Shown here: piece by piece, positions 1 to 64,000 of the stretch
Layout of the letters: each line of letters opens with the position of its first letter
How positions within the stretch are numbered: the first letter of the stretch is position 1
NCBI RefSeq assembly: GCF_029688865.1
Contig: NZ_JARUKV010000014.1
Span: 1-64,000, forward strand
Source of the DNA: Natronococcus sp. A-GB7
GTDB lineage: Archaea > Halobacteriota > Halobacteria > Halobacteriales > Natrialbaceae
Reading direction: 5' to 3'
DNA: 64,000 nt
Program-made: the position numbers and the translations under genes
Notes under the pieces: model-generated
Told to the model about the DNA's origin: nothing
What the model saw: only the letters and a program-made list of their open reading frames with translations
Databases searched by the model: none

Positions 1-18
1 GCTGATACTGGCCACAAG

Positions 19-25
19 TTTAAGT
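19..25 (+). promoter_or_regulatory. TATA-like box upstream of the RNase H gene
   Basis: TTTAAGT lies about 25-30 bp before the ATG at 49, the distance expected for an archaeal TATA box driving a leaderless transcript. No Shine-Dalgarno sequence precedes the ATG, which fits. Confidence 0.45.
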
Positions 26-48
26 GAGCTAGATAACCTACACCAAGT

Positions 49-687
49 ATGGCCGCTCACGGCCGGTCTGCCCTGCGGGACCTGTTCGACGAGTCGCCCA
101 CCCCCCACATCGCCCACCCTCCGCGAACCCACCATCGCGACTTCTACGTCGCCACCGACGGGTCCTTTCGCGAATCGGGCGGTGGTCTGGGCGCCGTTAT
201 CGAAACGCGCGACGGCACCCGCGTCGCTCGGATCGCGACTGCGGACGCGCCGCCGGACAACAACGTCGCCGAGTACCGAGCGCTGCATCTCGGTCTCGAC
301 GTGCTGGCCGCTCGAGCCCCGGCGGACGCCCGGGTCGGCGTTCTCGTCGACCACGACGCCCTCGCCAGCAACGTCAACAACACCGTCCTCGCGACCGGTC
401 ATCCCGACCGGAAACCGCCACAGCCGATCTCGGTCCCGACGGCGACGCGGTACCACTGGCGAGGGATCCAGGCCCGGCTCAGCGGGTTCTCGGAGATTCG
501 GGCCGCCCGGATCGACAGCGATCAGAACCCCGCTCACCCGCTCGCGAACGCGCCGGCACAGTACCAGCACGTCAACCGGGAACCCGATCGCTGCGTCCTT
601 CCCGAACCGCCCGAGGCGAGCGCGCCGACCGAGTTCCCGCCACCCTCGCGCGCCGACCGCAACGGCGGAGGCCGCGCCTCGGACTGA
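49..687 (+). CDS. rnhA: Ribonuclease HI-family protein
   Basis: This 212-residue protein is a probable RNase HI, which cuts the RNA strand of RNA/DNA hybrids. The fold signature is visible: TDGS around residues 36-39 (catalytic Asp37), a glycine-rich strand after it, NNVAEYRAL with Glu75, and a VDHDAL strand with Asp101/Asp103. The last acidic position, normally Asp in NxxAD, is His163 (NPAH). The basic protrusion of bacterial enzymes is not evident. An N-terminal extension of about 30 residues and a proline-rich tail of about 40 residues flank the domain. The start is the first ATG, with a TATA-like box at leaderless distance. The gene is followed by two co-directional small genes. Confidence 0.8.
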   Translation: MAAHGRSALRDLFDESPTPHIAHPPRTHHRDFYVATDGSFRESGGGLGAVIETRDGTRVARIATADAPPDNNVAEYRALHLGLDVLAARAPADARVGVLVDHDALASNVNNTVLATGHPDRKPPQPISVPTATRYHWRGIQARLSGFSEIRAARIDSDQNPAHPLANAPAQYQHVNREPDRCVLPEPPEASAPTEFPPPSRADRNGGGRASD

Positions 688-738
688 CGCCGACCGGAAC
701 CGCCACCGTTTTTCCGTCCCTCGAGAGAGTCGTCCTCG

Positions 739-1191
739 ATGAGTCTTCGCGTCGCCGTCGCAGCCCCCTTCATCCAGCACGGAACCGACCGCCTGCAGGA
801 ACACGCCGTCGTCGTCGCGCTCTCGCTGGATCGCGACTGGTTCTCGCCCGACCAGGCAAAGCGGCTGATCGACGTCGCGACCCAGGAGGGGCTGCTCGAC
901 CACGAGGACGGCGACCTCGTCGCTGCCTTCGACCCCACCGACGTTCGAATCCCCGAGGAGTTCGTCCCCGACGAGGACCTGCTCCGGGAACGGTCGGCGT
1001 TCGAGCGGGTTCTCGACGGGCTCGTCGCCGAGGGCGTCGAGAAACACGAGGCCGTCGGCGCAATAAACGGCCTCCAGGGGGAGCTGGGGGTGACGATCGA
1101 GGCCGCGGCCGTCGTCTACGCTCGCCGGCGGGGGATCGACGTCTCCGAACTCGTCCCGGTCGCTCGCTCGGCGCTGATCGAAGAGCGTTAG
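739..1191 (+). CDS. DUF2240-type haloarchaeal protein
   Basis: This acidic, soluble 150-residue protein resembles the archaeal DUF2240 family, which has no established function. The N-terminal half (residues 10-80) looks like a helix-rich winged-helix-type module (LSLDRDWFSPDQAKRLIDVA, then EGLL..GD.V). The C-terminal half (residues 90-145) is a small helical domain ending in YARRRGIDVSELV. It lies 51 bp after the RNase H gene and 23 bp before the next gene, so the three may be co-transcribed. The family assignment comes from recognising the pattern, not from a search. Confidence 0.65.
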   Translation: MSLRVAVAAPFIQHGTDRLQEHAVVVALSLDRDWFSPDQAKRLIDVATQEGLLDHEDGDLVAAFDPTDVRIPEEFVPDEDLLRERSAFERVLDGLVAEGVEKHEAVGAINGLQGELGVTIEAAAVVYARRRGIDVSELVPVARSALIEER

Positions 1192-1214
1192 GTCGCCGAC
1201 AACTGACCCCGACC

Positions 1215-1601
1215 ATGGTCGAGGAACGAACTACCGACGGCCGACGGATCGCCGAACTGCTCGCCTCGGAGCTCGACGGGCGCGAGGACGGCTCGCTCGA
1301 GGCCGTCTCGGTCGCAAACGCCGACCGGGACGTCGAGCCGTCGGCCGACGGCGCGCGGGCGTACGACCTCGTCGCTGGAGCGGAAGCCGACCGAATCGCC
1401 CGAGCGTTCGTCCACCCGGACAGACTCCACCTCGAGTTCGAGCGCGGGCGGGAGCTCGCGGCCGAGACGGCGACGGAACTCGAGTTGCGAGTTCGACCGA
1501 AAGCGTCGAAACCTCCGAAAACGCTGGTGTTCGTCGAGAGCGGCGCCGCGGTAAAACGAGCGACCGACGTCGTCGATGCCGTCGTCGGCACTGACACCTA
1601 A
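1215..1601 (+). CDS. Uncharacterised haloarchaeal protein
   Basis: This 128-residue protein has no family I recognise with confidence. It contains an Asp/Glu-rich N-terminal half and a more basic stretch, ELRVRPKASKPPKTLV, around residues 93-108. It is co-directional with the DUF2240 gene 23 bp upstream and ends 15 bp before the stop codon of the convergent HAD gene. The tight spacing and consistent haloarchaeal codon use argue that it is real. Confidence 0.6.
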   Translation: MVEERTTDGRRIAELLASELDGREDGSLEAVSVANADRDVEPSADGARAYDLVAGAEADRIARAFVHPDRLHLEFERGRELAAETATELELRVRPKASKPPKTLVFVESGAAVKRATDVVDAVVGTDT

Positions 1602-1616
1602 CCTTCAGACCGGGCG

Positions 1617-2300
1617 CTACGATCCGATCGCCGAGTCCGTCTCCTCGAGCGCCGCGACCGCCTCGGGGACCGCCGTTGCGACCGCGTTCTGGTCGACGTG
1701 GGCGGCCGCGCGCGGATCGGGATCGGGGCCGTCCTCGAGCAGGATCTGGATCGCGGTCATTCCGGCGCCGGTTGCGCCCTCGACATCGGCTTCGACCTCG
1801 TCGCCGACGTACACCGTCCGTTCGGGATCGACGGCGAGCTCGTCCGAGATCGCCTCGAAGGCGCGGATATCGGGCTTGCCGGCCTCGAGCTCGCCGGTCA
1901 CCAGCGCCGCGTCGAAGGCGTTCTCCCAGCCCAACGTCGTCAGTTTGTCCCGCTGGGCGCGGACGGGACCGTTCGTCAGCAGCCCGATGCGGTAGCGTTC
2001 GTTTAGCTTCGCGAGCATGGACTCGACGCCCGGCAGGGGCTCGAGGTCGGCGGCGATCTCGTCGCGGTAGGCCGCGGCGACCTCGGCCGGCTCGGCCTCG
2101 GTCTCCCGTCCCTCGAGCAGCTCGGTGAAGATCGGCTCCCGGGTTTCCTGGGTGAGGTTCCGGCGGTGAGCCTCGAGGTAGTCGGCTCGCGACAGCTCGG
2201 GCGCGCCGGCGGCGTCGGTCGCCGCCTCGAGGATCGTCGTCCGATCCCGCTGGGGAACTGCGAGCGTGTAATCGAGGTCGAAGACGACCGCCTGTAACAT
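1617..2300 (-). CDS. HAD-superfamily hydrolase
   Basis: This 227-residue protein is a HAD phosphatase-like hydrolase of unknown substrate. All four HAD motifs are visible: DLDYT near the N-terminus (nucleophile and acid Asp), LLTNGP (motif II), the GKP lysine (motif III) and YVGDEVEAD (motif IV). The cap between motifs I and II is helical, as in subfamily I. The open frame extends further upstream, but the ATG at 2300 puts MLQAVVFDLDYT at the N-terminus, the normal HAD start. A paralogue lies at 15394-16074. Confidence 0.85.
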   Translation of the reverse strand: MLQAVVFDLDYTLAVPQRDRTTILEAATDAAGAPELSRADYLEAHRRNLTQETREPIFTELLEGRETEAEPAEVAAAYRDEIAADLEPLPGVESMLAKLNERYRIGLLTNGPVRAQRDKLTTLGWENAFDAALVTGELEAGKPDIRAFEAISDELAVDPERTVYVGDEVEADVEGATGAGMTAIQILLEDGPDPDPRAAAHVDQNAVATAVPEAVAALEETDSAIGS

Positions 2301-2627
2301 GGTCGCAGCAAGGGAGCGAACCCGTTTGAACCTATTGTTTCCGCGCTGTGGCGATCCGGTCAGTCGTCGCTCGAGCGCGCCGCGGGATCCGAACGAGCCT
2401 CGAGTCGCGGGACGACGACGTCCTCGATCCGGCACGTACTGTATGGGCGCCGTTCGGATAATGACGGTAAAAGAACGTCGTCGACGGCGAAGGCGCAGAT
2501 CGTCTCGGCGGTCCCCTAGACGGCTCACTTGCGTGTCCGCGAGCACGATACTCGCGACATCGAGAGCCGTGAGACCGATCGGAAGGGATAGGCAGCTTTT
2601 CCCGTCGCAGGGATGCTAGCTACGGGT
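2301..2627. other. Divergent intergenic region
   Basis: These 327 bp separate the HAD gene from the small membrane-protein gene. Open frames here are arginine-rich shadows. The stretch near 2325-2340 (CCGTTTGAACCTATTG) could carry the HAD promoter on the minus strand. No repeat or RNA gene was recognised. Confidence 0.4.
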
Positions 2628-2822
2628 ATGTTCGAAGCAGCCGACGTTGGAGTACTCGCACGAAACTTCGGTATCTACGCCGTCGGCGTCGGGTTGGCAG
2701 TCGCCGGGGCGCTCGGTCTCGCCGGCGCGGTCGAACTGCTGCCGGCTCTCGCCGCGGTGCTTTTCGTCGCCGGTCTCGCGCTCGTCCTCGTCGTTCACGA
2801 ATTCCTCGGCGGGCCGGTTTGA
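2628..2822 (+). CDS. Small two-helix membrane protein
   Basis: This 64-residue protein is almost all membrane: two hydrophobic, Ala/Gly/Val/Leu-rich helices span roughly residues 14-36 and 38-58. An upstream in-frame ATG at 2613 exists, but MFEAADVG from 2628 is the more typical start. It resembles the small haloarchaeal DUF7470-type membrane proteins of unknown function; that name is tentative. It ends 6 bp from the convergent antiporter gene. Confidence 0.65.
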   Translation: MFEAADVGVLARNFGIYAVGVGLAVAGALGLAGAVELLPALAAVLFVAGLALVLVVHEFLGGPV

Positions 2823-2828
2823 AAGGGC

Positions 2829-4541
2829 TCAGTCGCCGAACCGCGTGGCGAACCCATAGCGCTCGAGCGTGGCGAGGGTATCCCGGTGGTCCTCCCGAAT
2901 CTGTTGTCGCGATCGCTCGTCCTCCAGGACCGTTTCGACAGTCTCGACGAGCTGATCGGCCGCGAGGACGCTGGGAACGTTGACGAACGTCGCTCCGGCG
3001 TCCAGCAGTTCGCGCCCTTCCCGGGACGTTCCGGCCCGGAGGATCACGCCACAGTCCGCCTCGAGGTCGAGTACAGCCTCCGAGACCGGGCGGTGTTCGA
3101 CCGTCGACACGGTGAGGATCGCATCGTCGACGTTCGCTTTCGTCCAGGGATACTCCGCCATGGCGTCGCCGAGGACGTAGTTTCGACACTCCGCGCGGAG
3201 GTCCTCCCAGATGACCGGATCGTTCTCGATGACGACGTACTCATGATCGATCCGCTCGCAGGTCTCGACGAGCCACCGACCCTGGCGTCCGTAGCCGACG
3301 ATAACGATGTGGTCCTCGAGACCGTCCGTGACGTAGCTTCGGTCGTCGATCTTTCTGGTCTGGCGCTTGCTGACGAATCGGCTGACGACCGTCTCGTACA
3401 CGTCGTCCTCGTAGCGTCGGGCGACGGAGGTGAGGATCATCGTGACTGCCGCGGCGAGGATGATCGCGTCGAACAGGGTCGGGGCGATGGTTCCGAGAAG
3501 CAGCCCCTGGATCGCGATGACCAGCGAGAGTTCGCTCACCTGGTTCAAACTCGAGCTGGCGAGGTAGCCAGTTCGGATGTCGTACCCTTCGTAGGTAAAG
3601 GCGAGCATGAGGACGATCGGGTTGACGACCAGCACGAGACCGACGAGCGCGAGCGAGATCGTCGCCATCTCCACGGTGGGAAATTGGACGAGCGCGCCGA
3701 CGGTGACGAAGAAGATGGCCACGAAGAAGTCCCTGATCGAGCTGATCCCGTTTCGAACGCCAAGCGATTCTGCGCCCTCGCTGCGAACGGCGATCCCGGC
3801 CGCGAACGCACCGACGACGATCGAGATGCCGACGTACTCCGCAGCGGCGATGAAGCCGATGAGTATCGAGATGCTCCCCATCAGGACGAGTTCCTCGACG
3901 CCGTCGGCCAGCCGAAGCAGTAGCGGGAATCCGTGGCGATAGATGAGCAGCGCCGCGATCAGAAACAGGACGCCGTACCCGATTTGTGACGTGACGACCT
4001 CCGCAGTGAAGACCTCGGCCGAGAGGATCAGGATGAGACCGATCGCGACGAGATCGTCGAAGAAGTGGATCGAGGAGGCGAGCCGTCCGTGGACGAGGTT
4101 GTCGCGGATCTCCGTCTCGAGCAGTCCGGCGCCGACGATCGTCGAACTCAGGGTCGCCGCGGCGCTGAAGTAGATCGCGTTTCTGACCGGGTCGGTGAAG
4201 CCGAACCACTCGCCGAAGAGGTAGCCGATACCGAACGCGATCGGAGCGACGACGACGAGCAGCGTGATCGCCGCTCCCTCGCCGTCCCTGATGACCGATC
4301 GAAGCGCGTCGAACTCGACGCGGATGCCGAACACGAACACCAGGAAGGCGATTCCCCACTGGGCGAGTTCGATGAGGTCGGTCTGTTCGATCGAGACCAC
4401 TCCCATCTCGGCGCCGAAACCGACGATCAGACCCGCGATGATGTAGAACGGGATCGGCGAGAGCCCGAAGTGATTCGCAAACAGCAACAGGATCCCGGCG
4501 GTAACGAAGACGACCGAGAGGGCGATGACCAGCTCAGCCAT
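2829..4541 (-). CDS. CPA2-type cation/proton antiporter with RCK domain
   Basis: This 570-residue protein combines a Kef/CPA2-type antiporter with a cytosolic nucleotide-binding domain. About 12 hydrophobic segments fill residues 1-385. From about residue 411 comes a TrkA-N/RCK domain with an intact Rossmann loop, VGYGRQG, and an acidic residue ending the second strand (VVIEND). It should exchange K+ or Na+ for H+ across the cytoplasmic membrane. The ATG at 4541 is preferred over the GTG at 4550 because GGAGGTGA sits just upstream of it and the GTG lies inside that Shine-Dalgarno sequence. It overlaps the upstream antiporter gene by 8 bp, which suggests translational coupling. Confidence 0.85.
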   Translation of the reverse strand: MAELVIALSVVFVTAGILLLFANHFGLSPIPFYIIAGLIVGFGAEMGVVSIEQTDLIELAQWGIAFLVFVFGIRVEFDALRSVIRDGEGAAITLLVVVAPIAFGIGYLFGEWFGFTDPVRNAIYFSAAATLSSTIVGAGLLETEIRDNLVHGRLASSIHFFDDLVAIGLILILSAEVFTAEVVTSQIGYGVLFLIAALLIYRHGFPLLLRLADGVEELVLMGSISILIGFIAAAEYVGISIVVGAFAAGIAVRSEGAESLGVRNGISSIRDFFVAIFFVTVGALVQFPTVEMATISLALVGLVLVVNPIVLMLAFTYEGYDIRTGYLASSSLNQVSELSLVIAIQGLLLGTIAPTLFDAIILAAAVTMILTSVARRYEDDVYETVVSRFVSKRQTRKIDDRSYVTDGLEDHIVIVGYGRQGRWLVETCERIDHEYVVIENDPVIWEDLRAECRNYVLGDAMAEYPWTKANVDDAILTVSTVEHRPVSEAVLDLEADCGVILRAGTSREGRELLDAGATFVNVPSVLAADQLVETVETVLEDERSRQQIREDHRDTLATLERYGFATRFGD

Positions 4542-6279
4542 CGGTCTCACCTCCGGCCTCAGCTCGCGCTGATTCCGGTCGTAGTTCGTCCGCTTCGATA
4601 CGGCCCTCGCGTCGAATTCGTTCGATATCTTGCTCGATAGCGTCCATAAAGGCCGCTCGGTCGGTGATGTACTGCTCGAGGAACTCGCTCAGCTTCTCGG
4701 CGGTCAGATACGTGTTCATGATGACGTACGCCGCTCCGCGATCGTAGAGGTCGCGAGCGTCGTCGATCCGCTCGGCCTCGACGAACACCGCCGCGTCATC
4801 GGGGGCCTCGTCGAGGACGGCCTTGTTGACGTCGACCTGCACGCTCGAGCTCAGCACGAAACTCGCGTTCTTCAGGTTCGCCGCCTTTCGGACCTCGCCG
4901 TGGCGGAAGTCGCCGAAGATGTGGTCGTAGCGTCCCTCCCGCTCGATCTCGTCGATGTGTTCGGTCTTGCGGTCGATGACGACGACGGTACCGTACTCCT
5001 CCTCGAGAACCGGCAGCGCCCGTTCGGTAACCTCGTCGTAGCCGATCGCGATCGCGTGATTCTTGTACTCCGCGAGTTCGGTGTCGACTTTCCCCTCGGA
5101 CTCGAACCGGCCGAACCACGGTTTCACCCAGCTGTAGATGGTGTGGTTGTACGCGATGATGTACGTCGAGACGCTCATCGTCAGCAGCGCCATCAGGCTC
5201 AGGTAACCGAGCACGTCGGAGTCGATATAGCCCTGCGTAAAGGCGAGCGCACCGACGACGAGCGAGAACTCGCTGACCTGGACCATGTTGATCGAGCCGA
5301 GGAACGAGGTCTCGACGCTGAACCCCTCGCGGTCGATGAGGTAGAACATGATCCAGAAGTTACCGACCATCAACACGATCGACGCGATGATCGCCTCCTG
5401 CCAGTAGGCCAGCAGGGCGCCAACGCCCTCGATCTGGAGCCCGATGCTCGCGAAGAACACGAGGATGAAGAAGTCGGTGATCGGGGTGATCCGGTCCTCG
5501 AGTTCCTTGCTGTAGGGCAGTTGTGCGAGGCTGATCCCCGCCAGGAACGCGCCGACCTCGACCGAGAGGTCGAACCCTTCGGCGATCGCGATGAACAGGA
5601 AGGCCCACGCGATCGCGACGATCAGGAAGACGTCCTTGTTGTTAGCGATCCGGCGGAAGACCTGCGGCAGGAGATACCTCGAGGAGGCGATCGAGAAGAG
5701 GCCGATGAAACCCATCATGACGAAGATTACGGCGAGCGTCGTGGCGATCTCGCCCGCGTTGTCGAGCGAGTCGGCGCTGAAAAGCGCCAGCACGACGACG
5801 AGGTAGATGTCCTGGACGATGAGGACACCGACGTCGATCTTGCCGGGCAGCGACGTGATCTCGTCCTTGTCGGTCAGCACCTTGACGATGATCGGCGTCG
5901 CACCGAAGACGGTCGCCAGCGCGATGACGAGCACCTCGGTCGTGTCGAAGCCGAGCACGAGCGCGACCAGGAAGGCGAGTGCGGTTTGGAGTACCGTCTG
6001 CCCGATGGCAACGTTCGTGATCGGACGTAAGATCTCGCGGATATCCTCGAAGCGCATCTTCATCCCCAGCAAGAACAGCAGGAAGCCGAGCCCGAGTTCG
6101 GCCATCAGATCGACGAGCCCCTCGTCGGTGACGACGTCGAACATCACCGGGCCGAGGATGATTCCGGTTAGAATGTAGGCGATGATCGTCGGCTGGCCCG
6201 TCTGCCGAGCGATCAGTCCGACGGTCGTCGCGACGACGATAATGATAGCAAAGTCGGCTGCGAGGGCGATTTCACTCAT
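4534..6279 (-). CDS. CPA2-type cation/proton antiporter with degenerate RCK domain
   Basis: This 581-residue paralogue of its downstream neighbour has about 12 membrane segments in residues 1-375 with a KefB-like N-terminus (QPTIIAYILTGIILGP). A TrkA-N-like region starts near residue 407, but its glycine loop reads IGYDEVTE instead of GxGxxG, so dinucleotide binding is doubtful. A charged helical tail (residues about 530-581) follows. It is first in a two-gene operon; the next gene starts inside its last codons. The paired arrangement suggests a heteromeric antiporter with one active and one degenerate sensor; that is inference. Confidence 0.85.
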   Translation of the reverse strand: MSEIALAADFAIIIVVATTVGLIARQTGQPTIIAYILTGIILGPVMFDVVTDEGLVDLMAELGLGFLLFLLGMKMRFEDIREILRPITNVAIGQTVLQTALAFLVALVLGFDTTEVLVIALATVFGATPIIVKVLTDKDEITSLPGKIDVGVLIVQDIYLVVVLALFSADSLDNAGEIATTLAVIFVMMGFIGLFSIASSRYLLPQVFRRIANNKDVFLIVAIAWAFLFIAIAEGFDLSVEVGAFLAGISLAQLPYSKELEDRITPITDFFILVFFASIGLQIEGVGALLAYWQEAIIASIVLMVGNFWIMFYLIDREGFSVETSFLGSINMVQVSEFSLVVGALAFTQGYIDSDVLGYLSLMALLTMSVSTYIIAYNHTIYSWVKPWFGRFESEGKVDTELAEYKNHAIAIGYDEVTERALPVLEEEYGTVVVIDRKTEHIDEIEREGRYDHIFGDFRHGEVRKAANLKNASFVLSSSVQVDVNKAVLDEAPDDAAVFVEAERIDDARDLYDRGAAYVIMNTYLTAEKLSEFLEQYITDRAAFMDAIEQDIERIRREGRIEADELRPESARAEAGGETDG

Positions 6280-6457
6280 CTACGGACCAAGTCGTGCGGG
6301 TCTTTGCGCAGTTCCATTTTATGCGTTGCGTTTCGAGCGCGAAATCAGCAGTTCGAACGGGACCGACCGGTCCTCGTGTGGACCGCCGTACGTCGGCTCC
6401 AGCGAAACTGCGATCCGAGTCCTGCGGTCGCGCCGGAGCTCGGTACAGCAGATCGTC

Positions 6458-6826
6458 TCAGTCCGCAAGCCCCTCGATGAGGAACTCCGCCGAGGTGAGG
6501 TTCGTCGCGATCGCGGTGTCGTGGACGTCACAGATCCGGAGCAGCGCGGAGATGTCCGGCTCGTGGGGCTGGGCCCGCAGCGGATCCCGAAGGAAGACGA
6601 TCCCGTCGACCCGCTCCTCGGCGACCTCCGAGCCGATCATCAGGTCGCCGCCGAGCGGTCCCGACTGCTTGCACTCGATCTCGAGGTCGGTCTCTTCCAT
6701 CAGTCGTTTCCCGGTGGTTCCGGTCGCGATCAGTTCGTACTCCCGGAGTTGGTCCTCGTGAGCCTGTGCGAACTCGATCAGGTCCGACTTCTTCTCATCG
6801 TGGGCGATGAGCGCGACGCGCGTCAT
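6458..6826 (-). CDS. mgsA: Methylglyoxal synthase
   Basis: This 122-residue enzyme converts dihydroxyacetone phosphate to methylglyoxal and phosphate. Diagnostic motifs are present: AHDEKK near the N-terminus (catalytic His9), TGTTG (phosphate loop), SGPLGGDLMIG with the catalytic Asp, and DPLRAQPHEPD with a His-Asp pair. The length is normal for the family. The gene is divergent from a glyoxalase-fold gene across 87 bp, so formation and disposal of methylglyoxal may share a control region. Its stop lies about 180 bp from the antiporter start, with nothing recognised between. Confidence 0.9.
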   Translation of the reverse strand: MTRVALIAHDEKKSDLIEFAQAHEDQLREYELIATGTTGKRLMEETDLEIECKQSGPLGGDLMIGSEVAEERVDGIVFLRDPLRAQPHEPDISALLRICDVHDTAIATNLTSAEFLIEGLAD

Positions 6827-6913
6827 ACATCCCCCTTCTCGCAGAGCCAGATAACCCTAGGTGAGCCGGCGCGAACGGAAGCGCTTTTGTCGGCCGCTCG
6901 CACGAGCCAAACC

Positions 6914-7333
6914 ATGACAGCCCTCGATGCCCACCACGTCGGACTCACTGTCGGCGACCTCGAGCAAACGCTGCCGTTCTACCGCGACGTGCTCGACCTC
7001 GAAGTGCTCGACCGGTTTTCGGTCGAGGGCGAGGCGTTCGCCGACGCCGTCGGCGTCGACGATGCGGGCGCCGACTTCGTCCACCTCGACGCGAACGGCG
7101 TCCGCCTCGAACTCGTGGAGTACGACCCCGAAACCGACCCCCGACCGGCGCCGGAACTCAACGAGCCCGGGGCGACACACGTTGGCCTCGCGGTCGACGA
7201 CCTCGAGGCGTTCTACGCCGACCTGCCCGAAGACGTGCCGACGATCAGCGAGCCCCGAACGACCGCGAGCGGAACGTCGATCTGGTTCCTTCGGGATCCG
7301 GAGGGAAACCTCGTCGAAGTACTGGAAACGTAA
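6914..7333 (+). CDS. VOC-superfamily protein, glyoxalase-like
   Basis: This 139-residue protein has the paired beta-alpha-beta-beta-beta modules of the VOC fold. The first begins HHVGLTVGDLEQTLPFYRD; the second begins THVGLAVDDLEAFYADL and ends FLRDPEGNLVEVLE. Putative metal ligands are the His at the start of each module and the Glu residues of RLELVEY and LVEVLE. Lactoylglutathione-lyase-type activity is suggested by the divergent methylglyoxal synthase gene but is not proven; other VOC enzymes look alike. The start at 6914 is chosen because the open frame upstream lacks family similarity. Confidence 0.8.
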   Translation: MTALDAHHVGLTVGDLEQTLPFYRDVLDLEVLDRFSVEGEAFADAVGVDDAGADFVHLDANGVRLELVEYDPETDPRPAPELNEPGATHVGLAVDDLEAFYADLPEDVPTISEPRTTASGTSIWFLRDPEGNLVEVLET

Positions 7334-7348
7334 CGGGCGAAAAGGAGG

Positions 7349-7915
7349 TCAGCTCAGCAGGTACCGGAGCCCCGGGAAGCGCTCGACGAGCGTCTGCCCG
7401 CCGACCTCGAGGCGTGCGATGTAGCGGTCCAGGCCGAGGATCCGTCCGGCACCGAAGGCCGCCAGCGCCAGGAAGACAACGGCGTAGATCAGCGTCGAGT
7501 CGAACAGCGCGAGCCAGGCGCCCTCCCAGCCGCCGAGGTAGAACATGCTCATCTGGATGGCGCCCCCCAGGGCTGCCAGCCGGACGAACGCGCCCGCGAT
7601 CAGCGCGACGCCGATCAGCACCTGCGTGACTGGGACGACGACGTTGATGATCTCGAGCAGCATCGCGTTGCCCGCCATCGCGGCGTACAGTCCGCTGACG
7701 GGACTGACGGGGTCGACGCCGTGGAGCAGGAAGCCGCTGGCGTCGAACGCCTCGCCGCTGACGAACGCGAACTTCCCCAGACCGGCGAACAGCATCATTC
7801 CCCCCATGACGGCTCGTAGTGCAACGACGAACCACGCGCTAAGCGCGTGGGGTTCGCCGACGAGGTCGATCCCCCCGTAGCGGCTTTCGAGCCGGTTTCG
7901 AGCTGTCGTGGACAT
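7349..7915 (-). CDS. DoxX-family membrane protein
   Basis: This 188-residue protein has four to five predicted membrane helices (about residues 27-50, 75-100, 102-125, 130-160). LRAVMGGMMLFAGLGKF is the characteristic first helix of DoxX/DUF1634-like quinol-oxidase-associated proteins. The role is not established. A hydrophilic N-terminus of about 24 residues precedes the first helix. It is convergent with the glyoxalase-like gene (15 bp) and divergent from pyrF (175 bp). Confidence 0.75.
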   Translation of the reverse strand: MSTTARNRLESRYGGIDLVGEPHALSAWFVVALRAVMGGMMLFAGLGKFAFVSGEAFDASGFLLHGVDPVSPVSGLYAAMAGNAMLLEIINVVVPVTQVLIGVALIAGAFVRLAALGGAIQMSMFYLGGWEGAWLALFDSTLIYAVVFLALAAFGAGRILGLDRYIARLEVGGQTLVERFPGLRYLLS

Positions 7916-8090
7916 TGTCGGTCACCGTTACACTCGAGTGTAGACGCCCTCCCATCATATATCGGAAACTCGATTCTCACGGGTGTGGAAACCAGCCCGA
8001 CGTTCAGAGTTGTTTTCGTTCGAGTATCCGTCGTCGACGATCGCTCCGGAGGATGACAATCTTTTCGACCGACCCGAACCACGTTCGGAC

Positions 8091-8891
8091 ATGAACTTCT
8101 TCGATCGCCTGCGCGACCGCATTCGAACGGTCGACAGCGTCGTCTCGGTCGGACTCGACCCCGACCCCTCGAGAATCCCCGACCACCTCGCCGAGCACGA
8201 CCTCCCGCGGTGGGCGTTCAACCGACGGATCATCGACGCGACTCACGAACACGCGGCCGTCTTTAAGCCGAACGCCGCCTTCTACGAGGATCCCGACGGC
8301 TGGCGCGCTCTGGAGGAGACGATCGCCTACGCCCACGGGAAGGACGTTCCCGTCCTGCTCGACGCCAAACGGGCCGATATCGGCAACACGACCCGGCAGT
8401 ACGCCGAGTTGCTCGAGCGCGCGGACGCGATCACGGTCAACCCCTACATGGGTCGGGATTCGCTCCAGCCGTTTCTGGCTGACGAGGAAGCGGGTGTGTT
8501 CGTCCTCTGTCGCACGTCGAACCCCGGCGGAGAGGACCTTCAGGACCTCGAACTCGCGAGCGGCGAGGCCGTCTACGAGCGCGTGGCCGCGCTTGCGGAC
8601 CTCTGGAACGAGAACGACAACGTCGGCCTCGTGGTGGGTGCGACCAAACCCGAAGAGCTCGAGGAGCTGCGCGAGCAGGTTCCCGATCTTCCCTTCCTCG
8701 TGCCGGGAATCGGCGCCCAGGGCGGCGACGCCGAGGCCGCCGTGGAGTACGGACTCGCCGACGGCGTCGGGCTGGTTAACTCCTCGCGAGGGATCATCTT
8801 CGCGGGAGAAAATAGCGAGGACTTCGCGAACGTCAGCGGACAGGCAGCGAAACGGCTCAAAAAGCGGCTGAACCGGTACCGCGACAGTTAG
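8091..8891 (+). CDS. pyrF: Orotidine 5'-phosphate decarboxylase
   Basis: This 266-residue TIM-barrel enzyme decarboxylates OMP to UMP in pyrimidine synthesis. VSVGLDPDPSRIP at the N-terminus and the catalytic LLDAKRADIGNT motif (Asp-Lys-x-x-Asp) are intact, as are TVNPYMGRDSL and VPGIGAQGGD in the phosphate-binding part. Length and motifs match the long class II form. The ATG at 8091 gives the conserved MNFFDRL start; longer in-frame extensions upstream are not family-like. It ends 4 bp from a convergent small gene. Confidence 0.93.
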   Translation: MNFFDRLRDRIRTVDSVVSVGLDPDPSRIPDHLAEHDLPRWAFNRRIIDATHEHAAVFKPNAAFYEDPDGWRALEETIAYAHGKDVPVLLDAKRADIGNTTRQYAELLERADAITVNPYMGRDSLQPFLADEEAGVFVLCRTSNPGGEDLQDLELASGEAVYERVAALADLWNENDNVGLVVGATKPEELEELREQVPDLPFLVPGIGAQGGDAEAAVEYGLADGVGLVNSSRGIIFAGENSEDFANVSGQAAKRLKKRLNRYRDS

Positions 8892-8895
8892 CTTC

Positions 8896-9174
8896 CTACT
8901 CCGTTCGCTCGCCGACGTCGCCGTCCTCGCAGGCGGTCGAGACGACCCGTCCCGCGACCCGCCCGTCGACGACCCGGCCGACGATTTCGACCTCGATCGG
9001 TCCCCGAGGGGGTCGCTCCTCGAGTTCCTCGAGACCCTCGACGACGGCGACGTCCATCGGGCTGGCGTCGGAGGGGTGGGCAGCCACGAGGGTCCCGTCC
9101 CGCTGCTCGAGCTCGAGGCAGAACCGCTCGCCGACGGCGAGCGACTCGCCCAGCAGATCGCGGATCGACGTCAT
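8896..9174 (-). CDS. Uncharacterised small haloarchaeal protein
   Basis: This 92-residue acidic protein is predicted to be beta-rich, with a repeated EVEIVGRVVDGRVAGRVV strand pattern around residues 60-80 that could form a small OB-like or TRAM-like barrel. I cannot name the family with confidence. It starts 18 bp downstream of the small zinc-finger gene at 9193-9372, so the two probably form an operon. Confidence 0.55.
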   Translation of the reverse strand: MTSIRDLLGESLAVGERFCLELEQRDGTLVAAHPSDASPMDVAVVEGLEELEERPPRGPIEVEIVGRVVDGRVAGRVVSTACEDGDVGERTE

Positions 9175-9192
9175 CGACGGGCACCCATCCTC

Positions 9193-9372
9193 TCAGAACC
9201 GGTGGACGTCGACGTCGTCGGACTGACGATCGGGCTGGCCCTGGGCCACGCAGTCGGCACACAGCCCCGGTCCCGTCTCGTAGTGTTGCTCGCAGGCGAG
9301 CGTCCCGCAGTTGGCACACCGCTCCTGAGCCGGCTTCGACTCACAGATCTGGCAGAGGCCACTGATGCTCAT
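9193..9372 (-). CDS. Small zinc-finger protein (59 aa)
   Basis: This short frame encodes 59 residues starting MSISGLCQICESKPAQ. Cys and His are arranged CxxC (7, 10), CxxC (19, 22), C-x3-H (27, 31), then CxxC (38, 41), a cross-brace-like pattern close to HIT-type or B-box zinc fingers. Two zinc sites are plausible. A short acidic tail follows. Upstream of the next gene it lies only 18 bp from the start at 9174, suggesting co-transcription. Small zinc proteins of this size are common in haloarchaea and often missed; the function is unknown. Confidence 0.75.
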   Translation of the reverse strand: MSISGLCQICESKPAQERCANCGTLACEQHYETGPGLCADCVAQGQPDRQSDDVDVHRF

Positions 9373-9459
9373 AGCGGATAGTACGGGCTCGAGCGGCTTG
9401 AAAGGGAACCCGGCAACGCCCGTTCGATCGACCCGGTATCCGTCGACGGCGACCGCCGA

Positions 9460-9873
9460 TCACGCGCTTCCGATCTCGAGTTCGTAACAGCGCTCGAGCA
9501 GCGCCTCGAGTTCGTCGCTGGGTACCGACCGTCTGACGGTCCCGCTTCGCCGGTCGTACTCGATCAGTTGCCGGTCCGCCAGCTTCGGCAGGTGTGCGTG
9601 ATAGAGGTCGATCAGCACAGACTCCCGGTCGTCGACCGAGACTCGCTCGGCGGGAACCGACGTCTCCCGGGCGGCGATCGTCGTCGCCAGCGACTCGATG
9701 CTCGCGACCTCCGTCTCGGAGAGATAGTAGAGCACGTCGCGGCGTCGTCGGTTACTGAGAATGGAGAGGAACTCGTCCATCGACGATCGTTGCTCGCCGA
9801 CGGCGGGTAGTTCGACGCCCGATTCGGCCGTCGTACCGTGGTCCTCTCCGTCTTCCGAGCGATAGTCGACCAT
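9460..9873 (-). CDS. Winged-helix protein of the DUF7344 type
   Basis: This 137-residue protein is a likely DNA-binding regulator. From residue 32 it carries the haloarchaeal DUF7344-type winged-helix signature: MDEFLSILSNRRRRDVLYYL, then VLIDLYHAHLPKLADRQLIEYD, where the recognition helix and wing are expected. The first 30 residues are acidic and disordered. The ATG at 9873 has an A/T-rich TATA candidate (AAGTTTATTAACG, minus strand, about 9895-9907) at leaderless distance. It is divergent from the HalOD1/CHAT cassette, making it a candidate regulator of that cassette by position only. Confidence 0.75.
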   Translation of the reverse strand: MVDYRSEDGEDHGTTAESGVELPAVGEQRSSMDEFLSILSNRRRRDVLYYLSETEVASIESLATTIAARETSVPAERVSVDDRESVLIDLYHAHLPKLADRQLIEYDRRSGTVRRSVPSDELEALLERCYELEIGSA

Positions 9874-10060
9874 ATATCCGTACGATCTCGAGCGGCGTTA
9901 ATAAACTTACTAGAGAGCTGCTACGCCGGAACGTACGAAATCAATACAAAAACCATCTGGTAAGATTAAATAAATTTGTCTATTGAGTCCTTGGTCTTAT
10001 TCTCAGAGGCTGCATAACATCCGCGAGCTTTTCCTAAGCGACCGTCGTACCCCGTGACGG
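9874..10060. promoter_or_regulatory. A/T-rich divergent control region
   Basis: These 187 bp are the most A/T-rich stretch of the neighbourhood (for example near 9938-9985) and sit between the divergent DUF7344 gene and the HalOD1/CHAT cassette. They should hold both promoters. No clear palindrome was identified. Confidence 0.5.
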
Positions 10061-11284
10061 ATGACGAACGACCGATCCCGGAACAACGCCGGAGTCGACG
10101 AGAGAGACGGGACGGCCGCCGGGATCCGGTCTCGTCCGAGTATCTCGATCGTCGAACGGGTCGCGGACGAAACCGGTCGATCCCCCCTCGAGTTGCCGCC
10201 GCTGAACGAGACGGTAGACGTCGACGCGCTCGATCGGTTGCTCGAGACCGACGGCTCGAGCGGTCCGTGGCCGACCGTCGTCTTCCGGTACGCCAACCGT
10301 CGGATTCGGGCGACCGCCGACGGAGTGATCGAGCTCACGAACCCGGAGGAAATCGACGTCTCTGCCGTCGACGAGTGGACCCACGTTTCGATCGTCGAGG
10401 AACAGGGCGGGCGCCCCATCGCAGTACGCATCGCGTCGGCCATCGCGAGTCGGTCCGGTTGGGATCGAGACCGAGTACGGACGGCGATCGGAGAGGTGAT
10501 CGATCCGGACGCACTGGCCCGCCTCAGCCGGCAGCGTGAGAACGGTATCTCGCGTCCCGGTGCGACGGTCCTGCTCTCGGTGCTCGGACACGACGTCGTC
10601 GTCGACCCCGGTGGGACGGTCAGCGTCGGCTCCACACTCGGACGGCTGAAGCGAACGGGCGGGAACGTGTTGATCGCCGGCGGCGTCCCCGACGACCTCG
10701 TCGACGTCGCCAGCGCGAATCTCCTCGGCGATCCCGACCGAAACCGCCGCCACCTCTTCGCGCTGCTCGATCGCGACCGACGGGTCGTCTCCGACCGACT
10801 GGCGACGACCGATATCGCGTCGGCACAGATCGTCGACTACGCGATGACCGCACGCTCGGTCGCGTCGGCGGGAGCGCCCGTCGCCGACGCCGTCGCCGTC
10901 GTCGACGAACCCACCGATCTCGACGAACTCGAGGCTGCGGTCGACGCACGGGTCCGGGCGTTCGGAACCGACACACCACTCTCCGAACCCGGGGATCTCC
11001 GGCTCTGTGTCGACTCGCTGCGGCCGATGCTCGACGAGCGCGGAACCGACGGCACCGTCGCGCTCCTCGAGCCGATCTGCGAGGCGGTTCGTGACGTCTC
11101 GGGCCTGGGCCACTACGTGTTGCCGGTCGACCGCGACGACCCCCTCGTCGATGCGCTCGAGTCGCTGTTCGACGCGACCGTCGAGCTTCGCGTCGGCGAC
11201 TGCGGCCCGCAGCAGCGCTGGCACCTCCACGAGAGCGGGTACACGACCGACTGGATCGGGCTCGCCCGATCCGGCGAGCGATGA
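10061..11284 (+). CDS. Tandem HalOD1 / DUF7504-type signalling protein
   Basis: This 407-residue protein has two HalOD1 output-domain-like modules: residues about 28-91 (VERVADETGRSPLELPPL, then VDVDALDRLL and VVFRYANRRIRATADGVIEL) and about 121-189 (SGWDRDRVRTAIGEVIDPDALARL, then LLSVLGHDVVVDPGGTVSV). The remainder (190-407) resembles DUF7504, a degenerate RecA/KaiC-like fold; no Walker A motif is present in GGNVLIAGGVPDD. HalOD1 domains normally act as response-regulator outputs, but there is no receiver domain here. Its stop overlaps the CHAT gene start by 4 bp, so the two are translationally coupled. The biochemical role is unknown. Confidence 0.75.
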   Translation: MTNDRSRNNAGVDERDGTAAGIRSRPSISIVERVADETGRSPLELPPLNETVDVDALDRLLETDGSSGPWPTVVFRYANRRIRATADGVIELTNPEEIDVSAVDEWTHVSIVEEQGGRPIAVRIASAIASRSGWDRDRVRTAIGEVIDPDALARLSRQRENGISRPGATVLLSVLGHDVVVDPGGTVSVGSTLGRLKRTGGNVLIAGGVPDDLVDVASANLLGDPDRNRRHLFALLDRDRRVVSDRLATTDIASAQIVDYAMTARSVASAGAPVADAVAVVDEPTDLDELEAAVDARVRAFGTDTPLSEPGDLRLCVDSLRPMLDERGTDGTVALLEPICEAVRDVSGLGHYVLPVDRDDPLVDALESLFDATVELRVGDCGPQQRWHLHESGYTTDWIGLARSGER

Positions 11285-13350
11285 CCGCCGATCCGAGGTT
11301 CCAGCCGCTCAACGACGGCGCCGGACTCACCGTCGTCGATCCGATCGAGAACAGGCAGTGTCCGTTCCGAACCGACGAGCCCGTCTCGCCCCGCCCGATC
11401 GAACCCGCCGGATTCTCCTTTCCCGTCGACGGCGCCGTCGAGCTGACGGCCGCCGAACTGGTATTTCCGTACGTCGTTCCCGTCTACGTCCGCGACCCGA
11501 CCGGCGAGATGTTGCTCGAGACCGACTCCTGTGCCTACGAACGGCTCCCCGACGGGGAGTACGTCCTCGAGCTGATGGCCCCGATCCAGCTCTACGTGCG
11601 CGTCCGGAGCCCGGTGACGATCGCATCGGCCGACGACCGGCTGGCGTTCGACTTCGGCGAGTCGACGACGGTGCGTCTGGGGGCGCGGTCCCGACACGAA
11701 CGCCCCGCCGCCGCGGTTACGACGACGACCGAGCCGGCGGACCTGGCGCGTGCCGTCTCGACGTTCGGCTCGGCGCTGAAGACCCACAGCTGCGATCGCT
11801 CGCTGCCGTCGCTTCGGGGCCACCCGCCCCGACTGGAGCTGGGATCGGCGGTTCGAATTCCGTCGGCGGTCGAACCGCCCGACTCCGGCGTCCGCCTCGT
11901 CGTCCCCCCGAATCGGTCGGCGATCTACGCCGCCAGCCCGCTCGCGTACTACCTCGCGGCGACGGTCGAGACCGGTCCGAACCCGAGAATCGAAACCGAG
12001 GGCGGATTCGTCTATCCGCTCGGGGAAACGACCGAGTCCGTCGTCCGAGCGATCGAACGCGCGCTCGAGCAGGTGTTCTTCGTCGACTGCGTGGCCCGAA
12101 CGGAGGGGCTGTATCGGGTCGCCCTCCACGAGCGGGATCGGTTCGAGGAGCGGTTCGACCTCGCGCTCGGCGAGCTGTACGAGGCCGACCTCGCCGACCG
12201 GCTCGAACCGGTCCTCTCGATCCCGTACGACTCGATCGCGGACCTCCTCCCGCGGTGGAACCTCGTCACGCACGCGACGGCCGACCCGGAGAACGCGACC
12301 GTGCTCCCCTATCTCGCCGACGAGCTGTCGATCGTGCGTCCGGCTCCCGAGGACCGGTCCGAGACCGACGCGGCCCCGATCGCTACGCTCGCGATCGACG
12401 AGTTCACGCGTTCCCGCGCGGGAGTCGACCACGGGACGGAGTTCTCGTACGTCTCTCCCCCGTCGACCGACGCCTTCGGCCAGGCGTGGCTGGGCGAGGG
12501 CGTTCCGATCGGTGCGACCAAACTCCTTCGGAGCGCCTTCGAGAACGGGCTCGAGCGCTCGCCCTCGACCGGCGCCGTCGAGGTAGCGATCGTCTGTAAC
12601 GACCCGGAGATGGCCGCGGAGTTCGATACGAGCGACGGCACTCTCTACGGGGAACGCGAGAAGCTTCCGTTCGAGGTAACGGTACACAGATCCGTCTCCG
12701 GCGAGGAGCTCCGGGAGCTGTTCGCGACCGATATCGACTTCCTCCACTACGTCGGCCACGTCGAGAACGGCGCGTTCGTCTGTTCGGACGGCCCGCTCGA
12801 GGCACGGGAACTGGCGGACGTCGGCGTCGACGCGTTCCTGATCAACGGCTGTCGCTCGTACGACGTCGGCGTCCGCGTGATCGAGCGGGGCAGCGTCGGC
12901 GGAATCGTCACCCTCAGCGACGTCGGCAACCGGGACGCGATCGCCGTCGGTCGGCTCGTCGCGCGGCTGTTGAACAACGGGTTCTCGATCCGGGACTCGA
13001 CTTCGATCGCCCGCAATCAGCGGCTCGTCGGCAACCAGTACGCCGTCGTCGGCGACGGGAGCGTCACCGTCGGCCAGGCCGGCAGCGGGGTTCCGAACAC
13101 TGCCCGGATCGAACCGCTCGGCGACGGCGAGCACCGGCTGCGACTCGAGCTTCACCACGTCGATAGCGGACCGGGCGCCCAGTACGTCCCCTACATCGAC
13201 GGCGTCGATCGACACTTCCTCGCGGGCACCGAACTCCCGCCGATAGACGTCTCCATCGGAGCCCTCTCTCGGTTCCTCAGGCTGGCGGAGATCCCGGTTC
13301 GCTGGGGCGAAGAATGGTACTGGTCGACGGACGATCGGTTCGCCGAGTAA
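11281..13350 (+). CDS. CHAT-domain (caspase-fold) protease candidate
   Basis: This 689-residue protein carries a C-terminal caspase-fold domain of the CHAT/separase type. The dyad candidates are His493 in FLHYVGHVENG and Cys524 in FLINGCRSYDVG, about 30 residues apart as in CHAT proteases. The following GGIVTLSDV strand matches the family. Residues 1-440 look beta-rich and match no domain I can name; they could recognise a target. It has no signal peptide or membrane helix, so it is probably cytoplasmic. It overlaps the HalOD1/DUF7504 gene by 4 bp, which suggests that gene controls it. Proteolytic activity is inferred from the motifs only. Confidence 0.75.
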   Translation: MTADPRFQPLNDGAGLTVVDPIENRQCPFRTDEPVSPRPIEPAGFSFPVDGAVELTAAELVFPYVVPVYVRDPTGEMLLETDSCAYERLPDGEYVLELMAPIQLYVRVRSPVTIASADDRLAFDFGESTTVRLGARSRHERPAAAVTTTTEPADLARAVSTFGSALKTHSCDRSLPSLRGHPPRLELGSAVRIPSAVEPPDSGVRLVVPPNRSAIYAASPLAYYLAATVETGPNPRIETEGGFVYPLGETTESVVRAIERALEQVFFVDCVARTEGLYRVALHERDRFEERFDLALGELYEADLADRLEPVLSIPYDSIADLLPRWNLVTHATADPENATVLPYLADELSIVRPAPEDRSETDAAPIATLAIDEFTRSRAGVDHGTEFSYVSPPSTDAFGQAWLGEGVPIGATKLLRSAFENGLERSPSTGAVEVAIVCNDPEMAAEFDTSDGTLYGEREKLPFEVTVHRSVSGEELRELFATDIDFLHYVGHVENGAFVCSDGPLEARELADVGVDAFLINGCRSYDVGVRVIERGSVGGIVTLSDVGNRDAIAVGRLVARLLNNGFSIRDSTSIARNQRLVGNQYAVVGDGSVTVGQAGSGVPNTARIEPLGDGEHRLRLELHHVDSGPGAQYVPYIDGVDRHFLAGTELPPIDVSIGALSRFLRLAEIPVRWGEEWYWSTDDRFAE

Positions 13351-13357
13351 GGACGGC

Positions 13358-13537
13358 TTACCAGGTGCCGCCGCCGTTGCCGGCGATCCCGACGTCCGCT
13401 GCGGCCGTTCCGACCTGCGAGAGCAGGAGACAGGCCGCGAACAGGACGCCGATCAGTCGTGGGTGCTCCGTGAGGACCGTCCGTAACGCATTGTTACTCG
13501 AGGACATCGCGTCGAACGGTACCGCTGCACGAGCCAT
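13358..13537 (-). CDS. Small membrane peptide, DUF7503-like
   Basis: This 59-residue frame (49 residues from the internal ATG at 13507) has a polar N-terminus with NNALRTVLTEHPRLIGVLF, one hydrophobic segment (LFAACLLLSQVGTAAA) and a Gly-rich end GIAGNGGGTW. The EHPRLIGVL-membrane pattern is that of the tiny haloarchaeal DUF7503 proteins. The segment could be a signal anchor. It is convergent with the CHAT gene, ending 7 bp from it. Start choice is open; the shorter form begins MSSSNNAL. Its function is unknown, and the CHAT/DUF7504 context may be meaningful. Confidence 0.65.
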   Translation of the reverse strand: MARAAVPFDAMSSSNNALRTVLTEHPRLIGVLFAACLLLSQVGTAAADVGIAGNGGGTW

Positions 13538-13765
13538 AGCTATTGTTCAGTTAACCACACGCAGATTGCTAATCCTTGCTCCGATGGAAATCGGAGTTCA
13601 TCCGAGGGTAGACGGCTATTACCGACGCGTGAGCGGAGTTAATCGAGTATTGAGACCGGCGAAACGGGGTCGCCGTCAGCTGTGACCCCCGTCGCCCGAC
13701 AGAGTCCCATGCTAACACGTCTCTCCGCCGGGAAGTTTTTATCGGCTCGCCAGTTACCCCCTCTT

Positions 13766-15367
13766 ATGAGCCGTGACCGGGTCCTCCTCGAACGGGCCCT
13801 GGACCGTGGCGAACAGGACGGCGGAAGCGTCGAGTTCAAGGAACGGCTCCTCCGGGACGTCCACCTCGAGGGCGGGCGCCGAGAGAGTCTGGCCGCGCAG
13901 CTTCGACATCGCCTGCTGTCGGGTGACGGCGAGGCGACCTACGTCGTCGGCGTCACCGACGACGGCGGGCTCGCCGGCATCGACCACGACACCTTCTCCG
14001 AATCGATGGACGTCCTCTCCCTGCTCGCCGAGGAGGCCGACGCCCATATCGACGACGTTCAGACCTGGGGCGTCGAAGAGGGACTCGTCGGCGTCGCGCA
14101 GGTCCAGGACGGATCGATCCTCGAGACCGACGACGAACACCTCGTCATCGGGACCGCCGGCCACGTCGACCACGGCAAGAGCACGCTGGTGGGCTCGCTG
14201 GTCACTGGCACCGCCGACGACGGTGACGGGGCGACCCGAGCGTACCTCGACGTCCAGCCCCACGAGGTCGAGCGCGGGCTCTCGGCGGATCTCTCATACG
14301 CCGTCTACGGCTTCGACGACGACGGCCCGGTTCGCGTTCGCAACCCGGATCGCAAGGCCGACCGCGCGAAGGTCGTCGAAGAGGCCGATCGGCTCGTCTC
14401 GTTCGTCGACACCGTCGGCCACGAGCCCTGGCTGCGAACGACGATCCGCGGGCTCGTCGGCCAGAAACTCGACTACGGCCTGCTCGTCGTCGCCGCCGAC
14501 GACGGACCGACCCAGACGACCCGCGAACACCTCGGCGTCCTGCTGGCGACCGAACTGCCGACGATCGTCGCGATCACGAAGACCGACGCCGTCTCCGAGG
14601 AGCGGGTCGAGGAGGTCGAACGCGAGGTCGAACGACTCCTTCGGGACGTCGATAAGTCCCCGCTTCGGGTCGCCCGTCACGGCGTCGACGCCGCCATAGA
14701 GGAAATCAGCGAACGCGTCGTCCCGATCGTGACGACCAGCGCGATCACGATGGACGGGCTCGACACCCTCGACGAACTGTTCGACCGGCTTCCGAAGACC
14801 TCCCAGGACGCCGGGGAGTTCCGGATGTACGTCGACCGCAGCTACTCCGTGACCGGCGTCGGCGCCGTGGCGTCGGGCACGGTTATGTCCGGCGAGGTCG
14901 AGGCCGGCGACGAACTCCTGATCGGGCCGATGCCCGACGGCCGCTTCCAGGAGGTAGAGGTCCGCTCGATCGAGATGCACTACCATCGGGTCGACCAGGC
15001 CAGCGCCGGCCGGATCGTCGGCATCGCGCTCAAGGGCGTCAAGGAGAGCGCGATCGAGCGCGGGATGGTGTTGGTCCCCCGAGAGGCCGACCCCGAGCCC
15101 GTTCGGGAGTTCGAGGCCGAGGTGATGGTGTTGAACCACCCCACCAGGATCGGCGACGGCTACGAGCCGGTCGTCCACCTCGAGACGATCGGCGAGGCCG
15201 CCTCCTTCTCGCCCGAGAACGGGCGGCTGCTGCCCGGCGACACCGGCGAAACCACCGTCCGGTTCAAGTTCCGTCCGTACCTGATCGAGGAGGGGCAGAA
15301 GTTCGTCTTCCGGGAGGGACGAAGCAAGGGCGTCGGGACTGTCACTGACGTCCGCCCTGCCGACTAG
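13766..15367 (+). CDS. GTPBP1-like translational GTPase
   Basis: This 533-residue protein belongs to the GTPBP1/EF-1A-related GTPases. A 125-residue N-terminal domain precedes the G domain: G1 GHVDHGKST (residues 132-140), G3 DTVGHE, G4 TKTD and a TSAITMDGL G5 region. Domain II starts near residue 350 (GVGAVASGTVMSGEVEAGDEL) and domain III has RPYLIEEGQKFVFREG. Eukaryotic relatives act in RNA surveillance and ribosome rescue; the archaeal role is unclear. ATG at 13766 follows a TTTTTATC box about 30 bp upstream, consistent with a leaderless transcript. Confidence 0.85.
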   Translation: MSRDRVLLERALDRGEQDGGSVEFKERLLRDVHLEGGRRESLAAQLRHRLLSGDGEATYVVGVTDDGGLAGIDHDTFSESMDVLSLLAEEADAHIDDVQTWGVEEGLVGVAQVQDGSILETDDEHLVIGTAGHVDHGKSTLVGSLVTGTADDGDGATRAYLDVQPHEVERGLSADLSYAVYGFDDDGPVRVRNPDRKADRAKVVEEADRLVSFVDTVGHEPWLRTTIRGLVGQKLDYGLLVVAADDGPTQTTREHLGVLLATELPTIVAITKTDAVSEERVEEVEREVERLLRDVDKSPLRVARHGVDAAIEEISERVVPIVTTSAITMDGLDTLDELFDRLPKTSQDAGEFRMYVDRSYSVTGVGAVASGTVMSGEVEAGDELLIGPMPDGRFQEVEVRSIEMHYHRVDQASAGRIVGIALKGVKESAIERGMVLVPREADPEPVREFEAEVMVLNHPTRIGDGYEPVVHLETIGEAASFSPENGRLLPGDTGETTVRFKFRPYLIEEGQKFVFREGRSKGVGTVTDVRPAD

Positions 15368-15393
15368 TCGGTCTTACGCCGAACGAGGCGGCG

Positions 15394-16074
15394 TCACCGC
15401 CAGGGTGGAGAACGCAGTTCGGCCAGCGACTCGAGAACGTAGCTCGGCCGTGGCTCCGGATTCGTCGTTTTCGCTCCTCGAGGGACCCACACCGAATCGA
15501 GCCCCGCGGCTCGAGCGCCGGCGACGTCCGAGGACAGTGAGTTCCCGACGTACACCGCCCGCTCCGGTCTCGAGCCGAGCTCATCGAGGGCGACCGAGAA
15601 CGGCTCGGGATCGGGCTTCGGCGCGGTGTCCTCGCCCGCGAACACGGTCGTCTCGAACGCGCGCCCGAGCCCGGTCGCCTCGAGCTTCTGGCGTTGCATC
15701 GCGGACAGTCCGTTCGTGATCAGTCCCAGTGCGTACTCCTCGGCCAGTTCATCCAGCGTCGCGGTCGCACCCGGTAGCGCCTCGACGTTGCGCTGGTCGC
15801 GTTCCTCCCGGAACTCGCGGGCGACCGCGACGCCGTCCGCGCGATCGTGACCCGCGTCGACGGCCAGATCGCCGAAACAGCGCTCGTGGAAGTCGGCGAA
15901 GCCGTCGGCCCGCTCCAGGTACTCGCGGTACCGGTCGTAGTAGGTCGCCGGCTCGAAGACGGGGCCGACGCCCGCGCGCTCGAACGCGAGCTCGAGCACC
16001 TCGTCCGCGCCGCGGCGATACCGACAGAGCGTGTCGTCGAGGTCGAAGAGCACGGTGTCGATCGGCTCGCTCAT
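15394..16074 (-). CDS. HAD-superfamily hydrolase
   Basis: This 226-residue HAD hydrolase has motif I VLFDLDDTLCRYRRG, motif II LITNGLSAMQRQKLEATG, a motif III lysine in APKPDPEPF and motif IV YVGNSLSSDVAGARAAG, in which the usual GDS/GDE is GNS. An alpha-helical C1 cap lies at about residues 20-95. The substrate is unknown. It resembles the HAD protein at 1617-2300 but is clearly diverged. It is convergent with the GTPase gene and 62 bp downstream of mch, so it may be co-transcribed with mch. Confidence 0.85.
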   Translation of the reverse strand: MSEPIDTVLFDLDDTLCRYRRGADEVLELAFERAGVGPVFEPATYYDRYREYLERADGFADFHERCFGDLAVDAGHDRADGVAVAREFREERDQRNVEALPGATATLDELAEEYALGLITNGLSAMQRQKLEATGLGRAFETTVFAGEDTAPKPDPEPFSVALDELGSRPERAVYVGNSLSSDVAGARAAGLDSVWVPRGAKTTNPEPRPSYVLESLAELRSPPWR

Positions 16075-16136
16075 CGACCGTCCGAAGGTGCGATCGCGAG
16101 AAAAATCGGTCGATCGTCGGCGGTCGTCGAACCGGG

Positions 16137-17069
16137 CTACAGATCGAACGACTCGGCGAGGAGTTCCTCGTCGGTTTCACCGTGGCTGTGGGTCGGCCCG
16201 CCGAGTACGTCGACGGTGACCGCCGCGGGCGCGAACAGATCGGCGGGAACCTCCTCGAACTGCCAGTCGAGATCGTCGAACACCTCGGCGAACGGACGGC
16301 CGTGTGCGTCCGCGGCCGTCGAGGGGATCGAGTCGAAGACGTCGTCGTCCTTCCGGACCGTCAGGTGGGCTCGGCCGCCGTAGGCGAGCGCGTCGTTCGT
16401 CCGGGCGATCGCGGTCTGCTCGTCGCCCGCGACCGGCGCGACCGGCGCCCGCCCCGTCGCGGAGACGATATCGTTCGGGTCGTACCCCAGCTCCGTCAGC
16501 CGGTAGGTCGCGAGCTCGGCTGCGCGAGCGGCGGACGTGATACTCCCCGCGAGACTCGCCGTCCGGTAGGCCAGCAGGAAGACGCTGCTCGGTTCGACCT
16601 CCGCGAGCTCCGCGACCTGTTCGGCGGCCGACGCCGGCGGCAGCTCGTCGCTCTCGACGGCCAGTGCGGTCAGATCGAACGCGTCCGTGTACCCGACCTT
16701 TCGGAACTCCTCCTCGCGTGCGACGAGCGCGCGTGCGGGCCCGCTGCCGAGCCCCTCGAAGTCCTCGGTCGCGAGTTCCCAGCCGGCCTTCTGTGAACAC
16801 AGCAACGAGAGCGCGGGCTGGTCGGTCGTCAGCTCGACGTAAGGGATCGAGGTGCCGTCGACCTCGCCCAGCAGGTGACTCGGCGTGGCCATCCCCGCGG
16901 TCTGGATCTCCGTCAACAGTAGTCCCGCCTCGACCCCGCCGTCGAACTCGACGCCGAAGTCGAGTACGGTCGCCTCGTTCTCGAGGTCGAACCCGCCGAT
17001 GTTCAGCTCCTCGGCGTAGTCGAGGGCTTCGTCGACCAGCTCGATCGCCATCCGGTTGAGACTCTCCAT
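16137..17069 (-). CDS. mch: Methenyltetrahydromethanopterin cyclohydrolase-type enzyme
   Basis: This 310-residue protein matches archaeal Mch across its length: MESLNRMAIELVDEALDYAEELNI at the start, YVELTTDQPALSLLCSQKAGWEL near residue 80, SGPARAL and the LGYDPNDIVSATGRAPVAPVAGDE stretch. In haloarchaea, which lack methanogenesis, it is thought to interconvert methenyl- and formyl-C1 units on a folate carrier. The start at 17069 is chosen over a longer arginine-rich extension. The Cys in LLCSQKAGW is in a conserved position. Confidence 0.9.
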   Translation of the reverse strand: MESLNRMAIELVDEALDYAEELNIGGFDLENEATVLDFGVEFDGGVEAGLLLTEIQTAGMATPSHLLGEVDGTSIPYVELTTDQPALSLLCSQKAGWELATEDFEGLGSGPARALVAREEEFRKVGYTDAFDLTALAVESDELPPASAAEQVAELAEVEPSSVFLLAYRTASLAGSITSAARAAELATYRLTELGYDPNDIVSATGRAPVAPVAGDEQTAIARTNDALAYGGRAHLTVRKDDDVFDSIPSTAADAHGRPFAEVFDDLDWQFEEVPADLFAPAAVTVDVLGGPTHSHGETDEELLAESFDL

Positions 17070-17173
17070 ACCCTCCCCTCTAGCGTCTGGCGTAAAACAG
17101 TTTGTCAGTTCGGTCCCTCGACCGCCGTCGCGAGATTCATACAGGCTACTGTGTGTCGTTACAGCGGACCGTA

Positions 17174-17380
17174 TCAGGCGTCGGCCTCGTACCCCGCGTC
17201 CTCGATCGCGCTCCCGATCGCGTCGACGGTCGTCCCCTCGCCGTGTTCGACGCGCACCTGGTCGGTCTCGTGGTTCGCGGTGGCCGAGGACACGCCCTCG
17301 AGCGCCTCGAGGACGTCGGTGACGTTTTCCTCGCAGCCGCCACAGGACATCCCGTTCACGTCGATGGTCGTCTGTTCCAT
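17174..17380 (-). CDS. Heavy-metal-associated (HMA) domain protein
   Basis: This 68-residue protein is a single ferredoxin-like HMA domain. GMSCGGCEENV (residues 10-20) supplies the two Cys that bind Cu(I) or a similar soft metal, and the beta-alpha-beta repeats follow (VSSATANHETDQVRVEH, then AIEDAGYEA). It is probably a cytoplasmic copper chaperone, but no copper ATPase is adjacent. The start at 17380 gives the standard MEQTTIDVNGMSC N-terminus. Confidence 0.9.
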   Translation of the reverse strand: MEQTTIDVNGMSCGGCEENVTDVLEALEGVSSATANHETDQVRVEHGEGTTVDAIGSAIEDAGYEADA

Positions 17381-17482
17381 ACTCTCGGTCGCCACTCGGG
17401 ACAGTTCGGTCTTCCGCATTGGTCGGCCGGGGATCGGATACCGACTCGTGGTTTGATATGCGTTCCCGCAGTCGGTTCGAAC

Positions 17483-17923
17483 ATGTACACGGTTCTGGTT
17501 CCGGTCGACGGCGACGACGACCGGGTCGATGCACAGCTCGAGGCCGTCCGCGAGCTGGCCGCGGAGGAGAAAGCAGTTACCGTCGACGTACTCCACGCGC
17601 GCGAAGAGCTCGACTTCTCGGCCGAGGACGTCGACGACGTCGCCGTCGGCACGCTCGAGGAGGAGCTGACGGAGCTCGAGGGGCTCCCGGCGACGGTCTC
17701 GAGAATCGCCGCGGCGCTGCGGGAGGCGGGCGTCGAGACCGACGTCCACGCGGCGACCGGCCGTCCCGAGGCGGCGATCCTCGACGCGGCCGAGCGCTTC
17801 GACGCGGACCTGCTCGTACTCGGCGCGCGCCGTCGATCGCCCGTCGGCAAGGCGGTGTTCGGAAGCGTCGCCCAGTCGGTCCTGCTCGAGACGAACCGCC
17901 CGGTGATGGTCGTCCCGACCTGA
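17483..17923 (+). CDS. Universal stress protein family protein
   Basis: This 146-residue protein is a single USP domain: YTVLVPVDGDDDRVDAQ at the N-terminus and DADLLVLGARRRSPVGKAVFGSVAQSVLLETNRPVMVVP at the C-terminus (cut here into a pattern: G-x2-R-x2-P-x2-K-x3-GS). The nucleotide-binding glycine motif is modified but recognisable. It is cytoplasmic with no membrane segment. It starts at the ATG at 17483, divergent from the HMA gene, and ends 2 bp from the convergent neighbour. Confidence 0.85.
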   Translation: MYTVLVPVDGDDDRVDAQLEAVRELAAEEKAVTVDVLHAREELDFSAEDVDDVAVGTLEEELTELEGLPATVSRIAAALREAGVETDVHAATGRPEAAILDAAERFDADLLVLGARRRSPVGKAVFGSVAQSVLLETNRPVMVVPT

Positions 17924-17925
17924 TA

Positions 17926-18237
17926 TTATCGGTCGCTCGATGCGGGGCGGCCGAGGGCCTCCTCGACGGCCTCGACCTTCTCCGAGGCGGCGGCGTCGCG
18001 GGTTCGCTTGTCGTCGATCTTCAACACGGTGCTCACCCGGTCGCCGTCGACGGCCTCGTGGGCCGCCTGGGCCGCTGCGAACAACTCGTCGGCCGAGTCG
18101 GCCTCGATCACCGTCCCCATCGGGTTCGTCTCGTAACCGACGTCGTACTCCTCGAGGGCCTCGACGGCCTTCGCGACCTCGTCGGCCATGCTCTCTTCGG
18201 TTACCGGTGCGACGCTGAGTAGTGCAACGACGGTCAT
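17926..18237 (-). CDS. MTH1187/YkoF-family thiamine-binding protein
   Basis: This 103-residue protein matches the MTH1187 (DUF77) family, small ferredoxin-like proteins some of which bind thiamine. Typical features are the TVVALLSVAPVT start, EEYDVGYETNPMGTVIEAD, and the helix FAAAQAAHEAVDGDRVSTVLKIDDKR. No catalytic role is known. Two in-frame upstream codons (MSS) would give 106 residues; MTVVALL from 18237 fits the family better. Confidence 0.85.
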   Translation of the reverse strand: MTVVALLSVAPVTEESMADEVAKAVEALEEYDVGYETNPMGTVIEADSADELFAAAQAAHEAVDGDRVSTVLKIDDKRTRDAAASEKVEAVEEALGRPASSDR

Positions 18238-18357
18238 ACTCGACACTGTCCGTACCGCGGGTAGTAAATCCAGAGCCTGCAGACGATGCCCGACGGAACT
18301 CGCCGGACCGACTCGAGACGCGACAGAAACAGCCGCCGAACGACGGGCTCGATCCGG

Positions 18358-18711
18358 TTACCGGCGCGGTCCCGGCCGACGGCTCTCGGCGGGCGGATAG
18401 ATGACGATGTCGCCGTTGGCGTAGACGTACACCTCGTGCTCGAGGGCGGTGAAGGCGATGTGGCCGCCGGTCCGCTCGGTGCCGTCGGCCTTCGGCCGGA
18501 AGATCCGATCGAGGGCGTCGGGGTCGATGCTGTCGTACAGCGAGAACTCCCCCTGAGAGACGTCCGTGTCCGCGATCGACGCGAGCGCGTGGACGATCGT
18601 CGCGGTCAGCGTCGCCGTGTCGTCGTCGTCGTAGTGGAAGACGTAACGGTCCTCGCCCTGTTCGTACCGGAGTTCGTCGCTCTCGTCTCTTGATGTGGAC
18701 TCGGTTTGCAT
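18358..18711 (-). CDS. Stand-alone HalOD1 output-domain protein
   Basis: This 117-residue protein is one HalOD1 domain: TIVHALASIADTDVSQGEFSLYDSIDPDALDRIF (pattern split by a variable loop), then GGHIAFTALEHEVYVYANGDIVIY. There is no receiver or sensor domain. A polar N-terminus and an Arg-rich C-terminus flank it. HalOD1 is known only as an output module of haloarchaeal signalling proteins. A TATA-like element (GTATAAAAGC, about 18757) reads towards the next region on the plus strand; the minus-strand promoter was not resolved. Confidence 0.8.
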   Translation of the reverse strand: MQTESTSRDESDELRYEQGEDRYVFHYDDDDTATLTATIVHALASIADTDVSQGEFSLYDSIDPDALDRIFRPKADGTERTGGHIAFTALEHEVYVYANGDIVIYPPAESRRPGPRR

Positions 18712-18888
18712 GGGAACCTGTTCGTTCGGCCGTTCGCTGTTGGGTATCGTCCCGGAGTATAAAAGCTACTCGCCGTCGGAAACGCTTCTCGGAACCGACA
18801 ATCGGTGGCGTTGACTACTCCGACGGGCGGCGTCGATACGCCGTGGTCGGCTACGCCCGGCGAGCGCAGCCGCATCGCCCGACCCGGG

Positions 18889-19215
18889 TCAGAACGACTC
18901 GTGAGGCCACTCCTCGCGCTCGCCCAGCGCCGGCGGCGTTCGGTCGCTGTACCCCTTCCGTCCGATCGCGCGCTCACCGACGGTATTGAAGATCGCAACC
19001 CGCGCGTCGGCGGCCGATTCGAGTCGTTCGTTGGGAACCAGCTCGAACAGCTCGCGCAGCGTCTGTTCGCCGTTCGGGAGTCCCAGTACCGCGTCGCCGT
19101 AGCGCTCGGTCAGTTCGTTGCTCGTCGCCGGATACTGGTGCTCCTCGAGTTCGCGAGCGAGCGATCCGAACTCGATTCCCAGCTCTCTCGTTCGCTCGTC
19201 GTCTGGTCCGGTCAT
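18889..19215 (-). CDS. Uncharacterised haloarchaeal protein (DUF5789-like)
   Basis: This 108-residue protein reads MTGPDDERTRELGIEFGSLARELEEHQYPATSNEL at the start (given as a pattern of Glu-rich helix then YPATSNEL), then GNA-type segments LGLPNGEQTLRELFELVPNE and an ending EREEWPHESF. It resembles the small haloarchaeal DUF5789 family, with moderate confidence and no known function. The ATG at 19215 is preferred to 19266 because the 17 extra residues are not family-like. Confidence 0.6.
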   Translation of the reverse strand: MTGPDDERTRELGIEFGSLARELEEHQYPATSNELTERYGDAVLGLPNGEQTLRELFELVPNERLESAADARVAIFNTVGERAIGRKGYSDRTPPALGEREEWPHESF

Positions 19216-19434
19216 CCCGGCTTCGAAGCCGTCGCGGACCGTCTTAAACGCAGCCAGTGGTTTCACGTCGGCACCGAGCGCGAACGCGGTTCATCTCGAG
19301 TTACTCGCCCCAATCGACGGTTGGCACCTCGTCGTCGAACCGTGCGGCTCGAGGCCGATCGCTTCTCAGGAACTCGGAACGGGAGAACTCGGCCGGAGAA
19401 ACGAGGCTGCTCGAGGGATTGCGTCTCGAGGCTC

Positions 19435-19456
19435 TCGAGGTTGTTCGCCGTAGAAG
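19435..19456 (-). repeat. 22-bp flank repeat, copy 1
   Basis: The 22 bp TCGAGGTTGTTCGCCGTAGAAG (split for length: TCGAGGTTGTTCG then CCGTAGAAG with one shared base) are identical to 20110-20131. In both places they lie directly 3' of a tRNA-Gly-type 3' end. Copy 1 lies beyond the distal 144-bp unit; copy 2 lies directly beyond an intact tRNA-Gly. The simplest reading is that this was the native downstream flank and the units were inserted between it and the tRNA. Confidence 0.8.
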
Positions 19457-19600
19457 TGCGCTGGCTGGGATTTGAACCGCTCCCGAGAACCTGCTCGCTA
19501 CGCTCGCAGAACCTCGGTATGTTTCAAACCCAGATTCGATTTCTCCGAACACGGATACTCGCGCTGCCACGCAGCGCTCGCGATGTTGTGTTCGGAGAAA
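19457..19600 (-). repeat. 144-bp tRNA-Gly-linked hairpin unit, distal copy
   Basis: This unit is identical over all 144 bp to the next one. Read on the minus strand it ends with a copy of the last 20 nt or so of tRNA-Gly (T-loop, T-stem 3' strand, acceptor 3' strand, discriminator A). It contains two hairpins: arms 19465-19477/19521-19533 (CTGGGATTTGAAC with GTTTCAAACCCAG) and perfect 13-bp arms 19540-19552/19588-19600 (TTTCTCCGAACAC with GTGTTCGGAGAAA). No protein is plausible here. Confidence 0.85.
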
Positions 19601-19744
19601 TGCGCTGGCTGGGATTTGAACCGCTCCCGAGAACCTGCTCGCTACGCTCGCAGAACCTCGGTATGTTTCAAACCCAGATTCGATTTCTCCGAACACGGAT
19701 ACTCGCGCTGCCACGCAGCGCTCGCGATGTTGTGTTCGGAGAAA
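19601..19744 (-). repeat. 144-bp tRNA-Gly-linked hairpin unit, proximal copy
   Basis: This is an exact tandem copy of the 19457-19600 unit, directly abutting the 3' end of tRNA-Gly 1. The complete identity implies recent duplication or active homogenisation. The period of 144 bp is set by the tRNA 3'-end copy that begins each unit. Confidence 0.85.
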
Positions 19745-19815
19745 TGCGCTGGCTGGGATTTGAACCCAGGTTGTGACCATGGCAAGGTCACGTGATACCA
19801 CTACACTACCAGCGC
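19745..19815 (-). tRNA. tRNA-Gly(GCC), copy 1
   Basis: This 71-nt gene folds as a cloverleaf on the minus strand: acceptor GCGCTGG with CCAGCGC plus discriminator A, anticodon stem TGACC/GGTCA around loop TTGCCAT (anticodon GCC), and T-arm CTGGG-TTCAAAT-CCCAG. CCA is not encoded. The upstream sequence carries a TATA-like CCCTTATCAATT (about 19845-19854). The gene body is identical to copy 2. Confidence 0.95.
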
Positions 19816-19844
19816 CCTGTTGCAGTTTTACGTCTCTCGAGTGA

Positions 19845-19854
19845 ATTGATAAGG
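19845..19854 (-). promoter_or_regulatory. TATA-like box of tRNA-Gly copy 1
   Basis: On the minus strand this reads CTTATCAATT, about 30 bp upstream of the mature 5' end. The equivalent element of copy 2 starts with the same CCTTAT, so both genes seem to have their own promoter. Confidence 0.5.
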
Positions 19855-19989
19855 GTTACGAATCGCTCGACTCGAGTACGGATCGAACCCTCCGTCCCGC
19901 TTCGGTGGTCGACGGCGATCCGGATCACTATCCCAGGATACTCGGAATGGCTCGAGCGACTCGAGGCGTTCGTCGGTGTCGGACGCCGG

Positions 19990-20061
19990 CTGGGATTTGA
20001 ACAACGCGAAGACGGTCGCCTCGCTTCGCTCGGCGCTGCGACTTCTCTCGTTCAAATCCAG
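19990..20061 (-). repeat. tRNA-Gly T-arm-mimicking hairpin between the two tRNAs
   Basis: Arms CTGGGATTTGAAC (19990-20002) and GTTCAAATCCAG (20050-20061) pair almost completely and copy the T-loop/T-stem of tRNA-Gly in both orientations. The interior holds a GAGCGAAGCGAG-type tip on the minus strand. It looks like a diverged relative of the 144-bp units: same arms, different interior. It lies downstream of tRNA-Gly 2 in the direction of transcription. Confidence 0.7.
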
Positions 20062-20109
20062 GACGACTTTACGGCTCACGGATGACGAGCACACGCTACG
20101 CGGTGCTCG

Positions 20110-20131
20110 TCGAGGTTGTTCGCCGTAGAAG
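20110..20131 (-). repeat. 22-bp flank repeat, copy 2
   Basis: This is identical to 19435-19456 and lies immediately downstream of tRNA-Gly copy 2. It marks the probable native 3' flank of this tRNA family. Confidence 0.8.
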
Positions 20132-20202
20132 TGCGCTGGCTGGGATTTGAACCCAGGTTGTGACCATGGCAAGGTCACGTGATACCACTACACTACCAGC
20201 GC
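20132..20202 (-). tRNA. tRNA-Gly(GCC), copy 2
   Basis: This 71-nt gene is identical to copy 1: anticodon GCC in loop TTGCCAT, T-arm CTGGG-TTCAAAT-CCCAG, acceptor 3' strand CCAGCGC with discriminator A and no encoded CCA. The seven bases before the gene (AACAGG on the minus strand) are also shared with copy 1, so the duplication included some 5' flank. Confidence 0.95.
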
Positions 20203-20233
20203 CCTGTTGCACGCTTACCTATCTCTGGAAGCT

Positions 20234-20241
20234 GTATAAGG
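20234..20241 (-). promoter_or_regulatory. TATA-like box of tRNA-Gly copy 2
   Basis: CCTTATAC on the minus strand lies about 32 bp upstream of the tRNA 5' end, matching the position of the copy 1 element. Confidence 0.5.
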
Positions 20242-20440
20242 ATTGCGAATCGAGGGATGTGTGACTCGTCCAGCCGTACCATGCGCCGATCGATCGCCCT
20301 CCCGTAGTGGCCGTCTGACGGCCTCGAGGACGCGTTCACGCGAAAGACGGATCAGCACTCGTGATAGTGTGTCCCGAGGACCCGTATGCGCCGATTTCCC
20401 ACCTGTGAGCCGTTCACAGCCGGAATCGAATCCGCTACCC

Positions 20441-20447
20441 TTTTAAG
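20441..20447 (+). promoter_or_regulatory. Probable promoter of the S10/spc ribosomal operon
   Basis: TTTTAAG, preceded by a C-rich TACCC stretch, is the best TATA candidate ahead of the SPOUT-rpl3 operon. It lies 55-60 bp before the first ATG (20502), so a leader of about 30 nt is expected. No other strong promoter is seen until after secY. Confidence 0.55.
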
Positions 20448-20501
20448 ACTTTGTCGGCAAGACATCGCTACAGTCTAGTGACGCGGCGCCGAAGCGTGGG
20501 C

Positions 20502-21374
20502 ATGACCGTCAGCGTGCTCGTGCCGTCGTCGCTCACCCGCGAAGCCGAGGACAAACGCGAGGCAACTCGCAAGCTCGGATACGTCGCCCGCGCGGCGACC
20601 GTGTTCCGGGCGGATCGGCTCGTCGTCTTCCCCGACCGGGAAGGCGAACGCGGGCGATTCGGCGGCGAGTTCGTCGACACCGTCTTGCGGTACGCGACGA
20701 CGCCCCCCTACCTCCGAAACGAGGCCTGGGGGATGCGCGACGAACTCGAGTACGTGGGCATCCTGCCCCCGCTCCGCGACGTGTCACAGACCGGCTCCGA
20801 ATCGAACGGTTCGGGGTCGTCAAGACAAGGAATCGTGACCGAGGTCGGACCTGATCAACGCGTGCGGGTCAATTGCGGCTTGCAACACCCGATCTCCCTC
20901 AACGTGCCTCCCGGTATGGAGCTCGAGGAGGGGGAGCGCGTGACCGTCAGGATCTCTTCGCGACGACCGGTCCGGGCGAAGCTCGTCGACGACTCCCTTC
21001 CGGGGCTCGACGTCGAGCGGACGGACCTCCAGGCAGCACTCGGCCGTGAGGACGCCGGCGTCCGCATTGCAGCCTCCCGATTCGGTGCAGAACTCACCGT
21101 CGGGCGGCTGGGGACGCTGGCCGGACGCCGCGAGCGCGACGGGATGACCGTCGCCTTCGGGGCACCCGAGAGAGGGCTGCCGGACATCCTCGGAATGGAC
21201 GAGGAGGCCGTCGACGCGCTGTCCAACTGGGACGGCGTCGACGGTGACGGAGTCGAACCCATCGATCCGGGGTTCGACCTCTGGCTGAATACGGTTCCGG
21301 ACCAGGGAAGCGACGTGGTGCGAACGGAAGAGGCTCTGTTCGCCACGCTCGCTCCCCTCACTCTCAGAGAGTGA
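20502..21374 (+). CDS. SPOUT-family RNA methyltransferase
   Basis: This 290-residue protein matches the archaeal COG2106/C9orf114-type SPOUT methyltransferases, putative rRNA or tRNA modification enzymes. It has the TVSVLVPSSLTREAEDKREAT start, RADRLVVFPD, and the TTPPYLRN motif near residue 70. An inserted beta-barrel (about residues 108-165, QGIVTEVGPDQRVRVN) resembles an OB-fold RNA-binding domain. The knot region at the C-terminus is acidic and diverged. It stops 4 bp before rpl3, so it is the first gene of the ribosomal operon. Confidence 0.8.
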   Translation: MTVSVLVPSSLTREAEDKREATRKLGYVARAATVFRADRLVVFPDREGERGRFGGEFVDTVLRYATTPPYLRNEAWGMRDELEYVGILPPLRDVSQTGSESNGSGSSRQGIVTEVGPDQRVRVNCGLQHPISLNVPPGMELEEGERVTVRISSRRPVRAKLVDDSLPGLDVERTDLQAALGREDAGVRIAASRFGAELTVGRLGTLAGRRERDGMTVAFGAPERGLPDILGMDEEAVDALSNWDGVDGDGVEPIDPGFDLWLNTVPDQGSDVVRTEEALFATLAPLTLRE

Positions 21375-21378
21375 TAGA

Positions 21379-22398
21379 ATGCCACAACCAAATTCACCAC
21401 GCAAAGGCTCACTCGGGTTCGGCCCACGACAGCGCGCCTCCTCGGAGGTTCCGCGCTTCAATTCGTGGCCGGACGACGACGGACAGCCGACGCTCCAGGG
21501 TTTCGCGGGCTACAAGGCCGGCATGACCCACGTCGTGATGGTCGACGACGAAGCGAACTCGCCGACCGAGGGGATGGAGGAGACCGTCCCCGTCACGATC
21601 GTGGAGACGCCGCCGATGCGCGCGGTCGCCCTGCGTGCGTACGAGGACACACCGTACGGAAAGAAACCGATCACCGAGGTCTGGACCGACGAGTTCGTTC
21701 CCGAACTCGATCGCGTTCTGGACCTTCCCGGTGACGACTACGACGCCGATGCGGCCGAAGACGAACTTCGAGAGCTGCTCGAGGGCGGCCGCGTCGACGA
21801 CGTTCGCGTCATCACGCACACGGTGCCTTCGGCGGTACCATCGGTACCGAAGAAGAAACCGGACGTGATGGAGACGCGCGTCGGCGGCGGCTCGATCGAC
21901 GAGCGCGTCGACTTCGCGCTCGAGCTGATCGCCGACGGCGGGGAACACGTCATGAACGACACGTTCCGCGCCGGCGAGTACGTCGACGCAAGCGGCGTCA
22001 CGAAGGGGAAAGGGACCCAGGGTCCCGTCAAGCGATGGGGCGTCCAGAAACGCAAGGGCAAACACGCCCGGCAGGGCTGGCGCCGTCGCATCGGCAACCT
22101 CGGCCCCTGGAACCCCTCCCGCGTCCGCTCGACGGTCCCCCAGCAGGGCCAGACCGGTTACCACCAGCGGACGGAACTGAACAAGCGCCTCGTCGATATC
22201 GGCGACGGCGCCGACGCGACGGTCGACGGCGGCTTCGTCAACTACGGCGAGGTCGACGGGCCGCACGCGTTGATCAAGGGCTCGCTCCCCGGGCCGAACA
22301 AGCGTCTCGTACGCTTCCGCCCGGCGATCCGACCCGGAGACCAGCCGCGCCTCGATCCCGAGGTCCGGTTCGTCTCCACCGCATCCAACCAGGGATAA
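21379..22398 (+). CDS. rpl3: Ribosomal protein uL3
   Basis: This 339-residue protein is archaeal uL3 of the large subunit, near the peptidyl-transferase centre. Recognisable parts are the PQPNSPRKGSLGFGPRQRA start, the FAGYKAGMTHV strand and the loop GKGTQGPVKRWGVQKRKGKHARQGW region that enters the rRNA core. It is spaced 4 bp after the SPOUT gene and 3 bp before rpl4. Confidence 0.97.
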   Translation: MPQPNSPRKGSLGFGPRQRASSEVPRFNSWPDDDGQPTLQGFAGYKAGMTHVVMVDDEANSPTEGMEETVPVTIVETPPMRAVALRAYEDTPYGKKPITEVWTDEFVPELDRVLDLPGDDYDADAAEDELRELLEGGRVDDVRVITHTVPSAVPSVPKKKPDVMETRVGGGSIDERVDFALELIADGGEHVMNDTFRAGEYVDASGVTKGKGTQGPVKRWGVQKRKGKHARQGWRRRIGNLGPWNPSRVRSTVPQQGQTGYHQRTELNKRLVDIGDGADATVDGGFVNYGEVDGPHALIKGSLPGPNKRLVRFRPAIRPGDQPRLDPEVRFVSTASNQG

Positions 22399-22401
22399 CA
22401 C

Positions 22402-23154
22402 ATGGACGCAACAGTACGCAACCTGGACGGCTCGGACGCGGACACGATCGAGCTCCCGGCGGTCTTCGAGACCCAGTACCGCCCGGACCTGATCGCCCGT
22501 GCCGTTCGTGCCGCCCAGGCCAACCGAAAACAGGACTACGGCGCCGACGAGTTCGCCGGTCTTCGAACGCCGGCCGAATCGTTCGGTAGCGGCCGCGGGA
22601 TGGCCCACGTCCCCCGACAGAACGGACGCGGTCGACGCGTTCCCCAGACGGTTTCGGGACGCAAGGGACACCCGCCGAAAGCCGAGAAGGACTGGACCGA
22701 ATCGATCAACACGAAAGAGAAGAAGCTGGCCGTCCGCAGCGCTATCGCCGCGACGACCGACGCCGAGCTCGTCGCCGACCGCGGTCACGAGTTCGACGGC
22801 GACGTCGAGGCACCGATCGTCGTCAGCGACGAGTTCGAGGAGCTCCAGAAGACCAAGGAGGTCGTCGAGTTCCTCGAGGCCGCCGGTCTCGCCGACGACA
22901 TCGAGCGAGCCGACGAGGGTCGCAGCGTGCGCTCGGGTCGCGGAAAGACCCGCGGACGCAAGTACAAACAGCCCAAGTCGATCCTCTTCGTCACCTCGAG
23001 CGAGTCCGGCCCGTCCCGTGCGGCCCGGAACCTCGCCGGCGCGGACGTCACGACGGCCGCGGAGGTCAACGCGGAGGATCTCGCGCCGGGCACCCAGCCC
23101 GGTCGACTGACCGTTTGGACCGAGAGCGCACTCGAGGAGGTGGCCGACCGATGA
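22402..23154 (+). CDS. rpl4: Ribosomal protein uL4 (archaeal L4e)
   Basis: This 250-residue protein is uL4, an exit-tunnel and 23S rRNA assembly protein. The long basic loop (GRGMAHVPRQNGRGRRVPQT, GRKGHPPKAEKDW) is characteristic, followed by the globular domain ending VWTESALEEVADR. Its stop overlaps the rpl23 start (ATGA). Confidence 0.97.
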   Translation: MDATVRNLDGSDADTIELPAVFETQYRPDLIARAVRAAQANRKQDYGADEFAGLRTPAESFGSGRGMAHVPRQNGRGRRVPQTVSGRKGHPPKAEKDWTESINTKEKKLAVRSAIAATTDAELVADRGHEFDGDVEAPIVVSDEFEELQKTKEVVEFLEAAGLADDIERADEGRSVRSGRGKTRGRKYKQPKSILFVTSSESGPSRAARNLAGADVTTAAEVNAEDLAPGTQPGRLTVWTESALEEVADR

Positions 23155-23405
23155 GCGGAGCGATCGACCACCCGCTCGTGACGGAGAAGGCGATGAACGA
23201 CATGGACTTCGAGAACAAGCTCCAGTTCGTCGCCAACCCCGACGCCACCAAACCCGAGATCCGAGAGGAAGTCGAGCGACGCTTCGAGGTCTCGGTCGAT
23301 AGCGTCAACACACAGATGACGATGAACGGGAAAAAGAAAGCAACCGTCAAACTCTCCGAGGACGACGACGCCCAGGAAGTCGCCTCGCGTATCGGGGTGT
23401 TCTAA
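23151..23405 (+). CDS. rpl23: Ribosomal protein uL23
   Basis: This 84-residue protein is uL23, which lines the tunnel exit and binds SRP. Family residues include HPLVTEKAMNDMDFENKLQF and VNTQMTMNGKKKATVKL. The ATG at 23151 overlaps the rpl4 stop; a longer frame exists but the overlap start gives the canonical length. Confidence 0.96.
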   Translation: MSGAIDHPLVTEKAMNDMDFENKLQFVANPDATKPEIREEVERRFEVSVDSVNTQMTMNGKKKATVKLSEDDDAQEVASRIGVF

Positions 23406-23407
23406 CG

Positions 23408-24130
23408 ATGGGACGACGCATTCAGGGACAACGACGCGGCCGCGGGACCCCGACGTTCCGTGCCCCGTCGCACCGATACAAGGCGAAGCTCACCCACAAG
23501 AAAGAGGAAGACGACGACGTGATCCGCGGGACCGTCGTGGACATCGAACACGACCCCGCCCGCTCGGCGCCCGTCGCCGCCATCGAGTTCGAGGACGGCG
23601 ACCAGCGACTCGTGCTGGCGCCGGAGGGGATCACCGTCGGTGAGGAGATCCAGGTCGGCGTCAGTGCGGAGATCAAGCCCGGCAACACGATGCCGCTGGC
23701 CGAGATCCCGGAAGGGGTTCCGGTCTGTAACATCGAGGCCAACCCCGGCGACGGCGGTCGATTCGCCCGCGCCTCGGGTGTCAACGCGGACCTGATCACC
23801 CACGACCGCAACGCCGCGGTCATCCAGCTTCCAAGCGGCGAGGTCAAGCGCCTCGATCCGCAGTGTCGTGCTACCATCGGCGTCGTCGCCGGTGGCGGAC
23901 GCACGGAGAAGCCGATGGTCAAAGCCGGAAACAAGTATCACAAGATGAAAGCCCGGGGTACCAAGTGGCCCCGCGTCCGCGGTGTTGCAATGAACGCGAT
24001 CGACCACCCGTTCGGTGGCGGTGGCCGACAGCACCCCGGCAAACCGAAGTCCGTCTCGCGGGACGCCCCGCCGGGACGGAAGGTCGGTGACATCTCCTCG
24101 CGCCGTACCGGCCGAGGTGGAAACAAATGA
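23408..24130 (+). CDS. rpl2: Ribosomal protein uL2
   Basis: This 240-residue uL2 starts [20 protein letters not shown] and carries the SH3-like and OB-type domains. The conserved histidine-containing [17 protein letters not shown] loop reaches towards the peptidyl-transferase centre. The last codons overlap the rps19 start by 4 bp. Confidence 0.97.
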
Positions 24131-24549
24131 GTCAGGAGTACAGAACCGGCCGCGAAGGTGAGTTCACCTACCGCGGTCACACGCTCGAGGAGCTGCAGGA
24201 GATGGAGCTCGACGAGGTCGTAGAACTGCTGCCCGCTCGCAAGCGGCGAAGTATCAAGCGCGGACTCTCCGTCGAGCAGGAGAAGCTGCTCGAGAAGGCC
24301 CGCGATAAAGGCGAGGAAGAGACCGCTAACGCGCCGATCCGAACGCACCTGCGCGACATGCCGGTGCTGCCGGAGTTCGTCGGACTGACGTTTGCCGTGT
24401 ACAACGGACAGTCCTTCGAGCGCGTTCGCGTCGAACCCGAGATGATCGGACACTATCTCGGCGAGTTCCAGCTGACCCGCACGTCCGTCGAGCACGGACA
24501 GGCCGGGATCGGCGCGACTCGATCCTCGAAGTTCGTCCCACTGAAGTGA
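24127..24549 (+). CDS. rps19: Ribosomal protein uS19
   Basis: This 140-residue small-subunit head protein shows the archaeal [19 protein letters not shown] region (given as the Glu/Leu-rich helix), [17 protein letters not shown] and the conserved [12 protein letters not shown]-like stretch. The archaeal N-terminal extension of about 50 residues is present. It is 7 bp before rpl22. Confidence 0.96.
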
Positions 24550-24556
24550 TCACCGC

Positions 24557-25036
24557 ATGGGAATCAACTACTCAGTCGACGCGGATCCGGACACGACCGC
24601 GAAAGCGATGCTCCGGGAGCGTCACATGAGCCACAAGCACAGCAAGGAGGTCGCCCGCGAGATCAAGGGCCGAACCGTCGCGGACGCCCAGGCGTACCTG
24701 CAGGACGTGATCGACGAGGAGCAGTCGGTGCCGTTCAAGTCCCACAACTCCGGCGCGGGTCACCGCTCGGACGTCGAAGGTTGGGACGCCGGCAAGTACC
24801 CCGAGAAGGTCTCGGGCGAGTTCCTCGATCTGCTCGAGAACGTCGAGTCCAACGCCGACCACCAGGGCTTCGACGGTGCCTCGATGAAGATCGTTCACAT
24901 CGCCGCCCACAAGGTCGGCGAGTCCGTCGGCCGCAAACCCCGCGCGATGGGGCGTGCGACCGCCTGGAACACACCGGAGGTCGACGTCGAGATCGTCGTC
25001 GAGGAAGCCGACGAGAACGAGGAGGATGAGAACTAA
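24557..25036 (+). CDS. rpl22: Ribosomal protein uL22
   Basis: This 159-residue uL22 lies along the exit tunnel. It has the NYSVDADPDTTAKAMLRERHM N-terminus, the KGRTVADAQAYLQDVI helix and the hairpin GRKPRAMGRATAWNTPEVDV. A short acidic tail is typical of halophiles. The stop overlaps the rps3 ATG by 1 bp. Confidence 0.96.
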   Translation: MGINYSVDADPDTTAKAMLRERHMSHKHSKEVAREIKGRTVADAQAYLQDVIDEEQSVPFKSHNSGAGHRSDVEGWDAGKYPEKVSGEFLDLLENVESNADHQGFDGASMKIVHIAAHKVGESVGRKPRAMGRATAWNTPEVDVEIVVEEADENEEDEN

Positions 25037-25989
25037 TGGCTGACGAACACCAGTTCATCGAAAACGGCCTGCAGCGGTCTCAGATCGACGAGTTCTTCGA
25101 AGAAGAGCTCGGCCGCGCAGGCTACGGCGGTATGGACGTCGCCAAGACGCCGATGGGAACCCAGATCGTTCTCAAGGCCGAGAAGCCGGGGATGGTCATC
25201 GGCAAGGGCGGCGAGAACATCCGGAAGGTCACGACGGCTCTCGAGGAGAAGTTCAACCTCGAGGACCCCCAGATCGACGTCCAGGAGGTCGACGAACCCG
25301 ACCTCAACGCACGGATCGTCGCGGACCGACTGGCCAACGCACTCGAGCGTGGCTGGTACTTCCGGAAGGCCGGTCACACCACGATCGACCGAATCATGGA
25401 CTCCGGCGCGCTCGGCGCAGAGATCGTCCTCTCCGGGAAGGTCACTGGCGCTCGCTCGCGCGTCGAGAAGTTCAACCGCGGCTACATCAAGCACAACGGC
25501 GAGCCCGCCGAAGAGGTCGTCGACCACGGCCAGGGCGTCGCAGTGATGAAGCTCGGCACGATCGGCGTCGACGTGAAGATCATCCCGCCGGGTGCCGAAC
25601 TCCCCGACGACTTCCAGGTCCACGACGAGATGGACCCCGAAGAGGTCGTCCCCGACGCCGTCGAAGCCAACGAGGCCGAGGGCGTCGAGGAGCTGCTCGA
25701 GGGCGAGCCCGAGGAGGCCGAGGCCACCGAGGAAGGCGCCGAAGCCCCCGCCGAGGACGCCGTCGAGCCCGAGCCCGAGGAAGAGGACATCGAGGAGGTC
25801 ATCGAAGCGGAGGTCGACGCCGTCGAAGACGAGGACGTCGACATCCCCGACGAAGCGCCAATCGAGGAGGACTTAGACGAGCTCGAGGAGGACGTCGAAG
25901 CCGAGGCCGAGGAGCTGATGGCTGAGATGGACGACGAGGCACAGGACGCCTCCGAAGACGCGGACGAGGACGAGGGAGGTGACGCCTGA
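25036..25989 (+). CDS. rps3: Ribosomal protein uS3 with long acidic tail
   Basis: This 317-residue uS3 contains the KH domain ([16 protein letters not shown]) and the C-terminal domain ([20 protein letters not shown]). From about residue 205 an extremely Glu/Asp/Ala-rich tail of roughly 110 residues follows. Acidic uS3 tails are common in haloarchaea; the length here is at the long end of what I expect. The next gene starts at its final base. Confidence 0.96.
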
Positions 25990-26225
25990 TGGCGATCCTC
26001 CACGTCGAAGAGGTCCGTGACATGACCGCCGCCGAGCGAGAGGACGAACTCGAGGAGCTCGAGACCGAGCTGCTCAACCAGAAGTCCGTCCTCGCGGCCG
26101 GTGGCGCCCCGGAGAACCCGGGTCGTATCGGCGAACTGAGCCGCACCATCGCCCGGATCAAGACGATCCAGCGAGAGGAAGGCGACCTCGAGGACGAGGC
26201 CGCAGCGGACGACACCGACGAGTAA
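25989..26225 (+). CDS. rpl29: Ribosomal protein uL29
   Basis: This 78-residue helical hairpin protein of the tunnel exit shows the typical [19 protein letters not shown] helix and [20 protein letters not shown]. It is translationally coupled to rps3 by a 1-bp overlap and lies 10 bp before rnp1. Confidence 0.95.
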
Positions 26226-26235
26226 CACACGAACA

Positions 26236-26703
26236 ATGGCACTAACACCCGAAACGCTGCCCCGACACGAACTCAACGGACTGCCCGTCCGCGTCGTCGA
26301 GAGTGACGACGACGGACGAGTCGGCCTCGAGGGACGGGTCGTCATCGAGACGACCAACACGCTCTCGGTAGAAGTTCGAGAGCAGGGCGCGTCTCGGGTC
26401 GTTATGGTGCCGAAGTCGGGCTCGACGTTCGAGTTCGCGATCACAGATGACGCCGCCGACGCCGCGAAGGCGTCGGGGACCGCGTCCAAACTGGCCGACA
26501 CTCAACCTGCAGGGGCGGACGATTCGTCCGTCCTCGCAGACCGAGTCGGCGGCGATGCCGCCGACTGTCGTGGCGACGATTCTTCACGGAATCGCCGCCA
26601 CGCTGCCGGCGAGGACGTGGCCTACGTTACGGTCGATGGCTCGCGACTGCTCTCACAACCCGCCCGACGCACGGAAACGAATGGTGACTCACCATGGCAA
26701 TAG
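26236..26703 (+). CDS. rnp1: RNase P protein component 1 (Rpp29/Pop4) with insertion
   Basis: This 155-residue protein is the archaeal RNase P subunit Rpp29, needed for 5' processing of tRNAs. The Sm-like barrel is seen at about residues 12-70 (GLPVRVVESDD, VGLEGRVVIETTNTLSVE, MVPKSGSTFEF) and resumes at about 126-146 (DVAYVTVDGSRLL..PARRTE). Residues about 71-125 are a low-complexity insert whose DNA holds three consecutive inverted repeats (26517-26601). It sits at its normal place between uL29 and uS17 and overlaps rps17 by 10 bp. Confidence 0.92.
   Translation: MALTPETLPRHELNGLPVRVVESDDDGRVGLEGRVVIETTNTLSVEVREQGASRVVMVPKSGSTFEFAITDDAADAAKASGTASKLADTQPAGADDSSVLADRVGGDAADCRGDDSSRNRRHAAGEDVAYVTVDGSRLLSQPARRTETNGDSPWQ
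26517..26602. repeat. Three consecutive palindromes inside rnp1
   Basis: Three inverted repeats lie within 86 bp: GGACGA-T-TCGTCC at 26517-26529; 10-bp arms AGTCGGCGGC/GCCGCCGACT at 26544-26566 with a 3-nt loop; and 14-bp arms with one mismatch at 26569-26602 (CGTGGCGACGATTC with GAATCGCCGCCACG). All are in frame and encode the linker that interrupts the Rpp29 barrel. Confidence 0.8.
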
Positions 26704-27143
26704 GATTAGACGTTGAAACCCCTCCGGAACCAGAGAACCCGGAGGAATACGACTACGAGAAGTGTCCGTTCTACGGCGAGCTCTCCGTTCGAGGTCAGAT
26801 CCTCGAGGGGACCGTCATCTCGACGGACATGGACAAGACCGTGGTCGTCGAACGAGAGTACGATGTGGCGGTTCCGAAGTACGACCGCCAGATGAAGCGT
26901 CGCTCGCGCATCCCGGCCCACGTACCGGGCGTGCTCGAGCCGCTCTCGGTCGGTGACACGGTCAAGATCGCAGAGACCCGACCACTGTCGAAGACGAAAT
27001 CGCACGTGGTCGTCGAAGTAACCGAAGAGGCAACCGCGGAGGACATCGCCGCGCTCACCCGTCAGGCCGAGCCTGACCGTGAGCTTTCCAGCAGCGATGT
27101 CACCGAGGGTGCCGAAGAGGAAGCCGTCGAGGGTGATCAGTGA
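26694..27143 (+). CDS. rps17: Ribosomal protein uS17
   Basis: This 149-residue uS17 has an archaeal N-terminal extension with [12 protein letters not shown], then the OB-fold ([40 protein letters not shown], pattern only) and a C-terminal acidic extension. Initiation at 26694 overlaps rnp1 by 10 bp; the stop overlaps rpl14 by one base. Confidence 0.96.
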
Positions 27144-27541
27144 TGGAGGCGATGAAAGCCGACGTCACCCAGGGCCTGAAGAAGGGATCCCTGGTCACGT
27201 GCGCCGACAACACCGGTGCGCGCGAGCTGAAGGTCATCAGCGTCTCGGGCTACCAGGGCACCAAGAACCGCCAGCCGAAGGCGGGGCTCGGTGACAAGGT
27301 GACCGTCTCGGTCACCAAGGGTACCCCCGAGATGCGCCGCCAGGTCCTCGAGGCCGTCATCGTCCGCCAGCGGAAGTCGATCCGCCGACCCGACGGGACG
27401 CGCGTGAAGTTCGAGGACAACGCGGCGGTCATCATCGACGAGAACGAAGAGCCCCGCGGGACGGAAATCAAGGGCCCGATCGCTCGCGAAGTCGCCGAAC
27501 GCTTCGGCGCGATCGCCTCGACCGCAACGATGATCGTCTGA
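27143..27541 (+). CDS. rpl14: Ribosomal protein uL14
   Basis: This 132-residue uL14 faces the subunit interface. It has [28 protein letters not shown]-like basic loops and [20 protein letters not shown]. The ATG at 27143, overlapping the rps17 stop, is preferred to the GTG three bases earlier. Confidence 0.96.
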
Positions 27542-27543
27542 GT

Positions 27544-27927
27544 ATGAGCAAGCAACCACACAAACAGCGAACCCAGACGGAGCGTGCACCGCTGCACAAG
27601 CGACAGAAGCAGCTTCACGCGACGCTCTCGGATGACCTCCGCGAGGAGTACGACACGCGACGGACCCGCGTCAACGCGGGCGACACCGTCGAGGTCATGC
27701 GCGGCGACCACGCCGGCGAGACCGGCGAGGTCCTTCGTGCGATCCTCGAGGACGGCACGATCCACGTCGAGGACGTGACCGTCGAGACGGCCGACGGCGA
27801 GGAAGTGCCGCGGCCGCTCGACCCGTCGAACGTCCGGGTCACGGATCTCGACCTCGAGGACGAGCGCCGCGAGGCGCGCCTCGAGGGCGACGCGAACGAA
27901 GACGAAGACGAAGGTGATAGCGAATGA
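27544..27927 (+). CDS. rpl24: Ribosomal protein uL24
   Basis: This 127-residue uL24 is a KOW-domain assembly initiator. It starts with a basic tail ([20 protein letters not shown]) followed by [20 protein letters not shown], the KOW motif. An acidic C-terminal tail follows. It overlaps the eS4 gene by 4 bp. Confidence 0.96.
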
Positions 27928-28634
27928 CGAAACATCAGAAACGACTGTCCGTGCCGAAGTCCTGGCCAGTCGAGCGAAAGACCGACGTCTTCACGGTCAA
28001 GGCCGACTCCGGCCCGCACGGTGAGGACGGTGTTCCGCTCGTCGTCCTGCTTCGGGACGTGCTCGGCTACGTCGACTCGAAGAAGGAAGCGCGGTACGCC
28101 CTCTCGCAGGACTCGATCCTCGTCAACGGGGAACCGATCAACGACGAACAGCGCCCGATCGGCATGTTCGACATCGTTGCGTTCCCCGGTCGCGAGGAGT
28201 ACTACCGGGTCTTCCCCGACGAGGGTGGCCGACTCGCTTTGACCGAGATCGACGCCGACGACGCCGACAGCCGCCTCGGCAAGATCGAGGGCAAGCGTCA
28301 GGTTCCGGGTGGCGACACCCAGCTGACGCTGCACGACGGAACGAACATCCTCGCCGAGGAAAGCGAGTACAGCACGAACGACTCGGTCGTCGTCGACAAC
28401 GACGACAAGTCGGTCGTCGCACACTTCCCCTACGAGGACGGTGCACTCGTCACGGCCGTTAGCGGCAACCACGGCGGGAAGATCGGCGAGGTCACCGATA
28501 TCGACGTCACCCCCGGCAGCGGCTCGAACATCGTCACCGTCGAGACCGACGACGAGCTGTTCGAGACCGTCGAGGAGTACGTCGTCGTGATCGACGAGAA
28601 CTTCACGGGCGACGAAGGTGATGACGATGAGTAG
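27924..28634 (+). CDS. rps4e: Ribosomal protein eS4
   Basis: This 236-residue archaeal/eukaryotic-type S4e has an N-terminal [18 protein letters not shown] segment, an S4 RNA-binding domain ([23 protein letters not shown], pattern) and a C-terminal KOW domain ([20 protein letters not shown]). It overlaps rpl5 by 8 bp. Confidence 0.95.
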
Positions 28635-29166
28635 TGAAGCCGAAGGCGAGTTCCACGAGATGCGCGAGCCCCGCGTCGAGAAGGTCGTCGTCCACATGGG
28701 CGTCGGCCGCGGTGGCCGCGAACTCGGCAAGGCCGAGGACATCATCGAGGAGGTCACGGACCAGCAGAGCGTCCGGACCCAGGCCAAGCGGACCGAGCCC
28801 GACTTCGGCATCCGACAGGGCGACCCGATCGGGACGAAGGTCACCCTTCGCGGCGAGGATGCGGCCGAGTTCCTCGAGACCGCCCTGCCGCTGGCGACGC
28901 TCGCCGAGAACCAGTTCGACAACACTGGGAACTTCAGCTTCGGGGTCGAGGAACACACCGAGTTCCCGAGCCAGGAGTACGACCCGAACGTCGGGATCTA
29001 CGGGATGGACGTTACGGTCAACCTCGTCCGCCCGGGCTACCGCATCGCCAAGCGCGACAAGGTGACTCGATCGATCCCGTCGAAGCACCGACTCACCCCC
29101 GAGGACGCGATTCAGTACCTCGAGGCGAACTTCGACGTCAACGTAGAGGAGTCCACGGATGAGTGA
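28627..29166 (+). CDS. rpl5: Ribosomal protein uL5
   Basis: This 179-residue uL5 binds 5S rRNA and P-site tRNA. Typical pieces are [39 protein letters not shown] and [23 protein letters not shown] at 28627 is chosen over 28618 (GTG) and 28621 (ATG) because it leaves room for the GGTG ribosome-binding site. Confidence 0.95.
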
Positions 29167-29341
29167 AACCGACGTAGAAAACGACCAGACGGGCGAGCAC
29201 GCGGCAAAGCGCACCGGCCAGATCGAGGAGTGCCAGCGCTGTGGCCGCAAACAGGGACTCGTCGGCAAGTACGACATCAACCTCTGTCGACAGTGTTTCC
29301 GAGAGATCGCCCGCAACATGGGATTCAGGAAGTACCGATAA
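29159..29341 (+). CDS. rps14: Ribosomal protein uS14, zinc-binding form
   Basis: This 60-residue uS14 has two Cys pairs (EECQRCGRK and LCRQCFRE) that bind one zinc, and the conserved [13 protein letters not shown] end. A polar N-terminus of about 18 residues is extra compared with the minimal form. It overlaps rpl5 by 8 bp. Confidence 0.96.
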
Positions 29342-29342
29342 C

Positions 29343-29735
29343 ATGACTGGAAACGACCCACTCAGCAACGCGCTCTCGGGGATCGACAACGCCGAGAGCG
29401 TCGGGAAACTGAGCCACGAGGTAACGCCCGCTTCGAACGAGATCGGCAACGTGCTCGAGGTCTTCTACGACCGCGGGTACATCGACGGCTTCGAGTTCGT
29501 CGACGACGGTAAGGCCGGTCAGTTCGAGGTCGAACTGAAAGGAGCGATCAACGAGTGTGGCCCCGTTAAGCCCCGCTACGCAGCCGGTGCCGAGGACTTC
29601 GAGAAGTGGGAGAAGCGATACCTCCCGGCTCGAGACTTCGGCGCGCTCGTCGTTACGACGAGCAGTGGCATCATGAGCCACTACGAGGCGCGCGAGCAGG
29701 GGATCGGCGGCCAGGTGATCGCATACGTCTACTAA
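29343..29735 (+). CDS. rps8: Ribosomal protein uS8
   Basis: This 130-residue uS8 binds helix 21 of 16S rRNA. It starts [18 protein letters not shown] and ends with the conserved [19 protein letters not shown] and [11 protein letters not shown]. The ATG at 29343 directly follows the rps14 stop. Confidence 0.96.
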
Positions 29736-29737
29736 TC

Positions 29738-30271
29738 ATGCGAGTCGAACTGGAAACCCCCGAAAACGTAACTGTCGAGGTCGATCATCTCGACGTGACC
29801 GTCGACGGACCCGAGGGCGCCGTGACCCGGCGTCTCTGGTACCCCGACGTGACCGTCGAAGCGGAAGACGACCAGGTGGTCATCGAAAGTGCGGCCGAGG
29901 ACGCGAAGACGAACGCGACCGTCGGCACCTTCGAGAGTCACCTGAAGAACGCGTTCCACGGCGTGACCGAGGGCTGGGAGTACAAGATGGAGGTCTTCTA
30001 CTCTCACTTCCCGATGCAGGTCCGCGTGGAGGGCGACGACGTCGTCATCGAGAACTTCCTCGGCGAGAAGGCACCGCGACGCACGACTATCCACGGTGAG
30101 ACCGACGTCTCCGTCGACGACGAACGGCTCGTCCTCTCCGGTCCGAACAAGGAGGACGTCGGCCAGACGGCGGCAGACATCGAGCAGCTGACCCGAGTCA
30201 GCGGCAAGGACACCCGCGTCTTCCAGGACGGGGTCTACATCACCGAGAAACCCGCGAAAGGAGGTGCCTGA
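29738..30271 (+). CDS. rpl6: Ribosomal protein uL6
   Basis: This 177-residue uL6 lies near the sarcin-ricin loop. It starts MRVELETPENVTVEVDHLDV and has the second-domain motifs VENFLGEKAPRR (seen as IENFLGEKAPRR) and DVGQTAADIEQLTRV, ending FQDGVYI. It lies 2 bp after rps8 and 3 bp before eL32. Confidence 0.96.
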   Translation: MRVELETPENVTVEVDHLDVTVDGPEGAVTRRLWYPDVTVEAEDDQVVIESAAEDAKTNATVGTFESHLKNAFHGVTEGWEYKMEVFYSHFPMQVRVEGDDVVIENFLGEKAPRRTTIHGETDVSVDDERLVLSGPNKEDVGQTAADIEQLTRVSGKDTRVFQDGVYITEKPAKGGA

Positions 30272-30274
30272 TAG

Positions 30275-31027
30275 ATGGCTGACGACGAACCAGAGACCGA
30301 GACCGAGGACGCCGCGGCCGAAGAGGGTCCGCAGGATCTCGAGGATATCAGCGGCGTCGGCGCGAGCAAGGCCGACGCGCTCCGCGACGCCGGCTTCGAG
30401 ACGATCGACGACGTCAAGGAGGCCGACCAGGAGGACCTGGCCGAGGCCGACGGCGTCGGAAACGCACTCGCAGCTCGTATCAAGGCCGACGTCGGCGACC
30501 TCGAGGTAACCGAGGAGACCGAGGCCGAGATCGAAGACGAGGGCGTCGAGGAAGCAGAAGAGCCAGAAGAGGACGTCGAGACCGAACTGCAGCCCCGCGG
30601 GCTGACCGAGAAGACGCCCGAGCTCTCCGAGGAGGAGCAGCGCCTGCTCACCCGACGCAAGCAGGCGGGCAAGCCGCAGTTCAATCGACAGGACTACCAC
30701 AAGAAAAAGCGGACGCCCGAATCCTGGCGCCGTCCCCGTGGCCAGCTCTCGAAGCAGCGCCGCGGCATCAAGGGCAAGGGCCCGAAGGTCCAGGCCGGCT
30801 ACCGAACCCCCGAAGCGGTTCGTGGCAAACACCCGAGCGGATTCGACGAGGTCTACGTCGAGAACACGGACGATCTCGAGGGTGTCGACGGCGACACGGA
30901 GGCGGTCCGCATCTCCTCCTCGGTCGGCGCGCGCAAGCGCGAGCGCATCGAGGAGCAGGCCGAGGATCAGGGCGTTCGCGTCCTGAACCCGACCTACGAG
31001 GAAGTCGAGGTGGAATCCAATGACTGA
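30275..31027 (+). CDS. rpl32e: Ribosomal protein eL32 with helix-hairpin-helix extension
   Basis: This 250-residue eL32 has the canonical domain in its second half ([39 protein letters not shown]). The first about 100 residues are an acidic extension with a HhH-like module ([20 protein letters not shown] and [14 protein letters not shown]) typical of haloarchaeal eL32. It overlaps rpl19e by 8 bp. Confidence 0.95.
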
Positions 31028-31469
31028 TCTCTCCGCACAGAAGCGACTGGCGGCCGACGTCCTCGACGTCGGCAAGAACCGCGTCTGGATCGACCCGGAC
31101 GCCCAGGGAGACATCGCCGAGGCGATCACCCGCGACGAGATCCGCGAACTCGTCGAGGACGGCCGTATTCAGGCCAAGGACGCCCGCGGCAACTCCCGAG
31201 GTCGCGCCCGCGAGCGCAACGCGAAACGCGCCTACGGCCACCGCAAGGGCCAGGGCAAGCGCAAGGGCAAGAAGGGCGCCCGCCAGAGCGAGAAAGACGA
31301 GTGGCAGGACAAGATTCGTGCACAGCGCCGGAAGCTGCGCGAACTCCGCGACAAGGGCGAGATCACGCCCACGCAGTACCGCGAGCTCTACAAGAAGGCT
31401 GGCGGTGGCGAGTTCCGTAGCGTCCGCTACCTGTTGAACTACATCGACGAAACCTACGGTGACCAGTAA
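31020..31469 (+). CDS. rpl19e: Ribosomal protein eL19
   Basis: This 149-residue eL19 shows [20 protein letters not shown] and the very basic long helix ([20 protein letters not shown]), then [15 protein letters not shown]. It contacts both subunits. It overlaps rpl18 by one base. Confidence 0.96.
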
Positions 31470-32017
31470 TGGCGACAGGACCACGATACAACGTTCCGAT
31501 GCGTCGTCGCCGTGAGGTCCGGACGGACTACCATCAGAGGTTGCGCCTGCTGAAATCGGACAAGCCCCGCCTCGTTGCTCGGAAGAGCAACAAGCACACT
31601 ACGGCGCAGCTGATCGTTCCGGGCCCACAGGGCGACGAGACGCTCGCGAGCGCACACTCGAGCGATCTCGAGGAGTACGGTTGGGAAGCACCCACGAGCA
31701 ACATTTCCGCGGCCTATCTGACCGGCCTGCTGGCCGGCAAGCGGGCGGTCGACGCCGGCCTCGAGGAAGCCGTCCTCGACATCGGCCTCAACAAGGCGAC
31801 GCCGGGCAACAAGGTGTTCGCCGTTCAGGAGGGGGCGATCGACGCCGGTCTCGAGATCCCGCACAACGATAGCGTGCTCGCGGACTGGTCGCGTACCCGC
31901 GGCGAGCATATCGCCGAGTACGCCGAGCAGCTCGACGAGCCGCTGTACAGCGGCGAGTTCGACGCGACAGAGCTACCAGAACACTTCGACGAGGTACGAG
32001 AGGCGATTCTCGAATGA
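31469..32017 (+). CDS. rpl18: Ribosomal protein uL18
   Basis: This 182-residue uL18 binds 5S rRNA. The start [20 protein letters not shown] and [20 protein letters not shown] are archaeal signatures, and [20 protein letters not shown] is conserved. It overlaps rps5 by 4 bp. Confidence 0.96.
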
Positions 32018-32673
32018 GTGGAAACAACTACAACGACGGTGGATGGGAACCCGTCACCCGTCTCGGCCGAATGGTCCAGGAGGGCGAAATCGACACGATG
32101 GAGGACGCCCTCAACTCGGGACTCCCGCTAAAGGAGCCCGAGATCGTCGACCAGCTCCTTCCCGGACTGGACGACGAGGTGCTGGACATCAACATGGTCC
32201 AGCGCATGACCGACTCCGGACGACGCGTGAAGTTCCGCTGTGTGGTCGCCGTCGGCGACCGCAACGGCTACGTCGGCTACGCGGAAGGCCGCGACGACCA
32301 GGTCGGGTCCGCCATCCAGAAGGCGATCGGTATCGCGAAGCTAAACATCATCCAGGTCCCCCGCGGATCGGGCTCCTGGGAGGACCGCTCGGACCGACCA
32401 CACTCGCTGACCCGACAGACGACCGGCAAGGCCGGCTCCGTCGAGGTCGAGCTGATCCCCGCCCCCGAGGGGCTGGGACTGGCCGCCAGCGACACGGTTC
32501 GTGCCGTCCTCGAACTGGCCGGCATCGAGAACGCCTGGACGAAGAGCCACGGCAACACGCGGACGACGGTCAACCTCGCGAAGGCGACGTTCAACGCGCT
32601 CGAGAACGCCTCGCAGTCGCGCCATCCGAGCTCCCGGAGCGGCCGGGAGGAAGCGGAGGTGGCTGACCAATGA
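32014..32673 (+). CDS. rps5: Ribosomal protein uS5
   Basis: This 219-residue uS5 has the double-stranded-RNA-binding-like domain ([20 protein letters not shown]) and the fidelity-domain stretch ([20 protein letters not shown]). The archaeal N-terminal extension (about 50 residues) is present. It overlaps rpl30 by 4 bp. Confidence 0.96.
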
Positions 32674-33137
32674 GAGCGGTCGTCCAGGTTCGCGGCGAGG
32701 TCAACCGCAACACCGACATCCAGGACACCCTGGAGATGCTCAACATCCACAGCGTCAACCACTGCGCGCTCGTCCCCGAGACGGATACGTACGACGGGAT
32801 GGTCGCCAAGGTCAACGACTACGTTGCGATCGGCGAACCCGATCAGGACGTCCTCGAGACCGTCCTCGCCAAGCGCGCGGAACCGCTCGAGGGGCGACAG
32901 GCGGACGTCGACGAGGAATGGCTCGCCGAGAACACCGCGTACGACGACTTCGGTGCGCTCGCCGACGCGCTGCTCGCTGAGGAGACGACCCTTCGCGAGG
33001 AGGGTCTCTCCCCGACGCTGCGTCTCCACCCCCCACGCGGCGGTCACGAGGGGATCAAGAACCCGACCGTGGACGGCGGCCAACTCGGAAAACATACAAC
33101 CGAGGAGATTAATCAACTGTTAGAATCGATGCGATAA
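32670..33137 (+). CDS. rpl30: Ribosomal protein uL30
   Basis: This 155-residue long archaeal uL30 starts [20 protein letters not shown] and includes [19 protein letters not shown] and [13 protein letters not shown]. It is followed by rpl15 after 3 bp. Confidence 0.96.
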
Positions 33138-33140
33138 ACC

Positions 33141-33653
33141 ATGACGAGTAAAAAACGACGCCAGCGCGGATCCCGGACGCACAGCGGCGGCTCCCACAAG
33201 AACCGCCGAGGAGCCGGCCATCGCGGCGGACGCGGACGTGCCGGCCGCAGCAAACACGAGTTCCACAACTACGAACCGAAGGGCAAACACGGCTTCAACC
33301 GACCGGACGAGCTTCAGGCCGACGTCGCCGAGATCGACGTCCAGAAGCTCGACGAGGACGCGATCCTCTACGCCGCCGAGGGTGAGGCCGAGGAGACCGA
33401 CGACGGTTACCGACTCGACGCGCGCGATATCGTCGAGAGCGGCCACGACGTCGACGTCGTGAAGGTACTTGGCTCCGGCCAGGTCCGGAACACACTCGAG
33501 GTCACGGCAGACGCCTTCTCGGCGGCTGCCCAGGCGAAGCTCGAGGACGCCGGCGGGAAGGCGGTGCTCTCCGAGCGAGCCCAGCAGGAAGCCGAGGGCG
33601 AAGCTGAGGCCGAGGGCGACACCGACGACGAGTCAGAACAGGTCGAGGACTAA
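33141..33653 (+). CDS. rpl15: Ribosomal protein uL15
   Basis: This 170-residue uL15 begins with the Gly/Arg/His-rich rRNA-embedded arm (RTHSGGSHKNRRGAGHRGGR) and continues with the globular domain (VKVLGSGQVRNTLEVTADAF). An acidic C-terminal tail is halophile-specific. It lies 3 bp before secY. Confidence 0.96.
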   Translation: MTSKKRRQRGSRTHSGGSHKNRRGAGHRGGRGRAGRSKHEFHNYEPKGKHGFNRPDELQADVAEIDVQKLDEDAILYAAEGEAEETDDGYRLDARDIVESGHDVDVVKVLGSGQVRNTLEVTADAFSAAAQAKLEDAGGKAVLSERAQQEAEGEAEAEGDTDDESEQVED

Positions 33654-33656
33654 CGC

Positions 33657-35111
33657 ATGGGATGGAAGGAAGCCGCTGAACCGGTTCTGACACGGATGCC
33701 GACGGTACGTCGTCCGGAGGGGCACGTCCCCTTCAAGCGAAAGCTAGCGTGGACGGCCGGCATCCTCGTGTTGTACTTTTTCCTGACGAACATCGCCCTG
33801 CTTGGGATGCAGGCCGATGGTGCAACCGACCTCTTCGGGGAGTTCCGTGCGATCCTCGCCGGTGAGCACGGTTCGTTGCTCCAGGTCGGTATCGGTCCGA
33901 TCGTCACGGCAAGCATCGTGATGCAGCTACTAGGCGGGGCGAACCTCCTGGGTCTCGACACCGACGACCCACGGGATCAGGTGCTCTACCAGGGACTCCA
34001 GAAGCTTCTGGTCATCATCATGACGGCGCTAACCGCGCTCCCGATGGTGTTCGCCGGCGGCTTCCTCCCCGTCCAGCAGTCGCTGTCGCTCGGCGGGCTC
34101 ACCTTCGACAGCACGCAGCTCCAGGTGCTGATGTTCCTCCAGATCTTCATGGGCGGGGTTCTTATCCTGTACATGGACGAGGTCGTCAGCAAGTGGGGTG
34201 TCGGCAGCGGGATCGGCCTGTTCATCATCGCCGGCGTGAGCCAGCGACTGGTCACCGGATTCATCCAGCCCGCAGAGGGCGGGTTCTTCTACGACTGGTA
34301 CCAGATCATCTTCGGCGACGTCGATCTCGCCGGGGACACGCTGAACACGCTGTTGCTCGGTGAGGGCCAGATCATCGCCCTCATGACGACGCTGCTGATC
34401 TTCGGGATCGTCGTCTACGCCGAGTCCGTGCGCGTCGAGATCCCGCTCAGCCACGCCCGCGTGAAGGGCGCCCGCGGTCGCTTCCCCGTGAAGCTCATCT
34501 ACGCGAGCGTCCTGCCGATGATCCTCGTTCGGGCGCTGCAGGCGAACATCCAGTTCATGGGCCAGATCCTCGACCGGACGTGGGCCGGTATGCCCGCCGC
34601 CCTGGGCCAGTACAACGCACAGGGAGAGCCCGTCAGCGGGTTCTTCTACTACACCGCGCCGATCTACTCGCCGGAAGACTGGATGTGGTGGACCGGTGAG
34701 GTCGCCCAGGCGACGTGGATGGTGCTGATCCGGATCTCCATCGACCTGACGTTCATGGTCATCGGTGGAGCGATCTTCGCCATCTTCTGGGTCGAGACGA
34801 CGAACATGGGGCCGGACGCGACGGCCCGACAGATCCAGAACTCCGGGATGCAGATCCCCGGGTTCCGACAGAACGTCGGCGTCATCGAGAAGGTCATGGA
34901 GCGGTACATCCCGCAGGTGACCGTCATCGGCGGCGCCCTGGTCGGCCTGCTGGCCGTCTGGGCGAACATGCTGGGTACCATCGGCGCCGTCACCGGGACG
35001 GGGCTGCTGCTCGCGGTCTCGATCACGTACAAGCTGTACGAGGAGATCGCCGAGGAGCAGATGATGGAGATGCATCCGATGATGCGCCAGATGTTCGGCC
35101 GCGAAGACTAA
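33657..35111 (+). CDS. secY: Sec translocon subunit SecY
   Basis: This 484-residue protein is the pore subunit of the Sec translocon, with about 10 membrane helices. Recognisable parts: VPFKRKLAWTAGILVLYFFL (helix 1), GIGPIVTASIVMQLLGG (plug and helix 2), KWGVGSGIGLFIIAG, and the basic cytoplasmic loop SHARVKGARGRFPVKLIY that contacts ribosomes or partners. The GRQGR-like helix 9-10 loop is diverged. It is the last gene of the superoperon; adk is not next. Confidence 0.96.
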   Translation: MGWKEAAEPVLTRMPTVRRPEGHVPFKRKLAWTAGILVLYFFLTNIALLGMQADGATDLFGEFRAILAGEHGSLLQVGIGPIVTASIVMQLLGGANLLGLDTDDPRDQVLYQGLQKLLVIIMTALTALPMVFAGGFLPVQQSLSLGGLTFDSTQLQVLMFLQIFMGGVLILYMDEVVSKWGVGSGIGLFIIAGVSQRLVTGFIQPAEGGFFYDWYQIIFGDVDLAGDTLNTLLLGEGQIIALMTTLLIFGIVVYAESVRVEIPLSHARVKGARGRFPVKLIYASVLPMILVRALQANIQFMGQILDRTWAGMPAALGQYNAQGEPVSGFFYYTAPIYSPEDWMWWTGEVAQATWMVLIRISIDLTFMVIGGAIFAIFWVETTNMGPDATARQIQNSGMQIPGFRQNVGVIEKVMERYIPQVTVIGGALVGLLAVWANMLGTIGAVTGTGLLLAVSITYKLYEEIAEEQMMEMHPMMRQMFGRED

Positions 35112-36014
35112 CGGCTCCGTTTCCTTTTGTTGCACTCGAGTACGGTACACAGTCCATCGCTCGAGACGTGTTGCGTTCTCCGGATGCGCCTCGTGCGTCT
35201 CACGTGCAGACGTGTACGGAGTCAGGCTCCGCTCTGTCGGTATCAGTTGTAGGATGCAGAGCGCTCATGAGAGCGCTCTCACGGACGCTCGAGCACGAAC
35301 TGGACGACGGTCTCCATCAGACGCGACCGCAGTCGGTCGCAAGTGAGGTGACGAGAGAGCGTCTCCAGATCGGAACGGCGCCAGGGATGTCGAGATCCGA
35401 ATCGGGCTGCGAGTTCTCGAGCAGCCCACCACATGCATCGAGCGGGGTCGAGGACAGATCGGCTCGCATCTCGGCGAGAAGCTGCTGTCGCACCGAGACG
35501 GGCGCGTGAACAACGCCAGTCCGAGTAACGAGCCAGAACGTTCGAGGTTGTCGAACGGCGACGAGCCGCGATCCTCGCCGTCTACAGGTGGAGACTGGCC
35601 GAGTGCGTTGAGTCGTCCGGACGCCCCCGGTCTTCCGTGACCTGAGTGGAGTGCCGATCCGGGAAGTCCGCGAACCCGTCGGCCTCGTTTGGTGATGGGG
35701 AACCGCCGACATCTCGATCCACTCGACCTCGAGGCAGTTTAATGTGCAGACTCAGCTGCCCCTGGAGGTCGGCACGGAGAGCTCGACGAGCAATCGCGTC
35801 TCGAGTGGGGGGCTCGACGGACTGCCGATCGATGGGAGGCATCGAAACGAGTTACGTGCCACCCACATTCGACCAGGAGTGCAATGATTTGTGGCGGCCA
35901 CTACGGGACAGCGATCGACGACCCGGCAAGAATCGTCCGCGCGGCGGTGTTGGTCGAGTTCGAGAGAGCCGACGCTGGCCGAATGTGGCGTCGAGAGAGA
36001 AGTTTGGAAATCAG
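35112..36014. other. 900-bp region without a recognised gene
   Basis: No convincing intact gene was found between secY and the cox4 stop. An inverted repeat AGAGCGCTC-ATGA-GAGCGCTCT lies at 35258-35279. On the minus strand, about 35330-35520 reads as a moderately gene-like frame (VSVRQQLLAEMRADLSSTPL, then PDSDLDIPGAVPIWRRSL), and 35640-35840 holds another (PPTRDAIARRALRADLQGQL), in a different frame. These could be remnants of one decayed gene. Confidence 0.4.
35120..35130 (+). terminator. T-rich terminator candidate after secY
   Basis: TTTCCTTTTGT begins 9 bp after the secY stop codon. Archaeal RNA polymerase terminates at U-rich tracts without needing a hairpin, so this is the likely end of the ribosomal transcript. 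A second structure, the 9-bp palindrome at 35258-35279, lies further on. Confidence 0.5.
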
Positions 36015-36281
36015 TTACTGGATCGAGTAGCCCGCGGCGATGGTCAGCAGGAAGACCATGAACACGGCGATCCCCATCATGTAGGTGATCGCGCGGGGCT
36101 CCTCGATCAGGTGCTGATAGTAGGCGGCGATCAGCAACACCTTGATTACGGCTAGGATGATCGTCCCGCCGATCGCAGCGGCCTCAGGGAATATTTCGGG
36201 GAACTGAAAGAACACGAACTTTCCGGTACCCAACACCAGCAGTACGACGTAAATGAGGGTGTACGTGCGAACGTCGGCCAT
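36015..36281 (-). CDS. Cytochrome c oxidase subunit IV-type protein
   Basis: This 88-residue protein has three membrane helices (about residues 5-24, 35-54, 65-86). The pattern VRTYTLIYVVLLVLGTGKF, IILAVIKVLLIAAYYQHL and a final MGIAVFMVFLLTIAAGY is that of the prokaryotic COX4 family, a small subunit of heme-copper oxidases. A TATA-like GGTATAAGT (minus strand, 36306-36314) lies about 25-30 bp upstream. It is separated from the catalytic cox genes by 525 bp but has the same direction. Confidence 0.85.
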   Translation of the reverse strand: MADVRTYTLIYVVLLVLGTGKFVFFQFPEIFPEAAAIGGTIILAVIKVLLIAAYYQHLIEEPRAITYMMGIAVFMVFLLTIAAGYSIQ

Positions 36282-36806
36282 TGGTGAGCAATGAGTGTGT
36301 GGGCCACTTATACCTTCCTCATGCGGGCGATGGAGGGCGAACTCGAGGCGGACGAGGCGATCACGTTCGGTCGATTCGCCCGTCTCGGGCCGGACACGAA
36401 CGCGACGACGAAAGCGTCGATTCCGCCGCGTGAGAGCGACGAGATCCGACGGAAATTCTGCTCCACAAGCCGGCGACGCTGATGGGCTAAGGGCGAGGTC
36501 CCGGAGATACCGGTTTCTCGACACCCACTCCGGGTCGGTGCTCCGAACCGGGAGCAATCGCAGCGGAGCCGTCCCGAGAGGACGACGTGGCGGAGCCGGT
36601 GGGCGAGCCGATGGCTGAGATCGGCACACACTACGAGCGATCGGCGGCTCGAGCGAAGCGTCCGCGGCCGGTATCGCGGAGCCCGAACGACCCCGTTGCC
36701 CGGTACGTCCGGGACGAAACGAGCGGCGGTCGCGGGGCTCACGCGGGTAGTGAGCGGTTCAAAAAACGGATCGCGTTCTCGAGAGGGTCGATGTAGCGGC
36801 GAACCG
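36282..36806. other. Intergenic region between cox4 and coxA-coxC
   Basis: These 525 bp carry the cox4 promoter near 36306. Remaining open frames are Arg/Ser-rich shadows without recognisable domains. No repeat or RNA gene was seen. Confidence 0.4.
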
Positions 36807-39290
36807 CTACATCAGGTAGAACAGCGGGAAGAGGATGACCCAGACGATGTCGACGAAGTGCCAGTAGAGTCCGAAGAACTCCACCGGACGGTGATCCTCG
36901 AGGTAGGCGTCGATCGACCAGATGCGGTAGATCATGAAGATGGCGATCAGCAGCCCGAGGATCACGTGCAGGGCGTGTAGCCCGGTCGTGACGAAGTAGA
37001 TGGAGTGCTCGATGCTGGTCCACCAGTACTCGTCGATCTGGAACTTGTAGGCGTACTCGTAGGCCTTCACGCCCATGAACGTGAGTCCCAGTGCGAGGGT
37101 CGCACCTAGCGTCGCGAGCAGTCCTCGCTTGTTCTTGCGTTCGGCCATCACCAGCGCGAGGATGACCGTGAAGCTCGAGGTCAGCAGGACGTAGGTGTTC
37201 AGCAGGCCGGGCCAGGAGGCGAACGGAATCGTCTCCCAGTTACCCCAGCCGGTGTGAAGGCGCATGAACACGAACGCGCCGATCGCGGCGCCGAAGACGA
37301 CGACGTCGGACGCGAGGAACACCCAGACGCCGAACTTCGTGTTGCCGACGCCCTCGAAGGGCCAGCGCTCGGCGATCTGCATCTCGGGGGCTTCGAACTG
37401 CTCGACGCCGAACTTGAATAGCGTGTACGCCATGATCGCCAGCCCGAGTGCCGTGATCACGGGGTATATGATGTTCGGCTCGGCTGCCGTCCCAGAGAGA
37501 CCCTCGGGCGGAGCAGCGGTTCCCTCGGCGAACTCGACCACGTACGGCGTCAGACCCGAGAGACCGAGGAAGAACGTGAACAGACCAGCACCGATGCCGA
37601 GCGGCCAGATGCTGGCGTGGTCGGCGTGTTCCTCCTCGTGGGTTGCCTCGGTCTTGGCGACCGTTCCCTGTCCGTATTCGGCGCCACCGTCGGGGACGGC
37701 CTTCGAGTCCTCGACGAACTCGAGCGAGCCAGAGGCGTAGCTGGGACGGCCGTCCCAGTTCTCGAGCGGTGGGGGCGAGGGGATCGCCCACTCTGCCGTC
37801 CGGGAGAACTCCCAGGGGTTCTCGGGTGCTCGCGGGCCCGCGACGAGACTGTGTGCGAGCGTCGCGAAGACGAGCAACACGCCCGCGCCGAGAACGAACG
37901 CGCCGACGGTCGCGGCCTGGTGGTAGATCTCGATACCCTCTGCGAAGTGGAAGACACGTCGGGGCGTCTCCCAGGCGAGGAACATCGGGAAGTACAGCAG
38001 GTTGAAGCCGATGAAGTACACCGCGAAGCTGAGCTTACCCAGCGACTCGGAGTACATCTTCCCGGTGATCTTCGGCCACCAGTAGTAGAGGCCGCCGATC
38101 AGGGCAGTGACGCCCGAAACCATCACGTAGTGGAAGTGGGCGACGACCCAGTAGGTGCCGCGGAACTCGTAGTCGAGCACGACCGCACCCAGGAACACCC
38201 CGGTAATGCCGCCCAGGATGAACAGGACGAGCGCGCCGAGGCTAAAGAGGAACGGGGTCGTAAACCGCACCCGTCCCTTGACCATCGTGTAGATCAGCGC
38301 GAAGACCATCAGGTCGAACGGTAGTGAGATCCCGATGGTCGTCGCCATCATCAGCGTCTTGATCTCGAGGTTGATGGTCGTCAGGAACATGTGGTGCATC
38401 CAGACGAGGAACGACTGGACCGCGACGAGGACCATCGAGATGATGACCCACTTGCGGCCGACGAGTCGTCGTCCCGTAAACGTCTGGAACGTCTCGAACA
38501 TGATCCCCAGCGCGGGGAAGAAGACGATGTACACCTCCGGGTGTCCGAAGAACCAGAACAGGTGGGCCCACAGCAGACCCGACCCCTGATCGGTCGCGAA
38601 GTACTGGGTCAGGAACAGCCGGTCGATAGAGAGCAACAGCAGTGCGGCCAGCAGCGCCGCGAACGCGAACAGCATCATCCAGACGGTCAGCAGCCACGAC
38701 CACGTAAACAGCGGCATGTTCCACAGACCGAGTCCCTCCGCGCGCGAGCGGTGGATCGTCACGAGGAAGTTGACCGTCCCGATCGTGATCGAGAAGACGA
38801 ACAGCATCAACGCGAGGACCGTCGCGTTGCCACCGGTCGTCGCCTCGAGCGCCGGCGTGTACGTCGGCACGTTCAGCGGCGCGTACATCGTCCACCCGCC
38901 GGAGAACGAGCCACCCTGGAAGAACGAAATCCCGAGGAGGATCCCCGAGAACAGGTAGAACCAGTAGCTCAGAGCGTTCAGGCGCGGGAACGCGAGGTCC
39001 TTCGCCCCGATCTGTAGCGGGACGAAGTAGTTCGCGAAGCCGGCTGCAAACGGCGAGAGGAACCAGAACACCATCAGCAGTCCGTGGACCGACACGGCCT
39101 GGTTGAACTGGCTGTCCGTCAGCAGTCCGGTTCCGCCGCTCTCCCAGAGATGCGCTCGGAACAGCAACGCCAGGACACCGCCGAGCACCAGGAAGAACAG
39201 GGCGGTTCCGAGATAGAGGATCCCGACGTCCTTGTGGTTGGTCGTGACGAACCAGCGCTTGACCGACGTCATCGGCGGGAGGTCACCCAT
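36807..39290 (-). CDS. coxAC: Cytochrome c oxidase, fused subunits I and III
   Basis: This 827-residue fusion has subunit I at residues 1-530 and subunit III from about 600 to 827. Heme and copper ligands of subunit I are intact: His69 (VHGLL), His250-Pro-Glu-Val-Tyr254, the His299-His300 pair, and His385/His387 (VVAHFHYV). The K-channel region KTLMMATTIGISLPFD is present. A linker of charged residues joins the domains. It reduces O2 to water and pumps protons in the cytoplasmic membrane. The start overlaps the coxB stop by one base. Confidence 0.93.
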   Translation of the reverse strand: MGDLPPMTSVKRWFVTTNHKDVGILYLGTALFFLVLGGVLALLFRAHLWESGGTGLLTDSQFNQAVSVHGLLMVFWFLSPFAAGFANYFVPLQIGAKDLAFPRLNALSYWFYLFSGILLGISFFQGGSFSGGWTMYAPLNVPTYTPALEATTGGNATVLALMLFVFSITIGTVNFLVTIHRSRAEGLGLWNMPLFTWSWLLTVWMMLFAFAALLAALLLLSIDRLFLTQYFATDQGSGLLWAHLFWFFGHPEVYIVFFPALGIMFETFQTFTGRRLVGRKWVIISMVLVAVQSFLVWMHHMFLTTINLEIKTLMMATTIGISLPFDLMVFALIYTMVKGRVRFTTPFLFSLGALVLFILGGITGVFLGAVVLDYEFRGTYWVVAHFHYVMVSGVTALIGGLYYWWPKITGKMYSESLGKLSFAVYFIGFNLLYFPMFLAWETPRRVFHFAEGIEIYHQAATVGAFVLGAGVLLVFATLAHSLVAGPRAPENPWEFSRTAEWAIPSPPPLENWDGRPSYASGSLEFVEDSKAVPDGGAEYGQGTVAKTEATHEEEHADHASIWPLGIGAGLFTFFLGLSGLTPYVVEFAEGTAAPPEGLSGTAAEPNIIYPVITALGLAIMAYTLFKFGVEQFEAPEMQIAERWPFEGVGNTKFGVWVFLASDVVVFGAAIGAFVFMRLHTGWGNWETIPFASWPGLLNTYVLLTSSFTVILALVMAERKNKRGLLATLGATLALGLTFMGVKAYEYAYKFQIDEYWWTSIEHSIYFVTTGLHALHVILGLLIAIFMIYRIWSIDAYLEDHRPVEFFGLYWHFVDIVWVILFPLFYLM

Positions 39291-40180
39291 CAGTCGTCAC
39301 CTCCGTCGTCTTCCTCGTCGTTCTCGTCCTCGGTCTCCTCTTCCTCATCGTCCTCGTCGTCACCGTTCTCGTCGTCGTCAGCCTCGTCATCACCGTTCTC
39401 TTCGTCGGCTTCGTCGTCACCGTTCTCTTCGTCGTTAGCCTCGTCGTCACCGTTTTCGTCCTCGGCTTCCTCGTCGTCGCCGTTCTCGTCATCGTCCGGC
39501 GCTTCGTCCTCAAGGAACTCCTCGAACTCCTCTTCCTCGACGACCTCGAGGGTGCCGTCCATCGCGGAGTGGCCGTCGCCACAGAGTTCGAAGCACTCGA
39601 TCGTGTGGGTGTCACCGGCCTCCTCGGCCATGAACCACGTTTCGTCGGTTTCACCGGGGATCGCGTCGGCTTTCACGCGTAGATCAGAGATCCCGAAGTT
39701 GTGCCAGACGTCCCCGCCGGTAACGCTGATCCAGACCGGCGTGTCCTCCGGAACGGTCATGGTATTGACCGTCTCGGCCCCGTTCTCGTACTCGAAGTAC
39801 CAGGCGAAGCCGTCACCCTCGACGTCGACCTCGATGGCGTCCTCCTGTGGGATGTCGTCACCCGGATCCTCGACGTACAACAGCATTCCGTACGTCCAGA
39901 TCACGAGCGAGATCACGACGATCGCGCTCAGGCCGAACGATAGGAACAGTTTCTTGCCGCCCTCTCCTCCTGTCGGTAACTCCCCAAGTACTGGCGTGTC
40001 GTCGTCGGACGTCTTCGCAGCGCCGTCGCGATACTTGTACGCGTTGTACAGCGTGTACGCAACGACAACGACACCGACGAGCGTTCCGAGTCCGAGAAAG
40101 ACCAGGAAGATCTGCTCGAAGACGTCGACGCGCGTTTGCACCTGCAGGGGAATTGTAGCTGTGCTGAAGATTGTGTTCAC
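39290..40180 (-). CDS. coxB: Cytochrome c oxidase subunit II with acidic repeat tail
   Basis: This 296-residue subunit II has two membrane helices (about 22-45 and 80-101) and an extracytoplasmic cupredoxin domain. The CuA ligands are complete: His160, Cys196, Cys200, His204 and Met207 (CFELCGDGHSAM). Residues about 215-296 are an almost purely Asp/Glu tail with imperfect ENGDDEA-type repeats. The start is a GTG at 40180 with a TATA-like box 16-24 bp upstream. It is the first gene of the coxB-coxAC pair. Confidence 0.92.
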   Translation of the reverse strand: MNTIFSTATIPLQVQTRVDVFEQIFLVFLGLGTLVGVVVVAYTLYNAYKYRDGAAKTSDDDTPVLGELPTGGEGGKKLFLSFGLSAIVVISLVIWTYGMLLYVEDPGDDIPQEDAIEVDVEGDGFAWYFEYENGAETVNTMTVPEDTPVWISVTGGDVWHNFGISDLRVKADAIPGETDETWFMAEEAGDTHTIECFELCGDGHSAMDGTLEVVEEEEFEEFLEDEAPDDDENGDDEEAEDENGDDEANDEENGDDEADEENGDDEADDDENGDDEDDEEEETEDENDEEDDGGDD

Positions 40181-40195
40181 CTCGTTTGAAGACCG

Positions 40196-40204
40196 CTTAT
40201 ATGT
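40196..40204 (-). promoter_or_regulatory. TATA-like box of coxB
   Basis: CATATAAGC on the minus strand ends about 16 bp before the GTG start, close to the distance expected for a leaderless or near-leaderless transcript. No Shine-Dalgarno sequence is present, in agreement. Confidence 0.5.
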
Positions 40205-40442
40205 CGGTCGATGGTTGCCGTGGGCACTTATCTATTTGGAAACGCACCCGGCGAATTCGCGTCACTGCGCGCTGTCGGGTGGGTATTGCCGACCTCGACC
40301 GACTCGCTCGACAGTTTCCGTGTCGATCCATCACGAGCCAGTTGGAGTGGGGAACCTTTTTTCTGTCGCTTGTGTCCCTCACTCATAGACAGGCATCTGA
40401 TAGGAGTGATCGAACGAGCGAACAGGTTCGGGCGAAGCGGGT

Positions 40443-42800
40443 TCAGTCCCGCCGTTCGCCCAGGACTCGCTCGCGAAGCGACCGCGAGCTCTCCTTCTCT
40501 GCGAGCAGAACCGGGACGTCGAGGTCGGTCGCCACGTCGAAGACGAGCGACCCTCGCACCAGCCGCGAGAGCACGCCGCGTCTGGTCGCCCCGAGGATCA
40601 CCAGCGAGTGGTCGGACGCCGCGCGCTCGATCGCCTCCCCGACGTCCCCGGAGTCGTCGACGATGTGGGTGGTTCCCTCGAGTCCCTGCTCGGCAGCCCA
40701 CTCCTCGAGGAAGGCTTCACCCTCCTCGCGCTCGTCGGGATCGTCGACGACGTGCAACAGGCTGATCTCACTGCCGTACTCCGCCTGGAGCGCGCGTGCG
40801 ACGGCGGCGCTGACCTCCGAACCGCTTCCGCCCGCCGTCGGAAGGAGGATCCGATCGGCCGTCACCTCCTCGCCGTCGAGGATGACGAAGTCACACGGCA
40901 GGTCGTGTGTGAGTTCGTCGAGTGGGCGCTCGACGCGGCCCTCGCCGACGGTCGATCGGCCCCAGCCCATGACGACGGTGTCGACGCCGTACGTGCCGGC
41001 AGCGTCGAACACCTCTTCGAAGGACCGGTGGGAGACGATCGTCTTCGTCTCGACGTCAGCGTCGAACGTCTCGGCCGACGCCTCCGCGTCGGCCAGCAGC
41101 CGCTCGGATTCGGCGCTGATCTGATCGATCTGCTCGGCGCCCTTCTGCAGGGGCGTCTGGTCGGGTACCTGAACGATGTGGGTCGCGAGGACGGACCCAC
41201 CCTTCGCTTGCGCGATGGCGCTACCGAGCGTGATCAGCGCCTGTTCGGTGCGCGGGTTCGCGATGGCGACCATGACGCGGGGCCCCGACTCGGCGTCCCC
41301 GATCGGTTTCACCGCGGTTGCCGCAGACACCGCCGGCTCGGGCATCTCGTCGGATCGGTCGAGGATATAGGAGGTGAGGATCCCCTCTCGGTCCGTCTCC
41401 GTTCGCGCGTAGAAGAAGTACCAGAGGATGGCGAAGACGACGAACAGACCACTGATCGCGGTCGCCACGTTGCCCATGAAGTAGATGAGCGCGAGCGAGA
41501 GGACGAAGCCCGCGATCGGAGTGAACGGGTAGAGCGGAACTTCGAACTCCGGATCGTACTCCGGGACGTCCGCCTCCCGAAACACGATCAGTGAGGCGTT
41601 GATCAGCGCGTAGACAACCAGGTGGAGAACGCTGGCGGCGCTCGCGAGGATCTCGACGGTTTCGCCGAGCGCGATGATGAAGACGATGATCATCAGCCCG
41701 GTCAGCGCGATCGATCGGTACGGCGTCGCGTAGTTGGGGTGGATCTCGTTGAGCCAGTCGGTGACGATCTTGTCCCGGCCCATCGCGAAGTTGATTCGGG
41801 CCGAGGCGAGGATCGAGGCGTTCGCGCTCGAGGCCGTCGCCAACAGCGCGGCGAGCGTGATCGAGGTGACGCCAATACCGAGAATCGGAATCTCGAAGCC
41901 GACGACGGCGAACTCGTAGTCGAAGACGGTTTCGGCTGCATAGGACATCGGCGCGTTCTCGGCCTGGTCGAGGAAGAACTCGCTGTGAGGGATCAGCCCC
42001 ATCAGGAGGCCCACGAGGATCGTGTAGATGCCCATCACGATCACGACGCTGCCGACGATCGCGATCGGAAGGTTCCGACCGGGATTCTTCAGTTCCTCCC
42101 CGATCGTCGCGATCTTCGCGTAGCCCAGATAGGAGACGAACACGAGCGCGGCGCCCGGAAGGATTGCGCCCGTTCCCTCGGGAGCCAGTCCGCCTTCGGC
42201 GGTGACCGTCGCCCAGTCGAACGAGAAGAAGCCGGCGACCGCGAAGATCGTCAGGATCCCGAGCAGAATCGTGACGATGACGGTCTGAATACTACCGGTT
42301 TCCTTGGCGCCGATGTAGTTGACGCCGACGAAGACCGCACCCGCGATGATTGCGCCGATCTGGATCTCGTTTAACGTAAACGGACCGAGCGCGATCGTCG
42401 GCAACAGCGAAACGGTCCCGAGAACGGGAAGCGAGACGACGGTGCCGTCCAACAGATCCGCGAGGTAGCCACCGAAGCCGATCGAGTAGAACGCGCTGGC
42501 GAAGGCGAGCCCGATCCAGTCACCCATTCCCGATATCGAGCCGAACAGCGGCCCGAGCGCGCGGTTGATGTAGTAGTAGGCGCCGCCGGCTTTCGGCATC
42601 GCCGTCCCGAGTTCGCTCACCGAGAGGGCGTTGATCAGCGCGATCATTCCACCGATAATAAACGAGAGGACGACGGCGGGTCCGGCCTCCTGGGCGGCGA
42701 TCCCCGGCAGGACGAAGATCCCCGCACCGATCATCGTCCCGATACCGATCGTCAGCGCCGAGAGCAGCCCGAGGTCCTTCGCGAGTTCCTCGTCACTCAT
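40443..42800 (-). CDS. APC-superfamily permease with two USP domains
   Basis: This 785-residue protein couples an amino-acid/polyamine permease to cytosolic stress-protein domains. Twelve hydrophobic segments span about residues 10-470 (GTMIGAGIFVLPGIAAQEAG is the APC helix 1 signature). Two USP-like domains follow: about 508-645, whose glycine motif (GWGRSTVGEGRVERP) is degenerate, and about 650-775, whose motif (GATRRGVLSRLVRGSLV) is intact and should bind ATP. The second domain probably regulates transport. ATG at 42800 is preceded by a good GGAGG Shine-Dalgarno sequence and overlaps a 22-codon ORF. Confidence 0.85.
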   Translation of the reverse strand: MSDEELAKDLGLLSALTIGIGTMIGAGIFVLPGIAAQEAGPAVVLSFIIGGMIALINALSVSELGTAMPKAGGAYYYINRALGPLFGSISGMGDWIGLAFASAFYSIGFGGYLADLLDGTVVSLPVLGTVSLLPTIALGPFTLNEIQIGAIIAGAVFVGVNYIGAKETGSIQTVIVTILLGILTIFAVAGFFSFDWATVTAEGGLAPEGTGAILPGAALVFVSYLGYAKIATIGEELKNPGRNLPIAIVGSVVIVMGIYTILVGLLMGLIPHSEFFLDQAENAPMSYAAETVFDYEFAVVGFEIPILGIGVTSITLAALLATASSANASILASARINFAMGRDKIVTDWLNEIHPNYATPYRSIALTGLMIIVFIIALGETVEILASAASVLHLVVYALINASLIVFREADVPEYDPEFEVPLYPFTPIAGFVLSLALIYFMGNVATAISGLFVVFAILWYFFYARTETDREGILTSYILDRSDEMPEPAVSAATAVKPIGDAESGPRVMVAIANPRTEQALITLGSAIAQAKGGSVLATHIVQVPDQTPLQKGAEQIDQISAESERLLADAEASAETFDADVETKTIVSHRSFEEVFDAAGTYGVDTVVMGWGRSTVGEGRVERPLDELTHDLPCDFVILDGEEVTADRILLPTAGGSGSEVSAAVARALQAEYGSEISLLHVVDDPDEREEGEAFLEEWAAEQGLEGTTHIVDDSGDVGEAIERAASDHSLVILGATRRGVLSRLVRGSLVFDVATDLDVPVLLAEKESSRSLRERVLGERRD

Positions 42801-42865
42801 TCGTTTTCCTCCATCGGTTCGAGCTGCGCGAACTGCGGGGCGTCGTGGGCTCGGATAGTCGACAT
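42797..42865 (-). CDS. Possible 22-residue leader ORF
   Basis: An ATG-initiated frame (MSTIRAHDAPQF, ending MEENE) stops with TGA inside the permease start codon (ATGA overlap). The permease Shine-Dalgarno sequence lies within it. The overlap suggests translational coupling, but so short a frame can arise by chance. The peptide is hydrophilic, with no membrane segment. Confidence 0.35.
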   Translation of the reverse strand: MSTIRAHDAPQFAQLEPMEENE

Positions 42866-43182
42866 CGAGTTCGTTGCCGCATTTAGGTCACCTCGATCGG
42901 CTGTCGGCTCTGCACGTAGCTCCGCTCGTGGAGAGACGGGTATCTAGACGTACCGAACGAGAGATGCATGTCCGTGTGAAACTACCTGAGCAATATAAAT
43001 GGGCCGAAATCGGACTGCGCGCGCCGATGGTGTGCCGAATCTACGCGGCGACAGCGGCTGACAACGCCGTCTCGAGGCGGCGAAGGAGTCAAATTATCCC
43101 TCGACGTCGACCGACGATGTCGAGGCCATCGAAGCGAACGCTGCTTCGTGAGGAACGATTTCGGCTGTCGGTCGGCACACTC
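42866..43182. other. Intergenic region between permease and trkA
   Basis: These 317 bp lie upstream of the permease and its leader ORF and downstream of trkA. A/T-rich AATATAAATGG near 42992-43002 is the best promoter candidate in either direction. No gene or repeat was recognised. Confidence 0.4.
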
Positions 43183-44517
43183 TTACAGCATCTCGAGGAC
43201 GCGATCGAGAACCGTCGCGTCGACGAAGAGGACGACGTGATCCCCAGGTTCGACGACGGTCGTTCCTCGCGGGGTGATCAGCTCGCCCCGTCTCGAGATC
43301 GCACCGATCACGACGCCGTCAGGGAACTCGGCGGCCGCCTCGGCGATCGGGCGTCCGGTGAGGGCGCTGTCCTCGCTGACCTCGACCTCGATAACTTCGG
43401 CGCGATCGTGTTCGACCATCGCGATCTTCTCGGTGTGACCCGCGTGCGTGAATCGAATAATCTCCTCGGAGGTCTCCTCGCGGGGGTTGATCGCGACGTC
43501 GATGCCGACCTGTTCGAAGAGTTCGGCGTACTGGAGGTTCTCGATCACCGCGATCGTCCGATCGACCCCGAGACGCTTGGCCAGTAGCGAGACGAGGAGG
43601 TTCTTTTCGTCGCCGTCCAGTGCCGCCACGACGAGATCGGCCTCGTCGATGTGTTCTCTGACGAGAAAGTCGGTGTCGGTGGCGTCGCTTTCCATCACCA
43701 TCGTGTTCGGCAGCGCCTCTGCGACCTCCCGGGCACGGTCGTGGTCTTGCTCGATCAGGCGGGGTTCGTAGCCGTGATCCTCGAACTCGCGGGCGGTCTG
43801 GAAACCGATCTCGCTGGCGCCGATGATGACGATCTCCCTGTTCTCGCTGTGACCGGGCGTCGTGATATCCGAAGCGAACCCCTTCACCGAGTCGGGGCTC
43901 CCGATAACGACGACCCGATCGCCGGAGTGGATGATCGACTCCCCGGTCGCGACGATCATCTCACCCTCCCGGAAGATCGCGGCGAACGTCATCGAGTCGT
44001 AACAGTCCGCCTCCTGGATGGAGAGATCGGCGACGGGGCTGTCCGGGCCGATCTCGAACTCCGCCATGCGGACGAGCCCGCCCGCGAACATGTTGACGTC
44101 CTGGGCCGCCGGCAGCCCGGAGATACGGAAGATCGTCTGGGCGGCAAGCAGGTCCGTACAGACCATGAAATCGACGCCGAACGCCCCCTGGGTTCCCTGC
44201 CAGGTTTCCAGCAGCGTCCGCCGTCGTACGCGGGCGATGGTGAACGCGTCGCTTTCGGTCTTGGCGGCGCCACAGATCACGACGTTCGACTCGTCGTTGT
44301 CGGTGGAGGCGATCACGAGATCGGCCTCCTCGATCCCGGCCTCCCGAAGCGTCGCGATCTCGGTGCCGTTGCCCTGGATCGCGAGGACGTCCATCGAATA
44401 GGTGAGGTCCTCGACGATCTCCTCGTCCCGGTCGATGACGACGACGTCGTGGGCTTCCTGGAGGTTCCCCGCGATCGACTGTCCAACCTCGCCGGCACCG
44501 ACAATGATCACGTGCAC
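43183..44517 (-). CDS. trkA: Trk potassium uptake regulatory protein TrkA
   Basis: This 444-residue cytoplasmic protein is the NAD-binding regulatory subunit of Trk K+ channels. It has two RCK units: Rossmann loop 1 IIVGAGEVGQSIA, with acidic ribose ligand DRDEE, and loop 2 IVIIGASEIGFQTA, plus two TrkA-C domains (about 140-215 and 370-444). No trkH membrane subunit is adjacent. The GTG at 44517 gives the canonical (M)HVIIVGAG start with an AGGTGG Shine-Dalgarno sequence just upstream; a GTG at 44526 is the alternative. Confidence 0.9.
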   Translation of the reverse strand: MHVIIVGAGEVGQSIAGNLQEAHDVVVIDRDEEIVEDLTYSMDVLAIQGNGTEIATLREAGIEEADLVIASTDNDESNVVICGAAKTESDAFTIARVRRRTLLETWQGTQGAFGVDFMVCTDLLAAQTIFRISGLPAAQDVNMFAGGLVRMAEFEIGPDSPVADLSIQEADCYDSMTFAAIFREGEMIVATGESIIHSGDRVVVIGSPDSVKGFASDITTPGHSENREIVIIGASEIGFQTAREFEDHGYEPRLIEQDHDRAREVAEALPNTMVMESDATDTDFLVREHIDEADLVVAALDGDEKNLLVSLLAKRLGVDRTIAVIENLQYAELFEQVGIDVAINPREETSEEIIRFTHAGHTEKIAMVEHDRAEVIEVEVSEDSALTGRPIAEAAAEFPDGVVIGAISRRGELITPRGTTVVEPGDHVVLFVDATVLDRVLEML

Positions 44518-44801
44518 GCTGACCACCTGCCGGTCGCGTGCAGGAGACCGATGTTCTCGAGACGAGACGACGATCGACAGCGCGAAGATTTGGCAGACGT
44601 CATACCTAACAATGTGAGGACCCCGCCTGCAGCGGCAGACGTCGGACCTCTAGACCGGAGCGATCCGATTCCGTGTATACCGTATCCTCTATTTTCGGCC
44701 GCGATAAATCCAGCGACTGGACGAACCGAACGGCTTTCGACCACTCTCGCCAGTCCGGATTCGGCGACAGGTTCTATACCCGATAGCTCCTCTTCTCTCG
44801 T

Positions 44802-45092
44802 ATGCCAGAGGAAGTGCTATTCAAATTCGAACGGTCGATGGAGCGCAACGAGATCGCCGATTACCTCCGCTCGGTCGCCGACTCGATCGACGGCGAGGGT
44901 GACCTTTCCCTCGAGGCCGGCGGCGAGTCGGTCACGATGTCCCCGCCCGCCCGCCCAACCTTCGAGATCAAAGCCGAGCGCGAGACCTCGAGTTCGGGCG
45001 GCCCCGCCGAGCTCAGCGTCGAGTTCGAACTCGAGTGGGACGAGGGAAGCGAAGGCGAGGACGGCTCGGGCGGCGAGCTCCGAATCGAGTAG
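44802..45092 (+). CDS. Amphi-Trp domain protein
   Basis: This 96-residue acidic protein fits the amphi-Trp domain: EVLFKFERSMERNEIADYLRSVADSI, then strand pairs around GDLSLEAGGESVTMSPP and ELSVEFELEWDE with the conserved Trp. The function is unknown. A TATA-like TTCTATACCC lies about 30 bp before the ATG, so it is probably leaderless. It is convergent with the next gene. Confidence 0.75.
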   Translation: MPEEVLFKFERSMERNEIADYLRSVADSIDGEGDLSLEAGGESVTMSPPARPTFEIKAERETSSSGGPAELSVEFELEWDEGSEGEDGSGGELRIE

Positions 45093-45113
45093 TTAGACGG
45101 ACAACGGTCCGTC

Positions 45114-45524
45114 TCAGAGATCGACGACCCAGACGCGAAACGCCTCGGGGAGCCCGTAGACGCGGGCGAAGACGGCGTCGACGAACTGCCCGATCCGGTT
45201 CGGATCGGCCTTCGCGCTGATCCGGACGTTGACCCCCTCGGCCTCCTCCGATCGGTTGATCTCGTCGATCTTGAACACGGGAAACTCCGAGAGCAATCCC
45301 TTGAGCGCCTCGAGTTCTTCGTCGGTACAGTCGACGTTGATCGTGCCGTCGGCGAACTGGACCCAGGGTGTGCCCAGTTCGGGGTCGAGGTCCTCGGCCG
45401 CCGAGACGGAGTCCGCGTCGACCTCGAACGTGACGAATCCCGCGCCTCGCTCGCGGTGTGCCTGGATTCCGTCGGCGTACAGCTTCCGTCGCTCGGCCGG
45501 CTCGTCGGCGTCGAATCGCGTCAT
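45114..45524 (-). CDS. Uncharacterised haloarchaeal protein
   Basis: This 136-residue soluble protein has an alpha/beta appearance: [34 protein letters not shown]-type helix-strand and [20 protein letters not shown]. The last part may form a ferredoxin-like or ACT-like fold. I cannot name the family. It is divergent from adk across 59 bp, so it may share a promoter region with it. Confidence 0.6.
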
Positions 45525-45583
45525 ACCCGTACGGACGTGCCCGATTCTTTAAGCCTTTATGTGACGGTGCTGAACGGGGGAAC

Positions 45584-46219
45584 ATGGCACAACCACACAT
45601 CCTGATCCTGGGTGCGCCCGGGGCGGGAAAAGGGACACAGAGCGCAAACATCGCGGAGGAGTTCGGTGTCGAACACGTTACGACCGGTGACGCACTCCGT
45701 TCGAACAAGGAGATGGACATCTCCGACATGGACACGGAGTACGACACCCCCGCGGAGTACATGGACCAGGGTGAACTCGTCCCCGACGAGGTCGTCAACG
45801 CCATCGTCGACGAGGCGCTCTCCCAGGCCGACGGCTACGTGCTCGACGGCTACCCGCGGAACTTGGAGCAGGCCGAGGAGCTCGCGGAGATGACCGACCT
45901 CGACGTCGTGCTCTACCTCGACGTCGACGAGGAGGAGCTGGTCCACCGACTGACGGGCCGTCGGATGGATCCCGAGACCGGCGAGATCTACCACGTCGAG
46001 TACAACCCGCCGGAGGATCCCGAGATCGAGGGGCGCCTCGAGCAACGCGAGGACGACACCGAGGAAACCGTCAAGGAACGACTTCGGGTCTACCGGGAGA
46101 ACACGGAACCGGTCGTCGAACACTACGAGGAGGAGGGGGTCCTCGAGCGCGTCGACGGCAACCAGGCGCCCGACGAGGTCTGGGCGGACGTGAAGGCGAC
46201 GATCGAAGACGCCGCCTGA
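45584..46219 (+). CDS. adk: Adenylate kinase
   Basis: This 211-residue enzyme interconverts ATP + AMP and 2 ADP. P-loop GAPGAGKGT (about residues 10-18), TTGDALR (AMP binding), DGYPRN and the LID entrance [20 protein letters not shown] are bacterial-type Adk features, with a short LID lacking zinc Cys residues. A TATA-like CTTTAAGCC about 30 bp before ATG 45584 fits a leaderless start. It heads an adk-DUF106-cmk-cbf5 row. Confidence 0.95.
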
Positions 46220-46306
46220 GCCGGACCGAACGTACTCGAGTCCGATCGGGGCTCGGGCGCGCGAAGAAAAACACTTGTATATCGGACGTACCCTAGCCTC
46301 TGGCAG

Positions 46307-47260
46307 ATGACGCGTACAGCCGAGAAGATCAACGCCCTCGTCCGCGAGGATTCCTCGATGACGGAGGCCCTCGAGTCGATCCGCGAGGAAGCCGACAGGA
46401 ACGGCGGCGAGGTCCAGTGGGGAGATGTCAACGACGATCTGACCAGCGGACAGTGGGGCCGACTGATCGAGAAGGGGGTGTTGGTCGACGGCAACGAGGG
46501 GTTCGAGATCGCCGACCGCGAGGCCTACGACGAGGCTCTCGACGGGGATGGCGACGTCAGCGGCGGGGTGCCCGACGTCGACATCGACGAGGAGGCCGCG
46601 AGCTGGTCCCAGTGGGACAAGATGGCCGGTCTCGGATCGGTTCTGCTGATGATCGGCTACTGGCTCGACTCGGTTCGGAACACGGTCGGTGGCACGATCG
46701 ACATCGTGTTCGGACCGCTCGACGCGGCGCTTCCGTTCTACGCGGTGATCCTCTCGGTCGCGCTGCTGACGGGACTGTACTCGACGCTCCTGCAGGCGAA
46801 CCTGATGAACCCCGAGCGGATCGGAAAGTATCAGGAACGGATGAAGGCGATGCAGGAAAAACAGAAGGACGTCCGCGAGCGCAAGCAGGAAGCCGAGGAA
46901 CGCGACGCGAGCGAGGCCGAGATCGAACGGCTCGAGAACGAGATGGAGGAGGTCCGCGAGGAGCAGATGGAAGCGATGGCCGACAACCTCGGGATGTTCA
47001 AAGAGCAGTTCCGGCCGATGGTCTGGATCATGCTGTTTACGATCCCGCTGTTCCTCTGGATGTACTGGAAGATCCTCGGCGGCCACATCACCGAGGCCGA
47101 CCGGATGATGATCATGCCCATCGTCGGCGAGGTCGCCCTCGACGAGGGGCTGCTCGGACCGATGTGGGCCTGGATCGTCTGGTACTTCCTCTGTTCGATG
47201 GGCTTCACCCAGCTGCTTCGCAAGGCGTTGAACATCGACATGACGCCCTCGAGCGCCTGA
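46307..47260 (+). CDS. DUF106 membrane protein (EMC3/TMCO1-like)
   Basis: This 317-residue protein belongs to DUF106, the archaeal branch of the Oxa1/YidC-like insertase superfamily that includes EMC3 and TMCO1. Three to four membrane helices appear (about 108-124, 142-165, 230-250, 280-300), with a long charged coiled coil at about 175-225 between them (the ERMKAMQEKQKDVRERKQEA region), a hallmark of the family. An extra N-terminal domain of about 95 residues resembles a winged helix. It probably assists membrane-protein insertion, in keeping with its position by secY-associated genes. Confidence 0.85.
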   Translation: MTRTAEKINALVREDSSMTEALESIREEADRNGGEVQWGDVNDDLTSGQWGRLIEKGVLVDGNEGFEIADREAYDEALDGDGDVSGGVPDVDIDEEAASWSQWDKMAGLGSVLLMIGYWLDSVRNTVGGTIDIVFGPLDAALPFYAVILSVALLTGLYSTLLQANLMNPERIGKYQERMKAMQEKQKDVRERKQEAEERDASEAEIERLENEMEEVREEQMEAMADNLGMFKEQFRPMVWIMLFTIPLFLWMYWKILGGHITEADRMMIMPIVGEVALDEGLLGPMWAWIVWYFLCSMGFTQLLRKALNIDMTPSSA

Positions 47261-47344
47261 CCCTCGCGGAATCTCCCGGCGCTACCGGGCTCGAGGCGTC
47301 GACCGATTCAAAACCCATTTTACCCGTCCCGTCGCAGTTCGAAT

Positions 47345-47920
47345 ATGTTACTTACCGTCTCCGGCCCGCCGGGAAGCGGGAAGAGTACGACCGCGGAACT
47401 CCTCGCGGACGCCTTCGATCTCGACCACGTCAGCGGCGGCGACATCTTCCGCGAACTTGCCGACGAGCGGGGGTATACACCGCTCGAGTTCAACAAGCTG
47501 GCCGAGGAGAACGACGAGATCGACCGGGATCTCGACCGTCGGCTTCGCGAGATCGCCACCCAGGAGGACGACCTGGTTCTCGAGTCCCGGCTGGCGGGCT
47601 GGCTCGCCGGCGATCACGCAGACTTTCGGTTCTGGCTCGACGCGCCGGCGTCGGTCCGCGGCGAGCGGATCGCCGAACGCGAGGAGAAGGATCCGCGGCG
47701 GGCGACCGAGGAGACCGAAGCCCGGGAGGCGAGCGAGGCCCAGCGCTACCAGGAGTACTACGGGATCGACATCCGGGATCTGACGATCTACGACCTCTCG
47801 GTGAACACCGCTCGCTGGGATCCGGACGCCGTCCTCGACATGCTCGTCACCGCCGTCGACGAGTATGAGGCCCACGGCGACGAGGGGAAAGCACCCGTCA
47901 TCGCAGACTACGAGTTCTGA
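47345..47920 (+). CDS. cmk: Cytidylate kinase, archaeal type
   Basis: This 191-residue kinase phosphorylates CMP or dCMP. The P-loop is GPPGSGKST (residues 7-15), followed by [15 protein letters not shown] and a C-terminal region [22 protein letters not shown] characteristic of archaeal Cmk. It overlaps cbf5 by one base and follows the DUF106 gene, an arrangement seen in many archaea. Confidence 0.93.
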
Positions 47921-48822
47921 TGGCGTTGCGTGGCCCACCCGAGGAACGCTCACCCGCCGAACTGCTGCAGTTTGGCGTCGTCAACCTCGACAAACCACCC
48001 GGCCCCTCCTCCCACCAGGTCAGCGGCTGGCTCCGCGACGAAGTCGCCGACGCCCTCACCGAACGCGACACAGAGCCGATCGACCAGGCGGCCCACGCCG
48101 GCACCCTCGATCCGAAGGTAACGGGCTGTCTGCCGGTTATGCTCGGCGAGGCGACCCGACTCGCCCAGACGTTTCTCGAAGGCGAAAAGGAGTACGTCGC
48201 CGTCCTCGAGTGTCACGGCTCGGTGCCGGGAGACGCCGAGTCGATCGCCGCCGAGTTCGAGGGGCCGATCTACCAGAAACCGCCCCGGAAGAGCGCCGTC
48301 TCGCGTCGGCTCCGGGTGCGAGAGATCTACGACCTCGACGTCCTCGAGGTCGAGGACCGACGACTCCTCCTGCGGATCGGCTGCGAGAGCGGAACCTACG
48401 TCCGCAAGCTCTGTCACGATCTGGGACTCGCACTCGGTACCGGCGGCCACATGGGACACCTCCGCCGGACGGCGACGACGCCGTTCGACGACTCGACGCT
48501 GCACACCGCCCAGACGTTCTACGACGCGCTCGCGTTCTGGCTCGAGGACGACGACCCCGAGCCGCTGTACGAAGTGGTCGAGCCGGCCGAACGGATCCTC
48601 GAGCACATTCCTCGAGTGGTGATCGCCGACAGCGCGGCCGAGCAGGTCGCGACCGGTGCGCCCGTCTATGCACCCGGCGTGCTCGAGGCCGGCGACGCCG
48701 AGCGGGGGTCGCTGGTGGCCTGTTTCACGCCCAACGGCGCCGCTGTCTGTCTGGGCACACTGGTCGGGGATCCCGACGCGGACTCGGGAACCGTCGTCGA
48801 CCTCGAGCGAGTACTGGTCTGA
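47920..48822 (+). CDS. cbf5: RNA-guided pseudouridine synthase subunit Cbf5
   Basis: This 300-residue protein is the catalytic subunit of H/ACA ribonucleoproteins, and archaeal Cbf5 can also act on tRNA U55. The catalytic aspartate lies in HAGTLDPKVTGCLPV. YQKPPRKSAVSRRLRVREIY and GTYVRKLCHDLG are conserved, and a PUA domain occupies about residues 222-300 (IADSAAEQVATGAPVYAPGV, pattern). An inserted Glu/Asp-rich N-terminus is short. The tRNA-Pro gene follows 64 bp downstream. Confidence 0.93.
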   Translation: MALRGPPEERSPAELLQFGVVNLDKPPGPSSHQVSGWLRDEVADALTERDTEPIDQAAHAGTLDPKVTGCLPVMLGEATRLAQTFLEGEKEYVAVLECHGSVPGDAESIAAEFEGPIYQKPPRKSAVSRRLRVREIYDLDVLEVEDRRLLLRIGCESGTYVRKLCHDLGLALGTGGHMGHLRRTATTPFDDSTLHTAQTFYDALAFWLEDDDPEPLYEVVEPAERILEHIPRVVIADSAAEQVATGAPVYAPGVLEAGDAERGSLVACFTPNGAAVCLGTLVGDPDADSGTVVDLERVLV

Positions 48823-48886
48823 GCTCGGAACCCGACTCGGATCGAAACGACACGCTTAAACGGCAGACGGCCATCGGTCAAAGTAC

Positions 48887-48957
48887 GGGACCGTGGGGTA
48901 GTGGTATCCTCTGCGGATGGGGTCCGTAGGACCCGAGTTCAATTCTCGGCGGTCCCA
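48887..48957 (+). tRNA. tRNA-Pro(GGG)
   Basis: This 71-nt gene folds with acceptor GGGACCG/CGGTCCC and discriminator A, anticodon stem TGCGG/CCGTA around loop ATGGGGT (anticodon GGG), and T-arm CCGAG-TTCAATT-CTCGG. No CCA is encoded. A TATA-like CTTAAACGG lies about 30 bp upstream. Its last 20 nt are copied exactly at 49170-49189. Confidence 0.94.
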
Positions 48958-49105
48958 CTTTTCGCGACGCAACGAACGAGGGAGTGGAACGACCGGAGTG
49001 ACGTGAGGAGAGGAAAGTGGGACCAGAGAGCAGCTCCGCTGCGACCGTGGTCCCACTTTTGCCGCGAACAAAACCGTAAGCGGCAGAACTGTGGAAAGAG
49101 CCGAG
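48953..49105 (+). repeat. Imperfect 150-bp repeat, copy A (tRNA-Pro-linked)
   Basis: This segment begins in the last bases of tRNA-Pro (TCCCACTTTT) and aligns along its length with 49246-49396. Shared blocks include CGACG.AACGAACGAGGGAGTGGA, GGACCAG.GAGCA and GCTGCGACCGT. The two copies are about 293 bp apart. It contains GCAGCTCCGCTGC, a short palindrome. Confidence 0.75.
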
Positions 49106-49189
49106 AATTGAGAACGCAAGTCGCAGCCAGCGGGCGGCCAACGGGCGCGAGCTGGACCGTCTTGCATCTGTTCAATTCTCGGCGGTCCC
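48957..49189 (+). repeat. 233-bp tRNA-Pro-linked hairpin unit
   Basis: This unit is flanked by exact 20-bp copies of the tRNA-Pro 3' end (48937-48956 inside the tRNA and 49170-49189). Near its end CCGAGAATTGA (49101-49111) pairs with TTCAATTCTCGG (49171-49182), an inverted duplicate of the T-loop/T-stem. The enclosed loop is closed by GCAAG/CTTGC at its base. The design matches the tRNA-Gly units at 19457-19744 although the sequences differ. Confidence 0.8.
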
Positions 49190-49245
49190 GTTGTTTTCGG
49201 AGAAAACGTGGGAATACGAGGACGAGCATAGCGAGTCCTCGGCAG

Positions 49246-49396
49246 TCCCATTTTCACGACGTAACGAACGAGGGAGTGGAGCGACCGTTGTGAGGTGAGG
49301 AGTGAAAATAGGACCAGGGAGCAACTTTGCTGCGACCGTAGTCTCACTTCTACTGTGAACAAAAACGTGAGCGACAGCGATGTGGAACGAGTCGAG
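49246..49396 (+). repeat. Imperfect 150-bp repeat, copy B
   Basis: This is the diverged second copy of 48953-49105. It is preceded by GAGTCCTCGGCAGTCCCA, a degraded form of the tRNA-Pro 3' end. Another hairpin (GGGAATACGAGGAC paired with GTCCTCGGCAGTCCC, 49211-49249) sits at its border. Divergence suggests that this copy is older than the first unit. Confidence 0.7.
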
Positions 49397-49833
49397 GAGC
49401 GACGCATCTCCGCGTGCAGGTCGACTCCAGGAGCGTATCGAGTACGGCAGTGCCCGCATCGAACGGGGAAGACGGTGGGTCCTGATGAGAACACCGGCCG
49501 GAACACGCTCGTGTCGTCCGTAGCGAACACGGTGAGTAGCCGAGGGCGACGTATCGTCTCGAGCGCACGTGCCGGTTCGGTGATCGACGGGGATAGCGGC
49601 GGGGTCTCCGACCGGACCGTTCGCAGACCGGACGACGAGAGGCGGGTCCGAACGAATTCGGGACGGCGTGACGAAAGTCACGACAATTCCGGTAAACGAT
49701 CGGTAACTCGAGCTGACGATCACCCGGTTCAATACGCTCGTCGCGAGCAACGAATGATGCCGGGAAGAGTTACCGGCGACACACCATCACCACCCGCCGA
49801 CCACCACCACCACTCCGACCCGGCGTTTCGATA
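49397..49833. other. Non-coding stretch after the tRNA-Pro repeats
   Basis: These 437 bp have no recognisable coding frame; open frames are Arg/Ser-rich shadows. A His-codon-like CAC/CAT run occurs just before the next gene (about 49784-49815). Nothing further was identified. Confidence 0.4.
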
Positions 49834-50022
49834 ATGACAACCCAAAACCGAGAGAAGCGAGCCGGCGTCTGCGAGAACTGCAGCGCGGTCTGTGCCGTGT
49901 GGCGTCGCCCCGACGGTGAGATCCTTCCGATCAGTTCGACGAGCGGCTGTGACTGTGAAGAACCGTCGATCCGTGTCGTGGACGCGCTTGGAACGCCGGA
50001 CGGAACCCACAGTACCCGCTGA
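49834..50022 (+). CDS. Small Cys-rich protein (62 aa)
   Basis: This 62-residue protein has CENCSAVC near residues 13-20 and CDC near 39-41, which could bind one zinc. The rest is polar and acidic. I do not recognise the family. The ATG at 49834 is clear and base composition fits coding DNA. It faces a small zinc-ribbon gene on the opposite strand 64 bp away. Confidence 0.55.
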   Translation: MTTQNREKRAGVCENCSAVCAVWRRPDGEILPISSTSGCDCEEPSIRVVDALGTPDGTHSTR

Positions 50023-50085
50023 ACGTCGATCACGAGCCGATTGCACGGCGGCCAGGCGACGGCGTGCGAACCGTTTCAGTCAGGA

Positions 50086-50232
50086 CTACAGTCGCATCGG
50101 CTCTCCGTCGAGAAGTCGGAACTCGGTTCCGTCGCATCTCGGACACGCGTCCTGTCGGTTCGGGATCGGGTCGGTACCACCCTCCGCCAGGAGGACGAAC
50201 TCGCAGTTGCTACACTCGACGAACTCTCGCAC
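50086..50232 (-). CDS. Small zinc-ribbon protein (48 aa)
   Basis: Starting from the GTG at 50232, this frame gives 48 residues: VREFVECSNCEFVLLAEGG, then a CPRC pair in DACPRCDGTEFRLL. CxxC pairs 20-25 residues apart form a single-zinc ribbon typical of tiny haloarchaeal regulatory or rRNA-associated proteins. The open frame runs further upstream, but those residues look non-coding. The function is unknown. Confidence 0.6.
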   Translation of the reverse strand: MREFVECSNCEFVLLAEGGTDPIPNRQDACPRCDGTEFRLLDGEPMRL

Positions 50233-50476
50233 TGTCGAACGATTGGGGCTCGACCGTCGAGTATTCTGTACCCGGTTGTGTAGGTATGGTCGCTTCACTG
50301 GCGCGAACCAAGAAGACAGCGCTCCTCGCTCCCGGGACCGCAGACCAAAACGGCGGGCGTTCCACACCATAGTCGAGAGCGCTCGGTTCGTGGGTCGTTC
50401 CCTTCGGGGCCGGAGACAAGTCGTCAGCGACCGCGCGATCGGCGGCTTTATCGGCGTTCGTTGCCCAGAATCGGCT

Positions 50477-51292
50477 ATGACGGTCGTTCTCGCCGGTATC
50501 GGCGCCGACAGCACGAACCTCGGGGCGCTCGGGCCGCTGTACGACGACGGACGCTTCGAGTACGTCCCGATCCCGGAGAAGACCCGAGAGACGGCGGAGA
50601 CGGAGACGCTCGGCTCCTGGACGCTGCGCGGAGACGACGGCACCGCGGCCAACCTCACGACCCGAATCGAGCCCCAGCCGGTCCGCGGCGGCCGCGAGCC
50701 CGTCTCCGGCGACGACCTCGAGTCGTGGCCGTTCCACCGCGACCCCAACTTCGAGGCGCTGACCTACGGCGAACACCGCACCAGCGGGTACGTCTCCCGG
50801 CTGCGAGCCCTCGAGCCCGGCGACGTCGTCGGCTTCTACGCCGGACTCCGGCGACCGGGCGGCGACCGCGCTCACCGCTACCTGATCGGCTACTTCACCG
50901 TCGACTCGGTCGCGGTCGTCACTCCCGAGCAATCGGGAAAGGAGCGGCGAGCGGTCCTCGAGGCCCATCCCCAGAACGCCCACGCCAAGCGCGCGCGGGG
51001 CGACGAGCTCTACCTCGAGAAGCCGGTCGTGATCGTCGACGGCCGGGAGCCGGGCGGGCTGTTCGACCGGGACCCGATTCGAATAAGCGACTACTACGTC
51101 AGGGAGGGCAACGTTCAGGCGCAGTACTACCTGCGCGAGGAGATCGAGTCCGCGTGGAACGTCGAAGCCGGCGGCGCGAACATGATGTTCAAACCTGCGT
51201 ACCGGTGTGAACTCTCGGGCGAACGGTTCCGCGAGCTGGTCGGCCTACCCGGTGAGCGATCGACTGCGGACGCCACCCCCGGAGCGGAGTGA
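50477..51292 (+). CDS. Nmad3-like protein, function uncertain
   Basis: This 271-residue protein starts TVVLAGIGADSTNLGALGPLYDDGRFEYVPIPE-like (strand, GADS, then YDDGRFEYVPIPE), which resembles the putative nucleotide-modification-associated domain Nmad3. Later segments include YGEHRTSGYVSRLRALEPGDVVGFYAGLR (pattern) and a C-terminal YRCELSGERFRELVGLP. The assignment is tentative; no catalytic motif is obvious. It ends overlapping or just before the acyltransferase gene. Confidence 0.55.
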   Translation: MTVVLAGIGADSTNLGALGPLYDDGRFEYVPIPEKTRETAETETLGSWTLRGDDGTAANLTTRIEPQPVRGGREPVSGDDLESWPFHRDPNFEALTYGEHRTSGYVSRLRALEPGDVVGFYAGLRRPGGDRAHRYLIGYFTVDSVAVVTPEQSGKERRAVLEAHPQNAHAKRARGDELYLEKPVVIVDGREPGGLFDRDPIRISDYYVREGNVQAQYYLREEIESAWNVEAGGANMMFKPAYRCELSGERFRELVGLPGERSTADATPGAE

Positions 51293-51345
51293 GGGCCGTC
51301 AAAACCGATCGGTTTCATGTGTCGACGACCCGAACGCTCTCCGTA

Positions 51346-51867
51346 GTGACCGACGAGACGCCCTCCCGCCACGACCGCGTGCGCAGCCATCGGACCCCCG
51401 GTGTCGCTAACTCCCTCGCCCACTGGACTCGAGCGCGCAGTCCGCTCCGGGTCGCGATCAACTACGTCGTCGTCTGGCTCGTCCGAATCTCGCCGAGCCT
51501 GCGGCTCAAGCGCTGGCTGTTACGACGGATCGGCGTCACCGTCGGCGCCGGCGTCTCTTGGGGCCTCGAGGCCACTCCCGACGTGTTCTGGCCCGACCTG
51601 ATCACCGTCAAGGACCACGCGATCGTCGGCTACGATGCGACGCTGCTGTGTCACGAGTTCCTGCAAGACGAGTACCGAACGGGCGAGGTCGTCGTCGGCG
51701 AGCGGGCGATGATCGGCGCGGGCGCGATCGTGTTGCCGGGCGTCGAGATCGGTGCGGGGGCGAGCGTCGCGGCGAACTCCCTTGTCACCCGGGACGTCGA
51801 ACCGGGAGCGACCGTCGCGGGTGTGCCGGCCCGACCGATGGACGCGGAGTCGCTCGAGGACGGCTAA
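51346..51867 (+). CDS. Hexapeptide-repeat acyltransferase
   Basis: This 173-residue protein has a left-handed beta-helix acyltransferase domain at about residues 70-165 (DLITVKDHAIVGYDATLLCHEF, VVVGERAMIGAGAIVLPGVEIG-type hexapeptides, VAGVPARPM). The N-terminal about 60 residues include an amphipathic or membrane-touching segment (LRVAINYVVVWLVRI). GTG at 51346 is preferred because the 19 residues from the earlier GTG at 51289 are not family-like. The acceptor is unknown. Confidence 0.75.
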   Translation: MTDETPSRHDRVRSHRTPGVANSLAHWTRARSPLRVAINYVVVWLVRISPSLRLKRWLLRRIGVTVGAGVSWGLEATPDVFWPDLITVKDHAIVGYDATLLCHEFLQDEYRTGEVVVGERAMIGAGAIVLPGVEIGAGASVAANSLVTRDVEPGATVAGVPARPMDAESLEDG

Positions 51868-51876
51868 CGGAGCCGA

Positions 51877-53046
51877 CTACAGCGAGGACCAGGCCTTTCG
51901 CGCGCGGTTCGCCGAGGAGACGTCGGCGATCCAGCGGGCGGCGATCGCCTTCTTCAGGTTCTTCGCGGGGACGCCGCCGAAGGTGTCGACGGGGAGCGCG
52001 AGACCGAACGCGGGCTTGACGCCGTGGGCGACGGCCTTGTCGCCGACGGAGACGACCGTCCCCTTGTCCTTGTGCTCCCAGGTCTTCAGCGGTCGGTTCT
52101 GGATGGCGCGGTTGATGTTCTCGGCGGCGACGTCCGCGGCCTGCCAGGCGGCCTGCGCGGTTGGCGGTGCGGGTCGGTCCCCCTGGTCGACGATCGCCGA
52201 GTCGCCGATCGCGAAGACGCGCTCGTTCGACGTCTGGAAGTTCGCGCTGGCGTTGACGCGGTTGTGCTCCTTTTCGAGGTCGGCCGTCTCGAGGGCGTCT
52301 CGGCCCGTGATCCCGCCGGTCCAGACGAGCACGTCGTGGGAAAGCGGCTCGCCCTCGTCGAAGTGGATCACGTCGTCGTCGGCTTCCGTGATCGGATCGT
52401 CCGTGTGGATCTGGACGCCGGCGTCCTGGAGCAGGTCGCGAAGCGCCTGCTGGATCTCCGGATCGTTTCCGGGGAAGATCTCCTCTAAGGCCTCGACGAG
52501 GTGGATCTCGAGGGGTGCGCGGTGGTTGTCGCGGAACTCCGCGATCTCGCCGGCGGTCTGGATGCCCGAGAGCCCGGCGCCGCCGATGACGATCTGAGCG
52601 GGGTCGCCGCGGGTCGCGTCGCGACTCGCCTCCACGACGGCCTCGTGGATCTCGAGGGCGTCGTCGAGGCTCTTGAGGGTCAGCGAGTGGTTCTCGAGGC
52701 CGGGGATGCCGTAGTAGGCGGTCTGGCTCCCCAGCGCGACGAGGACGTAGTCGTAGTCGACGTCCTCGCCATCGGCGAGTTCGACGACCCGTTCGTCGGT
52801 GTCGAGACCGGTGACCTCGTCCTGGACGAACCGGGTCGAGGGTGCCGCGATCTCCTCGACCGGAATCGTGATGTCCTCCTGGACGTTGGGATCACGGATC
52901 ACGCGGTGGGACTCGTGCAGGACGAGGTGGTAGTCGACGTCGGCGATCCAGGTCAGGCGCGCGCTGTCATCGAGTTCCGATTGGAGCGTTTTGACCGCAC
53001 CGGCCCCGGCGTAGCCGGCGCCGAGCACGACGACGTTCTCTGTCAT
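51877..53046 (-). CDS. NDH-2-type NADH dehydrogenase / FAD oxidoreductase
   Basis: This 389-residue flavoprotein has an N-terminal FAD-binding loop VVLGAGYAGAGAVK, a second dinucleotide loop IVIGGAGLSGIQTAGE at about residue 165, and the conserved RVFAIGDSAIVD FAD motif near residue 290. This is the type II NADH:quinone oxidoreductase or sulfide-quinone-reductase-like group. There is no SQR Cys pattern, so NADH dehydrogenase is favoured. It likely associates peripherally with the membrane. ATG at 53046 is preferred over a GTG nine bases earlier. Confidence 0.85.
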   Translation of the reverse strand: MTENVVVLGAGYAGAGAVKTLQSELDDSARLTWIADVDYHLVLHESHRVIRDPNVQEDITIPVEEIAAPSTRFVQDEVTGLDTDERVVELADGEDVDYDYVLVALGSQTAYYGIPGLENHSLTLKSLDDALEIHEAVVEASRDATRGDPAQIVIGGAGLSGIQTAGEIAEFRDNHRAPLEIHLVEALEEIFPGNDPEIQQALRDLLQDAGVQIHTDDPITEADDDVIHFDEGEPLSHDVLVWTGGITGRDALETADLEKEHNRVNASANFQTSNERVFAIGDSAIVDQGDRPAPPTAQAAWQAADVAAENINRAIQNRPLKTWEHKDKGTVVSVGDKAVAHGVKPAFGLALPVDTFGGVPAKNLKKAIAARWIADVSSANRARKAWSSL

Positions 53047-53142
53047 ACCTGACACTCCGAATCACTCCGATACAAAGGTGTTGAAAGCGGAATCACCACG
53101 AGAGAGGTTCACACGCGCGAAGATGAAGCGACCCGACCTCGC

Positions 53143-54063
53143 TCAGAGGATGCGCTTCCCGAACGCGCTCGCCGTGAGATCGGCCGCGAGCGTCGCCGTC
53201 TCGTTTCGCTCGTCTAAGATCGGGTTCACCTCGACGACGTCCATCGAGCGAAGGACGTCCTCGCGCCGGTTTCGCGTCGAGACTCGCTCGAGCGCCGAGT
53301 GGGCCTCCCGGTAGGTGACGCCGCCACGAACCGGGGTCCCGACGCCGGGGGCCGCCTTCGGATCGAGCCAGTCGAGGTCGAGGCTGACGTGGATCCCGTC
53401 GGTCCCGTCGGTCGCGACGTCGAGGGCGTCCTCGACGACGGTCGTGATTCCGCGCTCGTCGATATCGGCCATGGTGAACGCGGTCATCTCGCTGTCGCGG
53501 ACCCACTCGCGTTCGCGTTCGTCGATGCTGCGGAGGCCGACGTACGCGATCGACTCCTCGCGGAGGTTCGGAGCGCTGGCCCACTCCATCTCGTCGAACG
53601 CCCCTCGGCCGAGCACGGCGGCGAGTGGCATTCCGTGGACGTTCCCGCTGGGCGAGGATTCCGGCGTGTTGAGGTCGGCGTGGGCGTCGAACCAGATCGC
53701 ACCCAGCTCCGCGGTTCTGGAGGCACCGGTCATCGATCCGATCGCGACCGAGTGATCGCCGCCCAACACCAGCGGGAACTCCCCGTCGGCGAGCGTCTCG
53801 GCGACTTCGTCGGAGAGCCGCGAGCAGACGTCGCCGACCTCACGAAGGAACTTCGCGTTCCCTTCCCGGGGCTGGTCGGCGTCGGGATCGCGCTCCTCGG
53901 CCCGCGGAATGCGTAAATCGCCGGCGTCGACCGGTTCGACCCCCGCCCCCTCGAGTTCGTCGCCCAGTCCGGCGTACCTGATCGCCGACGGCCCCATGTC
54001 GACGCCGCGGCGGTTCGCCCCGTAGTCCATCGGCGCGCCGATGATTCGCACTGTCTGTCCCAT
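53143..54063 (-). CDS. rocF: Arginase (ureohydrolase)
   Basis: This 306-residue ureohydrolase has the binuclear Mn ligand motifs VLGGDHSVAIG, WFDAHADLNTP and HVSLDLDWLDP. The N-terminus (RIIGAPMDYGANRRGVDMGP) and residues SSPSGNVHGMPLA match arginase rather than agmatinase, so hydrolysis of arginine to ornithine and urea is most likely. It is divergent from the DtxR-type regulator across about 100 bp, but not necessarily controlled by it. Confidence 0.85.
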   Translation of the reverse strand: MGQTVRIIGAPMDYGANRRGVDMGPSAIRYAGLGDELEGAGVEPVDAGDLRIPRAEERDPDADQPREGNAKFLREVGDVCSRLSDEVAETLADGEFPLVLGGDHSVAIGSMTGASRTAELGAIWFDAHADLNTPESSPSGNVHGMPLAAVLGRGAFDEMEWASAPNLREESIAYVGLRSIDEREREWVRDSEMTAFTMADIDERGITTVVEDALDVATDGTDGIHVSLDLDWLDPKAAPGVGTPVRGGVTYREAHSALERVSTRNRREDVLRSMDVVEVNPILDERNETATLAADLTASAFGKRIL

Positions 54064-54134
54064 ACGATCCCTTTTCGGAGCAGCGTTTTGTTCGTGCCGG
54101 TTCACCGGGAATCTCGAGGGCGATAGCTTTAGGG

Positions 54135-54147
54135 TTAGACGGCTCGA
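54135..54147 (+). promoter_or_regulatory. Possible half-operator before the DtxR-type gene
   Basis: TTAGACGGCTCGA begins like the perfect palindrome at 54921-54934 (TTAGACG) but its other half is degraded. It lies directly downstream of a TTTAGGG TATA candidate (about 54127-54133) and 15 bp before the ATG. Weak autoregulation is possible. Confidence 0.35.
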
Positions 54148-54162
54148 AAACCGATCGAAATG

Positions 54163-54840
54163 ATGCTGAGCGACGTGATGGAAGACTACCTCAAGGCGAT
54201 CTACCAGCTCCAGCAGGGGACCGACGATCGAATCAAGACGTCGGCGATCGCCGAGGAGCTGGACGTTACGTCGCCGACCGTTACCAGCATGCTCGAGAAA
54301 CTCGAGGATCGCGGGCTCGTCGACCGCGAGAAGTACCGCGGCGTCACCCTCTCAGATGAGGGTGAGACGGTCGCACTCGAGGTCGTCCGTCATCACCGGC
54401 TGCTCGAGTCCTACCTCACCGAGCATCTGGACTACGACTGGGCGGAGGTCCACGAGGAGGCCGACCGGCTCGAACACCACATCAGCGAGGACTTCGAGGC
54501 CCGCGTCGCGGCCGCACTCGACGAGCCGACCGTCGACCCCCACGGCTCGCCGATCCCCAGCGCGGACCTCGAACCGCCCGAACGGTCCGACGGCAAGTCC
54601 GTCGCCGAGTTCGACGAGGGCGACGTCGTCGTCGTCGAGGAGGTCGCCGACCGCGACCCGGAGATCCTCTCCTATCTGGCCGACCACGGGATCGAACCCG
54701 GAGTCGAACTCGAGATTCTCGAGGTCGCGCCCTTCGGCATGGTGACGGCCCGCTCGAGCACGCACGACGAGCCGGTGTCGATCCCCGAGACGGTCGCCCA
54801 TCACGTCCGCGTCGCCCGTCCGGTCGAGGCCGAAGGCTAA
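54163..54840 (+). CDS. DtxR/MntR-family metal-dependent regulator
   Basis: This 225-residue regulator has the DtxR layout: winged helix (about residues 1-65, MLSDVMEDYLKAIYQLQ, SPTVTSMLEKLEDRGLV), metal-binding and dimerisation domain (70-140, HHRLLESYLTEHL, EEADRLEHHIS) and a C-terminal SH3-like FeoA-type domain (about 150-225). It should repress metal-uptake genes when Mn or Fe is bound. Upstream of it is a weak half-site. The second ATG (54163) gives the family-standard MLSDVMEDYL start. Confidence 0.9.
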   Translation: MLSDVMEDYLKAIYQLQQGTDDRIKTSAIAEELDVTSPTVTSMLEKLEDRGLVDREKYRGVTLSDEGETVALEVVRHHRLLESYLTEHLDYDWAEVHEEADRLEHHISEDFEARVAAALDEPTVDPHGSPIPSADLEPPERSDGKSVAEFDEGDVVVVEEVADRDPEILSYLADHGIEPGVELEILEVAPFGMVTARSSTHDEPVSIPETVAHHVRVARPVEAEG

Positions 54841-54920
54841 GTTTCGATTCCGAACCGTAGTCGTCTTGTGACCGACATTTGATTAGCCTCAGTCGAAAGG
54901 TGGGGGAGAAAGACATATGA

Positions 54921-54934
54921 TTAGACGCGTCTAA
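54921..54934. promoter_or_regulatory. Perfect palindromic operator upstream of the ZIP gene
   Basis: TTAGACG-CGTCTAA is a perfect 14-bp palindrome. It overlaps an ACATATGATTAG A/T-rich core element, and a further TGTCTAAT half-site follows at 54939-54946. This placement over the promoter fits metal-dependent repression by the DtxR-type protein encoded just upstream. The linkage is inferred from position and symmetry. Confidence 0.7.
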
Positions 54935-54981
54935 ATGGTGTCTAATGAATCAGCGACGCGTCCGGATCGAGGTGTGCCGGT

Positions 54982-55911
54982 ATGGATAACAAGTTGCCGA
55001 TACACGAGCGAGTCCCGCACTGGCTCCTCGCTATCGCCCCCCTGGTCGTTCTATCGGTCGTGCTCGTCGTGCTGGTCGTCACCTCCCCGTTCGGCAACAT
55101 CGAGTCGATGGCGGGGGCGAGTACCGTCGATATCCTCTGGATGCTCACTATCATCGGCTTTCTGGCCGGGATCGTCCCGGTCGCGATCGGGATGCTCTGG
55201 TTCCCGTTCATCCGCGCGCTGGATTACCGGCTCATCCACGCGTTTCTCGCCCTCTCGGCCGGCGTGCTCGCCTTCATCGCCTTCGAGATGACCGAGGAGG
55301 TAATCGACTACGGTGGCGAACTCGAGAGCGCGTCGCTCGCGGCGGTCGCCGCGGTCGGAGGCGTGGCCGCGACGTTCGGGATCATGTACGCGCTTAGCCG
55401 GTGGCGCCAGCGAACGGTGGCGACGGGCGCCGAGAAGAGCGGGCTCCACGTCGCCTACCTGGTCGCCGTCGCGCTCGGCCTTCACAGCATCGGCGAGGGG
55501 CTGGCGATCGGAACGGCGTTCGTCCTCGGCCAGGGCGAGCTCGTAATGCTCCTGGTGATCGGCTTCGTCATGCACAACATCATGGAGGGTCCGACCGTCG
55601 TCGCCGCGGTCGCCCGTGATACGGCGACCCCGCCGCTTCACCACTTCGCCATCATGGGCGTGCTGGCCGGCGGCCCGGTGATCCTGGGCGGCTGGATCGG
55701 CAGTCTCGCGGACTCGGCGCTGCTCGCCGTGGTCTTCTACGCGATCGCGATCGGCGCGATCCTGCAGGTGCTGGTCGAGCTCGCCGAACTCATCCGTTTC
55801 GACGCCGACACGATCGTGACGCGTCTCAACGCCGTGACGTTCGTCGTCGGCGTCGCGCTCATGTTCGTCCTCGAGGACGTCATCGTGGAGGGGTGGATCC
55901 TCCCCGGCTGA
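54982..55911 (+). CDS. ZIP-family metal transporter
   Basis: This 309-residue membrane protein has about eight helices. The ZIP binuclear metal motifs are seen in TM4 and TM5: ALGLHSIGEGLAIG and GFVMHNIMEGPTVVAA (His, Glu and Asn ligands). It would import Zn2+, Mn2+ or Fe2+. It is the probable target of the adjacent DtxR-type regulator through the palindrome 48 bp upstream of the start. An overlapping upstream frame (from 54935) is out of frame and ignored. Confidence 0.88.
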   Translation: MDNKLPIHERVPHWLLAIAPLVVLSVVLVVLVVTSPFGNIESMAGASTVDILWMLTIIGFLAGIVPVAIGMLWFPFIRALDYRLIHAFLALSAGVLAFIAFEMTEEVIDYGGELESASLAAVAAVGGVAATFGIMYALSRWRQRTVATGAEKSGLHVAYLVAVALGLHSIGEGLAIGTAFVLGQGELVMLLVIGFVMHNIMEGPTVVAAVARDTATPPLHHFAIMGVLAGGPVILGGWIGSLADSALLAVVFYAIAIGAILQVLVELAELIRFDADTIVTRLNAVTFVVGVALMFVLEDVIVEGWILPG

Positions 55912-56057
55912 CCCGTTCGTGGGGCCGCGGCTGCAGCGCCGAATTCCACAGAGGGCGGAAAGGAAACTGATTACTGCATCGGGCAGCTATCCCCTAATCG
56001 AGCGAACTACCCGACCCACCCGTCGGGTTTAAGGAAATCAATCACGAAGATTACAGC

Positions 56058-56591
56058 ATGTCATCAATCGAACTCACCCCCAGTCAGAAGAAAATTCTCC
56101 GCGCGTTGACGAACCTCCACAAGGAATCCGAGGACGCGATCAAAGGCGAGGATATCGCCGAACAGGTAGACCGCAACCCCGGAACGATTCGTAACCAGAT
56201 GCAGAGCCTGAAGGCGCTGCAGCTGGTCGAGGGCGTCCCCGGTCCGAAAGGCGGCTACAAGCCGACCGCTGCCGCGTTCGAGGCCCTCGAGATCCAGCAG
56301 ATGGACGATCCCGCCTCCGTCCCCGTCGAACACGAGGGCGAGCCCCTCGAAGGTATCATCGTCGAGGAGATCGACCTCTCGAGTGTCCACCATCCCGAAC
56401 TCTGCCGGGCCGAGATCCACATGCAGGGCACCTCCGACGGGATCGAGGAAGGTGACTCGGTCACGGTCGGCCCGACGCCGCTGTCGAAGCTCGTCATCGA
56501 GGGGACCCTCGACGGGCGGGACGATACGAACAACATCCTCATCCTGCGCATCGACGACATGATCGCGCCGGCCGAGGAGCCGAACCACTAG
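56058..56591 (+). CDS. Winged-helix regulator with C-terminal ligand domain
   Basis: This 177-residue protein has an N-terminal helix-turn-helix (LTPSQKKILRALTNLHKES, then IAEQVDRNPGTIRNQMQSLKALQLVEG pattern) and a C-terminal beta-rich domain (about 88-170) with VTVGPTPLSKLVIEGTLDG. The wHTH is like that of Rrf2/TrmB-type archaeal regulators; no Fe-S Cys cluster is present. The promoter GTCGGGTTTAAGG is about 25-30 bp upstream of the ATG, so it is leaderless. It is convergent with gyrA. Confidence 0.75.
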   Translation: MSSIELTPSQKKILRALTNLHKESEDAIKGEDIAEQVDRNPGTIRNQMQSLKALQLVEGVPGPKGGYKPTAAAFEALEIQQMDDPASVPVEHEGEPLEGIIVEEIDLSSVHHPELCRAEIHMQGTSDGIEEGDSVTVGPTPLSKLVIEGTLDGRDDTNNILILRIDDMIAPAEEPNH

Positions 56592-56667
56592 CTGACTGGG
56601 GATCACGCTCTCGATTCCGCGCTCGATGGTCTCTTTCTCGCCTCCGGAAAACTGAGCCGCGGCGCCG

Positions 56668-59154
56668 TCAGTTCGCGTCGGCGCGCTCGTTCTCGTCGGC
56701 CACGGACGCTGCCGGCAGGACGTCGACGCTCGCGACCGCGTCGCCGTCCTCGACGTCCATGACGATCACGCCCATCGTGTTCCGGCCGACGGTCGACACC
56801 TCGTCGACACGGGTGCGGACGATCTGGCCGCGCTCGCTCATCATGACGAGGTGATCGTCGGCGTCGACGGCCTTGACCGTCGCCACGTGTCCGTTCCGGC
56901 CGTCGGTCTTGATGTCGATCAGCCCCTTGCCGTAGCGGGACTGGGTCCGGTACTCCGAGAGCGGCGTCCGTTTGCCGTACCCGTTCCGGGTGACGGTCAG
57001 CAGCGCGCGCTCGTCGGCCTCGTCGGTCGCGACCAGCCCCGCGACGGCGTCGCCGTCGGTGAGCTTGATCCCGTTGACGCCGCGGGCGTTTCGTCCCATC
57101 GCGCGGACCTCGCCCTCGTCGAAGCGGATCGTCATCCCGCCCTCGGTGGCGATTACCAGGTCCTGGGAGCCGTCGGTGACCTCGACGTCGACGAGCTCGT
57201 CGCCGTCCTCCAGATCGGCGGCGATGATCCCCGTCGAGCGGATGTTGTCGAACTCCTCGCCGGCGGTTCGCTTGACGTAGCCGTTTCTGGTGACCATCGT
57301 CACGTACTCCTCGTCACCGAAGGCGTCGGTGTCGACGATCGCCGTGATATCCTCGCCCGCGTCCAGATCGAGGATGTTGACTGCGGACTTGCCGCGAGCC
57401 GTCCGGCCCATCTCGGGGATCTCGTAGGTCTTCAGCTGGTAGACTTTCCCCTGATTGGTAAAGCAAAGCAGGTAGTCGTGGGTGTTCGCGCGAAACACCG
57501 TCGAGACGCGGTCGTCGTCCTTGACGTCCGCGCCGATGATCCCCTTCCCGCCCCGACCCTGAGGGTCGAAGTCGTCGATCGGCATCCGCTTGACGTAGTC
57601 GTCCTCGGTCATCACGACGACGACCTCCTCCTCCGGAATGAGGTCCTCGTGGGTGACCGTCCCCTGATCCTCGATGATCGAGGTCCGGCGTTCGTCGCCG
57701 TACTCGTCTTTGATCTCGCGGAGTTCGTCTTTAATGACCGAGAGCAGTTCGGACTCGCTCTCCAGGATCTCGGTCAGACGTTCGATCTCGGCCTGGACCT
57801 CCTCGTACTCCTCGTCGATCTCGGCGGCCTCCATCGACGTGAGACTGCCGAGTTGCATCCGAACGATGTGTTCGGCCTGCTCCTCGGAGAACTCGTAGGC
57901 CTCCTGCAGGTTCGTCTTGGCCGCCGAACGATCCTCGCTGTCGCGGATCAGTTCGACGACGTCCTCGGCGTTCTCGACGGCCGTGAGTCGGCCCTCGAGG
58001 ATGTGGGCTCGGTCCTCGGCCTCCGCGAGGTCGTACTCGCTGCGTCGGCGGACGACCTCGCGGCGGTGGTCGACGTACTCTTGTAGGGTTTCTCTGAGCG
58101 AGAGCACCCGGGGTTGGCCGTCGACCAGCGCGAGGTTGATGATGCCGAACGTCTTCTCGAGGTGGCTCTCGAGGAGCTTGTTCTTCACCACGTCGACGTT
58201 CGCGCCGCGCTTGAGTTCGATGACGATGCGGACGCCGTCGCGGTCGGACTCGTCGCGCAGGTCGGTGATTCCCTCGAGTTCGCCCTCGGTGACGTCCTCG
58301 GCGATTCGCTCGACGAGGCGGGCCTTGTTCTCCTGGAAGGGAAGCTCGGTGACGACGATCCGCTCGCGTCCCGACTGCCACTCCTCGACCTCGAACTCGG
58401 CGCGGACTCGAACTCGCCCGCGGCCGGTCTTGTACGCCGAGTAGACGGCGTCGCGGCCGACGATGTTCGCGCCGGTCGGGAAGTCGGGCCCCTTGACGTG
58501 GTCCATCAGGTCCTCGACCGTCGCGTCGGGGTTGTCGATCAGCTCGATGGTTGCGTCGACGACTTCGTTCAGGTTGTGCGGCGGGATGTTCGTCGACATC
58601 CCGACCGCGATCCCCGAGGAGCCGTTGACCAGCAGGTTGGGAAACGCCGCCGGCAAGACGTCGGGCTCCTGCAGGCGGTCGTCGTAGTTCGCCGAGAAAT
58701 CGACCGTATCCTTCTCGATGTCCTCGAGGAGTTCCTCGGAAACCGGGGCCATCCGGGCCTCCGTGTACCGGGGTGCGGCGGCCGGGTCGCCGTCCATCGA
58801 GCCGAAGTTCCCCTGGCCGTCTACCAGCGGGTAGCGCATCGAGAAGTCCTGGGCCATCCGGACCAGGGTGTCGTAGATCGCGCTGTCGCCGTGGGGGTGG
58901 TAGTCACCCATCGTCTCCCCGACGATCGAGGAGGATTTGCGGTGACTGCTGCCCGAGGAGACGCCCAGTTCGTGCATCGCGTACAGGATGCGCCGGTGAA
59001 CGGGCTTGAGGCCGTCCCGGACGTCGGGAAGCGCCCGCCCCGCGATGACGCTCATCGCGTAGTCGATGTAGCTCTGCTCCATCTCGTCTTCGATCCGGAC
59101 GGACTCGATCGATGCCGCCTCGATATCCGTCGGATCGGGTACTTCCGAACTCAT
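56668..59154 (-). CDS. gyrA: DNA gyrase subunit A
   Basis: This 828-residue breakage-reunion subunit of gyrase introduces negative supercoils. The catalytic tyrosine is Tyr130 in [11 protein letters not shown]. The winged-helix/tower core spans about residues 30-490. The C-terminal six-bladed pinwheel starts near 510 and has a GyrA-box-like DPQGRGGKG, with the repeated VTRNGY(V/G)KRT blade motifs. It ends with a short acidic tail. It lies 59 bp downstream of gyrB and is co-transcribed. Confidence 0.96.
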
Positions 59155-59213
59155 GCGTGCGTACTCACCGCGTCTCGGTCTCGTCTTCGTGTATTCTCGT
59201 GCATTCGATTACC

Positions 59214-61145
59214 TCAGATATCGATCCACTCGGCTTCGGGAGCGTGGTCCTTGATGAACTGCTTGCGCGGTTCGACGGCGTCGCCCATCAACACGGAGAA
59301 CATTTTGTCCGCCGCGGCCGCGTCCTCGACCGTGATCTGTTTCAAGATGCGGTTGTCGGGGTTCATCGTCGTCTCCCAGAGCTGTTCGGGGTTCATCTCG
59401 CCGAGGCCCTTGAACCGCTGGACCTGGGTCGGAGAGCCGTCACATTTCTCTTCGACGATCTCGTCGCGCTCGGCCTCAGTCATCGCGTCGTAGGTCTCGC
59501 CGCGGTAGCGGATACGGTACAGCGGCGGCTGGGTCGCGTAGACGTAGCCGCCCTCGAGCAGCGGTCGCATGTGCCGGTAGAAGAACGTGAGCATCAGGGT
59601 GCGGATGTGGGCGCCGTCGACGTCGGCGTCCGTCGCCATGATGATCTTCTTGTACCGGACGTCGTCGATGTCGAACTCGTCGCCGATTCCCGCGCCGATC
59701 GCGGTGATCATGTTGCGGATCTCGTCGTTCTCGAGGATGCGATCCAGACGGTGTTTCTCGACGTTGAGAATCTTCCCTTTGATCGGGAGGACGGCCTGGA
59801 ACTCGGGGTTACGGGCCTGCTTTGCGCTCCCGCCCGCGGAGTCACCCTCCGCGATGAACAGTTCGGCCTCCTCGGGGTCTTTCGTCTGACAGTCCGCGAG
59901 CTTGCCGGGGAGGGAGGTCGACTCGAGGGCGGACTTCCGGCGGGTGAGCTCTTCGGCCTTCTGGGCGGCCTTTCGGGCCTTCGCCGCCTCGACGGCCTTG
60001 ACGACGATCGCCTCGGCGGTGTCGGGATGTTCCTCGAAGTAGGTACCCAGCTGCTCGTGCATCGCGCCCTCGACGATTCCCCTGACCTCGCTGTTGCCGA
60101 GTTTCGTCTTCGTCTGGCCCTCGAACTGCGGATCGGGGTGTTTGATCGAGATGACCGCGGTCAGTCCCTCGCGGATGTCCTCGCCCTTGAGGTTGCCGTC
60201 GATGTCGCCGAGCAGGTCGTTCTCGTTGCCGTAGTCGTTGATGACCCGGGTCAGTGCGGTCTTGAACCCGGTGAGGTGGGTTCCGCCCTCGCGGGTGTTG
60301 ATGTTGTTCGCGAAGGCGTGGATCGACCCCTGCAGGTCCTCGGTCGCCTGCATCGCGACCTCGACCTGGATGTTCTGTTCCTCGTCCTCGAAGTAGATGA
60401 CGTCCTCGTGCATCACCGAGCGCGTCTCGTTGAGATACTCGACGAACTCGCGGATGCCGCCCTCGTACTCGTACGTTTCCTCGATGGCCTCGTCGTCCTC
60501 GGTCTCCTGGCGTTCGTCGCGGAGGGTGATGCGAACGCCGGAGTTGAGGAAGGCGAGCTCCCGAAGCCGGTTCGACAGCGTCGAGAACGAAAAGTCCCCG
60601 GTCTCGAAGACGCCCGTGTCGGGCCAGAACGTGACCTCCGTCCCGGTCTCCTCGTCGTCGTCCATGTCGCGAACCCGCTCCATGTCGCCGACGGGCTCGC
60701 CCGCCTCGAACGCGTGGCGAAAGACCGCGCCGTCGCGTTTGACCTCGGCCTCGAGGCGTTCCGAGAGGGCGTTGACGACGCTGACGCCGACGCCGTGGAG
60801 CCCGCCCGACACCTGGTAGGATTTGTTGTCGAACTTCCCGCCCGCGTGGAGAACCGTCAGGATGACCTCGAGTGCGGGGCGCTCGTACTCGTCGTGGGTG
60901 TCGACGGGGATCCCGCGGCCGTCGTCGGAGACGGTCACCGAGTCGTCGGCGTTGATGGTGACGGTGATGTCGTCGCAGTGACCGGCGAGGGCCTCGTCGA
61001 TCGAGTTGTCCACCACCTCGTAGACGAGGTGGTGAAGCCCCCGCGCGTCGGTAGAGCCGATATACATCGCTGGTCGCTTTCGCACAGCCTCCAGGCCCTC
61101 GAGGACCTGGATCTGTCCGGCGCCGTACTCGCTTTCCTGGGACAT
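59214..61145 (-). CDS. gyrB: DNA gyrase subunit B
   Basis: This 643-residue ATPase subunit has the GHKL motifs [24 protein letters not shown] and [14 protein letters not shown], the transducer domain, and the Toprim motifs [14 protein letters not shown] and [14 protein letters not shown]. The ATG at 61145 gives the standard [20 protein letters not shown] start (a longer open frame is Arg-rich and rejected). Gyrase in haloarchaea was acquired from bacteria and is the novobiocin target. Confidence 0.96.
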
Positions 61146-61482
61146 GAGAAACCTGTTTTCGGGTAGCGCCCGGCTGGGTATAAAACTTCGCGTACGCGCG
61201 CGAGCGCGACGAGGGACGGGAGCGCAAGACGGGGGCATAACGGGTGTGTGACGGCTATCGCCGGACTGGGAACAGGAGGGCGTTCCGATCGGCGACCGAC
61301 GGATGGTTGAACGTCTTTAGTATCTTTCCAAACATACGCCATCTCAGGCTGTCTTCTCAAACGAATCCCGCTCGACGGTTCGGGTACAGTGATTCGGAAT
61401 CCGATCAACGGCGAGCGGTTGTCGGAGAGTCGGTACCGAACGACACTGACTCTCCGGCGCGATTCGGGGCGAGATTCGATCC
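61146..61482. other. Divergent gap between gyrB and the Nramp-like gene
   Basis: These 337 bp hold the promoters of gyrB (minus strand; TTTTATACCC about 61173-61182) and of the transporter. An A/T-rich stretch lies at 61313-61335. Open frames here are short and not gene-like. Confidence 0.45.
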
Positions 61483-62718
61483 ATGGGACAAACTAGTTCC
61501 GTTGTCGACGTGCCGTTCGAGCGGGCGAAGGAAACGGTTCACCAGTACGGGCTCGGCCTCCTGTTCGCAGCGAACATCTTCGGCGCCGGCTCCGTCTACA
61601 TCCTGACCGAGGCGGGACTCCTGTTCGGATACGGCCTCCTGTGGGTGTTACCCCTCGGTCTCGGCGTCGGGCTCGCGATGCACGAGATGTCCGCACGCCT
61701 GGCCGCCGAGGACCGTCCGCTGATGACCTACATCAGGGACGTTCTCGGGGAGCGGACGGCGAAACCGTTCGCGTTCGGGATCTCGTTTATCATGCAGTTC
61801 TGGAGCGTAGCCAACTACGCCCTCGCGGGGGCTGCAGTCGTCTACCTCACGCCGCTGTCGAATCTGTACGTCGCGGTCATCGTCTCGGCAGCGCTTGGAA
61901 TCGCACTGGTCGAACTCCGGGTCTACAGCCGGATCGAAGGCGTGATCGCGGCGCTCGTGTTCGCGATCTTCGCCTCCTATCTCGTCATCGTGGCGAACCT
62001 CCAGCCGCCGGCGACGGGTATCGCCAGCGGGTTCGTCCCCGAAATCGTCGGGGATATCGAGTACATGACGATGATCATCGCACTGCTCGGGACGACCGTC
62101 TACTACCCGAACTTCTTCATCCAGACGAGCATGCAACACGAGAAAAACTGGGACGTCTCGCGCTACCGACGCGATCACACGGTCGGACTGGCCGCCGTCA
62201 TCGCGCTCAGCGCGACCGTGATCGTCGCCGCTGCGATCTCGATGCCCGACGCCGACCTGGCGTTTACCACGCCCGCCGAACCCCTGGTCGAGATGATCGG
62301 CGAGTGGGTCCTCGGCCTCTTCATCCTCGCGGTCGGTGCCGCCTCCTTCAGCAGCGCCACGGGGACGCTGTTCGCCGCCGGATTCATGGTGCCCCAGTCC
62401 TCGGGGATCTCGACCCAGTTCGGCGATCTGCACTTCCGGCGCACCGTCCACTTCCTGATCGGACTCTCGGTCGCCCTGGCGATTCCGATCCTCGCCTTCA
62501 CCGACTTCACGCCGGTCGATCTGGCGCTGTTGATGCCCGCGGTCAACGGCGTCATCGGACTTCCGCTGACCGCGCTGGCGCTGTTCGCGGCCGTCCGCCG
62601 GTACTTCGAGCCGTCGCGGTTCGAGCAGGCGATCTTCCTGGCGGCCGTCGTCGTGCTGTTTCTCACGTCGCTCGTCACGGGCGAAGACCTCGCTCGCTCC
62701 GTCCTCGGGTTGCTGTAG
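61483..62718 (+). CDS. Nramp-related transporter with altered metal motifs
   Basis: This 411-residue protein has about 11 membrane helices and the Nramp/APC fold. TM1 reads NIFGAGSVYILTEAG where classical Nramp has DPGN, and TM6 reads GTTVYYPNFFIQTS where classical Nramp has a metal-binding Met (MPH motif). It may therefore be a magnesium transporter or carry another substrate. It is divergent from gyrB, starts at ATG 61483 and is a single-gene unit. Confidence 0.7.
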   Translation: MGQTSSVVDVPFERAKETVHQYGLGLLFAANIFGAGSVYILTEAGLLFGYGLLWVLPLGLGVGLAMHEMSARLAAEDRPLMTYIRDVLGERTAKPFAFGISFIMQFWSVANYALAGAAVVYLTPLSNLYVAVIVSAALGIALVELRVYSRIEGVIAALVFAIFASYLVIVANLQPPATGIASGFVPEIVGDIEYMTMIIALLGTTVYYPNFFIQTSMQHEKNWDVSRYRRDHTVGLAAVIALSATVIVAAAISMPDADLAFTTPAEPLVEMIGEWVLGLFILAVGAASFSSATGTLFAAGFMVPQSSGISTQFGDLHFRRTVHFLIGLSVALAIPILAFTDFTPVDLALLMPAVNGVIGLPLTALALFAAVRRYFEPSRFEQAIFLAAVVVLFLTSLVTGEDLARSVLGLL

Positions 62719-62856
62719 CGGGCGAGGACGTTCGGCCGGGACTCCGGCCCGATCCGCCGCTTCTCCCGTCTCTGGCGCCCCATCCCCGCAGTATCGATCG
62801 GAGCTGCAATCGGAAGAGTCAGGTCTTCCGAGTTAATCGACCCGACAACGCTCCAG

Positions 62857-63636
62857 ATGCTCGAGTTACCCTTCGGCTTCGCGCTCGCGTTGTTGCTCGT
62901 CTGTATCGCCTTCTTCTCCGGAATCGGCATCACCACCATCGGTCCAGGCGGCATCTTCGTGACGATCGCGCTCTACTCGCTGACGCCGCTGCCCTCGAGC
63001 CAGGTCGCCGGCACCGCCCACGCGACGTTCATCGTCACCGGGCTGGTCGGCAGCGTCGCCTACCTCTACTCCGGCGAGATGAAAACGGGCGAGAGCCGGG
63101 CGATCGCGATCGTGCTCAGCCTCTCGAGCGTCCTCGGCGCCCTGCTCGGCTCCCAGATCAACCCCCTCGTCTCGCGGTCGCTGTTCGGCATCCTGCTCGG
63201 CGGCGTCGCGATGACCGTCGGCGGGGTCATCCTCTACCGCGAGCGCCGGGGGTTTACGCCGATCGTCGACGTCGATCCGCTGACTCGAGAGGGGCAGGTC
63301 GCACTCGGCGCGCTGGGACTCGTTCTCGGGATCGCGAGCGGACTGCTGGGGATCGGCGGGCCCGTCCTCGCGGTGCCGGCGCTCGTGCTGGTCGGCGTCC
63401 CGATGCTGCTTGCCGTCGCGGTCGCACAGGTCCAGTCGATCTTCATCGCCGTGTTCGCGACCGCCGGCTACGCCGTCCAGGGCGACGTTCTCCTCCCGCT
63501 GGCGGTCGTTATCGGGACACCGCTGTTGCTCGGGGTCGTCGTCGGCTGGAAGGTCGCCCACGTCGTCGACCCCGCGCGACTGAAGGTCGCGCTGGGCGTC
63601 GTCCTGCTCGGCGTCGGCCCCTACCTCGCGCTGTGA
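62857..63636 (+). CDS. TauE/SafE-family (sulfite exporter) membrane protein
   Basis: This 259-residue protein has seven to eight helices in two related halves. GIGITTIGPGGIFVTIALYS and GIASGLLGIGGPVLAVPALV are the glycine-rich repeats of TauE/SafE. Substrates of the family include sulfite, sulfoacetate and other organosulfur anions; none is established here. It lies 138 bp after the Nramp-like gene on the same strand. Confidence 0.85.
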   Translation: MLELPFGFALALLLVCIAFFSGIGITTIGPGGIFVTIALYSLTPLPSSQVAGTAHATFIVTGLVGSVAYLYSGEMKTGESRAIAIVLSLSSVLGALLGSQINPLVSRSLFGILLGGVAMTVGGVILYRERRGFTPIVDVDPLTREGQVALGALGLVLGIASGLLGIGGPVLAVPALVLVGVPMLLAVAVAQVQSIFIAVFATAGYAVQGDVLLPLAVVIGTPLLLGVVVGWKVAHVVDPARLKVALGVVLLGVGPYLAL

Positions 63637-63732
63637 CCGCTCGAACCCTTGGGGTTCGGGTCGGAGATCACCCCTGTAACCTGTCGATCAGGTAGCAGAC
63701 TCAAGAGCGTCCCGGCCTAGCCTTCCGGTACC

Positions 63733-64000
63733 ATGCCACCCCGGATTCTCGTTCCGTTCGACGGCTCCGATCACGCGCGGGAGGCTCTCGAGTACGCGAT
63801 CGAGCTGTTTCCGGACGGCGAGTTCCTCGCGGTGACCGTCGTTGACACCGACTCGATACCGGTGATTCCGAACGCGGCCGACGAATCCGACGACGAGGTC
63901 ACGGAGATTCTCGAGGAGGCCGACGAGCAACTGAGCGGCGCAGAGCGGATCGCGAGCGAGCGCGGCGTCCCCCTCGAGAAGCGGAGTCGCATCGGCCCGC
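63733..64000 (+). CDS. UspA family protein, incomplete at window end
   Basis: The first 89 residues of a USP domain are visible: PPRILVPFDGSDHAREALEYAIELFPDGEF and VTVVDTDSIP. The ATP-binding C-terminal part lies beyond the window. It is a separate gene from the USP at 17483-17923. Confidence 0.85.
   Translation, partial: MPPRILVPFDGSDHAREALEYAIELFPDGEFLAVTVVDTDSIPVIPNAADESDDEVTEILEEADEQLSGAERIASERGVPLEKRSRIGP

Follow-up and report, generated by a model that had tools for sequence, protein, structure and literature searches.

Modular two-hairpin repeats at the 3' ends of tRNA genes in Halobacteria

What lies behind the tRNA-Pro(GGG) gene of Natronococcus sp. A-GB7, and is it a peculiarity of this one gene? 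The gene belongs to a stretch of 64,000 nucleotides that was analysed as a whole (the window; contig NZ_JARUKV010000014.1) and follows truB, whose product is 95% identical to TruB of Natronococcus amylolyticus. Its segment from G53 to C72 (48937-48956, GTTCAATTCTCGGCGGTCCC) is duplicated without a single change at 49170-49189, with a spacing of 233 bp, and the distal copy is preceded by its own inverted complement, GCCGAGAATTGA (49100-49111) being perfectly paired over 12 nt with TCAATTCTCGGC (49172-49183) at a spacing of 60 nt. Both features had been described in an original prediction made from the sequence alone, and both are borne out. The prediction took the 233 bp for a single unit; the spacing is correct, but it is filled by two units, A with acceptor arms and B with T-arms. 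The entire Pro segment is a stack of approximately five units (A-E, 48958 to ~49396; Table 1), of which the three beyond B are more diverged, and repeat analysis reveals an additional 292-bp period with 78-86% identity. N. amylolyticus (locus L044) has an ortholog of unit B, which Natronococcus sp. A-GB1 (L045) lacks; the element of unit C is found near Pro in both species. RNA folding, proposed together with the prediction, gives the tRNA-Pro trailer a much stronger structure than its dinucleotide shuffles (z = -6.0). An Rfam search of the Pro array returned tRNA matches only, even at E<=1, with no family above the gathering threshold; mascRNA appears at this E-value as a subthreshold match on tRNA-Pro itself.

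The predicted tRNA-Gly counterpart is present as well, behind two tRNA-Gly genes of the window: the two tandem units that follow tRNA-Gly 19745-19815(-) contain CTGGGTTTGAA...TTCAAATCCCAG, and CTGGATTTGAA...GTTCAAATCCCAG follows tRNA-Gly 20131-20202(-). Elsewhere in the window, positions 20851-20950 match the Rfam L4-Archaeoglobi ribosomal protein leader with 72.8 bits, although the host is a haloarchaeon.

Table 1. Features of the repeat units in the window
Feature	Position	Strand	Description
tRNA-Pro(GGG), host gene of the array	48887 to 48957/48958	+	ARAGORN, Rfam RF00005
Unit A	48958..49055	+	Hairpin I ~48959-49016 and acceptor-armed hairpin II, interior type c
Unit A arms	49014-49025 / 49048-49059	+	AAAGTGGGACCA / TGGTCCCACTTT, inverted repeat I4
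Unit A interior			Type c, GCAGC TCC GCTGCGACCG; carried with T-loop arms by other tRNAs
Unit B (the unit of the original prediction)	49056..49189	+	T-armed, type-a interior
Unit B hairpin I	49061-49084	+	GCCGCGAACAAAACCGTAAGCGGC
Unit B inverted T-arm	49100-49111	+	
Unit B interior, type a	~49112-49169	+	AAGTCGCAGC ... GACCGTCTT
Unit B T-arm/acceptor copy	49170-49189	+	
Unit C, small, acceptor-armed, diverged	49190..49250	+	GTTTTCGGAGAAAAC; GTGGGA ... AGTCCCA; read from the sequence
Unit D, diverged type-c acceptor-armed, homolog of unit A	49251..49346	+	Direct repeats D1/D2, 78-86% identity, 291-292 bp spacing
Unit E, truncated type-a remnant	49347..49396	+	Hairpin I TACTGTGAACAAAAACGTGAGCGACAG; direct repeat D1
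Unit of tRNA-Gly 20131-20202(-)	19984..20130	-	Hairpin I; inverted arm 20051-20061; T-copy 19984-20002
Type-a interior of the tRNA-Gly 20131-20202 unit	20010-20043	-	AGTCGCAGC...GACCGTCT
Two identical tandem type-b units of tRNA-Gly 19745-19815(-)	19457..19744	-	T-copies 19601-19621 and 19457-19477

The design is widespread in the genome itself (4.88 Mb, 77 contigs, 44 tRNA matches, all loci examined). Local alignment of G53-N73 of each tRNA (the last 21 nt) with its own 300-bp flanks, with the cut-off at the 99th percentile of dinucleotide shuffles, identifies a significant direct copy of the gene's own 3' half in the downstream flanks of 28 of 42-43 tRNA genes (one of these, for Asp, is a tandem tRNA gene) compared with 5 of 42 upstream flanks; for inverted copies with a score of 20 or more, the counts are 17 downstream and 1 upstream. 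Inspection by eye yields about 23 genes with T-armed units and 3 Arg genes with acceptor-armed units (~26/43). The genome-wide scan on which the original prediction had staked its claim therefore gives a large excess (28 vs 5 flanks), and the same is seen across the class. A role of the units as a shield against integrated elements finds no support, the GC content of the next kilobase being 0.635 for unit-bearing and 0.610 for unit-free genes (p = 0.24, in a small sample). Downstream of a unit-free tRNA-Leu(CAA) (locus L034, G000:C34), GGTTCGGAGCGAGCGC is present in ~7 tandem copies.

A search with a strict hairpin-II pattern, GATTYGAANNAG-N10..40-GTRGTTCRAATC, identifies matches in 298 of 391 Halobacteria genomes, representing 79 of 86 genera, counts that are lower bounds because the pattern matches only 7 places in the A-GB7 genome. 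In a phylum-wide sample, 43 of 53 Halobacteria contain the pattern, as against none of the 242 other genomes, and the reversed pattern, used as a control, has no match in any genome. Among 32 matches in examined loci, 30 are located 36-284 nt downstream of a tRNA gene, on the same strand and with a copy of that particular tRNA; one of the remaining two is probably due to chance, and the other is an orphan. Units are regularly spaced in tandem in several Halobacteria genomes, and other genera have the type-a Pro unit at their orthologous Pro loci. Viruses were considered as a vehicle, but none emerged: the hairpin-II motif has 2 matches in IMG/VR, one of them without a tRNA and the other at a tRNA-Glu that appears to be host flank adjoining viral genes. 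The type-a interior AAGTCGCAGC...GACCGTCTT has 3 matches in the same database, in surroundings that contain neither a tRNA nor a T-arm, and these were taken as chance. No earlier description of the element was found in the full-text literature (subscription papers lie outside this scope, and an older mention is possible), and we file the family, which has no Rfam entry, as new among short gene-free hairpin repeats.

The original prediction captured the direct and inverted copies but overlooked hairpin I, the conservation of the interiors, the stacked arrangement and the turnover between species. A complete unit consists of hairpin I directly after N73, a short spacer, an inverted T-loop arm (typically GGATTTGAA), an interior bounded by YAG ... 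CGTR, and a copy of the tRNA from G53/T54 to N73 (GTTCRAATC... to N73). Units are 100-230 bp in size, the duplicated tRNA half is 20-21 nt long in most of them, and they contain no gene, coding remnant or ORF of integrase size. The interiors fall into recognisable types, namely a (AGTCGCAGC...GACCGTCT), b (CCGAGGTTCTGCG...CGCAGGTTCTCGG), c (CAGGGAG...CGACCG) and f (CGCGCAGCG...GAGCACGTC), with simple hairpins as a further class, and identical classes are found behind Gly, Ser, Val, Leu, Met, Phe, Glu, Arg and other tRNAs. Interiors of type c are flanked by acceptor-half arms at tRNA-Pro and by T-loop arms elsewhere. Neither hairpin I nor the interior is derived from tRNA; they represent a few conserved cassettes common to different tRNAs. 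Hairpin I often has the form GC-GA-RC-loop-GY-GA-GC (a tandem-GA loop), and among 20 distinct examples the R-Y closing pair of this loop is A-U in 11, G-C in 9 and mixed in none, a covariation that is expected of a folded strand, either RNA or single-stranded DNA. The median folding z-scores against mononucleotide shuffles are -3.3 for hairpin I and -4.6 for hairpin II. The identity of the copies within stacks (19.4, 19.2 and 20.3 of 21) reveals no clear trend from which an order of age could be read.

Comparison of five Natronococcus genomes at orthologous tRNAs reveals precise presence/absence differences between filled and empty sites whose flanks are intact. At tRNA-Pro, N. amylolyticus carries a unit between the tRNA and TTTTCACGACGTAACG, and Natronococcus sp. 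A-GB1 joins the tRNA directly to TTTTCACGACGTAACG; at Val-TAC, the sequence that directly follows the tRNA in N. amylolyticus is preceded in A-GB1 by an additional, proximal type-c unit. In Haloferax denitrificans (L119), a Pro unit is followed by flank that resembles the unit-free H. mucosum locus (L114), with weaker flank homology. Of 15 tRNAs with units that were scored in three or more Natronococcus species, 14 differ, a proportion obtained with a strict ungapped detector that overstates absences. Parts of units are exchanged independently between sister species: behind Met, two species share hairpin I (93% identity) but have interiors of type c and type b, respectively, and behind Gly, an identical interior (100%) is combined with unrelated forms of hairpin I. 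In the compared set, no two whole units from different tRNAs of the same genome exceed 83% identity, which gives no record of a recent jump of a complete unit from one tRNA to another, and a search for a donor of the A-GB1 Val-TAC unit among other tRNAs gave only partial or 77-79% matches. At the locus L224 (G006:C154:1800-2700), three stacked units carry copies of the tRNA-Arg(TCG) 3' half with no tRNA nearby, and the Arg-TCG gene located elsewhere in the same genome (G006) is followed by unrelated sequence, suggesting that an integrated element split this tRNA from its units.

How local is the inverted arm? In the 4 nt beyond the T-loop, 68 distinct hairpins pair with their own copy at 142 of 272 positions, compared with 100 +- 7 when copies are permuted, and with one unit per T-stem the values are 91 of 168 and 61 +- 5. 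The excess comes mostly from the first three positions, and the background is reached about 3 nt past the T-loop, so that most of the arm is the reverse complement of the universal T-loop, to which a short stretch matching the local stem is added. The original prediction envisaged a general mechanism by which tRNA 3' halves are copied in inverted orientation. The generality holds, and this is no coincidence of one locus, but the copying is not supported in the form proposed, given that the arm is mostly universal T-loop, that the match ends so soon, and that hairpin I and the interior are of other origin.

A template switch that copies the tRNA 3' half downstream, in both inverted and direct orientation, is accordingly very unlikely, even though the arms match the local T-stem above chance and the type-c interior appears with arms of either kind, because the match stops ~3 nt beyond the universal T-loop and a switch within a locus cannot supply the conserved non-tRNA hairpin I and interiors. 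The units could instead be functional trailer RNAs that are transcribed with the tRNA and contribute to 3'-end formation or termination or act as small RNAs, their variation reflecting rapid turnover of redundant copies. Strong folding and the compensatory change in hairpin I speak for such a role, as does the capacity of hairpins to terminate transcription in Haloferax volcanii (PMC7237163), but units are lacking behind many tRNAs, including tRNAs that have one in a sister species. The mispairs of the arms point in both directions. On the tRNA-sense strand, G.T is found 52 times and A.C 22 times, in favour of RNA, but for the T-loop pair that varies most, visual inspection of the listed motif matches suggests more C.A than T.G mismatches, and wobble counts in arms are not phylogenetically independent. 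As a proof of strand, the G.T to A.C ratio was dropped because few positions drive it, and the strand test is further weakened by a variable T-loop position that in the larger set seems to lean the opposite way. On balance, trailer RNAs appear unlikely.

A passive process of birth and death, in which ancient hairpins flanking tRNAs are duplicated or deleted by slippage or homologous recombination between the direct copies of the tRNA end and their interiors are gene-converted, with neither a dedicated enzyme nor selfish mobility, deserves more weight, while still being rather improbable. It is compatible with the exact tandem units (at Gly in the window, and with regular spacing in several genomes), with the lack of recent sharing of whole units between tRNAs and with the type-a Pro unit at orthologous loci of other genera; precise deletions are expected from 20-bp direct repeats, and the empty sites, too, would be explained by ordinary recombination between such repeats. 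However, the interior swaps are flanked by just ~10-12 bp of shared arm on each side, the interiors are recognisable class-wide, unlike neutral sequence, and one type-c interior is common to acceptor-armed and T-armed units. That the units are residues of decayed integrated viruses or plasmids (attR plus flank) is the least probable of these alternatives: attL/attR sites are classically recognised by a directly repeated tRNA 3' end, and the stacked Arg-TCG units at L224 were apparently displaced by an integrated element, but a small conserved architecture with conserved interiors across tRNAs and 79 genera, in 100-230 bp that harbour no integrase or coding remnant, is difficult to reconcile with decay.

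With the anatomy, conserved folding, class-wide distribution, near-exclusive location at tRNAs, precise presence/absence and exchange of parts all directly observed, the class-wide interiors, the position at tRNA 3' ends, the precise joints and the part swapping indicate a specialised repeat family, as opposed to debris or chance. We tentatively favour, at somewhat below even chances, the reading that these are Halobacteria-specific, non-coding, modular two-hairpin repeats that would be gained, lost and exchanged by recombination within the duplicated tRNA half, from the T-loop to N73. Archaeal integrases favour tRNA 3' ends as targets (PMC8371274). Because the duplicated segment is the one also used by tRNA-targeting integrases, the elements would amount to tiny passengers at this site, and recombination in the tRNA half is further favoured by their sharing of the site with large elements at L224. 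On the folded tRNA-sense strand, the inverted T-loop arm would turn the tRNA half into a duplex, which might allow a recombinase to recognise it, hide a harmful second tRNA half in read-through RNA, or do both. In equilibrium folds of 59 transcripts comprising tRNA and unit, the acceptor 5' strand pairs with the copy at 0.61 and with the true 3' half at 0.21, and when the inverted arm is shuffled, pairing with the copy goes up to 0.70 (p = 1e-4; 59 transcripts). The folds thus agree in direction with sequestration and weakly support it, the modelled effect being small and co-transcriptional folding ignored. As the elements are gene-free, an enzyme involved in the process would have to be supplied in trans; no recombinase linked to the units was found. 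By analogy with integrons, a single-strand system on tRNA genes can be envisaged, in which a haloarchaeal tyrosine recombinase would take the duplex tRNA half of the folded unit as an att site and gene-free cassettes would be inserted, stacked and exchanged class-wide; this extension is improbable.

Among the closest known systems, tRNA integrative elements keep the tRNA intact and repeat its 3' part at their far end (attL/attR of archaeal tyrosine integrases, PMC8371274). The units show the same direct repeat (20-21 nt) with an intact tRNA, in filled/empty pairs; in both cases the T-loop/acceptor segment is the target and stacking at one tRNA occurs, but the units differ in being 100-230 bp long and gene-free, with two hairpins, an inverted T-arm and conserved interiors. 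The SMR, MITE and PATE elements of Haloquadratum are likewise short, gene-free haloarchaeal elements with hairpins or inverted repeats and a target preference; PATEs have near-terminal palindromes, and SMRs and MITEs have terminal inverted repeats (PMC3119063). In the window array, no terminal inverted repeat joins the ends of a unit, which sets the units apart from SMRs and MITEs, and whereas SMRs and PATEs produce no target duplication and the target of SMR-A is the palindromes of other elements (PMC3119063), the units duplicate a 20-21 bp tRNA half. Mitochondrial repetitive and double hairpin elements are similarly gene-free, patchy, of inferred mobility and often intergenic, including near tRNA genes, but reside in different genomes, and the passages considered describe no duplication of a tRNA half (PMC2800124). 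REP/BIME sequences, which are also short, imperfect, many-copy palindromes, are scattered through intergenic space, unlike the units, for which 30 of 32 motif matches are at tRNA 3' ends. A casposon encodes Cas1 and has terminal inverted repeats and a target duplication of ~14-15 bp at a tRNA; the units are gene-free, without terminal inverted repeats, and have a 20-21 bp duplication. The likeness to the integron attC site is a functional analogy only, consisting in an imperfect hairpin with a variable apical part and arms that re-create a duplex on one folded strand. The attC consensus has an R' box GTTRRRY and a complementary R''; the T-copy reads GTTCRAATC, with C as the fourth base, no cassette ORF is attached to the 100-230 bp units, and no integron integrase was seen.

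The main docking sites of archaeal viruses and plasmids are tRNA 3' ends. A family of elements that occupies this site and supplies a second docking copy may shape the action of integrases, the transcription and ending of tRNAs, and the evolution of tRNA loci. Being without an Rfam match, the repeat family is invisible to automated annotation, and its presence/absence and swapping of parts offer a clean natural experiment on a recombination process.

Several loci add minor observations. Intron-containing tRNA-Trp also has units behind it (L223, L225). A single hairpin between convergent tRNA-Lys and tRNA-Cys genes (L181, G006) has arms that fit both tRNAs and may be a unit for each. Behind tRNA-Pro of Haloferax elongans and H. 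larsenii (L121 and L101, respectively), the tRNA copy at the unit end is shortened and AT-rich sequence comes next, which looks like the joining of a further element at this copy. Within a unit interior at tRNA-Pro(TGG) (L230, G004), a longer palindromic insert, CTATAGTAACAACTGAAA...TTTCAGTGGCTACTATAG, resembles a MITE-type insertion.
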